Assembly: GCA_018266795.1 (NCBI GenBank)
Contig: JAFDZV010000051.1
Coordinates: 1-42,488 of the forward strand
Direction of reading: 5' to 3'
DNA length: 42,488 bases
Source of the DNA: Bacteroidota bacterium
GTDB taxonomy: Bacteria; Bacteroidota; Ignavibacteria; OLB7
Part shown: positions 1 to 42,488 of the stretch, piece after piece
Layout of the letters: every line of letters starts with the position of its first letter
How positions within the stretch are numbered: position 1 is the stretch's first letter
The notes under the pieces: model-generated
Database searches by the model: none
Told to the model about the DNA's origin: nothing
What the model saw: the letters and a program-made list of their open reading frames with translations, nothing else
Made by a program: the position numbers and the translations under genes

Positions 1-1
1 A

Positions 2-232
2 CCGCATAATGCGTTTGCCCTGGGCTACGGCCGTGCGTTACCAGCAGACGTAGGGGACTCCGGCGTCGTGCTGGTGCAGGGGCAATACAATCAACCATGT
101 ACAGCGTATGGCAATCGATCGTGCGGACTGGCACTATGGTGGGGATTATCCGGCCGGGCTACCCCCCGAGAACGGTGGGACACACATCGGCATCTATCTC
201 GCCTGGATAATCATGAATGGGCTGGAGGGTGA
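2..232 (+). other. Possible 3' end of an upstream reading frame, truncated by the window
   Basis: This frame is open from the first bases and stops at 230-232. Its first 33 codons read like protein (Asn-Ala-Phe-Ala-Leu-Gly-Tyr-Gly followed by a Val-Val-Leu-Val-Gln strand). The last 40 codons overlap the better supported gene at 108 in another frame and look like out-of-frame sequence. Either a gene really ends near base 100 and a frameshift hides its stop, or the frame is open by chance. No function can be given. Confidence 0.2.
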
Positions 233-551
233 TCTTCATCGCGAACATTCCGCGGAGTCTCTGATGTCGGTCCGGGGAAGAAGCATGACCGGACGCGAAT
301 TCCTCGAACAGGAATGTGATGAGAAGTTTACTGAGGAGAGCTTGAGCGAGGAGGGAAGTGCCTTCACTGCTGCATACTACAGCGGTGAAGGTGGGAAGGG
401 ATACGGTCCGTTCATGGACGACTATGAGGCAGCGCTCGTTGGCAACCTTCCATCGGCGTATCATGTGGCGGATACATGGGAGAACTACGACAGATTCGCT
501 CCGTATGCGTCGGCAGCGTATTCACGTTGGAAGGAGAGGGGCCAGCTCTGA
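108..551 (+). CDS. Small soluble protein, DUF7832-like
   Basis: 147 residues with no signal peptide or membrane segment, and very acidic. The N-terminus holds the patterns Trp-His-Tyr-Gly-Gly-Asp-Tyr-Pro (residues 8-15) and Thr-His-Ile-Gly-Ile-Tyr-Leu-Ala-Trp (25-33). I associate these with a family of small proteins catalogued, I believe, as DUF7832; the number is from memory. Members have no established biochemistry. Their patchy spread resembles that of immunity proteins, but nothing here proves such a role. The ATG at 108 is chosen because the conserved pattern begins right after it. A membrane protein gene follows 39 bases downstream on the same strand, so the two may be co-transcribed. 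Confidence 0.75.
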   Translation: MAIDRADWHYGGDYPAGLPPENGGTHIGIYLAWIIMNGLEGDLHREHSAESLMSVRGRSMTGREFLEQECDEKFTEESLSEEGSAFTAAYYSGEGGKGYGPFMDDYEAALVGNLPSAYHVADTWENYDRFAPYASAAYSRWKERGQL

Positions 552-590
552 AGCGGCGTTCAACATCAATGCAATGACGAGGGATCGACC

Positions 591-1094
591 ATGGACACTC
601 CGGTATTCCAAGGCAACCTGCAGTTTTCCGGATCGGCATCGCACGTGCTGGACCTCGCGGCAATGTCGCTCTCCGCGAACGGGTTTCGCGTAGCGCAGCG
701 GTCTGCAACCTCCGCCGAGTTCGCGGGCCCAGGCATGCGCAGCACGAATCAGAATCCTATCCTCGGTGCCTCGCGGATCACGGTCATCTGCAGCGCCGAT
801 ACGATCGGCGTTGCAGCCGAGCTTGGCGCCATGGCCCGCATGCAACGCTTCGCGAGAGTGTTTCCACCCGTACTGCTTGGCGGCATTGGTACCGTGTTGA
901 GCATCACATTCCTCATCGTCTTCGGTGCATCGCAATGGCGCATGTGGCTGCTGACGGTGGTGCTGGTGATCGCCGTCCAGGGGATTATCTGGGCATTCAT
1001 CGGGCCGTTGCTTGCACGCAGAATCGAGTCGCGGGTAAGGGCCAGCCTCGACATGTTCCTCCGGAACATTGCGATCGCGGGGAGTGAGGGTTGA
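591..1094 (+). CDS. Small membrane protein of unknown function
   Basis: 167 residues. The first 80 or so form a soluble region without a signal sequence. Two hydrophobic segments follow, at about residues 90-113 (Val-Phe-Pro-Pro-Val-Leu-Leu-Gly) and 116-140 (Trp-Arg-Met-Trp-Leu-Leu-Thr), separated by a very short turn. The tail is basic and amphipathic. This suggests a cytoplasmic N-terminal domain anchored by a helical hairpin in the inner membrane. I recognise no family. The ATG lies 39 bases after the stop of the preceding gene. A perfect 10-bp hairpin sits directly behind the stop codon. Confidence 0.65.
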   Translation: MDTPVFQGNLQFSGSASHVLDLAAMSLSANGFRVAQRSATSAEFAGPGMRSTNQNPILGASRITVICSADTIGVAAELGAMARMQRFARVFPPVLLGGIGTVLSITFLIVFGASQWRMWLLTVVLVIAVQGIIWAFIGPLLARRIESRVRASLDMFLRNIAIAGSEG

Positions 1095-1096
1095 CG

Positions 1097-1131
1097 CAGC
1101 CGCATCGTGAAGGGGCGCAGGGATGCGGCTG
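1097..1131 (+). terminator. Hairpin behind the membrane protein gene
   Basis: CAGCCGCATC at 1097-1106 pairs perfectly with GATGCGGCTG at 1122-1131 around a 15-base loop, starting two bases after the stop codon. A short ATTGTT follows instead of a full T-run. The position fits transcription termination. A second GC-rich inverted repeat (GCCGGGC with GCCCGGC) lies in the next 50 bases. Confidence 0.6.
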
Positions 1132-1255
1132 ATTGTTGGGCCGGGCGGGACATGCCGGTTCTCCCGCGGCCCGGCATGCCTCCCGGTTCGCCGTTGAGTA
1201 TTTCACCATCGAGCATTTTGATTCGCATATGTCGTAGAAAACTCGTTCGCTTCAC

Positions 1256-1285
1256 TTGACATCGCAACGCGAGATGTTGTATCAT
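1256..1285 (+). promoter_or_regulatory. Sigma-70-like promoter with an operator-like spacer
   Basis: TTGACA (1256-1261, a perfect -35) is followed after 18 bases by TATCAT (1280-1285). Transcription would start near 1292, which is the first base of the outer helix of the structured RNA described next. The spacer contains TCGCAACGCGA (1262-1272), an inverted repeat TCGC-AAC-GCGA in a position where a bound repressor would block RNA polymerase. The same 11 bases recur at 4554-4564. Confidence 0.5.
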
Positions 1286-1291
1286 TGCCGC

Positions 1292-1418
1292 GTTCTATCC
1301 CCGTGCAGCGCCGTCACCAGGGGCGCTGCTCCTCATGAATCCACCCGACCCCACATGTTCCGCGCCGTTCGGCGGTGGGTGGTGCACATTCATGCGTCGT
1401 CTCCATCGGGAATAGAAC
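1292..1418 (+). ncRNA. Candidate structured RNA with a three-way junction
   Basis: Three helices enclose one another. Outer P1: GTTCTAT (1292-1298) with ATAGAAC (1412-1418), continued past one C-A mismatch by CCCG (1300-1303) with CGGG (1407-1410). P2: GCAGCGCC (1305-1312) with GGCGCTGC (1322-1329). P3: CATGAAT (1334-1340) with ATTCATG (1388-1394), then CCACCC (1341-1346) with GGGTGG (1377-1382), capped by CGCC-GTTC-GGCG (1363-1374). P1 closes the whole fold and starts at the expected transcription start. It could be a free small RNA, or the 5' domain of a 380-base leader for the T9SS gene at 1672. I do not recognise TPP, FMN, cyclic-di-GMP or hammerhead core motifs. A small hairpin, GAAGC-ctcgt-GCTTC, follows close behind. 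No folding program or Rfam search was run. Confidence 0.5.
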
Positions 1419-1671
1419 ACAGTGAAGCCTCGTGCTTCTCCACCTCCTGTCTTCGCACTTCCCTTACAGTGCTTCGCCACTGGTCGCTGCATCAACAGTT
1501 CCCATCAAAACCGTGACGTGCTTCAAAGCCCGTGGGCCTTGCCGCGCCGAAGTTGGGAACTCTGATCACACGTGTCCCTCCCCCGTGACACCACACCAAC
1601 GCGCACACCGGCTCGAGATAGAGAGGAGCGGTGCTGCTCATCAATTTCCATATCCTGACGGGAGATATGAC
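1419..1671 (+). other. Gene-free leader upstream of the cysteine-rich T9SS gene
   Basis: About 250 bases lie between the structured RNA and the ATG at 1672. The reading frame stays open through it, but the encoded sequence is Cys-, His- and Arg-rich and unlike a signal peptide. I treat it as untranslated. It ends in GGAG (1661-1664), a ribosome binding site seven bases before the chosen start. Confidence 0.5.
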
Positions 1672-3216
1672 ATGCGTTCACGTTCAATGATGCCGGCATC
1701 GGCAACACGATGTCGCACGGCCTCCGGGCCGGCAACGCACCGTGCACTTCGCATGGCGCTTCTGGCCATCACCACATTCTTCGTCGGCATTGCCGCTACC
1801 ATCACCTCGAGCGCGCAGGACACGAAGGATATTCACAACATCTGCAAGGACTCCTGCTGCCAGACCGATGTTCTTCTGCTCAACACCGGTTACGACCACT
1901 TCAACAACCAGCCGTACACCGTTCCTGCAAGCGATGCTTTCTGGCATGTGATCACCGATCCAGCCGGCGGCCCGGTGCCTCGTGCTGCAGACGTGATTCC
2001 CTCGGCTCCGCCATGGGCGCCGGCGCAGTTCAATTCCCAGTGGATCGGCGGCGTGCCGAGCCCGCGCGACCCGTCGCTCGGGGGCACCGTGTACGAGAAG
2101 TGTTTCTGCGTCTGCGGCGACCGGCCGATGGTGTACACGATCGATCTGAATATCCTGTCGGACGACAGCGCAACCGTGTTCGTTGACGGCGCGCCGATCG
2201 GCAACACGCCGCAGATGGGTTTCGGAACTCCAACGCCGATCCATACGATTGTGAAGCTGACGCCGGGCGTGCATTGTATCGAGGTCGAGGTGGACAACAT
2301 CTTCCCGGTGCAGGCCGGATTCGATCTGGTTGGCACCATCCAGGGTCAGGGCCTTGTGCGGTACAACTGCTGCAACAACGCCTTCATCGATCCGCCGGAC
2401 AAGTGCGAGACGCCCAAGCTCACGATCGTCACCGATGATTCGTGGACGCTGCAGAGCGGTCCGCAGGATGGCACGGTCTATCCGCGCTGTGCCGACATCG
2501 TTACGCAGCCGAACCATGCGTGGTCCGCACCGATCCCCGGCACCAACTGGATCGGACCGAACAACACCGGCACCTCGCATGGCGGCGACTACGTCTACCA
2601 CAAGTGCTTCTGCCTTACGAAGCCCGCCACGGTGACGATCACGATGAGCTCGATGGCCGATGATCAGGCCGAAGGATACCTGGATGGCGTGCAGGTGACA
2701 AACGCCGGGCCGTTCTCAGGCCCGCCGAACACGAACACCATCATCGTGGCGCTCGATGCCGGCTGCCATTGCTTCGACTTCGTGGTGCACGATCTCGGAT
2801 TCGTCGTCTCCGGTCTCGATGCACAGATCGACATTTCAGGGCCGCACATCGCGCGTCCGGAGTGCTGCGACTGCGGCAACTGCAAGAACGGCGGCGGAGG
2901 CGATCAGCCGCTGCTCCGCACGCAGGGCGGGAACCCTGCAATCAGCGGACAGGCTGCTTCCCGGACGTTGATGATGGCCATTCCGAACCCGACCAATGGT
3001 GTGACAACGCTTCGTTACTCGCTTGCAACGGCAATGGATGTCTCGCTCGACCTGTACGATGCATCCGGCAAGCACGTGCGCTCGCTGGATGCCGGTTCGC
3101 GCCAGCAGGGGAGCCACGACATTACCGTCGATGCGAAGTCGCTCCCGAGCGGTGCCTACTTCGTGGTGCTGACGATGGACAAGCGAGCCTTCACACTGCC
3201 GCTGACCGTTCAGTAG
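1672..3216 (+). CDS. Cysteine-rich secreted protein with duplicated module and T9SS sorting domain
   Basis: 514 residues from the ATG at 1672, which has GGAG at 1661. The signal peptide is long, with a basic arm, a hydrophobic core near residues 28-46 and cleavage after Ser-Ser-Ala-Gln. Two related modules of about 130-150 residues follow. Each has a Trp-Ile-Gly strand, then Tyr-(Glu/His)-Lys-Cys-Phe-Cys, a short beta-sandwich with an Asp-rich loop, and a Cys-Cys pair (Asn-Cys-Cys-Asn in the first, Glu-Cys-Cys-Asp-Cys in the second). A Cys/Gly-rich linker leads to a C-terminal sorting domain: Asn-Pro-Thr-Asn-Gly, Leu-Tyr-Asp-Ala-Ser-Gly-Lys, then Leu-Pro-Ser-Gly-Ala-Tyr-Phe. The family rule is export by Sec, then T9SS to the surface. 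The paired cysteines suggest disulfides. The module resembles lectin- or PA14-like sandwiches only in outline, and no function is assigned. Confidence 0.85.
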   Translation: MRSRSMMPASATRCRTASGPATHRALRMALLAITTFFVGIAATITSSAQDTKDIHNICKDSCCQTDVLLLNTGYDHFNNQPYTVPASDAFWHVITDPAGGPVPRAADVIPSAPPWAPAQFNSQWIGGVPSPRDPSLGGTVYEKCFCVCGDRPMVYTIDLNILSDDSATVFVDGAPIGNTPQMGFGTPTPIHTIVKLTPGVHCIEVEVDNIFPVQAGFDLVGTIQGQGLVRYNCCNNAFIDPPDKCETPKLTIVTDDSWTLQSGPQDGTVYPRCADIVTQPNHAWSAPIPGTNWIGPNNTGTSHGGDYVYHKCFCLTKPATVTITMSSMADDQAEGYLDGVQVTNAGPFSGPPNTNTIIVALDAGCHCFDFVVHDLGFVVSGLDAQIDISGPHIARPECCDCGNCKNGGGGDQPLLRTQGGNPAISGQAASRTLMMAIPNPTNGVTTLRYSLATAMDVSLDLYDASGKHVRSLDAGSRQQGSHDITVDAKSLPSGAYFVVLTMDKRAFTLPLTVQ

Positions 3217-3252
3217 GTCCCGGGTGGACGAAGGTTCTCCAACGCGATGAAG

Positions 3253-3284
3253 CAGGCCGCGGCTCCATATGGTGCCGCGGCCTG
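3253..3284 (+). terminator. Terminator hairpin after the cysteine-rich T9SS gene
   Basis: CAGGCCGCGGC (3253-3263) pairs perfectly over 11 bp with GCCGCGGCCTG (3274-3284) around a 10-base loop, 36 bases past the stop codon. Only TT follows, so it is a strong stem with a weak U-tract. Confidence 0.6.
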
Positions 3285-3576
3285 TTCGCAGGGCGATACG
3301 CCATTGCGCATGCGTTCGGTTGTGGGCCGGTGTGTCCGCGGGATCGTCGCCTGGTATCGATTCATCTACTGCGTCGGTTGGCTATCTTTGCCCCGGTCCC
3401 ACGAATCGATCCATCCATGGCTTGCGGAACGCAACCGGCCGTGTCCTGCTTCAGACGAACCGCTGCGCCGGGCAAGGCGTCGCTTGGTCCGCAACATGTC
3501 CGCGACGCCATTGCGTCTGCGGAAGGGGCCGGCACGTAATCCCACACCGTTCAACAGACGAGGAGAAGTACGAATC
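3285..3576 (+). promoter_or_regulatory. Upstream region of the lipase gene with a Bacteroidota-type -7 element
   Basis: TATCTTTG at 3383-3390 matches the TAnnTTTG -7 element described for Bacteroidota primary sigma factor promoters. I see no clear TTTG -33 partner 17-20 bases upstream, so it is only a candidate. AGGAGAAG at 3561-3568 is a good ribosome binding site for the ATG at 3577. No other gene or repeat is visible here. Confidence 0.35.
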
Positions 3577-4494
3577 ATGTCCAACGCCACACGTACAAGT
3601 CTTCCCATGATCGTTCCGGCGGCGCCGTTCAATCTTGCGGATGTCGTTACATGCGCCAACCTGGTGGAGGTTGCCTACAATCAGTATTGCCAATGGGAGG
3701 ACCAGGGAAAGCCGTCGCAGAGCAACTTCACGTGGGTACCGAAAGGCGGGCCGCCTGATCCCGGTTCGTGCTGGACAAGCGCTCCGCTCTGGGCGGATTC
3801 GCGCGCCATCATCTTCATGAAACCCGAGCCGTTCGGTTTCATTCTTCAGGACGCGAACGGACGCGCATTCCTTGTGCTGCGCGGCACGGAGAGCGATGCC
3901 GACAAGTATAAGGATCTCGAGGTGGGGCAGGTGCCCTATACGCTCGTGAACAGCCCATCGTTCGGCAACGTTCACAAGGGCTTCTTCGAAATCTACTCCT
4001 CCATGAGCTCTGCCATTCACGCCGCAATCGCGGCCCTGCCGACTCCTGCCACGGCATTCTTCTTCACGGGGCATAGCCTGGGCTCGTCGCTGATAACGCT
4101 TGCGGTGCCGGACGTGATGTACAACTCGGCGCTCCCCTCGGGCATCTCCGTAATGCATTACAACTTCGCAAGTCCGCGCACCGGCGATGAGACGTTCGCA
4201 AACGCGCTCAATGCCATTCCCGATCTTCCAACCTATCGCATCGTGAACACGGAGGATCTGGTACCGGACGTTCCATTCGCAGTGACGCGCGATCTGCGGC
4301 ATACCTATCTCTACAAGCACGTCGGCACAACGGCGGACTTCACCGCCCAATACGACTCTGTCGGCAACAACCACTCCATGATGAACAGCTATCTCTATGC
4401 CGTGAACAACCCGCAGCAGCCGGAGGGGCCGATCGTTCAGTCGAGTGGATGCCAGCCGTCGCTTCCCACTGCGTTGCTTGCAACGTTGGGTTGA
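3577..4494 (+). CDS. Class 3 lipase (alpha/beta hydrolase)
   Basis: 305 residues. The ATG at 3577 is preferred over the ATG at 3247 because AGGAGAAG lies just upstream and the earlier codons look non-coding. The fold is that of the fungal-type class 3 lipases. A substrate-facing strand (Ala-Phe-Leu-Val-Leu-Arg-Gly-Thr) is followed by Val-His-Lys-Gly-Phe and the nucleophile elbow Gly-His-Ser-Leu-Gly, with Ser167. Asn-Thr-Glu-Asp-Leu-Val-Pro-Asp carries the likely catalytic Asp. Asn-Asn-His-Ser-Met-Met likely supplies the His. These enzymes hydrolyse ester bonds of acylglycerols or similar lipids. There is no signal peptide and no sorting domain, although both neighbours are exported. It may act inside the cell or leave by another route. 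Confidence 0.88.
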   Translation: MSNATRTSLPMIVPAAPFNLADVVTCANLVEVAYNQYCQWEDQGKPSQSNFTWVPKGGPPDPGSCWTSAPLWADSRAIIFMKPEPFGFILQDANGRAFLVLRGTESDADKYKDLEVGQVPYTLVNSPSFGNVHKGFFEIYSSMSSAIHAAIAALPTPATAFFFTGHSLGSSLITLAVPDVMYNSALPSGISVMHYNFASPRTGDETFANALNAIPDLPTYRIVNTEDLVPDVPFAVTRDLRHTYLYKHVGTTADFTAQYDSVGNNHSMMNSYLYAVNNPQQPEGPIVQSSGCQPSLPTALLATLG

Positions 4495-4548
4495 GCGACC
4501 GAATTGGGCCGATCTGTACCATGCTCTCTTCAGACGGTCCGTCATATT

Positions 4549-4564
4549 TTGAGTCGCAACGCGA
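4549..4564 (+). promoter_or_regulatory. Second copy of the TTGA..TCGCAACGCGA motif
   Basis: TTGAG followed by TCGCAACGCGA (4554-4564) repeats the arrangement at 1256-1272, and ATCATT follows in both places. It lies 29 bases before the ATG of the large T9SS gene, where a bound regulator would control expression directly. The overlapping TATTTTG (4545-4551) may be a degenerate -7 element. Confidence 0.4.
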
Positions 4565-4593
4565 TAGATCATTCCAGCATCGGGGTCTGAACC

Positions 4594-7500
4594 ATGTACC
4601 GACGGCACTACGGCATATCGTTCCCGCTTCTTCTCATCGTTGCTCACGTCATCTCTGCCGGTATCTGCGCGGCGCAGCCGGCAGCCGTGCTCTCGCGTCC
4701 TCTGCCGAGTCCGGGCATGCCTGCGTGGGCAGCGTATCTGTACGAGAGCCCGGCCAACGTCTGGCGAGTGGATAGCAGTTACACTGCGTATTACCGGACG
4801 CATCCGTTCGAGAAGAACAACTACACGCGATACTACCGGCGATGGCAGCATGCCGTGGAGCCCTACATCCAGGCGGACGGGTCGGTTCGCATGCCGGGTG
4901 CCGACGAGCTGCGGGCGCGGATGGAGGCGAGCAACCGGGCTCATCTTGCTCCGGCGGAGGCTGGTGGCACGTGGCGGTTGATCGGCCCGAACACTACGTA
5001 CTGCGATGGCTCCAACGGCCGCGTGCTCTGCCCGGAGCAGGTGAATATCTACGGCTTCGACATCGCACCGTCGGACCCGAACGTGCTCTACTGCATGTCC
5101 GAGACGGGAGGATTCTTCCGGACGATCGACAAGGGGCAGCACTGGGAGCTGCGCGATATCGGATTCCCGAGCAGCTCGGAGGCAATTGCAGTTCACCCGT
5201 CCAATCCCTCCAGCGTCTTTGTCGGGGTGAACAACGGCATCGTGCGAACTGCCGACGCGGGGCGTACGTGGAAGTATGTGCTGAGCCAGCAGGACATGTG
5301 GGTGTACGATATCGCCGTGCATCCCTCGACGCCGCAGATCGTTCTGGCAGCCACCAATCAGGGACTCTACCGCAGTTCCGATGGCGGCGACACGTGGAAA
5401 CAGATCTTCGCCAACAGCACGTCCGATCTCGAGCTGAATCCGGCGAATCCAAACATGGTCTATGCGCTCCGCTACAACGCGGGGCCGAAGCAGTACGAGC
5501 TCTGGAAGTCCACGGATGCGGGGCTCACCTTTACGATCCGTGCATCCGGCTGGTATGTATCGGGAACTACGGAGGGGGCGGGGCGCCTTACGGTTACGCC
5601 CGCCGATCCGAAGCGCGTGTATGCCGTTCTGCTTGCCGGCGATGCTCCGCGGATTCTTCGCAGCGACGACAACGGTGAGACCTGGCGCGTAACGGCAACC
5701 GGGAAGACCGATGCGTTGAAGATGGACAACGGGCAGGGCTACTACGATCTCAGCATCGCGGCCTCGCATACCGACGCAAACCAGTTGATGGTTGGAACAA
5801 CCACGGCGTTCAAGTCTGTCGACGGCGGCGCAACGTTTGCGCCGCTCGGCGGCTACTACGGGCCGTTCCCCATACATCCGGATATCCAGGAGATGAAGGT
5901 GCTCGGAAACGATGCCTGGATCTGCACGGACGGCGGCATCACGCTTTCGGAGGACTTCTTCACCGCATCCAGTGAGGCGCGTACGAACGGGATCTATGCA
6001 TCCGATTTCTGGGGGTTCGGTTCGGGTTGGAATCAGGACGTCCTCGTGGGCGGGCGCTACCACAACGGCAACACGGCCCTTACCACTGCGTACGGTGGAG
6101 CGTTTCTGGCGCTGGGAGGCGGCGAGGCTGCCACCGGCTATGTCAATCCCATCGATGCGCAGCGCACCTATCACTCGGATATCGGTGGCTGGTATCTGCC
6201 GGATTCGATCAGCGGTACCGCCCAGTCGTTCACGGTGGGCAAGTTCCCGAATGAAAGCTACTGGGCGATGGAGTACTCCGATATGGAGTGGGATCCGCGA
6301 TCGTGGAATGTTGTCTGGATCGGCAACGGCAACACGGTCTGGCGCAGCACCAACGGAGCCCGCAGCTTCGATTCCATCTTCTCCACCTCGCACACGGACG
6401 GTGCGGCGCAGCATATCCGCATCGCACGGAGCAACCCGGACGTCATCTATCTCACGGAACGCTCGAACACGGAGTGGGATGGCTATCTCTGGAAGAGCAC
6501 GAACGGCGGGAGGACGTGGCGGCAGATGCCGCAGCTTCCCGTGTCAGCCGGCGAGCGGCGATGCCAGCAGATCACGGTGAGTGCGGAGGATGAGAACGAA
6601 CTCTGGGTTGCGCTGCGCGAAGGTTCGGCCTCCAACAAGGTGTTCCATTCAACAGACGGCGGCGCAACGTGGACCAACATGACAACGCCCGCCATCGGCT
6701 CCATGTATGTGACGGACATCGTGCACCAGATGGGAACTGATGGAGGGGTGTATCTGCTTGGCGGTGCAGGGAATGTCTTCTATCGCAATCGCGGCATGAG
6801 CGACTGGCAGCCGTATGCAACCGGGCTTCCTGCGGGCTTCGTGGTGCGGGCGGCCAGGCCGTTTTACCGCGACGGCGTGTTGCGGGCCGCGTCCAACTTC
6901 GGAATCTGGGAGGTGCCGTTCTACGAGGCATCGCGGCCGATTGCCCAGCCCACGGTGGACAAGTATTCCACTGCCTGCGCGCGCGATACCTTCTACTTCG
7001 ATGACTACTCCGTGCTCGATCATGCCGGCGCAAGCTGGTCCTGGTCGTTTCCGGGTGCCCGCAGCATCAGTTCGGCCACGGCGCGCAATCCGAAGGTGGT
7101 CTATGCCGGTCCGGGGCGCTACCCGGTAACCTTGACGGTGACGAACCCCCATGGGGCCAGCACGAGAACCATCAGCGAGATGGTGGAGGTGAAGCAGGGG
7201 GAATGTGATTTCGATCGCCTGCCCGGAATGGCTCTGGACCTGTCGGCCAAGGGCAATGTGGTGGAAACGCCGGCCATTCCAGGGCTCCGCGGTGCCGCGG
7301 GGTTTACGTTCATGGCGTGGGTGAAGCTGAACAAGCGCCAGGATTGCTTCACGCAGATCGTATCGAACTGGGGAAGCGATGCCGGTTTCGGCTTCGGCTT
7401 CGCATTCATGGGGTACGCCTCCAACACGAACCTCACGTTCTATTGGCGGGGCGTGCCGTATCAGCTTACCACTCCGTTCAACCTCGATACGCTTGTCTGG

Positions 7501-8598
7501 ACACATGTTGCCGTAACCGTTTCGCCCGACACCGTCACGCTCTATCACGATGGTGCCGCGTGGCGGTATCCGGGAACGTTTGCGCCGTTCGATCTATCCT
7601 CGACACCGTTCGTACTGGGCAATGGCGTGCCTGGCCAGTGTGGTGACTTCGACGGGGAACTGGACGAGGTGCGTCTGTACAGTCGCGCACTGACGCAGGC
7701 CGAGGTTCGCGAGGCAATGCATCTCACGGCGGACCAGTCGCAGGTTGCACGTGGTCTGGCCGCCTACTATCAGTTCAACGAGAGCACATCGGCGCGGTTC
7801 TACGATCGCGTTGCGGCGTCGCACGCGGTAAACGGCGGTGCGCGGCAGGTTGAATCAACTGCCCCGGTTGCCGGCGGCAGCAGCTACCGCATGACCGTTG
7901 AGAGTGGCGGGATGAAGGATTTCACCGGGACCGGTCTGCGTCTCTATCTGCCAGCCGGCGGGCCATTCCCGAACGGCGAGATGGTGGCGTATCATCTGCT
8001 TGCCCGGCCAGACACGCTTCCATCGCCGGTTGAATCGTTTGCCAACAGCTACTGGATCCTGCGCAACTGGGGAACCAACCCGCAGTTCCCGGTGGACAGC
8101 ATCAGCTTCGCGCGCGTCGGTACGCTCAGCCCGGCCGATCGCAGAACGCCCGGCCTGTTCTCGCTGTACAGCAGGTTGCCGAACGAACATCTGAATGCCT
8201 GGACGGCCGCACCCGTTGCCCACGGCGTTTCCGCCGACAGCACAAACGGCATCGTCACGATGGGGTCATGGCCCGCCGCACAGGCCGGGCAGATGCTGAT
8301 CTCCACGGCCGGCACGTCCGTGCTGGAGGCCAACGACGCGCGAGCCGTAGCGGCGGCGGCGCTCACCGCGATGCCGAACCCGTGCGATCTTCAATGCATC
8401 GTCTCGTATCAGCCTGGCCCGATGGAGGAAGGTGTGGAGATCCGTCTGTATGACGTTGCCGGGCATCTGCTTCTCGCAACCCAGCGGGAGATCGAGGAGT
8501 CCGAGCGGCTGCAATACCGGCTGGACATGAGCAGCTATCCTGCAGGAACGTACTACGTCTCCGCAAACGGCCACGTTGCTTCGTTCGCAAAGCGGTGA
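4594..8598 (+). CDS. Giant secreted protein: BNR repeats, PKD, LamG and T9SS sorting domain
   Basis: 1334 residues. The signal peptide spans about 1-28 (basic start, Leu-Leu-Leu-Ile-Val core, cleavage after Cys-Ala-Ala-Gln). Residues 130-770 carry BNR/sortilin-type repeats with the Ser-x-Asp-x-Gly-x-Thr-Trp signature, such as Ser-Ser-Asp-Gly-Gly-Asp-Thr-Trp near 260 and Ser-Thr-Asp-Gly-Gly-Ala-Thr-Trp near 690, likely two beta-propellers. A PKD domain follows at about 796-866 (Trp-Ser-Trp-Ser-Phe-Pro-Gly, then Tyr-Pro-Val-Thr-Leu-Thr-Val). A LamG/concanavalin-like domain is at about 881-1048 and ends in Gly-Glu-Leu-Asp-Glu-Val-Arg-Leu-Tyr. The sorting domain is at about 1256-1334. The BNR signature alone does not prove sialidase or other glycosidase activity. 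Binding or cleaving of surface polysaccharide is a reasonable guess. The start codon directly precedes the signal peptide. Confidence 0.9.
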   Translation: MYRRHYGISFPLLLIVAHVISAGICAAQPAAVLSRPLPSPGMPAWAAYLYESPANVWRVDSSYTAYYRTHPFEKNNYTRYYRRWQHAVEPYIQADGSVRMPGADELRARMEASNRAHLAPAEAGGTWRLIGPNTTYCDGSNGRVLCPEQVNIYGFDIAPSDPNVLYCMSETGGFFRTIDKGQHWELRDIGFPSSSEAIAVHPSNPSSVFVGVNNGIVRTADAGRTWKYVLSQQDMWVYDIAVHPSTPQIVLAATNQGLYRSSDGGDTWKQIFANSTSDLELNPANPNMVYALRYNAGPKQYELWKSTDAGLTFTIRASGWYVSGTTEGAGRLTVTPADPKRVYAVLLAGDAPRILRSDDNGETWRVTATGKTDALKMDNGQGYYDLSIAASHTDANQLMVGTTTAFKSVDGGATFAPLGGYYGPFPIHPDIQEMKVLGNDAWICTDGGITLSEDFFTASSEARTNGIYASDFWGFGSGWNQDVLVGGRYHNGNTALTTAYGGAFLALGGGEAATGYVNPIDAQRTYHSDIGGWYLPDSISGTAQSFTVGKFPNESYWAMEYSDMEWDPRSWNVVWIGNGNTVWRSTNGARSFDSIFSTSHTDGAAQHIRIARSNPDVIYLTERSNTEWDGYLWKSTNGGRTWRQMPQLPVSAGERRCQQITVSAEDENELWVALREGSASNKVFHSTDGGATWTNMTTPAIGSMYVTDIVHQMGTDGGVYLLGGAGNVFYRNRGMSDWQPYATGLPAGFVVRAARPFYRDGVLRAASNFGIWEVPFYEASRPIAQPTVDKYSTACARDTFYFDDYSVLDHAGASWSWSFPGARSISSATARNPKVVYAGPGRYPVTLTVTNPHGASTRTISEMVEVKQGECDFDRLPGMALDLSAKGNVVETPAIPGLRGAAGFTFMAWVKLNKRQDCFTQIVSNWGSDAGFGFGFAFMGYASNTNLTFYWRGVPYQLTTPFNLDTLVWTHVAVTVSPDTVTLYHDGAAWRYPGTFAPFDLSSTPFVLGNGVPGQCGDFDGELDEVRLYSRALTQAEVREAMHLTADQSQVARGLAAYYQFNESTSARFYDRVAASHAVNGGARQVESTAPVAGGSSYRMTVESGGMKDFTGTGLRLYLPAGGPFPNGEMVAYHLLARPDTLPSPVESFANSYWILRNWGTNPQFPVDSISFARVGTLSPADRRTPGLFSLYSRLPNEHLNAWTAAPVAHGVSADSTNGIVTMGSWPAAQAGQMLISTAGTSVLEANDARAVAAAALTAMPNPCDLQCIVSYQPGPMEEGVEIRLYDVAGHLLLATQREIEESERLQYRLDMSSYPAGTYYVSANGHVASFAKR

Positions 8599-8648
8599 GG
8601 CGGGCTCGCTCAGCAGCAGTTGCGATGACGCACCGATCGGCGCCGCCG

Positions 8649-10262
8649 CTATGCCGGAAGGATCGGAGTGGATGGCCAGCCCGGCCGGCCCGATGCCGCC
8701 GTTTCGATGGCCGCCATCGCCGCCAGTGCAACGTGTTCGCACCACGGGCGTGCAACCACCTGCACCGCGATTGGAAGTCCTGCGCTTCCATGCTCGATGG
8801 CGGAGGCAATGCGCTGGAGTTTGTCGCGCGATGCGGCGCGCGCGGATTCCTCGCCGCTGCGAACGCGGGTTACCGGAACGACACCCGCCGGATAACCGAG
8901 TGCGTTGTAGAGACAGGAGTACGCTCCGCCGGTGATGAGATCGCGCGAACTTCCATGTGTCCATGCAGGAAGCGGTGAGACCGGGCAGAGGATGATATCG
9001 AACGGGCCGCCGGTGGCCGCATCCAGTTGTTCGCGGAGCAACTCCTGATAGGCGAACAGTTCCTCGACCACCTTCCAGTAGTCGGTAGTGTGGTAGCGGC
9101 CGAACGAACGCAGACCGTTTGCAAGGCCGTGCTGCCCGAGCATCGTCATCATGCCGCGCATCGCGCCGACCACGCCCCGTGGAAGCGAGAGGAGGGATAG
9201 CAATTGGGCGATCTGCGGCGAGCGCTTGTTCCCCTCCAGCAGCGCCCTCATTCCCTTGCCGGCATCACCACAGAAAATCCTGTGCACCATCTCCATGCCA
9301 TGCGTTGCATCCGGAGGCGTCCACGCATCAACCCGTGCGCCTGCGCCGGCAAGCATTGCGGCGGCCTCGCGTACGCCGCGTTCGACGCCGGGTGATGGAT
9401 CGAACGAGCCGTCGTTGGTGTAGTACGCTACACGAAGCGACGTGATGTCCACACTGCGATGATCGCCGAGCGAGACAACGGGAGGCATGGGAGCGTTGGG
9501 CTCCGGTATCCGCACCGGATGATCGGTAATGGCTCTCAGGCCCAACGCAACGTCGCCGACCGTTCGGGCCAGCACGCCCACCTGGCTCTGGATAACGTTC
9601 TGCGCGATCGGCACGCTGAAGCGCCCGGGGTCCGGCGTTCTTCCCGCCGTGGGCTTGATGCTTGCGATGCCGCAGAAGGCGGCGGGTATCCTGAGGCTGC
9701 CGCCGATATCGGTGCCGACGCCCATGGCCGAGCCTCCGGCCGCGATGATTGCAGCCTCGCCGCCGCTGCTTCCACCGGGGGTGCGGTCCTCACTCCATGG
9801 GTTGTTCGTGCGTCCGTAGTGGGGATTATCGCTCTCGTAGTAGAAGAGCAGCTGCGCAACGTTGGTCTTGCCGAGAACGATTGCCCCCGCCTCGCGCATG
9901 CGATGCACATGCAACTCGTCCGCCGTTGCGCGATGTGCTGCGCGCGTTGCGAGGCCGAACGTTGAAGCGGTGCCTGCCAGATCGAGCGACTCCTTGACGG
10001 TGATCGGCACGCCGTGCAGCGTGCCCACCGGTTCGCCGTTGAGCCGGCGCCGGTCTGCGGCATCCGCCTCGCCTCGTGCCGCTTCGTAGCGTTTCACCAC
10101 AACGGCGTTCAGACGTTTGTTGACCTGCTCGATCCGTTCGATGTGCGCCTCTACCGCCTCACGCGCAGTAATGTCACCGCATGCGATCCGCTCCGCCAAT
10201 TGTGCTGCCGGCATGCCGGCGATCGGCACCGTTGTTCTGCCGGCAGTGGTTGTGTTCTTCAT
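8649..10262 (-). CDS. Amidase signature family enzyme
   Basis: 537 residues. The catalytic Lys-cisSer-Ser triad is plain: Lys90 in Val-Pro-Ile-Thr-Val-Lys-Glu, Ser165 in Pro-Gly-Gly-Ser-Ser-Gly-Gly, and Ser189 in Thr-Asp-Ile-Gly-Gly-Ser. The spacings of 75 and 24 residues equal those of mammalian fatty acid amide hydrolase (142, 217, 241, from memory). The enzyme hydrolyses a carboxamide to acid and ammonia or amine. There is no GatC or GatB neighbour and no signal peptide, so this is a stand-alone amidase rather than the GatA subunit. The substrate cannot be read from the sequence. It converges on the T9SS gene at its 3' side, with 50 bases between stops. Upstream is a strong palindrome (10351-10383) and then a regulator gene on the same strand. 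Confidence 0.9.
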   Translation of the reverse strand: MKNTTTAGRTTVPIAGMPAAQLAERIACGDITAREAVEAHIERIEQVNKRLNAVVVKRYEAARGEADAADRRRLNGEPVGTLHGVPITVKESLDLAGTASTFGLATRAAHRATADELHVHRMREAGAIVLGKTNVAQLLFYYESDNPHYGRTNNPWSEDRTPGGSSGGEAAIIAAGGSAMGVGTDIGGSLRIPAAFCGIASIKPTAGRTPDPGRFSVPIAQNVIQSQVGVLARTVGDVALGLRAITDHPVRIPEPNAPMPPVVSLGDHRSVDITSLRVAYYTNDGSFDPSPGVERGVREAAAMLAGAGARVDAWTPPDATHGMEMVHRIFCGDAGKGMRALLEGNKRSPQIAQLLSLLSLPRGVVGAMRGMMTMLGQHGLANGLRSFGRYHTTDYWKVVEELFAYQELLREQLDAATGGPFDIILCPVSPLPAWTHGSSRDLITGGAYSCLYNALGYPAGVVPVTRVRSGEESARAASRDKLQRIASAIEHGSAGLPIAVQVVARPWCEHVALAAMAAIETAASGRPGWPSTPILPA

Positions 10263-10350
10263 CGCTTGCTCCCGGTTCTAGAGTTCCCGACACTCGGCGC
10301 TACAAGGCCTGTAGACTCTGAAGCGCATCTCGGTTTGACGGGAACCGTAA

Positions 10351-10383
10351 TCGTACATCGTTCGTGCTTCGAACGATGTGCGA
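10351..10383 (-). terminator. Long inverted repeat between the regulator and amidase genes
   Basis: ACATCGTTCG (10355-10364) pairs with CGAACGATGT (10370-10379) around a five-base loop. Four further pairs (10351-10354 with 10380-10383, one of them G-T) extend the stem to 14 bp. It lies 84 bases past the regulator stop and 89 bases before the amidase start. No T-run follows on the minus strand. It could terminate the regulator transcript or serve as an operator for the amidase; position alone does not decide. A weaker pair, ATGGGG and CCCCAT, flanks the next 40 bases. Confidence 0.5.
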
Positions 10384-10466
10384 AGTTAGATGGGGCGGGA
10401 GGTGCCGGGCATCGGGAGAACTCCCCATTTGCAGGCGATCGTCCGGCCGCTTCAGGCAACAGCAGT

Positions 10467-12041
10467 CTATTCCAGAAGTCTGTGTTCCATGGCGAAGAGT
10501 GTGGCACCGGCGCGCGTGGAGACGCCGATCTTGCTGTATATGTTCTGGAGATGGCGGTCCACTGTCTTGGCGGAGATGAAGAGCTTCTCTGCGGTCTGCT
10601 TCATGGTATTGCCGCGTGCCACCAGGCGCAGCACCTCGAGTTCTCGCTCGCTGAGCCCGCCTACTGCGGCTCTGCGTGTGCGCGAAGTCCGGTGGCCGGC
10701 AGCAGCGAGAACGGAATCGGCAACGTCCGAATCCAGCAGCCCGGATCGTGCCTCGTTGCGTATCGTCTGCGCAGCCTCGTCGGCGGAGCAGGCGCGGCGG
10801 TGCGGGCGATCCTCGCACAGTACAACGTAGCGGTTCGCGGCGGCGACGATCCGCGAGGCACGGGTGAGCGCTGAGCCGTTCAGATTGCGGTGATATCCCG
10901 AGCCGTCCAGGCGCTCGTGATGTTGTGATGCAACGTCCCCAAGCCGTGCAAGGCCGGACGGGCGTGCCAGTATGCGAGCCGTGTAGTACGGGTGCATGCG
11001 AACCTGCTCCGCCTCACGATCGCTCAGCGGCGCTTCCTTTCCCCAGACCGCCGCGCTCACACCTACTTTCCCGATATCGTGCAGCAGCGCCGCGCGGTAG
11101 ATGCCCTGCATATCGTCCGCCGGAAGCCCGCAGTGGGCGGCGGCCGCTTTTGCGAGTTCCGCAACCCGATGCGAATGGCCAAGGAACCATGGGGACTTGA
11201 TGTCGGCGAAGTCCGCCATGGCGCTGCACGCCGTGTCCAGTTCCTCCTGCGTCAGATAGCGATGGCTGCCCGGCTCCATCGCCAGCACCGTTTCCCATGC
11301 AGGATCACTACCCAACCCGGCAAGCACCTGTGCGGCGTTGCGAAGGAAGCAGTCCACAAGCGCCGGGGAATGCGCACGGCCGCGACGCTTGCGGGCCATC
11401 GCAACGGCGGAATCGATGCCGCCCAGCCTGTAGAAGGTGACGATGTCGTGCGCGAGCGAGGCGGTGAGTAACGCGGGAGAGATGGCCTCTCCCTTCAGTC
11501 CCGGAACGCCCTTGCCATCCCAGCGTGCATATATCTGGCCCACCGTGGCGACGAAGCTCTCCTCGAAGCCCAGCCGCTGAGCCAGTCGCTGCGCCACTTC
11601 GCAGTGGCCCGGGAAGAAGCTGGTGTGCACCGCACCGAGTTCGGCAACGCCCTGGATGAACGCCTGCGTCATTCGAACCAGGTTCGCCCCGGCATTCGTC
11701 TGCCGAATGTAGCGAAGCATGAGCTGCATGATCCGGGGCGTATCCGCCGTGTCGATCGCCGCGATCTCCGCGCGCAGGGCAAGCTCATCGCCGATGATCG
11801 ATGCAAGCCAGTATGTATCGGCATTGCAGCCGATGTAGCGAAGCAGTGCCTCGTTGTACGCATCCTCGAGGTCGCGTTGCGACAGGCCTGCAGCTTCGCC
11901 AATCCGAACCGCCACCACGCAGGTCGTCATGGCGTACTCCATCGGCTGTCCCATGCCGAAATCGGTAGCGATCGAGAGGGCCGCCATCAGCTCCGCGCGC
12001 CGTATACCCGAGCTTGTTGCGTGGGACACTGTTGATTGCAT
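10467..12041 (-). CDS. Regulator with two HD/HD-GYP-type modules and a LuxR DNA-binding domain
   Basis: 524 residues from the ATG at 12041; codons upstream of it look non-coding. The N-terminal module is a degenerate HD-GYP: Ala-Leu-Leu-Arg-Tyr-Ile-Gly-Cys-Asn (65-73) replaces the His-Asp site, while Trp-Asp-Gly-Lys-Gly-Val-Pro (174-180) keeps the GYP-like loop. The second module is intact: Leu-Leu-His-Asp-Ile-Gly-Lys with His321 and Asp322, His374-His375, and Gly-Ser-Gly-Tyr-His (380-384) in place of Gly-Tyr-Pro. Residues 463-524 are a LuxR helix-turn-helix starting Leu-Ser-Glu-Arg-Glu-Leu-Glu-Val-Leu. HD-GYP domains usually hydrolyse cyclic di-GMP. The architecture suggests one protein that senses or degrades a nucleotide and binds DNA. 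No Shine-Dalgarno site is seen; the bases before the ATG (CTCCT) are its complement. Confidence 0.88.
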   Translation of the reverse strand: MQSTVSHATSSGIRRAELMAALSIATDFGMGQPMEYAMTTCVVAVRIGEAAGLSQRDLEDAYNEALLRYIGCNADTYWLASIIGDELALRAEIAAIDTADTPRIMQLMLRYIRQTNAGANLVRMTQAFIQGVAELGAVHTSFFPGHCEVAQRLAQRLGFEESFVATVGQIYARWDGKGVPGLKGEAISPALLTASLAHDIVTFYRLGGIDSAVAMARKRRGRAHSPALVDCFLRNAAQVLAGLGSDPAWETVLAMEPGSHRYLTQEELDTACSAMADFADIKSPWFLGHSHRVAELAKAAAAHCGLPADDMQGIYRAALLHDIGKVGVSAAVWGKEAPLSDREAEQVRMHPYYTARILARPSGLARLGDVASQHHERLDGSGYHRNLNGSALTRASRIVAAANRYVVLCEDRPHRRACSADEAAQTIRNEARSGLLDSDVADSVLAAAGHRTSRTRRAAVGGLSERELEVLRLVARGNTMKQTAEKLFISAKTVDRHLQNIYSKIGVSTRAGATLFAMEHRLLE

Positions 12042-12156
12042 GAGAGGAGTCCGATGACGTTGACATTCCCGGCGGAACCACCGTCCATGGGACGGCGCAC
12101 AACGCATTGCTCTGCTTCGGCATCGCGGGAGCCGGTACTCAGCGGTCCGGCACGTA

Positions 12157-12915
12157 CTACCGGCGTAACAGGCCGTAGCGCGCAATCGTGTAAAGGATCT
12201 TGTATCCTGCCTTCACCGATCCCGATATGGACCCGGTGATCTTCGATATGCCGATTCTCTTTCGATAGCTCACCGGCACCTCGGTGCATCGCAGCTTCAT
12301 TCGCGCGGCCTTGATCTGCATCTCCACCGTCCAGCCGTAGTTCGTATCGCGCATGGCGATGCGGCGCAGCGCTTCCGCGGTGATGGCGCGAAACGGGCCA
12401 AGGTCGCTGAAGCGTACGCCCCAGAGCAGGCGGATCAGCGAGGTGGCCAGCCAGTTGCCGAAGCGTGCATGAGCGGCCATGGCGCCGGGTTCCAGCGCCC
12501 CTGCGGAGCGCGAGCCGATCACCATCTCGAACCCTTCCAGCGCGATCTTCTCCACGAGCAGTGTCATCTCCTCCGGATGATCGGAGTAGTCTGCATCGAT
12601 GAAGACAACGATGTCGTACTCCCTTGCCAGCACATAGGCAACGCCGGTAAGGCAGGCGGAGCCATATCCCTGCCGCGGCTCGAACAGAACCGTGGCTCCG
12701 GCCGCGCGCGCGATCGATGCCGTCTGGTCGGTGCTTCGATTGTCCACCACAACGATCTCATCCACGAGGCCGGTAGGAATGTCTTCCAGAACACGGAGGA
12801 TGGAGGAGTCCTCGTTGAAGGCGGGTATCACAACGGCGATGCGATGATCGCCCTTTGCCCGGGCAACGCGCTCGCGTGAGGTATACGATGAGTCGATGGA
12901 GGATAATGGCTGCAT
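12157..12915 (-). CDS. Family 2 glycosyltransferase
   Basis: 252 residues from the ATG at 12915. An ATG at 12978 would add 21 residues that do not look like the family, and TATATT at 12931-12926 could be a -10 box giving a very short leader to 12915. The GT2 fold shows Val-Val-Ile-Pro-Ala-Phe-Asn-Glu at the start, Val-Val-Asp-Asn-Arg-Ser-Thr-Asp, and the metal-binding Asp107-Ala-Asp109. Tyr-Ser-Asp-His-Pro-Glu-Glu follows, typical of dolichol-phosphate-sugar-synthase-like enzymes. Gly-Tyr-Gly-Ser and Gly-Pro-Phe-Arg-Ala-Ile also fit. There are no transmembrane helices. It probably moves a sugar from a nucleotide donor to a lipid carrier or glycan. The regulator gene begins 115 bases downstream on the same strand. 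Confidence 0.85.
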   Translation of the reverse strand: MQPLSSIDSSYTSRERVARAKGDHRIAVVIPAFNEDSSILRVLEDIPTGLVDEIVVVDNRSTDQTASIARAAGATVLFEPRQGYGSACLTGVAYVLAREYDIVVFIDADYSDHPEEMTLLVEKIALEGFEMVIGSRSAGALEPGAMAAHARFGNWLATSLIRLLWGVRFSDLGPFRAITAEALRRIAMRDTNYGWTVEMQIKAARMKLRCTEVPVSYRKRIGISKITGSISGSVKAGYKILYTIARYGLLRR

Positions 12916-12978
12916 CTGCCCGATGAATATACAACGTGACGGATTGTCGGCGAAGGAGGAGCCGACCGCTCTGCGCAC

Positions 12979-13648
12979 GTGAATGCCGGAATGCCCGGCC
13001 TGTATTCCATGCGCACCGGTACGAGAACATCAAGTCAGGGCATTCCTCTCCCACTGCGTCAGGGCATTCCTCGGCAACGGCCGCGGATGATGCAGCATGG
13101 GCCAACCGGAAGTCGTGGTACGCGGCGCCCGCAACCTGTTGTGGGTAGCACACGCCCGGCTTCGGCGATGCGGAGCTATCCTCACGCAGCGGCGTACCAA
13201 TGCCGCGATGCACCAACGGAACCTCCTCTCTGTAGAAGCGCGTTCTTCTCTTCTTCCGAGCTCCGCCAGGAGCGGCCTCTCCGTCACCATGAAGGCACAG
13301 GTCGCTCCCTGCGGGGAGCTGAATGAAGGTGGGAGAGATGGTGCGGGGCTACAGAGAGAGTGGAAGGAACTGCTCTCGCCGACCTTTCGATGTCAACGTC
13401 CACTGCAGTGTCATCGTGCACTGCAGCCGATCGGAAGAGTGCACGAACAGTTGGGTGCGGCCCCCGGAATGTCATTAGCACGCTTCAAGCAGTGAATCTG
13501 CGGCGATCCGTTGCGGACGTGCCTCACGTGGCTGGCATGGTTCGGTACGTTGAGCGGGAAAGGTCGCCACGCCTCCGCTTCGCGTGGTCTCGCGAAGACG
13601 ATTGATGTATTCGACACACAATATCTGCTGCCATGAGCGGGAGGGGAG
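12979..13648. repeat. Gene-poor stretch with a tandem repeat and several hairpins
   Basis: No reading frame here looks like a real gene. GTCAGGGCATTCCTC occurs twice (13034-13048 and 13058-13072), a 24-base period, and a GGAATGCCC relative lies just upstream near 12988. Hairpins include GCTCC-gcca-GGAGC (13260-13273), GCTCCC-tgcg-GGGAGC (13304-13319) and CTGCAGTG-tcatcgtg-CACTGCAG (13403-13426). The stretch may hold a small RNA, a decayed gene or an intergenic repeat family. Confidence 0.45.
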
Positions 13649-13690
13649 TAAAAATAAACCGGGCATCCCGCATGTGCAGGATGCCCGGTT
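13649..13690 (-). terminator. Intrinsic terminator of the 1482-residue T9SS gene
   Basis: Read on the minus strand, a perfect 12-bp stem (AACCGGGCATCC with GGATGCCCGGTT, plus-strand positions 13657-13668 and 13679-13690) has a 10-base loop and is followed by TTTATTTTTA. It lies 60 bases past the stop codon. This is the clearest textbook terminator in the window. Confidence 0.9.
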
Positions 13691-13749
13691 GGTTCAATCC
13701 ATCACCTCTGTCTCACCGATAGGAGAGTAAGGTGCTGACTAAGGCGGAA

Positions 13750-16700
13750 TTACTTCCGCATGATCATCGTCGACGTATGAGTCCAGTCACCCGATTCCAG
13801 TCGGTAGTAGTACAGGCCCGACGGGAAGCCGGTGGCATCCCACGTAACCTGATACAGACCCGGCTGCATCATGCCGTCGACCAATGTGGCAACCTTCTTG
13901 CCGCTGGCGTCATAGACGGTCAGCTTGGTCGGCCCGTCCAGGCCGAGCGAGAAGGTGATATCGGTTGACGGGTTGAACGGATTCGGCTTGTTCTGGTTGA
14001 GAGAGTAGCCGAAGCCCGTGGACTCGATAAGGCGGAGGTTCAGACCGCAGACCGAATCGACCGTGATAAGTCCCGGCGTCGGGAGAATGCGTGCGCACTG
14101 CTGCGTCGACGGAGGCAGGACATAGAACGTGATCTTGGACTGACGGTCCGTGCCGAGGAAGAGCTGGAAGTTCGGATTTAACAGCTTTCCGGTGCCGGTC
14201 AGGTGCCTGCCAGGAGGCGCGGTAAGCGCCGCGATGTAGTACCCTTCGGCGAAGTCGGACTCGATGATCGTGATCGTCCAGCCGCTGACGATCGTTCCGT
14301 TGAGCATCGATGCGAGATCACGCGGATCGTTCGTACCGTTGGTCAGCTTCTCGATCTTGTTGTTGTAATACACGCCGATGATGAAGCTGGTGATACCGGC
14401 ATCATCCAACGGATCCTGCAGAATGATCGGGGCGTCGAGGAACGAGCCCGGAGCACCATGCAGTGCCGGCGTATCCTGCACCTTCGCGTGCACGGTCACG
14501 ATGTAACCGGTGCCCACGAGCTGCGACGGAACGGACGGGACAGGCTGGCCATCCTTTGCACTGACCACTTCGTAGACGATCTGTGCGTGGAATGTGCCAA
14601 CACGACGCGGTGAGAAGTTCACCTTCACCGTCTTGGTCTGTCCAGGATAGAGCGTGTCGAGAACGTTGGAGAAGTCCGCGCTGAAGAATCCGGACTTGTC
14701 GGTATCGTCCAGCGTGGCGCTGACGACAACGACGGCCTCTGTACCGGTGTTCGTGATCGTTACCGAGGAATCCGGATGCTGGCAGGAGCTCAACACGTTT
14801 CCGAAGTTGAGATCGGTCACCATCACACCACGCGTGAAGGAGTATGCCGCAAGCGGGCCAACGGTATCCTTGCCGTCGCAGCGCGATTGATCGCCGATGA
14901 AGACCAGATCAGCCTTGCGGCTGCCGGCCTGAACCGGACGATACTCCACCGTCACCGGTATGCTGTCACCCGGCTGCACCGTAACCGGCGTACCGGGCAT
15001 TCCACTGACCGGAGCGATCGAACGATCGATCCAGTAGTTGCCGGCATCGACACCCGTGATCTGAACGTCGTTGACGGTCAGCGGGCGTGTCGGAAGCGCA
15101 TGCAGCATGATGGTGGTACGCTGCGACGGAGTTGCCGGGTACGGCCCCTTGTACAGCGTCGTATCGAAGTTCCAGCCGGTAATCTTGCCATGCGACTCGA
15201 TGCCGGTACCGTTCAACTGCGAGTAGATCGAGTCACCGGTCTCGGTTGTGAGAAGCATGCGGCAGGAGTAGTTCCGCTCGTCCTTCGGGCTGAAGTAGAC
15301 GCGCTGAACCTTCTGGACGGTGCCGCCCTGAAGAATCAGATCGCCCGGGCGAACCATGACTGTCTGGTCCGCAGTCTCCAGCGTGAAGTACTTGTCCGTG
15401 GCATCGGTCGAACCCGGATCGTCGAGCAGCTGGATGGACTTCACCGTTGCATCGACATTACCCGCGTTGGTAACCGGGATGTCGAACTGGTAGGAGGCAA
15501 CGCTGTTCTTCGTGCAGCTGTTCAGGGTTGTCACCCATTCGATCCACGAGTGATCGGGCATCAGCACGCCCGGCTTCACGACGTTTGCCGTCCAGACCGA
15601 GGTGTCGCGATCGCAGCTTGCATTCGTGTAGAATGTTGCCACGGTACGATACTGAGCAACATCGATACCCGGCGTGAACGTCACCGAGATGGTGATGCTC
15701 TGGTTCGGGAGCAGCGGACTGGCCTTCAGCTTGTCCTTTTCGGTCTGCGCAACCGAGAAGTGAGTGTCGGCAAAGGTCACCACCGGATCCTTGAAGACCA
15801 GCGGGCCGCTTCCGTTGTTGGTAATCTTCAACGGAAGGGTGGAGGCCGGCGTGTTGTTGACGATGAACTGTCCGAAGTTCAGGTCGCCAACGTAGATGCA
15901 CGGCTTCGAGGTCTGGGTCTTCAACGGCACCGGCACGGTAACGCAGCCAAGGATGCACTTGACGGTGTCGTCATACTCCTGGTTGTCCTCGTCGGGGCTT
16001 ACCTGAACGGTGATCGTCCATGTATCGCCCGGCTTCAGCACGCCGGGAACCGGGCCCGGAGTGGTGCTGAGGATCTTGTACTGGCGCAGGCCGAGCGCAA
16101 GACGGATATCCTTCACCTGGATATCACGGGTCAGCGGGTTCGTGATCGTGATGGTCTTGCTCAGCGTGCCGCCAAGGTTCACGGTTCCGAAGTCCAGAAG
16201 GCCGGACGGGTTTACCGTGAGGTGCTCCGCCTCGTAGTGGAACACAACGCGCCAGATCTTGCCGGTACGATCCTTGATAATCACAACGGCGTCGGCATCC
16301 TGGAGCGGGTCGATCGCTTCCACCTCGATAGTGCAGGCCGAGCGGCCAAGAATGTCGGAGAGGCGAACCGGGTCAACCGGGTTCAGCTTGGCATTCTTCA
16401 CCGTGGACGGATCGAGCGTGATCGAACGGAGGCCAACCGGGTTCTGGTTGATCGCCGCGATCTTGATCGTCAGCTTGAAGCAATCCATCGTGGTGTCGAT
16501 CTTCAGCGTATCCGGCGGAAGCAGCACGCGGCGTGTCGGAGCCAGCGGATAGCCGTACGACACTGCGTTGTACTCTTCGTATTCGCACGGGTGCTGGATG
16601 ATCGGATCCTTGCTGCCGCCACCCAGAATAACACTGCCGCCATCATCCTTCTTCTTGATGAGTCCCGGGCGGTAGGCCTCGGCGCCCTGCATCAGGCCGT

Positions 16701-18198
16701 AGACATGGCCGGCGAACTTCGCGCCGTTCTTGCCCATCAGCCAGTGGTCCTCACCCGGCGATACCGCCATCGAGCCCCACACCAGGTCCGTGCCCGGAAT
16801 GCGGCGCGTGAACGGGAAGGTAGCCCCATTCTCACGAATGATGTTCTGAGCCGAAAGGGTGTCGGTGACCACGTTGATGTAGTGCGACATGTTCCCCGGG
16901 TTGGTCGGGGCATAGTACGGTGCGAATGACGGCCACTGCTCGCGCGGGGTCATTTCCGTCATGTACGGTGCCCATGCGGACCAGTCCGTGCAGGGAATGC
17001 CGCGGAAGCAGGGGGAGGAACCCTCGAACTTCACGATTGCCGATGAGTGCATCATCGCCATCGCCGGCTGCTCCATGTGAAAGGAAACCGCCTGAGGCTG
17101 GCCCAGTGCAATTTCCTGGAAGTCCGATGGCTTTACATTGACCTTGACCTGGGTTGTACCACCCGGTGAGTAGTAGTAGCCCTTGATCGCCTTGCCGCTC
17201 GCATTGTACACGCGAACAAACTCACGCAGGCGCTCTGCATCCGAACCGATACCCGGTCGATGGTTATCCCACGTCGGCATGAATTCGAACTCCTTGCCGA
17301 ACTGCTCTGCCGGAGGAAGCCATTCTATGATCGAGTTCTTGTAGGCGTTGTTCTTGAGGCCCACGTTGTCGTACACCACCTGCACGCGCGTGTTGCCGCT
17401 GATGACGCCAACGGGCTTGTCGGCGAGGATCAGGGTACCACCGATATCGTCCTGCTTGTCGGCCTCGGAGCTGGTATCCACCTTGGTCTGTACCTGGTAG
17501 GCCTCGCCCTCGTTGAGGGTGACGGTGGAGGGGGTACCTCCCTCGAAGCCGCGGAGAATTCCGTTACCAGGAATGAAGCTTACATGCGTGTTGTCGTAAG
17601 CGGCGATCACCAGAGCCTCGCCGGCGCCCGGCTTCGGCGTGCTGGGAACTTCCGTCTCACCGGCGATACCGATCTCGTTCACGATTTCGCCCGGGATACC
17701 GGCCACAACGTAGTTGGTGCCCCATTCTTCCACCGGGATCGGCGTCCAGGCCTCAACGGCCTGAATGTGGGCGAAGTAGCAGTAGAGGATAATCGGATAG
17801 TCGGATTCCACCTTGAAGGTGTTGCGCGACACCGAATTACTGACATCCACAACGGCACCGGCGGCCAGGGAGTAGGTTTTGAACTTGCCGGCTTCCAGAT
17901 TGAGAACCGCGCTAGCACCGCCGTTGCCCGTGATCTTGACCTTGTTCTTGACGGCCGAGAAGATCCAGAGCGACGCCTCGGGGCGAACGCGATTGTTTGG
18001 ATACCGGCTGTCGAGCTGGTTGGTCGTCGTGTCGGGATAGGCGATCAGATAGTAGGTTCCCGCAGCATTGTCATCGAGCTGCGGATCGCTTCCCTGTGCG
18101 TGTGCCCCGGTTGGGAGCAGCAGCGCGCAGACAAGGGTGAAGAGGGAGACTGCCACCAGTCCTATGCCTCTCCAAGCGTACGCAGATGCCCTTTGCAT
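13750..18198 (-). CDS. Giant T9SS surface protein: IgGFc-binding-like N-terminus, choice-of-anchor-D-type repeats
   Basis: 1482 residues from the ATG at 18198, with GAGG nine bases before it. An upstream ATG at 18246 would add 16 residues ahead of the signal peptide. Cleavage is likely after Ala-His-Ala. Up to about residue 550 the sequence resembles the IgGFc-binding N-terminal domain (Tyr-Tyr-Leu-Ile-Ala-Tyr-Pro, Asp-Tyr-Pro-Ile-Ile-Leu-Tyr, Asp-Lys-Pro-Val-Gly-Val-Ile-Ser-Gly). Residues 650-1290 repeat a beta-sandwich unit with Leu-(Asp/Asn)-Phe-Gly and Thr-Ile-Thr-Asn motifs, of the choice-of-anchor-D/HYDIN type. The sorting domain begins Asn-Lys-Pro-Asn-Pro-Phe-Asn-Pro-Ser and ends Gly-Leu-Tyr-Tyr-Tyr-Arg-Leu. 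It is probably an adhesin or structural surface protein, and no catalytic motif is visible. Confidence 0.9.
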   Translation of the reverse strand: MQRASAYAWRGIGLVAVSLFTLVCALLLPTGAHAQGSDPQLDDNAAGTYYLIAYPDTTTNQLDSRYPNNRVRPEASLWIFSAVKNKVKITGNGGASAVLNLEAGKFKTYSLAAGAVVDVSNSVSRNTFKVESDYPIILYCYFAHIQAVEAWTPIPVEEWGTNYVVAGIPGEIVNEIGIAGETEVPSTPKPGAGEALVIAAYDNTHVSFIPGNGILRGFEGGTPSTVTLNEGEAYQVQTKVDTSSEADKQDDIGGTLILADKPVGVISGNTRVQVVYDNVGLKNNAYKNSIIEWLPPAEQFGKEFEFMPTWDNHRPGIGSDAERLREFVRVYNASGKAIKGYYYSPGGTTQVKVNVKPSDFQEIALGQPQAVSFHMEQPAMAMMHSSAIVKFEGSSPCFRGIPCTDWSAWAPYMTEMTPREQWPSFAPYYAPTNPGNMSHYINVVTDTLSAQNIIRENGATFPFTRRIPGTDLVWGSMAVSPGEDHWLMGKNGAKFAGHVYGLMQGAEAYRPGLIKKKDDGGSVILGGGSKDPIIQHPCEYEEYNAVSYGYPLAPTRRVLLPPDTLKIDTTMDCFKLTIKIAAINQNPVGLRSITLDPSTVKNAKLNPVDPVRLSDILGRSACTIEVEAIDPLQDADAVVIIKDRTGKIWRVVFHYEAEHLTVNPSGLLDFGTVNLGGTLSKTITITNPLTRDIQVKDIRLALGLRQYKILSTTPGPVPGVLKPGDTWTITVQVSPDEDNQEYDDTVKCILGCVTVPVPLKTQTSKPCIYVGDLNFGQFIVNNTPASTLPLKITNNGSGPLVFKDPVVTFADTHFSVAQTEKDKLKASPLLPNQSITISVTFTPGIDVAQYRTVATFYTNASCDRDTSVWTANVVKPGVLMPDHSWIEWVTTLNSCTKNSVASYQFDIPVTNAGNVDATVKSIQLLDDPGSTDATDKYFTLETADQTVMVRPGDLILQGGTVQKVQRVYFSPKDERNYSCRMLLTTETGDSIYSQLNGTGIESHGKITGWNFDTTLYKGPYPATPSQRTTIMLHALPTRPLTVNDVQITGVDAGNYWIDRSIAPVSGMPGTPVTVQPGDSIPVTVEYRPVQAGSRKADLVFIGDQSRCDGKDTVGPLAAYSFTRGVMVTDLNFGNVLSSCQHPDSSVTITNTGTEAVVVVSATLDDTDKSGFFSADFSNVLDTLYPGQTKTVKVNFSPRRVGTFHAQIVYEVVSAKDGQPVPSVPSQLVGTGYIVTVHAKVQDTPALHGAPGSFLDAPIILQDPLDDAGITSFIIGVYYNNKIEKLTNGTNDPRDLASMLNGTIVSGWTITIIESDFAEGYYIAALTAPPGRHLTGTGKLLNPNFQLFLGTDRQSKITFYVLPPSTQQCARILPTPGLITVDSVCGLNLRLIESTGFGYSLNQNKPNPFNPSTDITFSLGLDGPTKLTVYDASGKKVATLVDGMMQPGLYQVTWDATGFPSGLYYYRLESGDWTHTSTMIMRK

Positions 18199-18314
18199 AG
18201 AGACAACCTCGTGTTGGGTTAGGAGTAGAGAGTTTATATACAACATGTTTTTGGTACGATGCCGGAGAAATGTACCCTTGCAGGATCCAGCTGCCGGAAC
18301 GCAAGGACTCCATT

Positions 18315-18342
18315 TCTATAGAAACAAGTGAAGCGCCGTCAA
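18315..18342 (-). promoter_or_regulatory. Candidate promoter of the giant T9SS gene
   Basis: On the minus strand TTGACG (18342-18337) is followed after 16 bases by TATAGA (18320-18315). Transcription would begin near 18308, leaving a leader of about 110 bases before the ATG at 18198. Both hexamers are close to the sigma-70 consensus. Confidence 0.5.
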
Positions 18343-18357
18343 GTTCCACTTTGAGGT

Positions 18358-18377
18358 AAAAAATCTTCAGATTTTTT
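18358..18377 (-). terminator. AT-rich palindrome after the di-haem oxidoreductase gene
   Basis: AAAAAATCT-tc-AGATTTTTT is a perfect palindrome 14 bases past the stop codon. On the minus strand it gives a short stem ending in six Ts. It is weak by GC content but well placed to end the iron-operon transcript before the next promoter. Confidence 0.5.
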
Positions 18378-18391
18378 GCCTAGTCGCATCT

Positions 18392-19768
18392 TTAGAGCGA
18401 TTCGAGAAACTTGATGAGAGCGTCACGCTTGCTCTTGTCGAGCTGCCGTACGTATTCGCGCGACTGCTGCGCCTCACCTCCGTGCCACATGATCGCTTCG
18501 ATCAGGTTGCGCGCACGGCCGTCGTGCAGGAAGTTGGTGTGGCCGCTGGCAAGCGCGGTCAGTCCGATGCCCCACAGCGGAGCCGTACGCCACTCGCTTC
18601 CGGAAGCATAGAAGTCCGGGCGGCCGTCGGCAAGATCCTGGCCCATGTCGTGGATGAGCAGGTCCGTGTAGGGATGGATCAACTGGTTGGAGAGTTCTGC
18701 GATCGGGTGCGTGCCGGTCCGCATCGACGGGATGTGGCAGGAGGCACACTTGGCATCCTTGAACACCTGCTCACCCTGAAGCACCGTGGGATCGTTCACA
18801 TTACGGCGGGCCGGAACCCCGAGGGTCTGGCAGTAGAATGCCGCCGCGTTGAGCGTAACCGAATCCACCTCCAACGTGCCCGAGCTCTTCGCCGCCTGCG
18901 GCTGCCCATAGCATGATTCCTCGGGGAAGAGGTAGCTGGTGATTCCCATGTCCTGGTTGTAGGCGCCGGCGGACTGCTGCAGCAGCGAAGGCGTGTTGGC
19001 CTTGTGGCCGAACCTGCCCAGCGATCTGCCCCCCTTGATGACATCGGTCACGTAGTTGGGGCGCCCGGAGATTCCGTCGCCGTTGGCATCGTTCTCGTCG
19101 GCGAAGCTCAGAATGGTTGATTCCGGCACAGCTTCAAGCAGGCCAAGACCGAAAACAACCGGCGCGACGCGCGGAGAGAGCATGACGTTCGGGGGGAGAG
19201 GTATGTACGTGTTCGTGATAACGTACGTCGGCACGCGCAGGCTGTAGGTAGTGCCGTCGGCAAACTGCCCGGGACGCTCTGCGTAGCTGATCTGCACATT
19301 CCCTTCCGGAGCAACGCCTGCAATGGAGCGCTGCTGAAGCTGGCCGCCGAAACCCGGAACCGGGTTGGGGGCACTGTTCGGCTCGCTGCTCGGAATGCTG
19401 AGCCGGAACAACATCGAGGCGAGCTGTTCGCCCGGTTCCGGAGGGGTACCACGCCCATCGGCTACATGGCAGCCACGGCAGCTCGTGTTGTTGTACACGG
19501 GTCCCAATCCTCCCTGAACCGGTCCGCCCGAGACGAAGAATGCCTCGAATGCCGCATCGCCATCCTTGTGAAAGGTGAGATGGTCGGCGGTAAGGTTCGG
19601 GGCGGGCTGAGAAAACGCGTCGCTCGAGGCGTCCATGATGGTTGTAGAGCCGCCGGAGAGACGCAGATCATCAGGCGTCGATGGTTCGGATGTACTGGTG
19701 CAGGCACCGAGTGCAATGGCGAGAATCGGAATCAGCCCGAACGATAATCCAGTAGCGTTGCGTGTCAT
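18392..19768 (-). CDS. Di-haem oxidoreductase family lipoprotein (DHOR, DUF1111)
   Basis: 458 residues. The lipoprotein signal ends Ala-Leu-Gly-Ala-Cys (Cys23). Two c-type haem sites are visible: Cys-Arg-Gly-Cys-His (97-101) and Cys-Ala-Ser-Cys-His (341-345). Residues 224-238 form the calcium-like loop Asp-Glu-Asn-Asp-Ala-Asn-Gly-Asp-Gly, and Gly-Leu-Gly-Leu-Leu-Glu-Ala-Val-Pro is typical of the family. It probably carries electrons at the outer membrane or in the periplasm. Such proteins are often encoded beside imelysins, as here (imelysin upstream, 117 bases apart, same strand). That pairing is thought to serve iron acquisition, perhaps by changing the redox state of bound iron. Confidence 0.92.
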   Translation of the reverse strand: MTRNATGLSFGLIPILAIALGACTSTSEPSTPDDLRLSGGSTTIMDASSDAFSQPAPNLTADHLTFHKDGDAAFEAFFVSGGPVQGGLGPVYNNTSCRGCHVADGRGTPPEPGEQLASMLFRLSIPSSEPNSAPNPVPGFGGQLQQRSIAGVAPEGNVQISYAERPGQFADGTTYSLRVPTYVITNTYIPLPPNVMLSPRVAPVVFGLGLLEAVPESTILSFADENDANGDGISGRPNYVTDVIKGGRSLGRFGHKANTPSLLQQSAGAYNQDMGITSYLFPEESCYGQPQAAKSSGTLEVDSVTLNAAAFYCQTLGVPARRNVNDPTVLQGEQVFKDAKCASCHIPSMRTGTHPIAELSNQLIHPYTDLLIHDMGQDLADGRPDFYASGSEWRTAPLWGIGLTALASGHTNFLHDGRARNLIEAIMWHGGEAQQSREYVRQLDKSKRDALIKFLESL

Positions 19769-19838
19769 CGTAATGCTGTCTCATGAATAGGTTGCTACTT
19801 CACTTTCGGCGTGCGAATGTTCTGCCGGGAAACGATTC

Positions 19839-19866
19839 GGGAGCCTGTTCGAGAAAACAGGCTCCC
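19839..19866 (-). terminator. Hairpin between the imelysin and oxidoreductase genes
   Basis: GGGAGCCTGTT (19839-19849) pairs perfectly with AACAGGCTCCC (19856-19866) around a six-base loop, 19 bases past the imelysin stop. On the minus strand no U-run follows. It may therefore be a partial terminator or an mRNA-stabilising stem that makes the imelysin more abundant than the oxidoreductase. Confidence 0.55.
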
Positions 19867-19885
19867 CTTCTTCTGCCCCTACAGG

Positions 19886-20995
19886 TTACTGCTTCGGGAT
19901 GCCCAGGGCCTCGATAACGTTCGTGCCAACCAGGCGATTGACCTCCGAAACCGAGAAGCGAGCCGTCTGGATGCTGTTGCGGCTGTTGGTAACGGCATCG
20001 CCGAAGGTCGGGTTGATGTTCTGAATCTTCGTCAACGCATCGGTCAGCTGAGCCGTGACGGAGCTGTCCAACGGTATATCCTTGGCATGCACGAGCGTCG
20101 TGAAGCCCTTTCCGGAGAAGGTGCTGTAGGTGCCGAGGTACATGCTCTGAACGCCCAGGACGTTGTCGATGAAGTCCGCCTTGGAGTTGCTGCTGAACCG
20201 GGCCTCCTCGAAGTCCAGATTTTGATTGGTGAACGGGATGCCCATCTTCGAATTGTTGAGCTCGTCCATCAATCGGGCCATGCCGCGAAGCGCATCACCA
20301 ACGGCGGCCACCTGTGTGGAGTAGCTGCTTCCTTCCTTGCCGGCCATGTAGAACTTGTAGCCGAAGTCGCTTCCACCCTCGGAGGCAGGGACCCATGCCT
20401 TCAGGAGGGTCTCGGTGGCGCCCTTGAAGCTCAGCATGCAGCCGACCATGTAATCCAGCTCTCGCGGTGTGATTGCCGACGCAGTCTTGTTGCCATCGTT
20501 GCCCCAGAGCAGGAACTCGACGGCATGCGCGCCCTTCACCGTCCCTTCGGAGTTGTCGAAGAAAGCCTTGTCCAACACCTCATTGGAATCCAGAGTGCTC
20601 TGGAGCTTGTTCTCATCAAGCGGCCAGCTGTCAACTGCGGGGTCGATCCCCATGCTGCTGGCCGGGCCGAAGATGTATGCCTCGCCGATCTCCCACGGAT
20701 GACGCGCGCGCTTCCAAGCATCGCGGGCAGCCTGAAGGTTCTGCTCGTTCGGCTGATCCTTCAACGTGTTGATCGCCGTCTGGAGCTCCCCAACCCGGGT
20801 ATCGAAGTCCCGGAAGGTTGGAATGATGACGTTGTTCGTCAGATCCTTCAGTACATCCGACGTTGTCTGATCCCACGTCGAGGTGGGCGGGGGAGTAACA
20901 ACGTTGTTGTCGCTCTTTTTGCAGCCGGTTGTCAGAAGCGAGAGACCCAGCAATCCGGAGATCGCCAACGTGAGATGGTGCTTGCGTAGCTTCAT
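19886..20995 (-). CDS. Imelysin family lipoprotein (peptidase M75-like)
   Basis: 369 residues. The signal ends Leu-Leu-Thr-Thr-Gly-Cys-Lys-Lys, placing the lipidated cysteine at 25. The helical imelysin domain fills the rest. The family signature Gly-x-His-x-x-Glu is present as Gly-Ala-His-Ala-Val-Glu-Phe-Leu-Leu-Trp-Gly, after Phe-Asp-Asn-Ser-Glu-Gly-Thr-Val-Lys. Imelysins such as IrpA are needed for iron uptake in some bacteria. The His-Glu pair is the proposed metal site, and peptidase activity is doubtful for the family. The downstream di-haem oxidoreductase supports a shared role in iron handling at the outer membrane. I found no Fur-box-like sequence upstream. Confidence 0.93.
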   Translation of the reverse strand: MKLRKHHLTLAISGLLGLSLLTTGCKKSDNNVVTPPPTSTWDQTTSDVLKDLTNNVIIPTFRDFDTRVGELQTAINTLKDQPNEQNLQAARDAWKRARHPWEIGEAYIFGPASSMGIDPAVDSWPLDENKLQSTLDSNEVLDKAFFDNSEGTVKGAHAVEFLLWGNDGNKTASAITPRELDYMVGCMLSFKGATETLLKAWVPASEGGSDFGYKFYMAGKEGSSYSTQVAAVGDALRGMARLMDELNNSKMGIPFTNQNLDFEEARFSSNSKADFIDNVLGVQSMYLGTYSTFSGKGFTTLVHAKDIPLDSSVTAQLTDALTKIQNINPTFGDAVTNSRNSIQTARFSVSEVNRLVGTNVIEALGIPKQ

Positions 20996-21169
20996 GATGC
21001 GTAACGTGCTTGTATGAAGGTTGGGTTAGCCGTAATTCCTGCTTCGAATCCGAGTATGCGTGTCAACTGTCTCGTGGGCCATTCCTGAGAGTCGAGATAC
21101 GTCCCGATAACACAAAGACTGTTACAGGGGCTATAGCGTGACTAGAAGGAAGACCCTATAGGAGCCGAT
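20996..21169. other. Region upstream of imelysin, possible + strand small RNA
   Basis: No gene is seen. On the minus strand TTGACA (21066-21061) could be a -35 box for the imelysin operon, but I find no good -10 at the right distance. On the plus strand this stretch leads into a classical terminator (21170-21196), so a short RNA could be made here. TTGTAT (21010-21015) and TAATTC (21033-21038), 17 bases apart, are a weak promoter candidate. CTATAG occurs twice near 21131 and 21156. Confidence 0.3.
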
Positions 21170-21196
21170 ATGTCGCGGGCAACGCGACATTTTTTT
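21170..21196 (+). terminator. Orphan intrinsic terminator on the plus strand
   Basis: ATGTCGCG (21170-21177) pairs with CGCGACAT (21183-21190) around GGCAA, followed by a run of seven Ts (21190-21196). The orientation is plus, yet all recognised genes from 8649 to 28336 are on the minus strand. It implies an unannotated plus-strand transcript or a brake on antisense transcription. Confidence 0.7.
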
Positions 21197-21626
21197 CGCA
21201 CAAATCAGCGTCAGGGTTGCCGAGGGAATCGCCGCTGCATCGAGTGCCTGGCGCACGGACGATACCCGGCTGTTATGAAGTGACGCCCGCGTCATGCGGC
21301 GATTGTGATGCCGTATGGGGGCGCTGACATCGGCGAGTGGAGCGGCCGGGCCTGAAGGGAGCCGCGTCGAAAGGGGTGAGGGCCGATTGCAGGAACCGGT
21401 CTGCCTGCATGAAGAACGGACAAACCGCGCATCCTGGGTCGAAATGCAAGGATATGAGGTCCGTCACGAACTCAATGATACAAAAAACGCCATGATCCGA
21501 GGTCAGTTTTTTTCCTGGTTTACCCCGATCCTTTTACGACAACCAGATCGTGCCCGCATGACCCGCAAGCACATGTTCTGCAACAGGAACGCCGATATCG
21601 AATCAAGAGCTACATGATATGGTGGT
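21197..21626. other. Gene-free stretch downstream of rlpA
   Basis: About 430 bases without a convincing gene. A plus-strand frame ending at 21617 could give a peptide of roughly 57 residues, but it has no ribosome binding site and no recognisable sequence. Poly-T at 21506-21512 and poly-A at 21482-21487 make the centre AT-rich compared with the flanks. No inverted repeat strong enough to call was found behind the rlpA stop. Confidence 0.35.
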
Positions 21627-22040
21627 TCAACTGCCGGGATCGCCCCAGGCAAGCACCTCTATGCGCACCCTCGCCACACCATCCCGCGTCAGCCCGATCT
21701 CCTCGGCGGCGCGCCGGGAGAGATCCAGCACCCGCGTCTCCTTGAACGGGCCGCGATCGTTTACCCGCACTTCGGTGCTTTGGCCGCTTTTGAGGTTGGT
21801 AACCCGCAGGATGGTACCGAACGGGTATGTACGATGGGCCGCCGTACGTTCAGTCTGCGAGAATGTCTCACCGCTTGCCGTACGCCGTCCCTCGAATGCG
21901 TCCGCATAGTAGGAGGCGTCCCCCTCCTGGACAAGCAGCATCCCGGGCCGCGAGGCAACAGCGGCCCGGCTTGCCGGCAGGCATCCCAGGAACAGAATCG
22001 ATAGGGTGACGGCAAGTGTTCTCAGGGCGAGTCTGCTCAC
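21627..22040 (-). CDS. rlpA: RlpA-like septal ring lytic transglycosylase
   Basis: 137 residues. It starts at GTG 22040, with GAGG seven bases upstream. The signal peptide has the core Leu-Ala-Val-Thr-Leu-Ser-Ile-Leu-Phe-Leu. Most of the rest is the double-psi beta-barrel: Gly-Asp-Ala-Ser-Tyr-Tyr-Ala, Arg-Arg-Thr-Ala-Ser-Gly-Glu, Ala-Ala-His-Arg-Thr-Tyr-Pro-Phe-Gly-Thr, and Val-Asn-Asp-Arg-Gly-Pro-Phe with its catalytic-type Asp. RlpA cleaves peptidoglycan glycan strands lacking peptides, at the septum in species studied. There is no SPOR domain, so this is the short form and septal targeting is not shown. A Cys at position 20 could make it a lipoprotein, although the lipobox is imperfect. 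Confidence 0.9.
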   Translation of the reverse strand: MSRLALRTLAVTLSILFLGCLPASRAAVASRPGMLLVQEGDASYYADAFEGRRTASGETFSQTERTAAHRTYPFGTILRVTNLKSGQSTEVRVNDRGPFKETRVLDLSRRAAEEIGLTRDGVARVRIEVLAWGDPGS

Positions 22041-22127
22041 GAATCAACCTCGTCGCCAGTGTGCGGAAACGTTCTGTTGTGCATGCGGGCCGGTGCCGGC
22101 CTGTCGGGTGCACCGAAGAAAAACCCC

Positions 22128-23213
22128 TCAGAGCAACCCGTTGATCTTCTTCCTTCGAAGATAGTCCACGACAGCCTGAACCCGCTGCGACTGGCCACGT
22201 TTGCAGATCAGCAACGCATCCGGAGTATCAACGATGATCAGATCCTCAACACCAACCGTCGCAACCATCTTGCCGGCTGTCCTGACAAATGTCCGATGCG
22301 TATCGATAGTGACCACATCGCCAACGATGGAGTTCGCATTGTCGTCCTTTCGGGAGAGGCGATAGGTCTCGTCCCAGCTTCCAACATCGCTCCAGCCGAA
22401 TTCGCACTGCGTCACATATACGTTGTCCGCCTTCTCCATCACACCGTAGTCGATCGATATCGGATGAATCTGGCTGTAGATGCTTTCCAGCCGATCCTGG
22501 TAATCATCGGTTTCCCGGGCGGCATGGATGGCCTCGATCTGTTCGTAGAGATCGGGGAGATAGCGTTCGACGGCCCGCTCGATCGTATCCACGCGCCATA
22601 CGAACATTCCGCTGTTCCAGAGGAAGTCGCCGCTGGCCAGGAAACGTTCGGCCGTGGGCAGATCCGGCTTCTCCGCGAACGTCAACACGGGGCGCAGCCC
22701 ATCGGCATGGAACCGATTCTCCTGGCCCGGCTTTTCGCCGTGCTGGATGTAGCCGAATCCGGTCTCGGGCCGTGTGGGCATGATTCCCATCGTCACCAGG
22801 CATCGCATTTCATACGCGGCATCGCAGGCCAGGCGCAGCTTGAGCTGGAACTCGCCAACGTTCTGGATGAAATGATCGGCAGGCAGAACAACCATGATTC
22901 CTTCAGGGTCCAGATCGCGCAGCCGCGATGCCGCCAGCGCAATGCAGGGGGCCGTGTTGCGACCGAACGGCTCCGCAATCAGATTCCCCACGGGGATCTG
23001 AGGCGCCTGCTCCCGGAAGCCCTCGATCTGGGCCTTGTTGGTAACGATGAAGATGTTCTCGTACGGAATCATCGGCTGCAGGCGCGAGATCGTATTCTGG
23101 ATCATCGTCCCTTCGCCGAGGATGTGCAGAAGCTGCTTCGGCGATTTCTCTCGGCTCTTCGGCCAGAGCCGGGAGCCGACACCGCCCGCCATGATGACGG
23201 CGTAAATATTCAT
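22128..23213 (-). CDS. manC: Mannose-1-phosphate guanylyltransferase
   Basis: 361 residues, the length of the single-function enzymes. The nucleotide-binding signature Met-Ala-Gly-Gly-Val-Gly-Ser-Arg-Leu-Trp-Pro runs from 8 to 18, with Lys-Ser-Pro-Lys-Gln at 23-27. Also visible are Glu-Pro-Phe-Gly-Arg-Asn-Thr-Ala-Pro-Cys, Pro-Ala-Asp-His-Phe-Ile, Gly-Phe-Gly-Tyr-Ile, Phe-Ala-Glu-Lys-Pro-Asp and Trp-Asn-Ser-Gly-Met-Phe. It makes GDP-mannose from GTP and mannose-1-phosphate, supplying mannose or derived sugars for surface glycans. The C-terminal isomerase domain of long ManC/AlgA proteins is missing. It sits between alr (65 bases upstream) and rlpA (87 bases downstream) in an envelope-related run. 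No Shine-Dalgarno site is seen. Confidence 0.93.
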   Translation of the reverse strand: MNIYAVIMAGGVGSRLWPKSREKSPKQLLHILGEGTMIQNTISRLQPMIPYENIFIVTNKAQIEGFREQAPQIPVGNLIAEPFGRNTAPCIALAASRLRDLDPEGIMVVLPADHFIQNVGEFQLKLRLACDAAYEMRCLVTMGIMPTRPETGFGYIQHGEKPGQENRFHADGLRPVLTFAEKPDLPTAERFLASGDFLWNSGMFVWRVDTIERAVERYLPDLYEQIEAIHAARETDDYQDRLESIYSQIHPISIDYGVMEKADNVYVTQCEFGWSDVGSWDETYRLSRKDDNANSIVGDVVTIDTHRTFVRTAGKMVATVGVEDLIIVDTPDALLICKRGQSQRVQAVVDYLRRKKINGLL

Positions 23214-23278
23214 AGGAGTTGAGTAGTTCGTCAGTTTGATTGCGCACGCGTTCTGCGCCGTATCCTGCCCATGCAGCG

Positions 23279-24433
23279 TTACGTTCGTTCCCCATTCTGC
23301 GTCCCGTCGCCGGCTATCTGCCGGGCCTCGATGCGCGGCACGCGCCGCGAGATGCCCGTGCAGATCTCGTAAGGGATGGTGCCGGCGCGCGCGGCGATAT
23401 CCCAGGCGTTGATCTCATCACCGTCCGAGCTCCCGATCAGTATCACTTCATCCCCTGGTTGGGAGTCATCCACGGGGCCAAGGTCAAGCATAACTTCGTC
23501 CATGCAGATCGTACCAACCACCGGAACGCGGCGTCCGCGTACGATGGCGGCAAGGTTGTTCGTGAGGATGCGCATCACACCATCGGCATAGCCGATCGGA
23601 ACGGTTGCCACCAGCGTCTCGCATGGCGTGAAATATCGGCGTCCATAGCTGATGGAGGTGCCGGCCGGCATGCGCGTTATGTTGCCGATCACCGAACGGA
23701 GGGACATCACCGGCGCCAGCCCAGACGTACTCTGGAGCTCGGGCGTGGGATGATAGCCGTACAGGGCAAGCCCCGGCCGTACGAGTGTGTAGTGCGAGGC
23801 GGAAAAGTTAAGGAGGCCGCCGCTATTTGCGATATGAATGTCTCGGAATCGGAAGCCGGCATCGAGAGCCAGGCGCAGGGTGCGATCGAAGATCCCGATC
23901 TGTTCCATCGTGAACGGATTCTCCGGTTCGTCACTGGTCGCGAAATGGGATGCGATGCCGACGATCTCCAGGGAGTCGAACGTGGAGCAGAACTCGAGTA
24001 CGCTCAACGCGTCGGCCGGGCGAACACCGTTGCGTCCCATGCCGGTATCCACGAACAGGTGCACACGAACCCGGCGGCCGCAGACATCGGCCGCCGCAGC
24101 CATCCGGCGCGCCATCTCCGGCGTGGAGAGCACCGTCTCGATATCGTGCTCCGGAAACAGATGATACTCCCCTTCGAGCGGAGGAGGGAGCACCGCCACG
24201 GTGTCGGTGACACCGATTTCGCGCAGGCCGATCGCTTCCTGAATCGTTGCCACGCCGAACGTGTCGATGCCGCACTCCTGCAGCACCGGAATGCAGATCG
24301 CCGCGCCGTGACCGTAACAGTCGGCCTTGGCAATCCCCATGATTCTCGTGGTTGCCGGAATCCGGCTTCGCAGAATGCCGACGTTGTTCCGAAGCGCCTC
24401 GGTGTCGATAAGCGCACGCGTGGGACGAGTCAT
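23279..24433 (-). CDS. alr: Alanine racemase
   Basis: 384 residues. The PLP lysine is Lys36 in Ala-Lys-Ala-Asp-Cys-Tyr-Gly-His-Gly; the usual residue before Tyr is Ala, so Cys39 is a mild oddity. Val-Arg-Pro-Gly-Leu-Ala-Leu-Tyr-Gly holds the pyridine-contacting Arg. Ser-Ile-Ser-Tyr-Gly-Arg supplies the catalytic Tyr of the partner subunit, and Val-Gly-Thr-Ile-Cys-Met-Asp matches the family. It interconverts L- and D-alanine for peptidoglycan. Its ATG overlaps the stop of the upstream DUF971 gene as ATGA, implying translational coupling. Confidence 0.95.
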   Translation of the reverse strand: MTRPTRALIDTEALRNNVGILRSRIPATTRIMGIAKADCYGHGAAICIPVLQECGIDTFGVATIQEAIGLREIGVTDTVAVLPPPLEGEYHLFPEHDIETVLSTPEMARRMAAAADVCGRRVRVHLFVDTGMGRNGVRPADALSVLEFCSTFDSLEIVGIASHFATSDEPENPFTMEQIGIFDRTLRLALDAGFRFRDIHIANSGGLLNFSASHYTLVRPGLALYGYHPTPELQSTSGLAPVMSLRSVIGNITRMPAGTSISYGRRYFTPCETLVATVPIGYADGVMRILTNNLAAIVRGRRVPVVGTICMDEVMLDLGPVDDSQPGDEVILIGSSDGDEINAWDIAARAGTIPYEICTGISRRVPRIEARQIAGDGTQNGERT

Positions 24434-24741
24434 CGAGTCGCGGCCTCCCGCGGGGGAGCGAGCTCCCTGATCAGCGCGTATGAGAAGATGCTGTTTGCGT
24501 GACCATCCTCCCAGATGATTTGAATGGCCGAGCTGCCAACCAGATTCACTTCACGAATTGTCGTTGCCGGGGGGGAAAGCAGGGGAAGGTAGGTGGCCGA
24601 TGCCGAACGCGTACGCGTCTGGCAGGCGCTGCAGGGGCACTTCGTTCGCAACGCCTGCGTCGCGATGCGCGACTCGCTGCCGTCCTGCCACGTGATGGCC
24701 AGAACGGACGGCAACGGCTGATATATTTCGGTTGGATGCAC
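24430..24741 (-). CDS. DUF971 family protein (GBBH-like N-terminal domain)
   Basis: 103 residues if it starts at the GTG at 24741; the frame is open further upstream but overlaps the previous gene there. Typical features are Ile-Thr-Trp-Gln-Asp-Gly-Ser near the start, Leu-Arg-Thr-Lys-Cys-Pro-Cys-Ser-Ala-Cys (a metal-type cysteine cluster), and Ile-Ile-Trp-Glu-Asp-Gly-His-Ala-Asn-Ser-Ile-Phe-Ser-Tyr. The domain resembles the N-terminal domain of gamma-butyrobetaine hydroxylase. Stand-alone bacterial copies often lie near iron-sulfur or housekeeping genes; the function is not settled. It ends in an ATGA overlap with alr and begins eight bases after the stop of the small membrane protein gene. 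Confidence 0.8.
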   Translation of the reverse strand: MHPTEIYQPLPSVLAITWQDGSESRIATQALRTKCPCSACQTRTRSASATYLPLLSPPATTIREVNLVGSSAIQIIWEDGHANSIFSYALIRELAPPREAATR

Positions 24742-24748
24742 GCTGGAA

Positions 24749-25081
24749 TCAGAAGATGCGCTTCCGCTCCTGCGGCTGCACAAGTACCAGCACAATGACG
24801 ATGAGCGACAGGGCCGCGAAGATGGCGACCAGCCCGGCAGGCAAAATCCCGTGGCCTTTGCCGAGCCAGGCATATCCGTGCCACGCGGCCAGCAGCAGGG
24901 ATATCGCAAGCCCGATCATCAACGCGCGGCGCGACTTCTTCTGAATCGCAAGCCCGCCGGCGATCAACACGAGACCGGCAACAATCGTTGCAACGGCAGG
25001 CAGGGGCGCGTCGAACCCGAGGCAGCCGCCGATGATGGCGACGAGACCGAAGAGCATTTCAAACAGGGCAGCGGTTCTCAT
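24749..25081 (-). CDS. Small membrane protein, possibly TMEM14-like
   Basis: 110 residues from the ATG at 25081. The frame runs back to an ATG at 25192, but those 37 codons are not hydrophobic or family-like. Four hydrophobic segments are visible: Leu-Phe-Gly-Leu-Val-Ala-Ile-Ile-Gly-Gly, Val-Ala-Thr-Ile-Val-Ala-Gly-Leu-Val, Met-Ile-Gly-Leu-Ala-Ile-Ser-Leu-Leu, and Gly-Leu-Val-Ala-Ile-Phe-Ala-Ala-Leu-Ser. A basic loop (Gln-Lys-Lys-Ser-Arg-Arg) follows the second. Gly-Lys-Gly-His-Gly-Ile-Leu-Pro-Ala-Gly-Leu-Val recalls the TMEM14 family, but this is a weak match by eye. Tight spacing to the DUF971 gene suggests one transcript. Confidence 0.65.
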   Translation of the reverse strand: MRTAALFEMLFGLVAIIGGCLGFDAPLPAVATIVAGLVLIAGGLAIQKKSRRALMIGLAISLLLAAWHGYAWLGKGHGILPAGLVAIFAALSLIVIVLVLVQPQERKRIF

Positions 25082-25288
25082 GGATACCGGACGTGGAGTC
25101 GGTTGATGCGAAGCGAAGGATGCCATGCGGAGCATCCGATCGGCCGGCAGTTGTTGCCACTGCACAGCCATCAGTACGGCGGTGACAAACATACGCGATC
25201 GCGTGCAAACTCCGTGCTACGACGCGTTACACCTGCTCCGTGTCCGGGAGGAGGACGCGTGCACAGAAGCAAACCGCCCGGCAGTATA

Positions 25289-26125
25289 CTACCAGACCGA
25301 CCGGAGCCTGCTGAATACGGTGAAGAACTCCCGTGCGGGCCGAACGTCGTGAACCCGTACGATCGAAGCGCCGTTCGCCGCGGCAACGGCATGAGCGGCA
25401 AGCGTTCCGTACAGCCGTTCGTCCGGTGGGAGGCCCCCCAGCGCACGCCCGATGAAACTCTTGCGTGACGCCCCCACGAGCAGCGGAACTCCGAGATCCA
25501 GGAAGCGCGCATGCTCGCGCAGCAGCTGCTCGCTCTGTGCGGCCGCCTTGGCGAAACCGATTCCGACGTCGGCAACAACGGACTGAACACCGTACTCGCG
25601 GGCGCGTTGGATGCGATTCGCAAGGAACCCGAAGACCTCTTCCACTACATTGTTGTAGTGAATGTCATCCAGATCGCGGGCATCCAGTGGATCGTACCCA
25701 TGCATCAGTACGTAGGTGGCGCCATGCTCGGCTGCAACATCCATGATAACCGGATCGAAGCGGCCAGCGCTCACGTCGTTGACGATGCGAGCGCCCGCGG
25801 CCAGCGCCTCGCGGGCGACCGCTGCCTTCATCGTGTCGATCGAGATCGCGATGTCCGGCCGCGCCGCATTGATGCCGGCGATGACCGGAAGTACGCGCGT
25901 CAGCTCCTCCTGAGCCGTGATTCGCAGCGCGCCGCTGCCGTAGTCCTTGCCGGCAGGACGCGTCGATTCGCCGCCGACGTCGATAATGTCCGCCCCCTCG
26001 TCGCAGAGCCGAAGAGCGTGAGCGATGGCGCGATCGTGATCCAGATAACGCCCGCCGTCGGAGAAGCTGTCCGGTGTGACGTTGACAATCCCCATGATAC
26101 GCGGGGTTGAATGGGGTTGAAGCAT
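25289..26125 (-). CDS. folP: Dihydropteroate synthase
   Basis: 278 residues from the ATG at 26125; an ATG at 26179 gives 18 extra residues without family match. Motifs in order: Gly-Ile-Val-Asn-Val-Thr-Pro-Asp-Ser-Phe-Ser-Asp-Gly-Gly, Asp-Val-Gly-Gly-Glu-Ser-Thr-Arg-Pro, Ser-Ile-Asp-Thr-Met-Lys, Ile-Val-Asn-Asp-Val-Ser-Ala-Gly, Ser-Arg-Lys-Ser-Phe-Ile-Gly and Val-Arg-Val-His-Asp-Val. It joins p-aminobenzoate to hydroxymethyl-dihydropterin pyrophosphate in folate synthesis and is the target of sulfonamides. The usual Asp-Pro-Gly-(Ile/Phe)-Gly-Phe-Gly-Lys loop reads Asp-Val-Gly-Ile-Gly-Phe-Ala-Lys here; the lysine is kept. Confidence 0.95.
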   Translation of the reverse strand: MLQPHSTPRIMGIVNVTPDSFSDGGRYLDHDRAIAHALRLCDEGADIIDVGGESTRPAGKDYGSGALRITAQEELTRVLPVIAGINAARPDIAISIDTMKAAVAREALAAGARIVNDVSAGRFDPVIMDVAAEHGATYVLMHGYDPLDARDLDDIHYNNVVEEVFGFLANRIQRAREYGVQSVVADVGIGFAKAAAQSEQLLREHARFLDLGVPLLVGASRKSFIGRALGGLPPDERLYGTLAAHAVAAANGASIVRVHDVRPAREFFTVFSRLRSVW

Positions 26126-26285
26126 GGAGTGATCCGGAAGATGCTGTTGAGAGCGTTTGGCATCGGGCACTGCCCGCATGCAGGCAACGAGTGCGGCCCG
26201 GTCGCAGGTGCAGCTCCCGGCACGTCGTTCAGTTGTTCGAGTTGGAGGATGAGTTCGCTACGTCGAGCGAGTGCAACGTTGCCAG

Positions 26286-26300
26286 GGGCGCCTCAGGCGC
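26286..26300 (-). terminator. GGCGCC hairpin between SpoIID and folP genes
   Basis: GGCGCC (26286-26291), TCA, then GGCGCC (26295-26300) form a compact GC stem 37 bases past the SpoIID stop. No U-run follows. The 211 bases between the two genes hold no other feature I can support. Confidence 0.4.
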
Positions 26301-26336
26301 CACGATCCGGCTCAGACGCGATTGCCGGAGAGGAGC

Positions 26337-27479
26337 CTAGCGCGAGTCGCGCGATGCGCGCGCGGTTGCCCGGCCATTGAATCGGAGCTGCGCGGCAGGG
26401 AAGTAATAGGCAAGAATACGCTGGGCGTTCCATCCATGTCTCGCAAGCTCCCGGGCGCCTTCCTGGCAGAGGCCGATGCGGTGCCCGAACCCGCGGCCGG
26501 CAATCACGTACATCGTGCCGTGCCGTTCGATGCGCTCGAATGTATTGCTCAGAACATTGTTGAAGCCTGCCGCCCTGCCGAGATTGATCCGGAGATCGTC
26601 GTCAACGCACGGCGCTGCGGGCGCGGCCCGGAGTATGGCGTTAATCTCGCGCGTGGCCTTGAACGAACGCGTCCAGCGGTAGCGCGAACACCTTCTGCAA
26701 TACGTACAGGCCACGTTGCTGTACCCTGCCTCGCTCCGGTTCCATATCTGCGCCGGCGTCAGCGTGGACCCGCCGCACGCAACCGAGTAGTAGCAGGGAA
26801 GGCCGCCGGCGGCCGTCAGGTCCAGGCGCGCGGCTCTGTCCACCGCGATGTACACGCGCTCCCATCCCTCCTTCAGATTCACCAGTTGGCAGTGCGTGTT
26901 GTCGCACATCTCGGCATCCGGAAGATGTCGGGGACGATGAAATCTGAGGTAGTTGCGTTGCAGTACGGAGAGCGCCGTGAGGTATTCCATCGGGTCGCTC
27001 GGCATCGCTTCGGACGTGAGTGTTGCAGCCAGATAATCACGCTCCGCCATGTGGCCGATCAACTTCAGACGCCCCCGCTCCTCGGTGATCGTGACCCGGC
27101 CGCGGATGGACTTCTCGCGATCGGCTCCGCTTATGCGAATGATCCGGGATGCCGCCGGGCGGGCTTCGCATACGGCAACGTGCCGGCCGTTCACGGTCAG
27201 TCCATCTGGTGTTGCCGCGATCGTCAGTACGCGCTCGCGAGCCTCCACGCCGTTCACCAGCCAGGTGCATTCCGTGCTCAACCGAACTCTGGCCACATCG
27301 AACGAGGCAAACATCAGGACGGAGACGGAGTCGCGGGAACCGGCAAGCGCAGGCATGCCGGCAGGAGGGGATGTGCGATGCCGCGGCTGGCGGAGCGAAT
27401 CGCCAGATGTTGCGCGCGACGGCAGCATCACACCAAGCGCCACGGCACATGCCATCAGGGCGGTCGGCATTCGGATCAT
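26337..27479 (-). CDS. SpoIID/LytB domain protein
   Basis: 380 residues from the ATG at 27479, which overlaps the stop of the transpeptidase gene as ATGA. An N-terminal signal sequence has the core Leu-Met-Ala-Cys-Ala-Val-Ala-Leu-Gly-Val. Family marks are Ser-Glu-Ala-Met-Pro-Ser-Asp near the centre, Tyr-Tyr-Ser-Val-Ala-Cys-Gly-Gly-Ser-Thr, and the C-terminal Gly-Arg-Gly-Phe-Gly-His-Arg-Ile-Gly-Leu-Cys-Gln-Glu-Gly-Ala with Ile-Leu-Ala-Tyr-Tyr-Phe-Pro. SpoIID of sporulating bacteria cleaves denuded glycan strands; non-sporulators use relatives in wall remodelling. The protein has unusual cysteines, including Cys-Thr-Tyr-Cys-Arg-Arg-Cys and Cys-Asp-Asn-Thr-His-Cys. Coupling to a transpeptidase suggests the pair works on the same peptidoglycan. 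Confidence 0.88.
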   Translation of the reverse strand: MIRMPTALMACAVALGVMLPSRATSGDSLRQPRHRTSPPAGMPALAGSRDSVSVLMFASFDVARVRLSTECTWLVNGVEARERVLTIAATPDGLTVNGRHVAVCEARPAASRIIRISGADREKSIRGRVTITEERGRLKLIGHMAERDYLAATLTSEAMPSDPMEYLTALSVLQRNYLRFHRPRHLPDAEMCDNTHCQLVNLKEGWERVYIAVDRAARLDLTAAGGLPCYYSVACGGSTLTPAQIWNRSEAGYSNVACTYCRRCSRYRWTRSFKATREINAILRAAPAAPCVDDDLRINLGRAAGFNNVLSNTFERIERHGTMYVIAGRGFGHRIGLCQEGARELARHGWNAQRILAYYFPAAQLRFNGRATARASRDSR

Positions 27480-28336
27480 AGAAGTTGCTCCAGCACCTTG
27501 CGTGCCACGGCGGCAGCCTCGAAGCCGCGCGCATGCCGGTACATCACCACGATCGCATACCTCGGATGGGTGAACGGGGCAAACCCGATGAACCACCCCA
27601 CAGTCTGGTCCGCATGTCCGCGAATCTCCGACGTACCGGTCTTTCCTCCAAGCGTGTAGCGTGGTGACCATGCCGCCTTGGCCGTACCGCTCAGCACGCA
27701 ATCGCGCAGTCCGTCGTAGAGTGGTTTGTATGCCGCGCTGTACAGGTCGCCCCCTCCGGGGGCCAGCCGTCCCCGCGACGCGAGCGCGAGCGCAACGGTG
27801 ATCATCTGTGCCGGCGAGACCGTATACGCGGCGCCGAGAATGGACTCGTCGTCCAGTGCTTCAAGCGGAAGCGGATCGTCCGTGGGGGAGGGCGTCATGC
27901 CGATGGAGCGCGCCGCCTGTACGATCTCTCGCATCGGAACCATGTGGGCAACGTGTCTGAAATAGAGATTGCACGAGAGCGCAATCGCCCGGCTGAAACC
28001 TATCGTTGCATGACCGCGGTGATCCCAGCACCGTCGCACCGTTCCGGCAATCGTATCTTTGCCGACACATCTGTACGTGTACGATCGATCGAACCCGCCC
28101 GAGCGCAGAGCCGCGACGGCAATCGCAAGCTTGAAGAGCGATCCCGGATGATAGCTCCGATCGCGCGCCTCGCCTGCATGTGCGCCTCCAAGTATCTTCC
28201 CGCTGTTGGCGTCCGCCACGAGCACAACCGCATCGTATCGCCCTTCGATGCCCCGGAGGTGAATCCTCTGGGCAGTGCTTCGCTGCGTTGCCGCGAGGAG
28301 AAGAAGGAGAGCGATGTAGGCGCTTCGCTGGTTCAT
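27476..28336 (-). CDS. Minimal penicillin-binding transpeptidase
   Basis: 286 residues from the ATG at 28336, which begins the signal sequence Met-Asn-Gln-Arg-Ser-Ala-Tyr-Ile-Ala-Leu-Leu. The three active-site motifs are present: Ser66-Leu-Phe-Lys69, Ser121-Cys-Asn123 and Lys232-Thr-Gly234. Val-Ser-Pro-Ala-Gln-Met lies where FtsI/MrdA-type enzymes have Val-Thr-Pro-Leu-Gln. It probably cross-links peptidoglycan. The dimerisation domain of class B penicillin-binding proteins is absent, leaving the catalytic domain behind a signal peptide. A class D beta-lactamase is a possible alternative, but the SpoIID partner argues for wall synthesis. Promoter hexamers at 28373-28345 predict an almost leaderless message. 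Confidence 0.87.
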   Translation of the reverse strand: MNQRSAYIALLLLLAATQRSTAQRIHLRGIEGRYDAVVLVADANSGKILGGAHAGEARDRSYHPGSLFKLAIAVAALRSGGFDRSYTYRCVGKDTIAGTVRRCWDHRGHATIGFSRAIALSCNLYFRHVAHMVPMREIVQAARSIGMTPSPTDDPLPLEALDDESILGAAYTVSPAQMITVALALASRGRLAPGGGDLYSAAYKPLYDGLRDCVLSGTAKAAWSPRYTLGGKTGTSEIRGHADQTVGWFIGFAPFTHPRYAIVVMYRHARGFEAAAVARKVLEQLL

Positions 28337-28344
28337 GATCACGC

Positions 28345-28373
28345 AGTATATCATTCGCCGAAGAGATTGAAAA
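28345..28373 (-). promoter_or_regulatory. Promoter of the transpeptidase-SpoIID operon
   Basis: On the minus strand TTTTCA (28373-28368) and TATACT (28350-28345) are 17 bases apart. The predicted start near 28338 is only about two bases before the ATG at 28336, so the message would be leaderless. The 86-base divergent gap to the pseudouridine synthase gene must also hold that gene's promoter. Confidence 0.5.
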
Positions 28374-28422
28374 GGATTGGCAGGACCCTGCCGATCCCGA
28401 ACACGAGCCTGGACGTACAACT

Positions 28423-29820
28423 ATGCCAACTCAACGCAGACCCGGTGGTGCCGGCCGTACCACCGCACGCAGCGGTGCAGCATCGCACGGCACTCGTAAC
28501 GGCGGCTCCGGATCGGATGCGCCGGGGGCGCGGCGTGCGCGTACCGGCGGTTCGTCCGCGGATGGCATCCGCTCCGCGAGCAACCGTACTTCCGGCGGCC
28601 GTACTTCCGGCGGCCGTACTTCCGGCGGCCGTACCGGCACTCGCCGCACGGATGGGGCTGTGGGAAGCGCTCCCCGTCCGCAGAGCAAACGTGCCGCAAG
28701 CAGCGGTACGTCCGGCGCCGGTGCGTCCCGTACGCGGGCCGGGAGCGCGGGATCGGCGGCGCCGAAGGCTTCGGGCTCTCGTCCGCAGAGCGCCGGCCCT
28801 CGCAAGCCTGCTTCGCGTTCGCGCGCCGAAGGAAACGCTTCCGCATCTCCTGAGCCGCGCGGCACTCGCACTGCGGGCGCTCCTACATCGGGCGGCCGAA
28901 CCACGAGCAATCGCACTGCGGGCAGTCGTAGTACGAGCGCTCGTACTACGGGCGGCCCTGCGCCGGGTAGTCGCAGGCCGGGGGCTCGCTCCCCGGGCGG
29001 TCGCTCTTCGGAAAGCGGTCGATCCGGCGCCGGCCATGCATCGCCTCGGCCGCACACCTCGTCGACGCGGAGAACCGCGCCAACGCCGGTGCGGGATGCA
29101 TCGGATGGCATGCGGCTGAACAAGGTGTTGGCCGATGCGGGCGTTGCCTCACGCCGTGCGGCCGATGAACTGATCGCTGCCGGGCGCGTGAAGGTGAACG
29201 GCAAGGTGGTGACGGAACTGGGGCTGCGGGTGGACCCGCGCGACAGGGTGATGCTGGACGGCCAACTGATCGGCGATCCGGAGCGCCTTGTCTATTACAT
29301 CCTCAACAAGCCGAAGGATACGATTACCACCACGAGCGACGAACGCGGCCGGCGCACCGTGCTCGACCTGGTGCACACGCACGAACGGATCTATCCGGTG
29401 GGACGGCTGGATCGGAATACGACCGGAGTCCTGATCCTCACGAACGATGGTGACCTGGCAAATCGTCTGATGCATCCCCGTTATGGTGTGCCGCGGCTCT
29501 ACGAGGTGATGCTGGACAGGCCGCTGGATCTTCATCATGCTAAGGAGATCGTGCAGGGTGTGATGCTGGAAGGAGGGGAGCAGACGCAGCCGTGCGAACT
29601 GGATGTCGACGCTCGCGACCGCCACAGCCTGGCGATCCTGCTGCATGAGGGGAAGAACCGCGAGGTGCGCCGCATCTTCGAACACTTCGGTTACGAGGTG
29701 ACGCGGCTGGACAGGAAGCAGTACGCCGGCCTCACCGCGCGCGGGCTTGCACGCGGCGAGTGGCGCAGGCTTGATCGGCGCGAGATATCCATGCTTCGGC
29801 GCATGGTGAACCTCGAATAG
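28423..29820 (+). CDS. rluB: 23S rRNA pseudouridine synthase (RluB/RsuA type) with long disordered arm
   Basis: 465 residues. Residues 1-229 are low complexity, rich in Ser, Gly, Arg, Thr and Ala, with Thr-Ser-Gly-Gly-Arg repeated near 57-70; the 15-base unit ACTTCCGGCGGCCGT occurs three times near 28589-28633. An S4 RNA-binding domain begins at residue 230 (Met-Arg-Leu-Asn-Lys-Val-Leu). The catalytic aspartate is Asp330 in Gly-Arg-Leu-Asp-Arg-Asn-Thr-Thr-Gly. Glu-Gly-Lys-Asn-Arg-Glu-Val-Arg-Arg-Ile-Phe closes the fold. It converts a uridine in rRNA to pseudouridine; the exact site is inferred from the family. Basic Arg/Gly arms like this are seen in Bacteroidota homologues and probably bind RNA. 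A structured gap separates it from the next gene. Confidence 0.9.
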   Translation: MPTQRRPGGAGRTTARSGAASHGTRNGGSGSDAPGARRARTGGSSADGIRSASNRTSGGRTSGGRTSGGRTGTRRTDGAVGSAPRPQSKRAASSGTSGAGASRTRAGSAGSAAPKASGSRPQSAGPRKPASRSRAEGNASASPEPRGTRTAGAPTSGGRTTSNRTAGSRSTSARTTGGPAPGSRRPGARSPGGRSSESGRSGAGHASPRPHTSSTRRTAPTPVRDASDGMRLNKVLADAGVASRRAADELIAAGRVKVNGKVVTELGLRVDPRDRVMLDGQLIGDPERLVYYILNKPKDTITTTSDERGRRTVLDLVHTHERIYPVGRLDRNTTGVLILTNDGDLANRLMHPRYGVPRLYEVMLDRPLDLHHAKEIVQGVMLEGGEQTQPCELDVDARDRHSLAILLHEGKNREVRRIFEHFGYEVTRLDRKQYAGLTARGLARGEWRRLDRREISMLRRMVNLE

Positions 29821-29890
29821 GAGTTCCCTAACAAATCCGGGTGGCAATAGCCCGCCTGCGGGCCTTGCAGCGACTATAGATTAGGAACTC
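29821..29890 (+). promoter_or_regulatory. Long-range hairpin that hides the ribosome binding site
   Basis: GAGTTCCCTAA (29821-29831) pairs with TTAGGAACTC (29881-29890), ten base pairs with one bulged C. Inside it lies a smaller GC hairpin (GCCCG and CGGGC near 29850-29863). The right arm contains AGGA (29883-29886), the likely ribosome binding site eight bases before the ATG at 29895. In the folded state the site is paired. It begins at the base after the upstream stop codon. Confidence 0.55.
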
Positions 29891-29894
29891 TACC

Positions 29895-31172
29895 ATGATG
29901 CGCCACGTTGCAGTTGTCGGAGGCGGTGCCGCGGGGATCTACGCCGCTCTGGGTGCGCGCGAGGCCGGCGCCCGCGCTACGATCCTGGAGCGCAACCGCC
30001 GGCTTGGGATCAAGATCCTTATCTCCGGAGGAGGCAAGTGCAACATCACGCACGATGCCGGGCCCACGGAGCTGGAGCGTGGCTTCATTCTGCGCGAGGG
30101 ACGATTCCTCCGCTATGCCTTCCACGAGTTCCCTCCCTCGCGATTGTTGCGGGATCTGCATGCCGAAGGGCTCCAGACCGTGACGAGACCCAACGGCCGC
30201 GTGTTCCCGCTCAGCGGCCGGGCGGACGATGTCCTCTCCGCGTTCGAGCGAATGCTTGCACACGCAGGCGTTGATGTCGAGACCGGGTTCCCGGTGCAGG
30301 AGATCGTTCTCGACGGAGACCGTGTCTGTGGCGTTCGTGTGAACGATGTGGCGCGGCAGTTCGATGCCGTTGTGATCGCCACGGGAGGCATGTCGTATCG
30401 CAAGGTTGGCACCACCGGCGACGGCATTCGTTTCGCGGGTGTGATGGGCCTTTCCGTTGTGCCGGTAACCGCCGCGCTTGCGCCCATCTACTTTCCTGCG
30501 CCGCCGCCGGCCGGGTGGCAGGGAGTTGCATTGCGCGATGTCCTGTTCTGGATAGAGCGCTCCAACGGTACGCGGCCGCGCTTCGAACGAGCGTCCGCAT
30601 ATCCGGTCGAGTGGCGGGGCGATCTTCTTCTGACGCATCGTGGCGTAAGCGGCCCTGCCGCGCTGGAGGTAAGCCGTGCTGCTGCGGTGCTCGGGGATCG
30701 CCCGGGAAGCGTTCAGCTTCTGGTTGATCTGATTCCGGATACCGGCGCGGATGAGCTTCGGAAAGAGTGGGATAGCCGTGTTGCCGTTTCAGGGCGAAGC
30801 GAGGTGCAGACGTTCGTTGGCGAGTACGCGCCGAACGCGCTGGTGCCCTATCTGCTGGAATCATGCGGCGTGCAGCCCGGCACGAAGATGAGCGACGTGA
30901 CGCGCGATGAGCGGGCCGCTGTGCTCGGCGTACTCAGGCGCTGGCGGGTTGGAACCGTTGGGGAGGTTCCGGTTGATCGCGGCGAGGTGACGGCCGGCGG
31001 CGTGGCGCTCGAAGCGGTGAAGCCCACGACGATGGCCGCACGCGGAGTACACGGCCTGTACATCGCCGGCGAGGCGCTGGACATCGCCGGATGCGTGGGC
31101 GGGTATAATCTTCAGGCCGCCTTCTCTACCGGATACGTTGCCGGCCGCAGCGCGGCGCTCGGGCAGGAATGA
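29895..31172 (+). CDS. HI0933/BaiN-family flavoprotein (NAD(P)/FAD-dependent oxidoreductase)
   Basis: 425 residues. The FAD dinucleotide-binding motif Gly9-Gly-Gly-Ala-Ala-Gly14 follows a beta strand at the N-terminus, with Glu at the end of the second strand (Ile-Leu-Glu-Arg-Asn). Leu-Ile-Ser-Gly-Gly-Gly-Lys-Cys-Asn-Ile-Thr is the hallmark of this family. Ala-Thr-Gly-Gly-Met-Ser-Tyr and the C-terminal Gly-Glu-Ala-Leu-Asp-Ile-Ala-Gly-Cys-Val-Gly-Gly-Tyr-Asn close the FAD site. Substrates of most members are unknown; BaiN acts on bile acid intermediates, which does not transfer here. It is a cytoplasmic protein. Translation may be limited by the hairpin directly upstream. Confidence 0.9.
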   Translation: MMRHVAVVGGGAAGIYAALGAREAGARATILERNRRLGIKILISGGGKCNITHDAGPTELERGFILREGRFLRYAFHEFPPSRLLRDLHAEGLQTVTRPNGRVFPLSGRADDVLSAFERMLAHAGVDVETGFPVQEIVLDGDRVCGVRVNDVARQFDAVVIATGGMSYRKVGTTGDGIRFAGVMGLSVVPVTAALAPIYFPAPPPAGWQGVALRDVLFWIERSNGTRPRFERASAYPVEWRGDLLLTHRGVSGPAALEVSRAAAVLGDRPGSVQLLVDLIPDTGADELRKEWDSRVAVSGRSEVQTFVGEYAPNALVPYLLESCGVQPGTKMSDVTRDERAAVLGVLRRWRVGTVGEVPVDRGEVTAGGVALEAVKPTTMAARGVHGLYIAGEALDIAGCVGGYNLQAAFSTGYVAGRSAALGQE

Positions 31173-31237
31173 TGTGATTGAACGCATCCCGATGTGTGAT
31201 GCAACTCCGGGCCGTTTCGGCTCGCAATGAAAACCCG

Positions 31238-32041
31238 ATGACCTTTCACGATCTGTTCAAACTCGACATCGCGATCGAGCGCGACATCCGGTATCTGCCC
31301 GGTGAGAATGCGCGCCATCTGCTGGACGTCTATGCTCCGCGCAATGCGGCCGGTCTCCCCGTGGTACTCTTCTTCTACGGCGGAGGCTGGCGGAGCGGCG
31401 ACAAGCGCCTCTTCGAGCACCTCGGCAGGGCGTTTGCCGCCCGCGGCATCATTGCCGTCACTGTCAACTATCGTCTTACGCCGGCAGTGCGAAGCCCGGC
31501 GCACACGCAGGATTGTGCTGCTGCGCTGCAGTGGGCGTACAGCTCGATTGCGGGCTACGGAGGCAACCCGGAGGCGATCTTCCTGAGCGGGCATTCGGCA
31601 GGCGGGCATCTCGGCGCGCTGGTCACGATGGATGAACGATACCTGGCGGAAGTGGGGCTCGCTCCCGGGGTTGTGCGCGGCTGCGTGATCATCAGCGGCG
31701 CAACGGACCTGCGGCTGCACAGCGAAACCACGGTGTACACTGCGAAGGAGTATATCGAGCAGGCCTTCGGATCAACACAGGAGGAGCTTGCCGCAGCGTC
31801 GCCGATCGCATACGTTCGCAGCGGTCTGCCGCCGTTCCTCGTGATTGTGGCGGAGCTCGATCCTCCCGGCCTTCGCGAGCAGGGGCGCCGCTTCGCCGAC
31901 AGCCTTCGCGATGCCGGCAACGACGTTCGCTTCATGAGCGTGAAGGGGCGCGATCACTTCTCCATCGTCCGGCGCTTCGGCCCTTCGGATGATGCCACGT
32001 GCGGAGCGATGGTGGACTTCATAAAACACTATGCCCGGTAA
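31238..32041 (+). CDS. Alpha/beta hydrolase, carboxylesterase type
   Basis: 267 residues from the ATG at 31238; an in-frame TTG at 31178 would add 20 unlikely residues. The oxyanion motif is Tyr-Gly-Gly-Gly-Trp (47-51) and the nucleophile is Ser120 in Gly-His-Ser-Ala-Gly. Ala-Glu-Leu-Asp-Pro and Gly-Arg-Asp-His-Phe give the acid and histidine. These features match the hormone-sensitive-lipase/BD-FAE group, which hydrolyses short esters. There is no signal peptide. It follows the flavoprotein gene by 65 bases on the same strand. GCAAC-ggccg-GTTGC just after the stop is a small stem. Confidence 0.88.
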   Translation: MTFHDLFKLDIAIERDIRYLPGENARHLLDVYAPRNAAGLPVVLFFYGGGWRSGDKRLFEHLGRAFAARGIIAVTVNYRLTPAVRSPAHTQDCAAALQWAYSSIAGYGGNPEAIFLSGHSAGGHLGALVTMDERYLAEVGLAPGVVRGCVIISGATDLRLHSETTVYTAKEYIEQAFGSTQEELAAASPIAYVRSGLPPFLVIVAELDPPGLREQGRRFADSLRDAGNDVRFMSVKGRDHFSIVRRFGPSDDATCGAMVDFIKHYAR

Positions 32042-32119
32042 GCAACGGCCGGTTGCCGGTGGGAGTGCGTACACCAGTGCGAACCGCGACCGGGATGTTC
32101 AACCTCAATCGGAACGGCA

Positions 32120-32767
32120 ATGATGATAGCGCGCAGTTCTTCCGGCATTCTTCCTTTGGCAATCGTGCTTTCAGTGGCCCTGACGCTTGCCGCTTGCGGT
32201 GACAGGAAGGAACCGGCATCCGGCGATGGCAAGGCCCCTGCTGCACAGCCGCCTGCGGCGGCCCCGGCGTTCAAGCCCGCTCCCGCGCCCGATGCCGGCG
32301 GGCAGAGCGGTGCGATGCCGCATTCCGGAATCGACTCGACCGATGGGACGCTGACGGTTGTCGGCAGCGGTTTGATAAAGAATACCTGGAAGTTCGCCGA
32401 TGTCACGGCATACGTGGAAGAGCATGCGAACGCCGGCGAAACGCGTTCCGTGCTCACGTTGGAGGCGCACGACGGCGGCCGCAACATGCACTTTCGTCTG
32501 CGGCTTGTTCGCACCGGAGGGGCGGTCAATGCCGGCACGTATGCAATCGAGAGCACGGGCGAGTCGGGAGTACGCAGGCTGGAAGCCCGGTGGGAGCAGG
32601 GGGACAGGATGTTCAACTCGGCAATCCGTGGCCGGGGCAGCGTACAGTTGAAGGAGATCGATGCCACGCATATCGACGGCTCGTTCAACATCTCGCTCGG
32701 CTCAGTGGGACCGGACTCGACGTTACAGACACTGACCGGCACATTCAACCAGAAGCTTGTCCACTGA
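32120..32767 (+). CDS. Lipoprotein of unknown function
   Basis: 215 residues; two adjacent ATGs (32120, 32123) could start it. The lipobox is Leu-Ala-Ala-Cys near residue 26, followed by a 40-residue Pro/Ala-rich linker typical of surface or periplasmic lipoproteins. The remaining 140 residues look like an all-beta domain with repeated strand patterns such as Leu-Thr-Val-Val-Gly-Ser-Gly and Gly-Ser-Phe-Asn-Ile-Ser-Leu. I recognise no family. Asn-Ala-Gly-Thr-Tyr in the middle is common to small beta-sandwich lipoproteins. It is likely anchored in the outer membrane facing the periplasm or surface. Confidence 0.72.
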   Translation: MMIARSSSGILPLAIVLSVALTLAACGDRKEPASGDGKAPAAQPPAAAPAFKPAPAPDAGGQSGAMPHSGIDSTDGTLTVVGSGLIKNTWKFADVTAYVEEHANAGETRSVLTLEAHDGGRNMHFRLRLVRTGGAVNAGTYAIESTGESGVRRLEARWEQGDRMFNSAIRGRGSVQLKEIDATHIDGSFNISLGSVGPDSTLQTLTGTFNQKLVH

Positions 32768-33047
32768 CACGTGAGTGCCGTGCACGGCGGCACGTTGCAG
32801 CGCGCCCCGCTCCGGATTCCGGTGCCGGAACAGGACGGAACGGTTTGCCGCAGCTCCGGCGCATGGCAGGATGATGCCGTACGCCGGCGTTGTTTCGTTG
32901 AGGTAATGCGCTCCGCACGGTGCCTGATAAGGCCTGCGGGGTCTGATTAACGAATGGCTACGCGCAGATAACACTGCGGAAATGCGTGCTGGATAGGTTG
33001 CCGAGAGCGATCAGGAACCGTAGTTCGTTCCACCAACTCTCCCAACC
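32768..33047. other. Intergenic region before the acyltransferase gene
   Basis: 280 bases. A palindrome around GCCGTGCACGGC (near 32777-32788) lies just behind the lipoprotein stop and could end its transcript. No promoter hexamers or ribosome binding site stand out before the ATG at 33048. Confidence 0.35.
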
Positions 33048-34874
33048 ATGACAACAGAGTCCTCACTCTCTCTGCCGCTCGATCTGCCGATCTCACGTTC
33101 AAATCCAATCGGGCGATCGCTTCATGCGATGGCTCATGGGATTGCAGGGCGTCTCTTCTCGTTCAACCGCCTCAACCAGGTCTATCGCAGTGCGATATCA
33201 CGTGACTGCGGCCGCTCGTTCAGTCACCGTGCTCTCGATGCGCTGGGAGTAGAGCTCGATGTGGATCGTGACGCATGCCGCCTGCTTCCAGCCGAAGGAG
33301 GCGTTGTCGTGGTGGCCAACCATCCGTACGGCGCGGTGGAGGGGCTGGCGCTTCTGGCGTTCCTGACATCGCTGCGTCCGGATGTTCGCGTGCTTGCCAA
33401 CCACCTTCTGCATCATATCCCGGAATTGCGTGACGTTTCCTTTTTCGTGGACCCGTTCGGCACTCACGATTCCGCTCGGGCCAACATCCGCGGCATGGCC
33501 GGCGCGCTGCGCTGGGTGCAGTCCGGCGGCGTGCTCCTCGTATTCCCCGCGGGCGAAGTGTCGCACTTCGACATGGCACAGCGGAGCGTCGTGGATCCCG
33601 AGTGGAGCAGTTCCATTGCCAGGCTGGTTCGCCGCGGCGGTGCCCCGGTGATGCCGGTGTACGTGCACGGACACAATCGGCTGGGGTTCCAGATCGCCGG
33701 CATGGTACACCCGCGACTGCGCACGGCGCTCCTGCCGCGCCAGCTTGTCAACAAGCAGGGGATGCGCCTGCGCATGGAGATCGGCACCCCGATTGCTCAT
33801 GAGCGCCTGCGTGCGTTCGATGAGGACGCAGCCATGATGCGTTATCTCCGCGAGCGGACCTATCTGCTTGCAAGCCGCATCAAACCCGTCAGCCAGAACG
33901 CCCGGCCGATTGCCGCGCCTTCGCGCCGCGAGGAGCTGATCGGGCCGGTGGATCCGCAGCTCATGCGCGCCGAACTGGAGGGAATTCCCGTCTGTCAGAT
34001 TCTGCTCGAGACGGCGGAGTACCGCGTTGTGTACGGTGAAGCGTCGCAGATGCCCGGCATACTCCGGGAGGTCGGCCGCCTGCGCGAACAGACCTTTCGC
34101 GACGCGGGTGAGGGAACCGGGCGTGCCTGCGATATCGATCGCTTCGATGCGCACTATCATCATCTCGTTCTCTGGCATCGGACGAAATCGGAGGTCGCGG
34201 GCGCGTATCGAATCGGGCAGGTTGATCAGATCACGCGGTGGCAGGGAACGCAGGGGCTCTACACGCGCACGCTCTTCAACTTCGATGCGGAGTTGATCGA
34301 AAGCCTGGGGCCGTCGTTGGAGCTTGGCCGTTCGTTCGTCCAGCCTGCCTATCAGCGCTCGTTTGCGCCGCTCATGCTCCTCTGGAAGGGGATTGGCGCC
34401 TACATCGTGCGGCACCCGCGCTATCGTGTTCTGTTCGGGCCGGTCAGCATCAGCGACGAATACAGCACCATGTCGCAGCGGATCATGACCGCCTTCCTCC
34501 GCGCTCATCTTTCAGATCGCGAGCGCGTCTCGCTGGTACAGCCCCGGAACCCGCCCCGCTCGCGCCGCCGCGACCGCGCCATCGAGGACCGGCTGGCGCT
34601 CCTTGCCACCTCCATCGACGACGTTGCCGCGTTGGTGAGCGAGGTGGAGCAGAGCGATTGCGGTGTGCCGGTGCTTCTTCGCCACTATCTGAAGCTCGGC
34701 GGGAAGCTGCTCGGGCTCAACCGGGATGCTGAGTTCAGCAATGTGCTGGATGCGCTTATCTATGTGGATCTTGCCCGGGCGGAGCCGGCGCTGCTGGCTC
34801 GCTACATGGGGGCGGATGGAATGAAGTCGTTTCTCGGCAATCATCCCGTCCAGAGCTCGGAGCCGGCACGATAG
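33048..34874 (+). CDS. olsF: OlsF-like bifunctional acyltransferase (PlsC-type plus GNAT-type domains)
   Basis: 608 residues. The first half is a PlsC-like acyltransferase: Asn91-His-Pro-Tyr-Gly-Ala-Val-Glu98-Gly, Phe-Phe-Val-Asp-Pro-Phe-Gly-Thr, and Phe167-Pro-Ala-Gly-Glu171. The second half resembles OlsB, the GNAT-like N-acyltransferase: Leu-Arg-Glu-Gln-Thr-Phe-Arg, Asp-Ile-Asp-Arg-Phe-Asp, Gly-Ala-Tyr-Arg-Ile, Glu-Leu-Gly-Arg-Ser-Phe-Val and Leu-Phe-Gly-Pro-Val-Ser-Ile-Ser. OlsF proteins acylate ornithine on its amino group, then add a second acyl chain, making phosphorus-free ornithine lipids. Glu98 replaces the more usual Asp of the first motif. Ornithine is inferred from the family; glycine or another amino acid is possible. 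Confidence 0.85.
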   Translation: MTTESSLSLPLDLPISRSNPIGRSLHAMAHGIAGRLFSFNRLNQVYRSAISRDCGRSFSHRALDALGVELDVDRDACRLLPAEGGVVVVANHPYGAVEGLALLAFLTSLRPDVRVLANHLLHHIPELRDVSFFVDPFGTHDSARANIRGMAGALRWVQSGGVLLVFPAGEVSHFDMAQRSVVDPEWSSSIARLVRRGGAPVMPVYVHGHNRLGFQIAGMVHPRLRTALLPRQLVNKQGMRLRMEIGTPIAHERLRAFDEDAAMMRYLRERTYLLASRIKPVSQNARPIAAPSRREELIGPVDPQLMRAELEGIPVCQILLETAEYRVVYGEASQMPGILREVGRLREQTFRDAGEGTGRACDIDRFDAHYHHLVLWHRTKSEVAGAYRIGQVDQITRWQGTQGLYTRTLFNFDAELIESLGPSLELGRSFVQPAYQRSFAPLMLLWKGIGAYIVRHPRYRVLFGPVSISDEYSTMSQRIMTAFLRAHLSDRERVSLVQPRNPPRSRRRDRAIEDRLALLATSIDDVAALVSEVEQSDCGVPVLLRHYLKLGGKLLGLNRDAEFSNVLDALIYVDLARAEPALLARYMGADGMKSFLGNHPVQSSEPAR

Positions 34875-34962
34875 CCGTGTTTGCGCCGTGATGTATCTTG
34901 GCCATCGTCCTTGAAGCGCCTGAGCGCGGAGACGTCAGGAAGTACATCAACGGGAGAGTAGC

Positions 34963-35337
34963 ATGGAAGAGACCGAACCCACGCCGCAGGCGGAGCCGGC
35001 AGGTGACAGGCTGCAGGAGGTATATGCATTGATCTGGCGGGCCGGAGAGCCGGACGATGTGTTCGACGACGCCAGGTTCCAGGAACGCATCCCGCGGCTG
35101 ATGGAATGGCTGCGCGGCCTCCATGCCGGAGGACATCTCGTGGCATGCGGCGGAGGCGGCTTCGAGAACCACATGGGCGGCCTTACGCTGATCCGTGCCG
35201 GAAGCCACGAGCAGGCAATCGAGCTCTCCGCCGGAAGCCCGATGAACGAGATCGGCCACACCGAGATCTTTCTGTGGGACGTGTACTTTGCCGACCTTTC
35301 CGAGAAGCGAACGCTTCCCAATCTCGTCCGCTCCTGA
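34963..35337 (+). CDS. YCII-like small protein
   Basis: 124 residues. It starts at ATG 34963 with GGGAG eight bases upstream. The core runs from Met-Glu-Trp-Leu-Arg-Gly-Leu-His-Ala-Gly-Gly-His-Leu-Val-Ala-Cys-Gly-Gly to Gly-Gly-Leu-Thr-Leu-Ile. YCII proteins are small ferredoxin-like dimers with a conserved His-Asp pair proposed to be catalytic; here an Asp is less obvious. Substrates are unknown for nearly all members. TATCTTGG near 34891 resembles a -7 promoter element. A long inverted repeat follows the stop. Confidence 0.65.
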   Translation: MEETEPTPQAEPAGDRLQEVYALIWRAGEPDDVFDDARFQERIPRLMEWLRGLHAGGHLVACGGGGFENHMGGLTLIRAGSHEQAIELSAGSPMNEIGHTEIFLWDVYFADLSEKRTLPNLVRS

Positions 35338-35350
35338 ATGACCGATTGCA

Positions 35351-35407
35351 GGTAGTTCGTGGCTCGCCGCATTCCGCTCGCCGCGTTCCGTCGGGCCACG
35401 AACTACC
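35351..35407 (+). repeat. 13-bp perfect inverted repeat with a long loop
   Basis: GGTAGTTCGTGGC (35351-35363) and GCCACGAACTACC (35395-35407) are perfectly complementary and flank 31 bases made of two similar halves around CGCCGC. CGATTGC stands on the outside of each arm in the same orientation. It follows the YCII gene by 13 bases. It could be a terminator without a T-run or a small palindromic repeat element. Confidence 0.55.
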
Positions 35408-35535
35408 GATTGCCGCACGACCCACCGTTCCCGTGCGACCCCGTTTCCAGTTGAAGCGATTCCCGCCACATCTTCACGATTTCATTGTGCGTATCTTTCC
35501 CGGCGATTCGGCAACGATTGCTTCTACACGACTTC

Positions 35536-35775
35536 ATGACGCTTCTGTACTTCGGTATCGCGCGCGACTGCGCCGGCGTTTCGGGGGAAACGATTTCCCT
35601 TGATCGCGATGTGACCGTAACGCAGCTATGGGACCTGCTCGTTGAGCGGCGTCCTGCGCTTGCGGCCTGCCGCTCGCTTTCGCGTGTGGCGGTGGACATG
35701 CATTATGCCGGCGAGAACGATCTGGTGCCGCAGGGCGCCGAGGTAGCCATCATTCCACCAGTTGCCGGAGGATAG
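35536..35775 (+). CDS. moaD: Molybdopterin synthase small subunit (MoaD)
   Basis: 79 residues. The ATG at 35536 begins Met-Thr-Leu-Leu-Tyr-Phe-Gly-Ile-Ala-Arg-Asp, the standard MoaD start. Ubiquitin-like fold, ending in Pro-Pro-Val-Ala-Gly-Gly, whose terminal Gly is thiocarboxylated to donate sulfur. With MoaE it converts precursor Z (cPMP) to molybdopterin. moaE begins two bases after the stop. It appears to head a six-gene run reaching 40512. TATCTTTC near 35492 could be its -7 promoter element. Confidence 0.93.
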   Translation: MTLLYFGIARDCAGVSGETISLDRDVTVTQLWDLLVERRPALAACRSLSRVAVDMHYAGENDLVPQGAEVAIIPPVAGG

Positions 35776-35777
35776 CC

Positions 35778-36203
35778 GTGATAGACTGTCTGATAACCGA
35801 CACGCCGCTCGATGCCGGTGCGCTGATTGCCGCGTCCGGTCTGGACGAATCCGGTGCAACGGCAGCGTTTGTCGGAACGGCCCGCAACTCCAGTTCCTCG
35901 AAGCCCGGCACGGAGGTGATCCGTCTGGAGTACGAAGCCTACGAGCCGATGGCGTGTGCGGAGATGGAGACGATTGCGCGGGAGGCGGTTGAGCGGTATT
36001 CCGTTCTGAGCGTCCGCCTGCATCACCGCATCGGTGTGCTCCCCATCGGTGAGGCCGCAGTTGTTGTGGTTGTGGCTGCGCCGCACCGGGCGGCGGCCTT
36101 CGACTCCTGCCGATTCGTGATCGAAGAGTTGAAGAAACGCGTGCCGATCTGGAAGAAGGAAGTATTCAACGATGGCTCGGAGTGGGTGAATGCGCGTCCG
36201 TAA
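35778..36203 (+). CDS. moaE: Molybdopterin synthase large subunit (MoaE)
   Basis: 141 residues from a GTG start. Family motifs are Ala-Ala-Phe-Val-Gly-Thr-Ala-Arg, Leu-Glu-Tyr-Glu-Ala-Tyr-Glu-Pro-Met, His-His-Arg-Ile-Gly-Val-Leu-Pro-Ile-Gly-Glu, and the active-site lysines in Val-Pro-Ile-Trp-Lys-Lys-Glu. It forms the heterotetramer with MoaD that makes molybdopterin. The 3' end overlaps the T9SS plug gene by 14 bases. Confidence 0.95.
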   Translation: MIDCLITDTPLDAGALIAASGLDESGATAAFVGTARNSSSSKPGTEVIRLEYEAYEPMACAEMETIAREAVERYSVLSVRLHHRIGVLPIGEAAVVVVVAAPHRAAAFDSCRFVIEELKKRVPIWKKEVFNDGSEWVNARP

Positions 36204-37557
36204 TTGCAGGCTTCGTGGATCGATATTCGTTGCCGCGCTCGTCACGCTCGCGCTGCTCCAGGCCTCCTGCTTCCCGCCGCAGAACATCACGCCGGAGCGG
36301 CGCCGTGCCGATTCGGTCCGCGCCTCGATCCTGCGCGTCACGGACATTCGGATCCACGGTGCCAGCGACGTTGCATCCCCGCCGATCCTGCGCCTGCCCG
36401 TGGATAACAGGCCCGGCACCGGCATCGGCGACGACGCGCTGACGCTCGAGTTCGAGATGCAGTGCGACGGCATTCCCAACGTGACGCTCGAGCTTATCCA
36501 CTGCGATCAGAACTGGGTGCCGACGGAGAATGTCTTCGTTCAGGACCCCACGGTGCTTCGCGGCAACGACTTCACCGTGGCCCGTGCTCCGGTGGGCGTG
36601 ACGCATTACGACTACATGCTCAGCACCACGTTCCCGCGCTCCGGCTACAGGCCGCAGGTGCAGTATGCGGGCAATTACATCGCCCGCGTCGTCGACTACT
36701 ACAACCTTCATCATGTCCTCGCCGAGTGCCGCTTCTTCGCCGTGGAGACGCGTGCCTCCATGGGTATGCAGATCTATTCGGACTTCTACGAGAGTGCGCA
36801 GACCAAGGTGCTGCAGAACGGATGGAAGATCCGCGTGGACGCGGTACCGGAGAACACGCTGTTCGGCGGGACGATTCTTGGCACACACCTCTACCAGTCC
36901 GGGCAGTGGTACGCACCGTTGATCGCCGATCAGGAGCATCAGAGCGAGGGGGAGGAGAAGGGGGCTCCGTGGGTCACGTGGTCGCCCACCATCCTCGGAA
37001 AGACCACTGCGGTGTTCGGCAACCTTGCCGGCGGCAACGAGCACCGGCTGCTGGACCTGACGGACGTGGGCCAGTATCCTACAACCGGAAACGTACTCAC
37101 AACCGGGCTCAGCGACATCCCACGGATGCGCTTCGTGGAGTACGACAACAACGGCATCCCGCCGGACCGGCTGGTGGCATTGAGCGATGCGGACTATGTG
37201 GAGTTCCAGTTCAGGCTGGACCTGCAGGGGAAGCGCACCAGTTCCGACATCTTCGTTGTGGGAACGTTCAACAACTGGATCCCTTCGCCGGAGTGGCAGT
37301 TGCAGTACGACAAGATCACCGGCTTCTATATGGTGCGCGGACTGCTGCGCCGCGCCCGGCATGAGTACCAGTACGTTGCCGGGAAGTGGGACGCCGACCA
37401 CAACGTGCTGCGCGAGGCGGACGCTACGCTGCTGGAGGGAAATCCGCGCGATGCCTCACAGGCGTACTATGCCTTCCTCTACTATCACGACAACACGGCC
37501 GGCGGCTTCGACAAGATCGTAGGCGTTGCGTACGGGCTGTCCACCAATATTCGATAG
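36190..37557 (+). CDS. T9SS plug-like lipoprotein (DUF5103 family)
   Basis: 455 residues. The lipoprotein signal ends Leu-Gln-Ala-Ser-Cys at Cys27. The first domain matches DUF5103 by pattern: a Leu-x-Phe-x-x-Gln-Cys-Asp strand, Leu-Ile-His-Cys-Asp-Gln-Asn-Trp, then Thr-His-Tyr-Asp-Tyr and Gly-Asn-Tyr-Ile-Ala-Arg-Val. A second beta domain follows (Asp-Ile-Phe-Val-Val-Gly-Thr-Phe-Asn-Asn-Trp). In Flavobacterium a DUF5103 protein plugs the SprA translocon of the type IX secretion system. It would act at the inner face of the outer membrane. This supports the three sorting-domain proteins in the window being true T9SS cargo. The overlap with moaE suggests co-translation rather than a shared pathway. 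Confidence 0.85.
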   Translation: MRVRNCRLRGSIFVAALVTLALLQASCFPPQNITPERRRADSVRASILRVTDIRIHGASDVASPPILRLPVDNRPGTGIGDDALTLEFEMQCDGIPNVTLELIHCDQNWVPTENVFVQDPTVLRGNDFTVARAPVGVTHYDYMLSTTFPRSGYRPQVQYAGNYIARVVDYYNLHHVLAECRFFAVETRASMGMQIYSDFYESAQTKVLQNGWKIRVDAVPENTLFGGTILGTHLYQSGQWYAPLIADQEHQSEGEEKGAPWVTWSPTILGKTTAVFGNLAGGNEHRLLDLTDVGQYPTTGNVLTTGLSDIPRMRFVEYDNNGIPPDRLVALSDADYVEFQFRLDLQGKRTSSDIFVVGTFNNWIPSPEWQLQYDKITGFYMVRGLLRRARHEYQYVAGKWDADHNVLREADATLLEGNPRDASQAYYAFLYYHDNTAGGFDKIVGVAYGLSTNIR

Positions 37558-37567
37558 GACTCTCTCG

Positions 37568-38581
37568 ATGGAGCACTTGGAACGGAGCGATTCACCCCTG
37601 CGCGTGGGCGTTATCGGCGTGGGACATCTTGGCGCGATTCATGCGAAGCTGTGGAAGGGAGTTGCCGGCGCAGCGCTTGCGGGCGTTGTGGACAGCGATC
37701 CCGAGCGTGCGAAGAAGATCGCTGCCGAGCACGACACGCAGGCCTTCGCGGGTATCGGCGAGTTGCTTGCGGCCGTGGATGCCGTCAGCATCGTCACGCC
37801 GACATCCGTGCACGCCGCCGTTGCGGAGCAGGCTCTGCAGGCCGGCCGCCATGTCTTCATCGAGAAGCCGATCACCGCGCGTTACGCGGAGGCGGAGCGG
37901 ATCATCTCCATGGCGGATGAAGCCGGTCTTGTCCTTCAGGTGGGGCATATCGAGCGCTTCAATCCGGCCTTCGAGGCGCTGCGCGGGCATTCGCTGGAGC
38001 CGATGTTCATCGAGTCGCATCGGCTGGCGCAGTTCCGTCCGCGTGCGACAGACGTTGCGGTGGTGCTGGATCTGATGATCCACGACATCGATCTCATCCT
38101 TGCACTGACGCGCAGCGAGGTGACGGAGCTCCGTGCCTCCGGCGTCTCCGTAGTGAGCGACACCATCGATATCGCCAATGCACGCCTGGAGTTCGCGAGC
38201 GGATGCGTGGCCAACCTCACGGCGAGCCGCATCTCGCAGCGGCAGATGCGGAAGATGCGGCTGTTCCAGCGCGACGCATATATCTCCATCGACTTCGCGC
38301 AGCCATCGGTGGAGATGTTCCAGATCCGCGACGACATGAGCGGCGCACATGAATCCACGATGCTGCTCGGGGCAATCGAACAGGGAACGAAGCAGCGCGT
38401 GATCACGTTCGAGAAGCTTCCCACACCCGATACCAACGCGCTTGCGGAGGAGCTGGCGGAGTTTGCCAACGCGGTGCGCACCGGCTCACAGCCCCGGGTT
38501 ACCGGGCGTTCCGGCGCCGAGGCGCTTCGCGTTGCCGAGGAGATCATGCGCGAGATCGAACGGCGAGCAGTGGTTGCGTGA
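37568..38581 (+). CDS. Gfo/Idh/MocA family oxidoreductase
   Basis: 337 residues from the ATG at 37568. The Rossmann motif is Gly-Val-Ile-Gly-Val-Gly-His-Leu-Gly at about 14-22, and Glu-Lys-Pro-Ile-Thr near residue 98 holds the conserved catalytic lysine. His-Asp-Ile-Asp in Met-Ile-His-Asp-Ile-Asp-Leu-Ile is the typical active-site segment. It oxidises or reduces a sugar or sugar-like substrate with NAD(P). The substrate cannot be told. Close homologues in this lineage often sit near lipid A or cell-wall genes. It starts 10 bases after the plug gene. Confidence 0.9.
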   Translation: MEHLERSDSPLRVGVIGVGHLGAIHAKLWKGVAGAALAGVVDSDPERAKKIAAEHDTQAFAGIGELLAAVDAVSIVTPTSVHAAVAEQALQAGRHVFIEKPITARYAEAERIISMADEAGLVLQVGHIERFNPAFEALRGHSLEPMFIESHRLAQFRPRATDVAVVLDLMIHDIDLILALTRSEVTELRASGVSVVSDTIDIANARLEFASGCVANLTASRISQRQMRKMRLFQRDAYISIDFAQPSVEMFQIRDDMSGAHESTMLLGAIEQGTKQRVITFEKLPTPDTNALAEELAEFANAVRTGSQPRVTGRSGAEALRVAEEIMREIERRAVVA

Positions 38582-38590
38582 GCCTGCCGA

Positions 38591-40051
38591 ATGACCGACT
38601 TCGAGACCCCATTGAATTGCATTCCCGTGGAATCGACCAGACGAACCATAGAGATACAGATCCCGCTCATTCATGCCGTTGGCGACATCGCCCGCCAGGA
38701 GGGAACAAGCCTCTACCTGGTTGGCGGCTACGTACGCGATCTCCTCATGGGGCGCGCCGGCAACGACATCGATTTCACGATCGAGGGGAGCGGTGTGGAC
38801 TTCGCGCGCATTGTTGCTCGCGAGTTCAGAACGCGCGCCGTGGTCTTCGAGCGGTTCGGCACGGCGATGGTTCCGATTGGCGATTACAAGCTGGAGTTCG
38901 TGGGGACACGGAAGGAGGAATACGCCGAGGACTCGCGCAAGCCGATCGTTACCGACGGCACATTGGAGGACGATCTTCGCCGCCGGGACTTCACCGTGAA
39001 CGCGATGGCGGTGCGGATCGACGGCGGTGCGGGGGAATTGATCGACCTGTTCGACGGCTACGGCGATCTGGAGCGGCGCCTGCTGCGCACGCCTCTGGAG
39101 CCGCACACGACCTATTCGGAGGATCCTCTCCGCATGATGCGTGCGGCGCGGTTCTCGGCGCAGCTCGGGTTCGATCTGGACCTGGCCTCGTTCAAGGCCA
39201 TTCGCGATCTGCGCGAGCGCATTCGCATCATCTCGCAGGAGCGGGTCAGCGAGGAGTTCCTGAAGATCCTCGCGGCGCCGAAACCCAGCATCGGCCTCGC
39301 GCTTCTTTTCCAGAGCGGGTTGATGGAGCTGATCTTCCCGGAGGTCTGGCGCCTTGAAGGTGTGGACCTGGTGAAAGCCGGCGACACGGCGTACGCACAC
39401 AAGGATGTCTTCTGGCATACGCTGAAGGTGGTGGACAACATCGCCCTCATGACGGAGAATGTCTGGCTTCGCTTTGCGGCGTTGATGCACGATATCGCCA
39501 AGCCGCGCACGAAGCGTTTCCGCGAGGGATCCGGCTGGACATTTCACGGCCACGAGGAGATGGGAGCGCGCTGGCAGGATCGAATCTTCCGGCGGATGAA
39601 GCTGCCGATGAAGGAGGCGGAGTATGTTGCCCGCATGGTGCGGCTGCATCATCGGCCGATGGTGCTGGTGGAGGAGGGGGTGACCGATTCCGCCATTCGC
39701 CGGCTGGTTGTTGACGCCGGCGACGATCTGGACGATCTCTTCACGCTCTGCCGTGCGGACATCACCAGCCGGGACCCGCGCAAGGTGCAGCGCTATCTGG
39801 AGAATTACGACCGCGTGATCGAGCGCATTCTTGAGGTGCGCGAGAAGGATGCCCTGCGCGCCTTCCAGTCGCCGGTGCGCGGCGAGGAGATCATGGAGAT
39901 CTGCGGCATCCCGCCTTCGAAGACCGTCGGAATCCTGAAGAGCGCGATCGAGGACGCGATCCTGGATGGCCGCATCCCGAACGAGTACGAGGCCGCACGC
40001 GAATATCTTCTCGAGATCAAGGATCGTGTGCTGGGAGGGGAGACGGTATGA
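38591..40051 (+). CDS. cca: CCA tRNA nucleotidyltransferase / poly(A) polymerase with HD domain
   Basis: 486 residues. The nucleotidyltransferase head has Tyr-Leu-Val-Gly-Gly-Tyr-Val-Arg-Asp-Leu-Leu-Met-Gly and metal-binding Asp59-Ile-Asp61. Glu-Asp-Asp-Leu-Arg-Arg-Arg-Asp-Phe-Thr-Val-Asn-Ala-Met and Glu-Asp-Pro-Leu-Arg-Met-Met-Arg-Ala-Ala-Arg are the flexible loop and nucleotide-specificity regions. An HD phosphohydrolase-type domain follows (His300-Asp301). It adds or repairs the CCA end of tRNA; poly(A) polymerases look the same at this level. It starts nine bases after the oxidoreductase, and its TGA overlaps the next ATG. Confidence 0.94.
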   Translation: MTDFETPLNCIPVESTRRTIEIQIPLIHAVGDIARQEGTSLYLVGGYVRDLLMGRAGNDIDFTIEGSGVDFARIVAREFRTRAVVFERFGTAMVPIGDYKLEFVGTRKEEYAEDSRKPIVTDGTLEDDLRRRDFTVNAMAVRIDGGAGELIDLFDGYGDLERRLLRTPLEPHTTYSEDPLRMMRAARFSAQLGFDLDLASFKAIRDLRERIRIISQERVSEEFLKILAAPKPSIGLALLFQSGLMELIFPEVWRLEGVDLVKAGDTAYAHKDVFWHTLKVVDNIALMTENVWLRFAALMHDIAKPRTKRFREGSGWTFHGHEEMGARWQDRIFRRMKLPMKEAEYVARMVRLHHRPMVLVEEGVTDSAIRRLVVDAGDDLDDLFTLCRADITSRDPRKVQRYLENYDRVIERILEVREKDALRAFQSPVRGEEIMEICGIPPSKTVGILKSAIEDAILDGRIPNEYEAAREYLLEIKDRVLGGETV

Positions 40052-40512
40052 TGCTCGATGTCCGGAGCCCCGTGCACCGGAAACATCTGCTCAAGAGTAT
40101 TCTGCCGGAGCGTGCGCACGAGCACCACGCGCTGCTGCGTGAAATCTTCATGCTCGAGTACGACCTGCGCAAGCGTGAGTGGGAGGGTGGCGTGGAAGAG
40201 CAGGCCTTCTTCGACGAGGACGGTATTGATTGCGACGACAACATCTATCATGCGGCATTTCTCCTCTATCACATTCATGATCTGGAAGATGTGGAGTTGA
40301 TGTGGCGTGCCAAGTGTCTGAACATGGATGTTGGAACGATGCTTGATATCGAGAACCTGCTCGGCGCCGGTGTTGCTGCAACCTTGGAGCATATGGACCG
40401 CAACAATCTTTGCGATGCCGCAGCAAGAATTCGGAAGGAGTTCGCGGCCGAATCCTCACTTCGTTTCGCCAGATGGGAGCGCCAAATGCGGGAATATTTT
40501 TACGGAGGGTAG
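40048..40512 (+). CDS. Small acidic protein of unknown function coupled to cca
   Basis: 154 residues, soluble and mostly helical by composition. Distinct stretches are Asp-Asp-Asn-Ile-Tyr-His-Ala-Ala-Phe-Leu-Leu-Tyr-His and Met-Asp-Val-Gly-Thr-Met-Leu-Asp-Ile-Glu-Asn-Leu-Leu-Gly. I recognise no family. The ATG at 40048 lies inside the ATGA overlap with cca, so its translation probably depends on cca. It is the last gene before a strong hairpin. Confidence 0.7.
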   Translation: MMLDVRSPVHRKHLLKSILPERAHEHHALLREIFMLEYDLRKREWEGGVEEQAFFDEDGIDCDDNIYHAAFLLYHIHDLEDVELMWRAKCLNMDVGTMLDIENLLGAGVAATLEHMDRNNLCDAAARIRKEFAAESSLRFARWERQMREYFYGG

Positions 40513-40540
40513 CCCTCTTCGTGCGCACAGGAAGACACGC

Positions 40541-40576
40541 AATGCCGGCGGAGCGATGATGCTCTCCGCCGGCATT
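40541..40576. terminator. Strong hairpin between convergent genes
   Basis: AATGCCGGCGGAG (40541-40553) and CTCCGCCGGCATT (40564-40576) form a perfect 13-bp stem with a 10-base loop, between the stops at 40512 (+) and 40602 (-). The flanking A/T bases let it serve both directions. Confidence 0.75.
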
Positions 40577-40601
40577 GTTGCATACGCCCGCACGTCTCCG
40601 G

Positions 40602-41162
40602 TTACGGTACGTGGAACGGGAAGAGGCACCGGAAGTAGTATGTGCCGATGCCGTGGTATTCCCCATGGAAGAGGAAATTGTTGCCGAGGTAATTACTGTT
40701 CTGAATCCCCAGCGGGATTGGGTACTGGAAACTGAGCGTTGCGGACCCGCCGGGTGCCAGCGTCAGGCCGGTGAAGCTTGGCTCCGTCATCCGTGGGAAC
40801 CGCGTGTCGACATTCAACAGCGCAATTCCCGTATCCGGAACAGGGTTGGCCGGGCCGACGAATACATGTGCGTACATCCAGATGCGGTTCACCGGATCCG
40901 GATTGAATATTCCGCAGTTGTAGCTGATCGTCCCGCCTGCAGGTGCATTGGCAGACCAGGACTGGAAGTAGATGTACGGCGTGTTGGCATTATTCAACAG
41001 CGTACGTATTTCATCCTCGCTGAGCGAACTGAACAGATCCTTGGTGGTCGGTGGAAATTGTTCCTTCGCCTGTGCGATGAGATCCAGAGTGGTGTTGAGG
41101 AACTGGGTCCTCTCCAGCGGAGTCAGGTCCTGACACGAGGTACCTGCCTTGGCGTCGTCCAT
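40602..41162 (-). CDS. Beta-rich protein of unknown function
   Basis: 186 residues from the ATG at 41162, with GGAG eight bases upstream; an upstream ATG at 41261 would add 33 unlikely residues. Residues 1-60 are helical (Leu-Thr-Pro-Leu-Glu-Arg-Thr-Gln-Phe-Leu, Leu-Ser-Glu-Asp-Glu-Ile-Arg). The rest is aromatic-rich beta sequence such as Tyr-Ile-Tyr-Phe-Gln-Ser-Trp, Arg-Ile-Trp-Met-Tyr-Ala-His-Val-Phe-Val-Gly-Pro and Leu-Ala-Pro-Gly-Gly-Ser-Ala-Thr-Leu. No signal peptide is visible, which is odd for such a domain. The fold looks immunoglobulin-like. No family is recognised. Confidence 0.72.
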   Translation of the reverse strand: MDDAKAGTSCQDLTPLERTQFLNTTLDLIAQAKEQFPPTTKDLFSSLSEDEIRTLLNNANTPYIYFQSWSANAPAGGTISYNCGIFNPDPVNRIWMYAHVFVGPANPVPDTGIALLNVDTRFPRMTEPSFTGLTLAPGGSATLSFQYPIPLGIQNSNYLGNNFLFHGEYHGIGTYYFRCLFPFHVP

Positions 41163-41615
41163 GATTGTCTCCAAGTGGATTGTTCTTGACGTAGTGGTGT
41201 TTGCTTCCGGACAGTCGCCTGGATCCCGGCGGCCGTCTGTTCCCGTACTGGCAGGCACCAACGAATGTGCATTCGTGCGCCGCGCGATGTCGAATTCCGG
41301 AATGTGATGGAGTTCAGTTCAATGCGTCGCAGTACCATCGCCTGTTGCTCATGGGCTGCCATATCGGCCCATGAACGGTTTCATCCGGTGGTCATACCGA
41401 ATATTGTGATGGCTGCATCGCGGTGCCGTCGCGAATAATAGCGCGCAATGAAATCGAAGACCGAAACCGGGTATCGCCCTTCTCTCAATTGCGGGGTATC
41501 TCTGAAATGGTGTGTGTGCGGGGGAAAGCGGACGCAAATTATGGCGTGGAAGCCGCCGGCGCAATTACCCATTTAGGGTGCTTTTGTTCGACGTGAAATA
41601 GTCCGGACATGGTAA
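41163..41615. other. Gene-free stretch with two hairpins
   Basis: About 450 bases between two minus-strand genes with no plausible reading frame. TCATGGGC (41349-41356) pairs with GCCCATGA (41367-41374) around a 10-base loop, and ACGAAT-gtgc-ATTCGT spans 41261-41276. The first could end the beta-barrel transcript, though it lies 240 bases past the stop. TATTAT near 41434 on the minus strand is a possible -10 without a clear -35. Confidence 0.4.
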
Positions 41616-42371
41616 TCAGTTGAACCCGATATTCATCGTCAGGAATAGTCCGCCGAAATCGGTGATGGGATCGTTCTGCAGGCTCTCGACCCCTGGGTGG
41701 ATCGGGATGAAGAAATATCGGACGTTGACGCCAAGCGTTGGATGCCCGCTGCCGACTTCCGCTCCGGCGCCCACGAACCCGCCGAACGTGGCGTAGGTGC
41801 GCGCATGCGAGAAGCTGCTGAAGAATTCGTGGTCGTATGGGAGCGCAACGATCAGGCTGGGCCCTACCCCCGCATTGACGTACGGACGGAAGTTGTCCAC
41901 CAGAACCTCGTCGAACACACGATAGCGAACACCGACGGTGAGCGGAAGCGTATACAGCCGGTTCACCTTCCCGGGCACCCGCCAGTCCTGCAGTTGATAG
42001 TCGTACTGCTCGAACTCGTCCCGATCCCGCGAGCCGGTGACGCCAAGATTCACGAAGCCGGCGAAGGCCTGCGAGTAGTTGTGCTGGTAGAACACGCCGG
42101 CGCCGAAGCCGCTGTTGCTGAAGAGCAGATCGGCGCCGTAGAGATCCCTCGGCTGCGTGAGCACGCCTGTGCTGTCGATGAGCGGACGTGCGGCCGTGAA
42201 GAGGAAGAGTGTATCGGCGGGAACGCCGGGCGGCTCCTCCGGAAGCTCCGCGGGATTCCCGTGCGGCGCACCGGTCACCTGCGCCGCCGTTGCCCCCGGC
42301 AGAAGCGGAAGCATTGCCGCGGCCAGCATTGCCGGCAGAAGTATCCGTATGAGTGCGCGCCCGATCATCAT
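41616..42371 (-). CDS. Outer membrane beta-barrel protein
   Basis: 251 residues. The signal peptide has the core Ile-Leu-Leu-Pro-Ala-Met-Leu-Ala-Ala-Ala and ends Ala-Thr-Ala-Ala-Gln. Alternating strands follow, with aromatic ends such as Phe-Gly-Ala-Gly-Val-Phe-Tyr-Gln, Leu-Thr-Val-Gly-Val-Arg-Tyr-Arg-Val and Val-Asn-Ala-Gly-Val-Gly-Pro-Ser-Leu. Gly-Val-Asn-Val-Arg-Tyr-Phe and a final Leu-Thr-Met-Asn-Ile-Gly-Phe-Asn close the barrel; a terminal aromatic one residue from the end fits BamA-type insertion. It is probably an eight-stranded or slightly larger barrel of the OmpA/OprF-like group. The function is unknown. Either ATG at 42371 or 42368 may start it. Confidence 0.85.
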   Translation of the reverse strand: MMIGRALIRILLPAMLAAAMLPLLPGATAAQVTGAPHGNPAELPEEPPGVPADTLFLFTAARPLIDSTGVLTQPRDLYGADLLFSNSGFGAGVFYQHNYSQAFAGFVNLGVTGSRDRDEFEQYDYQLQDWRVPGKVNRLYTLPLTVGVRYRVFDEVLVDNFRPYVNAGVGPSLIVALPYDHEFFSSFSHARTYATFGGFVGAGAEVGSGHPTLGVNVRYFFIPIHPGVESLQNDPITDFGGLFLTMNIGFN

Positions 42372-42388
42372 CGCCTGAATTTGCAGGA

Positions 42389-42394
42389 AGTATA
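42389..42394 (-). promoter_or_regulatory. Candidate -10 box of the beta-barrel gene
   Basis: TATACT on the minus strand, about 18 bases before the start codon, would give a very short leader. No convincing -35 hexamer is found 16-18 bases upstream. The final 94 bases of the window hold nothing else I can support. Confidence 0.35.
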
Positions 42395-42488
42395 CACCGA
42401 ACTGACGATGACTTCCAGACCAAAAGTGTCCGCGTTCTCCGAGGGGTAATGCGAGGCCGATTGCAGGGCTTGTCCCGCCGACAGTTGA

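Follow-up and report, generated by a model that had tools for sequence, protein, structure and literature searches.

Helices at the extreme 5′ end of an mRNA have been described for several exported or envelope proteins. As cited in two articles, 5′ stem-loops stabilize the ompA and papA mRNAs of Escherichia coli and the leader of aprE from Bacillus subtilis, which encodes a secreted protease (PMC3997798; PMC7509114). For purified B. subtilis RppH, two or more nucleotides have to be unpaired at the 5′ end (PMC3997798). The element analyzed here resembles these stem-loops in that a helix is placed at the extreme 5′ end of an exported protein's mRNA. It differs from them in forming a multi-helix junction with sequence conservation in the outer helix (P1) and in the loop of the second helix (P2), and any stabilizing effect is putative. 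With translational riboswitches and other switching 5′ leaders it shares a P1-closed junction, one strand of which is able to pair with the Shine-Dalgarno region. In contrast to translational riboswitches, it is the 5′ strand and not the 3′ strand that would be shared, the start region is 250–340 nt away, and there is neither a known ligand or conserved binding core nor a match to an Rfam family. 6S RNA (RF00013) is likewise stable, is transcribed from a promoter of its own, and has paired ends, but its shape is that of a long, centrally bulged rod instead of a branched junction; as a candidate it was rejected, since no genome-wide match was obtained at E ≤ 10, with a control set that was positive in 8 of 14 genomes. 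To our knowledge, post-transcriptional control of type IX secretion system (T9SS) cargo is little described, and a limited literature search retrieved no paper joining the two subjects. A structured leader in front of two paralogous cargo genes would offer a small and concrete test case, with two natural variants in one genome and clear mutations to make.

Genomic Context of the Element

The window, i.e., the whole stretch of DNA that was analyzed, is a complete contig (C46) of 42,488 nt from a 5.97 Mb genome assembled in 71 contigs, and T9SS-exported proteins are encoded on it. The element is located between the end of an orphan gene (1094) and the start of a T9SS cargo gene (1672). The cargo gene, P0001 (1672–3216, plus strand), encodes a 514-aa protein with a cysteine-rich repeated domain and a T9SS type A C-terminal sorting domain (PF18962, E 1.6e-8; TIGR04183, E 1.7e-8). 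No Pfam domain was found outside of the sorting tail, and the AlphaFold model of the product (mean pLDDT 43.6) was too poor for use. The family with the cysteine-rich repeated domain has several copies in the same genome (contigs C71, C37, C26, and C27) and only partial matches elsewhere. Full-length relatives of the P0001 protein were found in its own genome only. The closest paralogue is located on contig C71 (162853–164394, minus strand) and shows 48% protein identity. Sequenced kin are few, with one genome from the same genus and three more from the rest of the family. The orphan gene upstream (591–1094) codes for 167 aa with membrane-like segments and is preceded by a DUF7832 gene (108–551); no convincing homologue of it was found among 99 relatives.

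Predicted Promoter and Fold of the Window RNA

A sigma-70-type promoter, TTGACA-N18-TATCAT, is present at positions 1256–1285 of the plus strand, as stated in the initial annotation, and matches the consensus in 11 of 12 positions. It is the sole plus-strand match of this type within the first 6 kb of the window, and no further promoter-like site was found from 1285 to 1672. The exact pattern TTGACA-N16-18-TATCAT occurs at two sites in the 5.97 Mb genome and at none in a reversed control. Since sigma-70-like sites in sampled intergenic DNA were not enriched compared to shuffles, the consensus match by itself is no proof of transcription. The other exact TTGACA-N18-TATCAT site (L069:1501–1530; G000:C1:49620) adjoins a downstream gene on the same strand with a strong Shine-Dalgarno sequence and lacks a structured leader.

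The initial annotation had further described an 11-pair outer helix with one mismatch, which opens at the predicted transcription start (1292), closes at 1418, and encloses helices of 8 and 17 pairs. Thermodynamic folding recovered all three helices. P1 is formed by GUUCUAUCCCCG (1292–1303), which opens at the predicted +1 and is also the best candidate for an anti-Shine-Dalgarno strand, and by CGGGAAUAGAAC (1407–1418), with 11 of 12 Watson-Crick pairs (7 + 4, interrupted by one C-A mismatch). The P2 hairpin (1305–1329) has the expected eight pairs (1305–1312 with 1322–1329) and the loop GUCACCAGG, in which the pattern G.C.CCA is conserved in the C71 copy described below. The third helix (P3, 1332–1396) is also recovered, with a solid base (CAUGAAU/AUUCAUG) but an uncertain apex, the minimum free energy (MFE) structure containing 22 pairs and the centroid fewer. 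Inspection by eye shows that the 3′ arm of P3 contains a complement, UGGUG (1380–1385), of the P2 loop bases CACCA (1315–1319), which would allow for a loop contact or pseudoknot; the P2 loop of the C71 copy, GCCAA, has a weaker partner, UUGG.

A coincidence by chance of the start with the closing helix had been regarded as unlikely, and this assessment was borne out: pairing of 11 out of 12 positions within 80–200 nt of a given start occurs at 0.1% of random window positions, and at 0.4% if a slack of ±3 nt is allowed. The region 1292–1418 folds with −52.1 kcal/mol (z −2.90; 1 of 200 shuffles equal or better). A z-score of −2.9 or below is reached by 7.5% of random intergenic 120-mers from the same genome, and the folding energy alone therefore is modest evidence in such fold-prone intergenic DNA. 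When downstream sequence is added, the probability of P1 remains at 0.98 for up to 300 nt and amounts to 0.52 with the whole leader. A descriptor combining promoter and helix was far too permissive to count as evidence. Before the second copy is considered, the evidence from the window is suggestive only.

A Second Copy Upstream of the Closest Paralogue

A block of the window (1277–1340, plus strand), which comprises the −10 box, the first transcribed bases, the P1 5′ strand, P2, and the start of P3, has a counterpart upstream of the closest P0001 paralogue (G000:C71:164800–164865, minus strand). Aligned locally, the two upstream regions of about 600 nt each agree best in this shared block, over a length of 62 nt (E 0.008), and nothing else of note was found between them. 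The −10 box region of the window aligns with TGTACTAT of the C71 copy, and in both copies nine bases separate the −10 box (TATCAT in the window) from CTATCCCCG. The promoter of the C71 copy, TTGGAA-17-TACTAT, matches the consensus in 8 of 12 positions and is under the scan threshold. The stretch that runs from the −10 box to the start of P3 has 40 identical bases out of 64, compared to 58% for the coding sequences of the two paralogues and about 44%, under forced alignment, for the remaining leader. Conservation of the block is therefore no weaker than that of the coding sequence. The rest of the long window leader (1419–1657, plus strand) is not alignable to the C71 copy.

The core of the C71 copy folds with −49.5 kcal/mol (z −4.80; 0 of 200 shuffles equal), a z-score that is reached by 1.1% of the background windows. 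P1 (UCCUAUC/GAUAGGA), P2, and P3 are found at matching places, and P1 begins at most 2 nt from the base equivalent to the window +1. A fourth hairpin is present in addition, resulting in a four-way junction. Thus, the three-way junction of the initial annotation holds for the window as a structured RNA from the predicted start, but the junction type is not conserved, and the conserved core is narrowed to the 5′ end, P1, P2, and the start of P3. A homologous locus that breaks P1 without compensation had been named there as a refutation; at the one homologous locus that was found, a paralogous one, P1 is kept with two-sided changes.

MAFFT puts the P1 3′ strand in the wrong place when the two RNAs are aligned over their full length, and the pair counts were therefore based on 5′ and 3′ pieces that had been joined. 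In the two sequences P1 and P2 are paired in 89.7% of the cells, compared to 35–45% when the partners are slid against each other. Two-sided pair changes between the window and the C71 copy amount to two in P1 and one in P2, the same number being attained by column shuffles in 65 of 500 trials, and three positions of the inner P1 are unpaired in one or the other copy. These pairing statistics lend support to P1 and P2 but fall short of proof, since only two sequences are compared and the structure was chosen with both in view. The P1 3′ strands of both loci are located outside of the conserved block. If the shared 5′ end is fixed and the 3′ part shuffled, P1 regains its observed strength in 0.25% of the cases for the window and in 0.5% for the C71 copy; with 30 extra nt, equal strength is reached in 0 of 300 cases for the window and in 15% for the C71 copy. 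The probability of P1 in the C71 copy depends on the context length, with 0.00–0.12 for 150–300 nt, 0.9 for the whole leader to 455 nt, and 0.26 at 480 nt, where some coding sequence is included.

Because there is a diverged second copy with a matching promoter position and partly compensated pairs, the element is probably genuine and not a product of chance, and probably represents a so far undescribed structured leader RNA or control element, known from two copies. A fold spotted by eye in the raw sequence can in this way gain support from an internal paralogue where no orthologue exists.

Searches for Further Copies

A comparison with the 4227 families of Rfam 15 gave no match in the window at the gathering score and none at E ≤ 10 within 1100–1700, in agreement with the initial view that no known riboswitch or ribozyme core fits. 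In order to search relatives, as had been proposed, a covariance model (R1) was built from the two shared blocks of the window and the C71 copy. R1 scored 82.6 and 79.9 bits on these two training sequences, and the next match in the genome, inside coding sequence, reached 19.1 bits. Across the class (391 genomes), the order (5), and the phylum (395), the best other matches reached 22–26 bits, which is at or below chance expectation, and those examined were located in coding DNA or had a broken stem. No third copy was detected in the same genome or in about 780 genomes of the class and phylum. Scanning the genomes of 84,980 species as well as viral contigs for a fixed pattern of the −10 box and CTATCCCCG gave chance matches only (≤21 bits), and a DNA search of 119 relatives returned short chance matches only. 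Inspection by eye of the regions upstream of more distant paralogues (C37, C26, and C27 in the same genome; G001 and G004) revealed no such element. On present data, the 5′ end, P1, and P2 are common to two copies in one genome with none found elsewhere, and the element is a two-copy feature of one lineage.

Seven further near-matches exist in the same genome, mostly in coding sequence. One of them, C44:77671 (L138:1501–1524), precedes a gene that by eye resembles a glycosyl hydrolase 18 protein. Here, TTCTATCCCC follows a −10-like TATCTT, and CTATCCCCA occurs at the same spacing, followed by a GCCCG-CAAC-CGGGC hairpin. This site was rejected as a third copy, as it is without P1; the resemblance is either accidental or a sign of a distantly shared transcript start.

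A Probable Cis-Acting Leader and Its Possible Mode of Action

The initial annotation had left a choice between a free small RNA and a sensor domain in the leader of the T9SS gene. The evidence favors the leader, while the sensor part is only putative. The element is found only in front of two paralogous genes, on the same strand as the gene, with a gap to the start codon of 253 nt in the window and of about 343 nt in the C71 copy, and no intrinsic terminator-like site is present between the RNA and the gene at either locus. For these reasons we consider it fairly probable that the element is a cis-acting structured leader, which forms the first ~127 nt of a T9SS-exported protein mRNA and exists in two copies, each in front of a paralogous gene. 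It may serve in translational control or in mRNA protection.

In this leader, transcription would start at about 1292, and the 5′ end would at once be locked into P1, with P2 and P3 predicted to stack on it in a structure that is kept in both diverged copies. From the absence of a terminator we infer that the transcript would run on into the T9SS gene. The translation start region ACGGGAGAUAUGAC (1658–1671, plus strand), directly in front of the ATG and with the Shine-Dalgarno sequence GGGAG at 1660–1664, is complementary to 1292–1304. As long as P1 is closed, the ribosome-binding site would be free; once P1 is open, its 5′ strand could bind to the Shine-Dalgarno region instead and damp translation. 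Such a possible translational switch might be triggered by a ligand, by temperature, or by a protein bound to the conserved P2 loop, or it might have no trigger at all. Sharing of the P1 5′ strand UAUCCCCG between two partners appears as the most likely mode of action, a choice that we make tentatively and with well less than even confidence. It would explain why the P1 5′ strand is kept in sequence and its 3′ partner only in pairing.

The pairing of 1292–1304 with 1658–1671 comprises 12 pairs with −15.2 kcal/mol, compared to −16.0 kcal/mol for P1. Among the partners that the leader offers to the P1 5′ strand, the start region ranks next to P1 and a site in P3, and the best site beyond these reaches −9.9 kcal/mol. 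Only 0.24% of random genomic 15-mers pair equally well with the window start region. The share of Shine-Dalgarno-like sites that pair equally well with the window strand is 3.6%, a figure to be read against the fact that any C-rich strand suits a Shine-Dalgarno sequence. In the ensemble of 1292–1675, P1 has a probability of 0.53 and the start-region pairing one of 0.32. P1 is dominant for other transcript ends, and at a folded length of 400 or 420 nt of the window RNA the start-region pairing drops below 0.1. In the C71 copy the start region also comes second after P1 (−8.2 versus −11.5 kcal/mol), but its pairing does not exceed the chance level, as 34% of random 15-mers are as good. That the two loci represent a new class of regulatory leaders of T9SS cargo genes, in which the junction retains the first-transcribed P1 5′ strand and its release would allow it to block the ribosome-binding site about 360 nt downstream, seems doubtful at present.

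Alternative Explanations

The main alternative to the translational switch is a 5′-terminal mRNA stabilizer, where the helix at +1 protects the mRNA of the exported protein without any switching. We regard it as possible, if on the unlikely side. The transcript would offer no free 5′ tail to the pyrophosphohydrolase or to nucleases that depend on the 5′ end, and would therefore be long-lived. This fits with the position of P1, whose first base coincides with the predicted +1 of the window and differs from the equivalent base of the C71 copy by no more than 2 nt, with a 5′ end that, given the predicted start at 1292, is paired and has few or no free bases, and with the precedents in mRNAs of exported proteins. 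However, pairing alone would suffice for a stabilizer, whereas the 5′ strand and the P2 loop show sequence conservation, and P1 of the C71 copy is marginal at some of the context lengths. The 5′ end may also be protected alongside the switch or in its place. It is rather improbable that DNA instead of RNA is conserved, i.e., that a shared promoter with the first transcribed bases and a binding site is a duplication remnant kept for transcription, with incidental folds. Conservation does start in the −10 box, and the fold of the window core is equaled by 7.5% of random intergenic windows, but the conservation extends about 50 nt beyond the start into a leader that is otherwise unalignable, P1 and P2 are retained with two-sided changes, the P1 3′ strands are not part of the conserved block, and the core of the C71 copy has a z-score found in 1.1% of the background.

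A free small RNA, transcribed as an independent molecule of about 130 nt from its own promoter and acting in trans, could target ribosome-binding sites with its C-rich 5′ end. The strong promoter, the compact closed structure, and a C-rich seed that suits Shine-Dalgarno sites would be in line with this. In spite of that, no intrinsic terminator-like site follows 1418 or the C71 copy, each of the two copies stands ahead of a paralogous gene and shares its strand, no other copy exists in the genome, and the seed is buried by P1, which makes this explanation clearly unlikely. Least probable of all, and in our view highly so, is a leader peptide, whereby translation of a 26-codon ORF (1335–1415, ATG to TAG) would open P1 in the manner of ribosome attenuation. 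The ORF is present inside the RNA and its stop codon is located within the P1 3′ strand, but the corresponding codon of the C71 copy is a GTG, whose frame of 6 codons is unrelated in sequence, and there is no Shine-Dalgarno sequence outside of the P2 stem.

A Repeated Motif Upstream of Cargo-Domain Genes

A separate observation concerns the upstream regions of cargo-domain genes in three genomes of the family, where TTTAAG occurs twice within a few bases of each other, followed by ATAGC[AG]TGA. The motif is present at four distinct sites (L065:1350 in G000:C26; L067:1177 and 1441, minus strand, in G001:C36; L068:964, minus strand, in G004:C107), with no occurrence in 1.53 Mb of reversed control sequence, and resembles an operator or promoter with conserved direct repeats.
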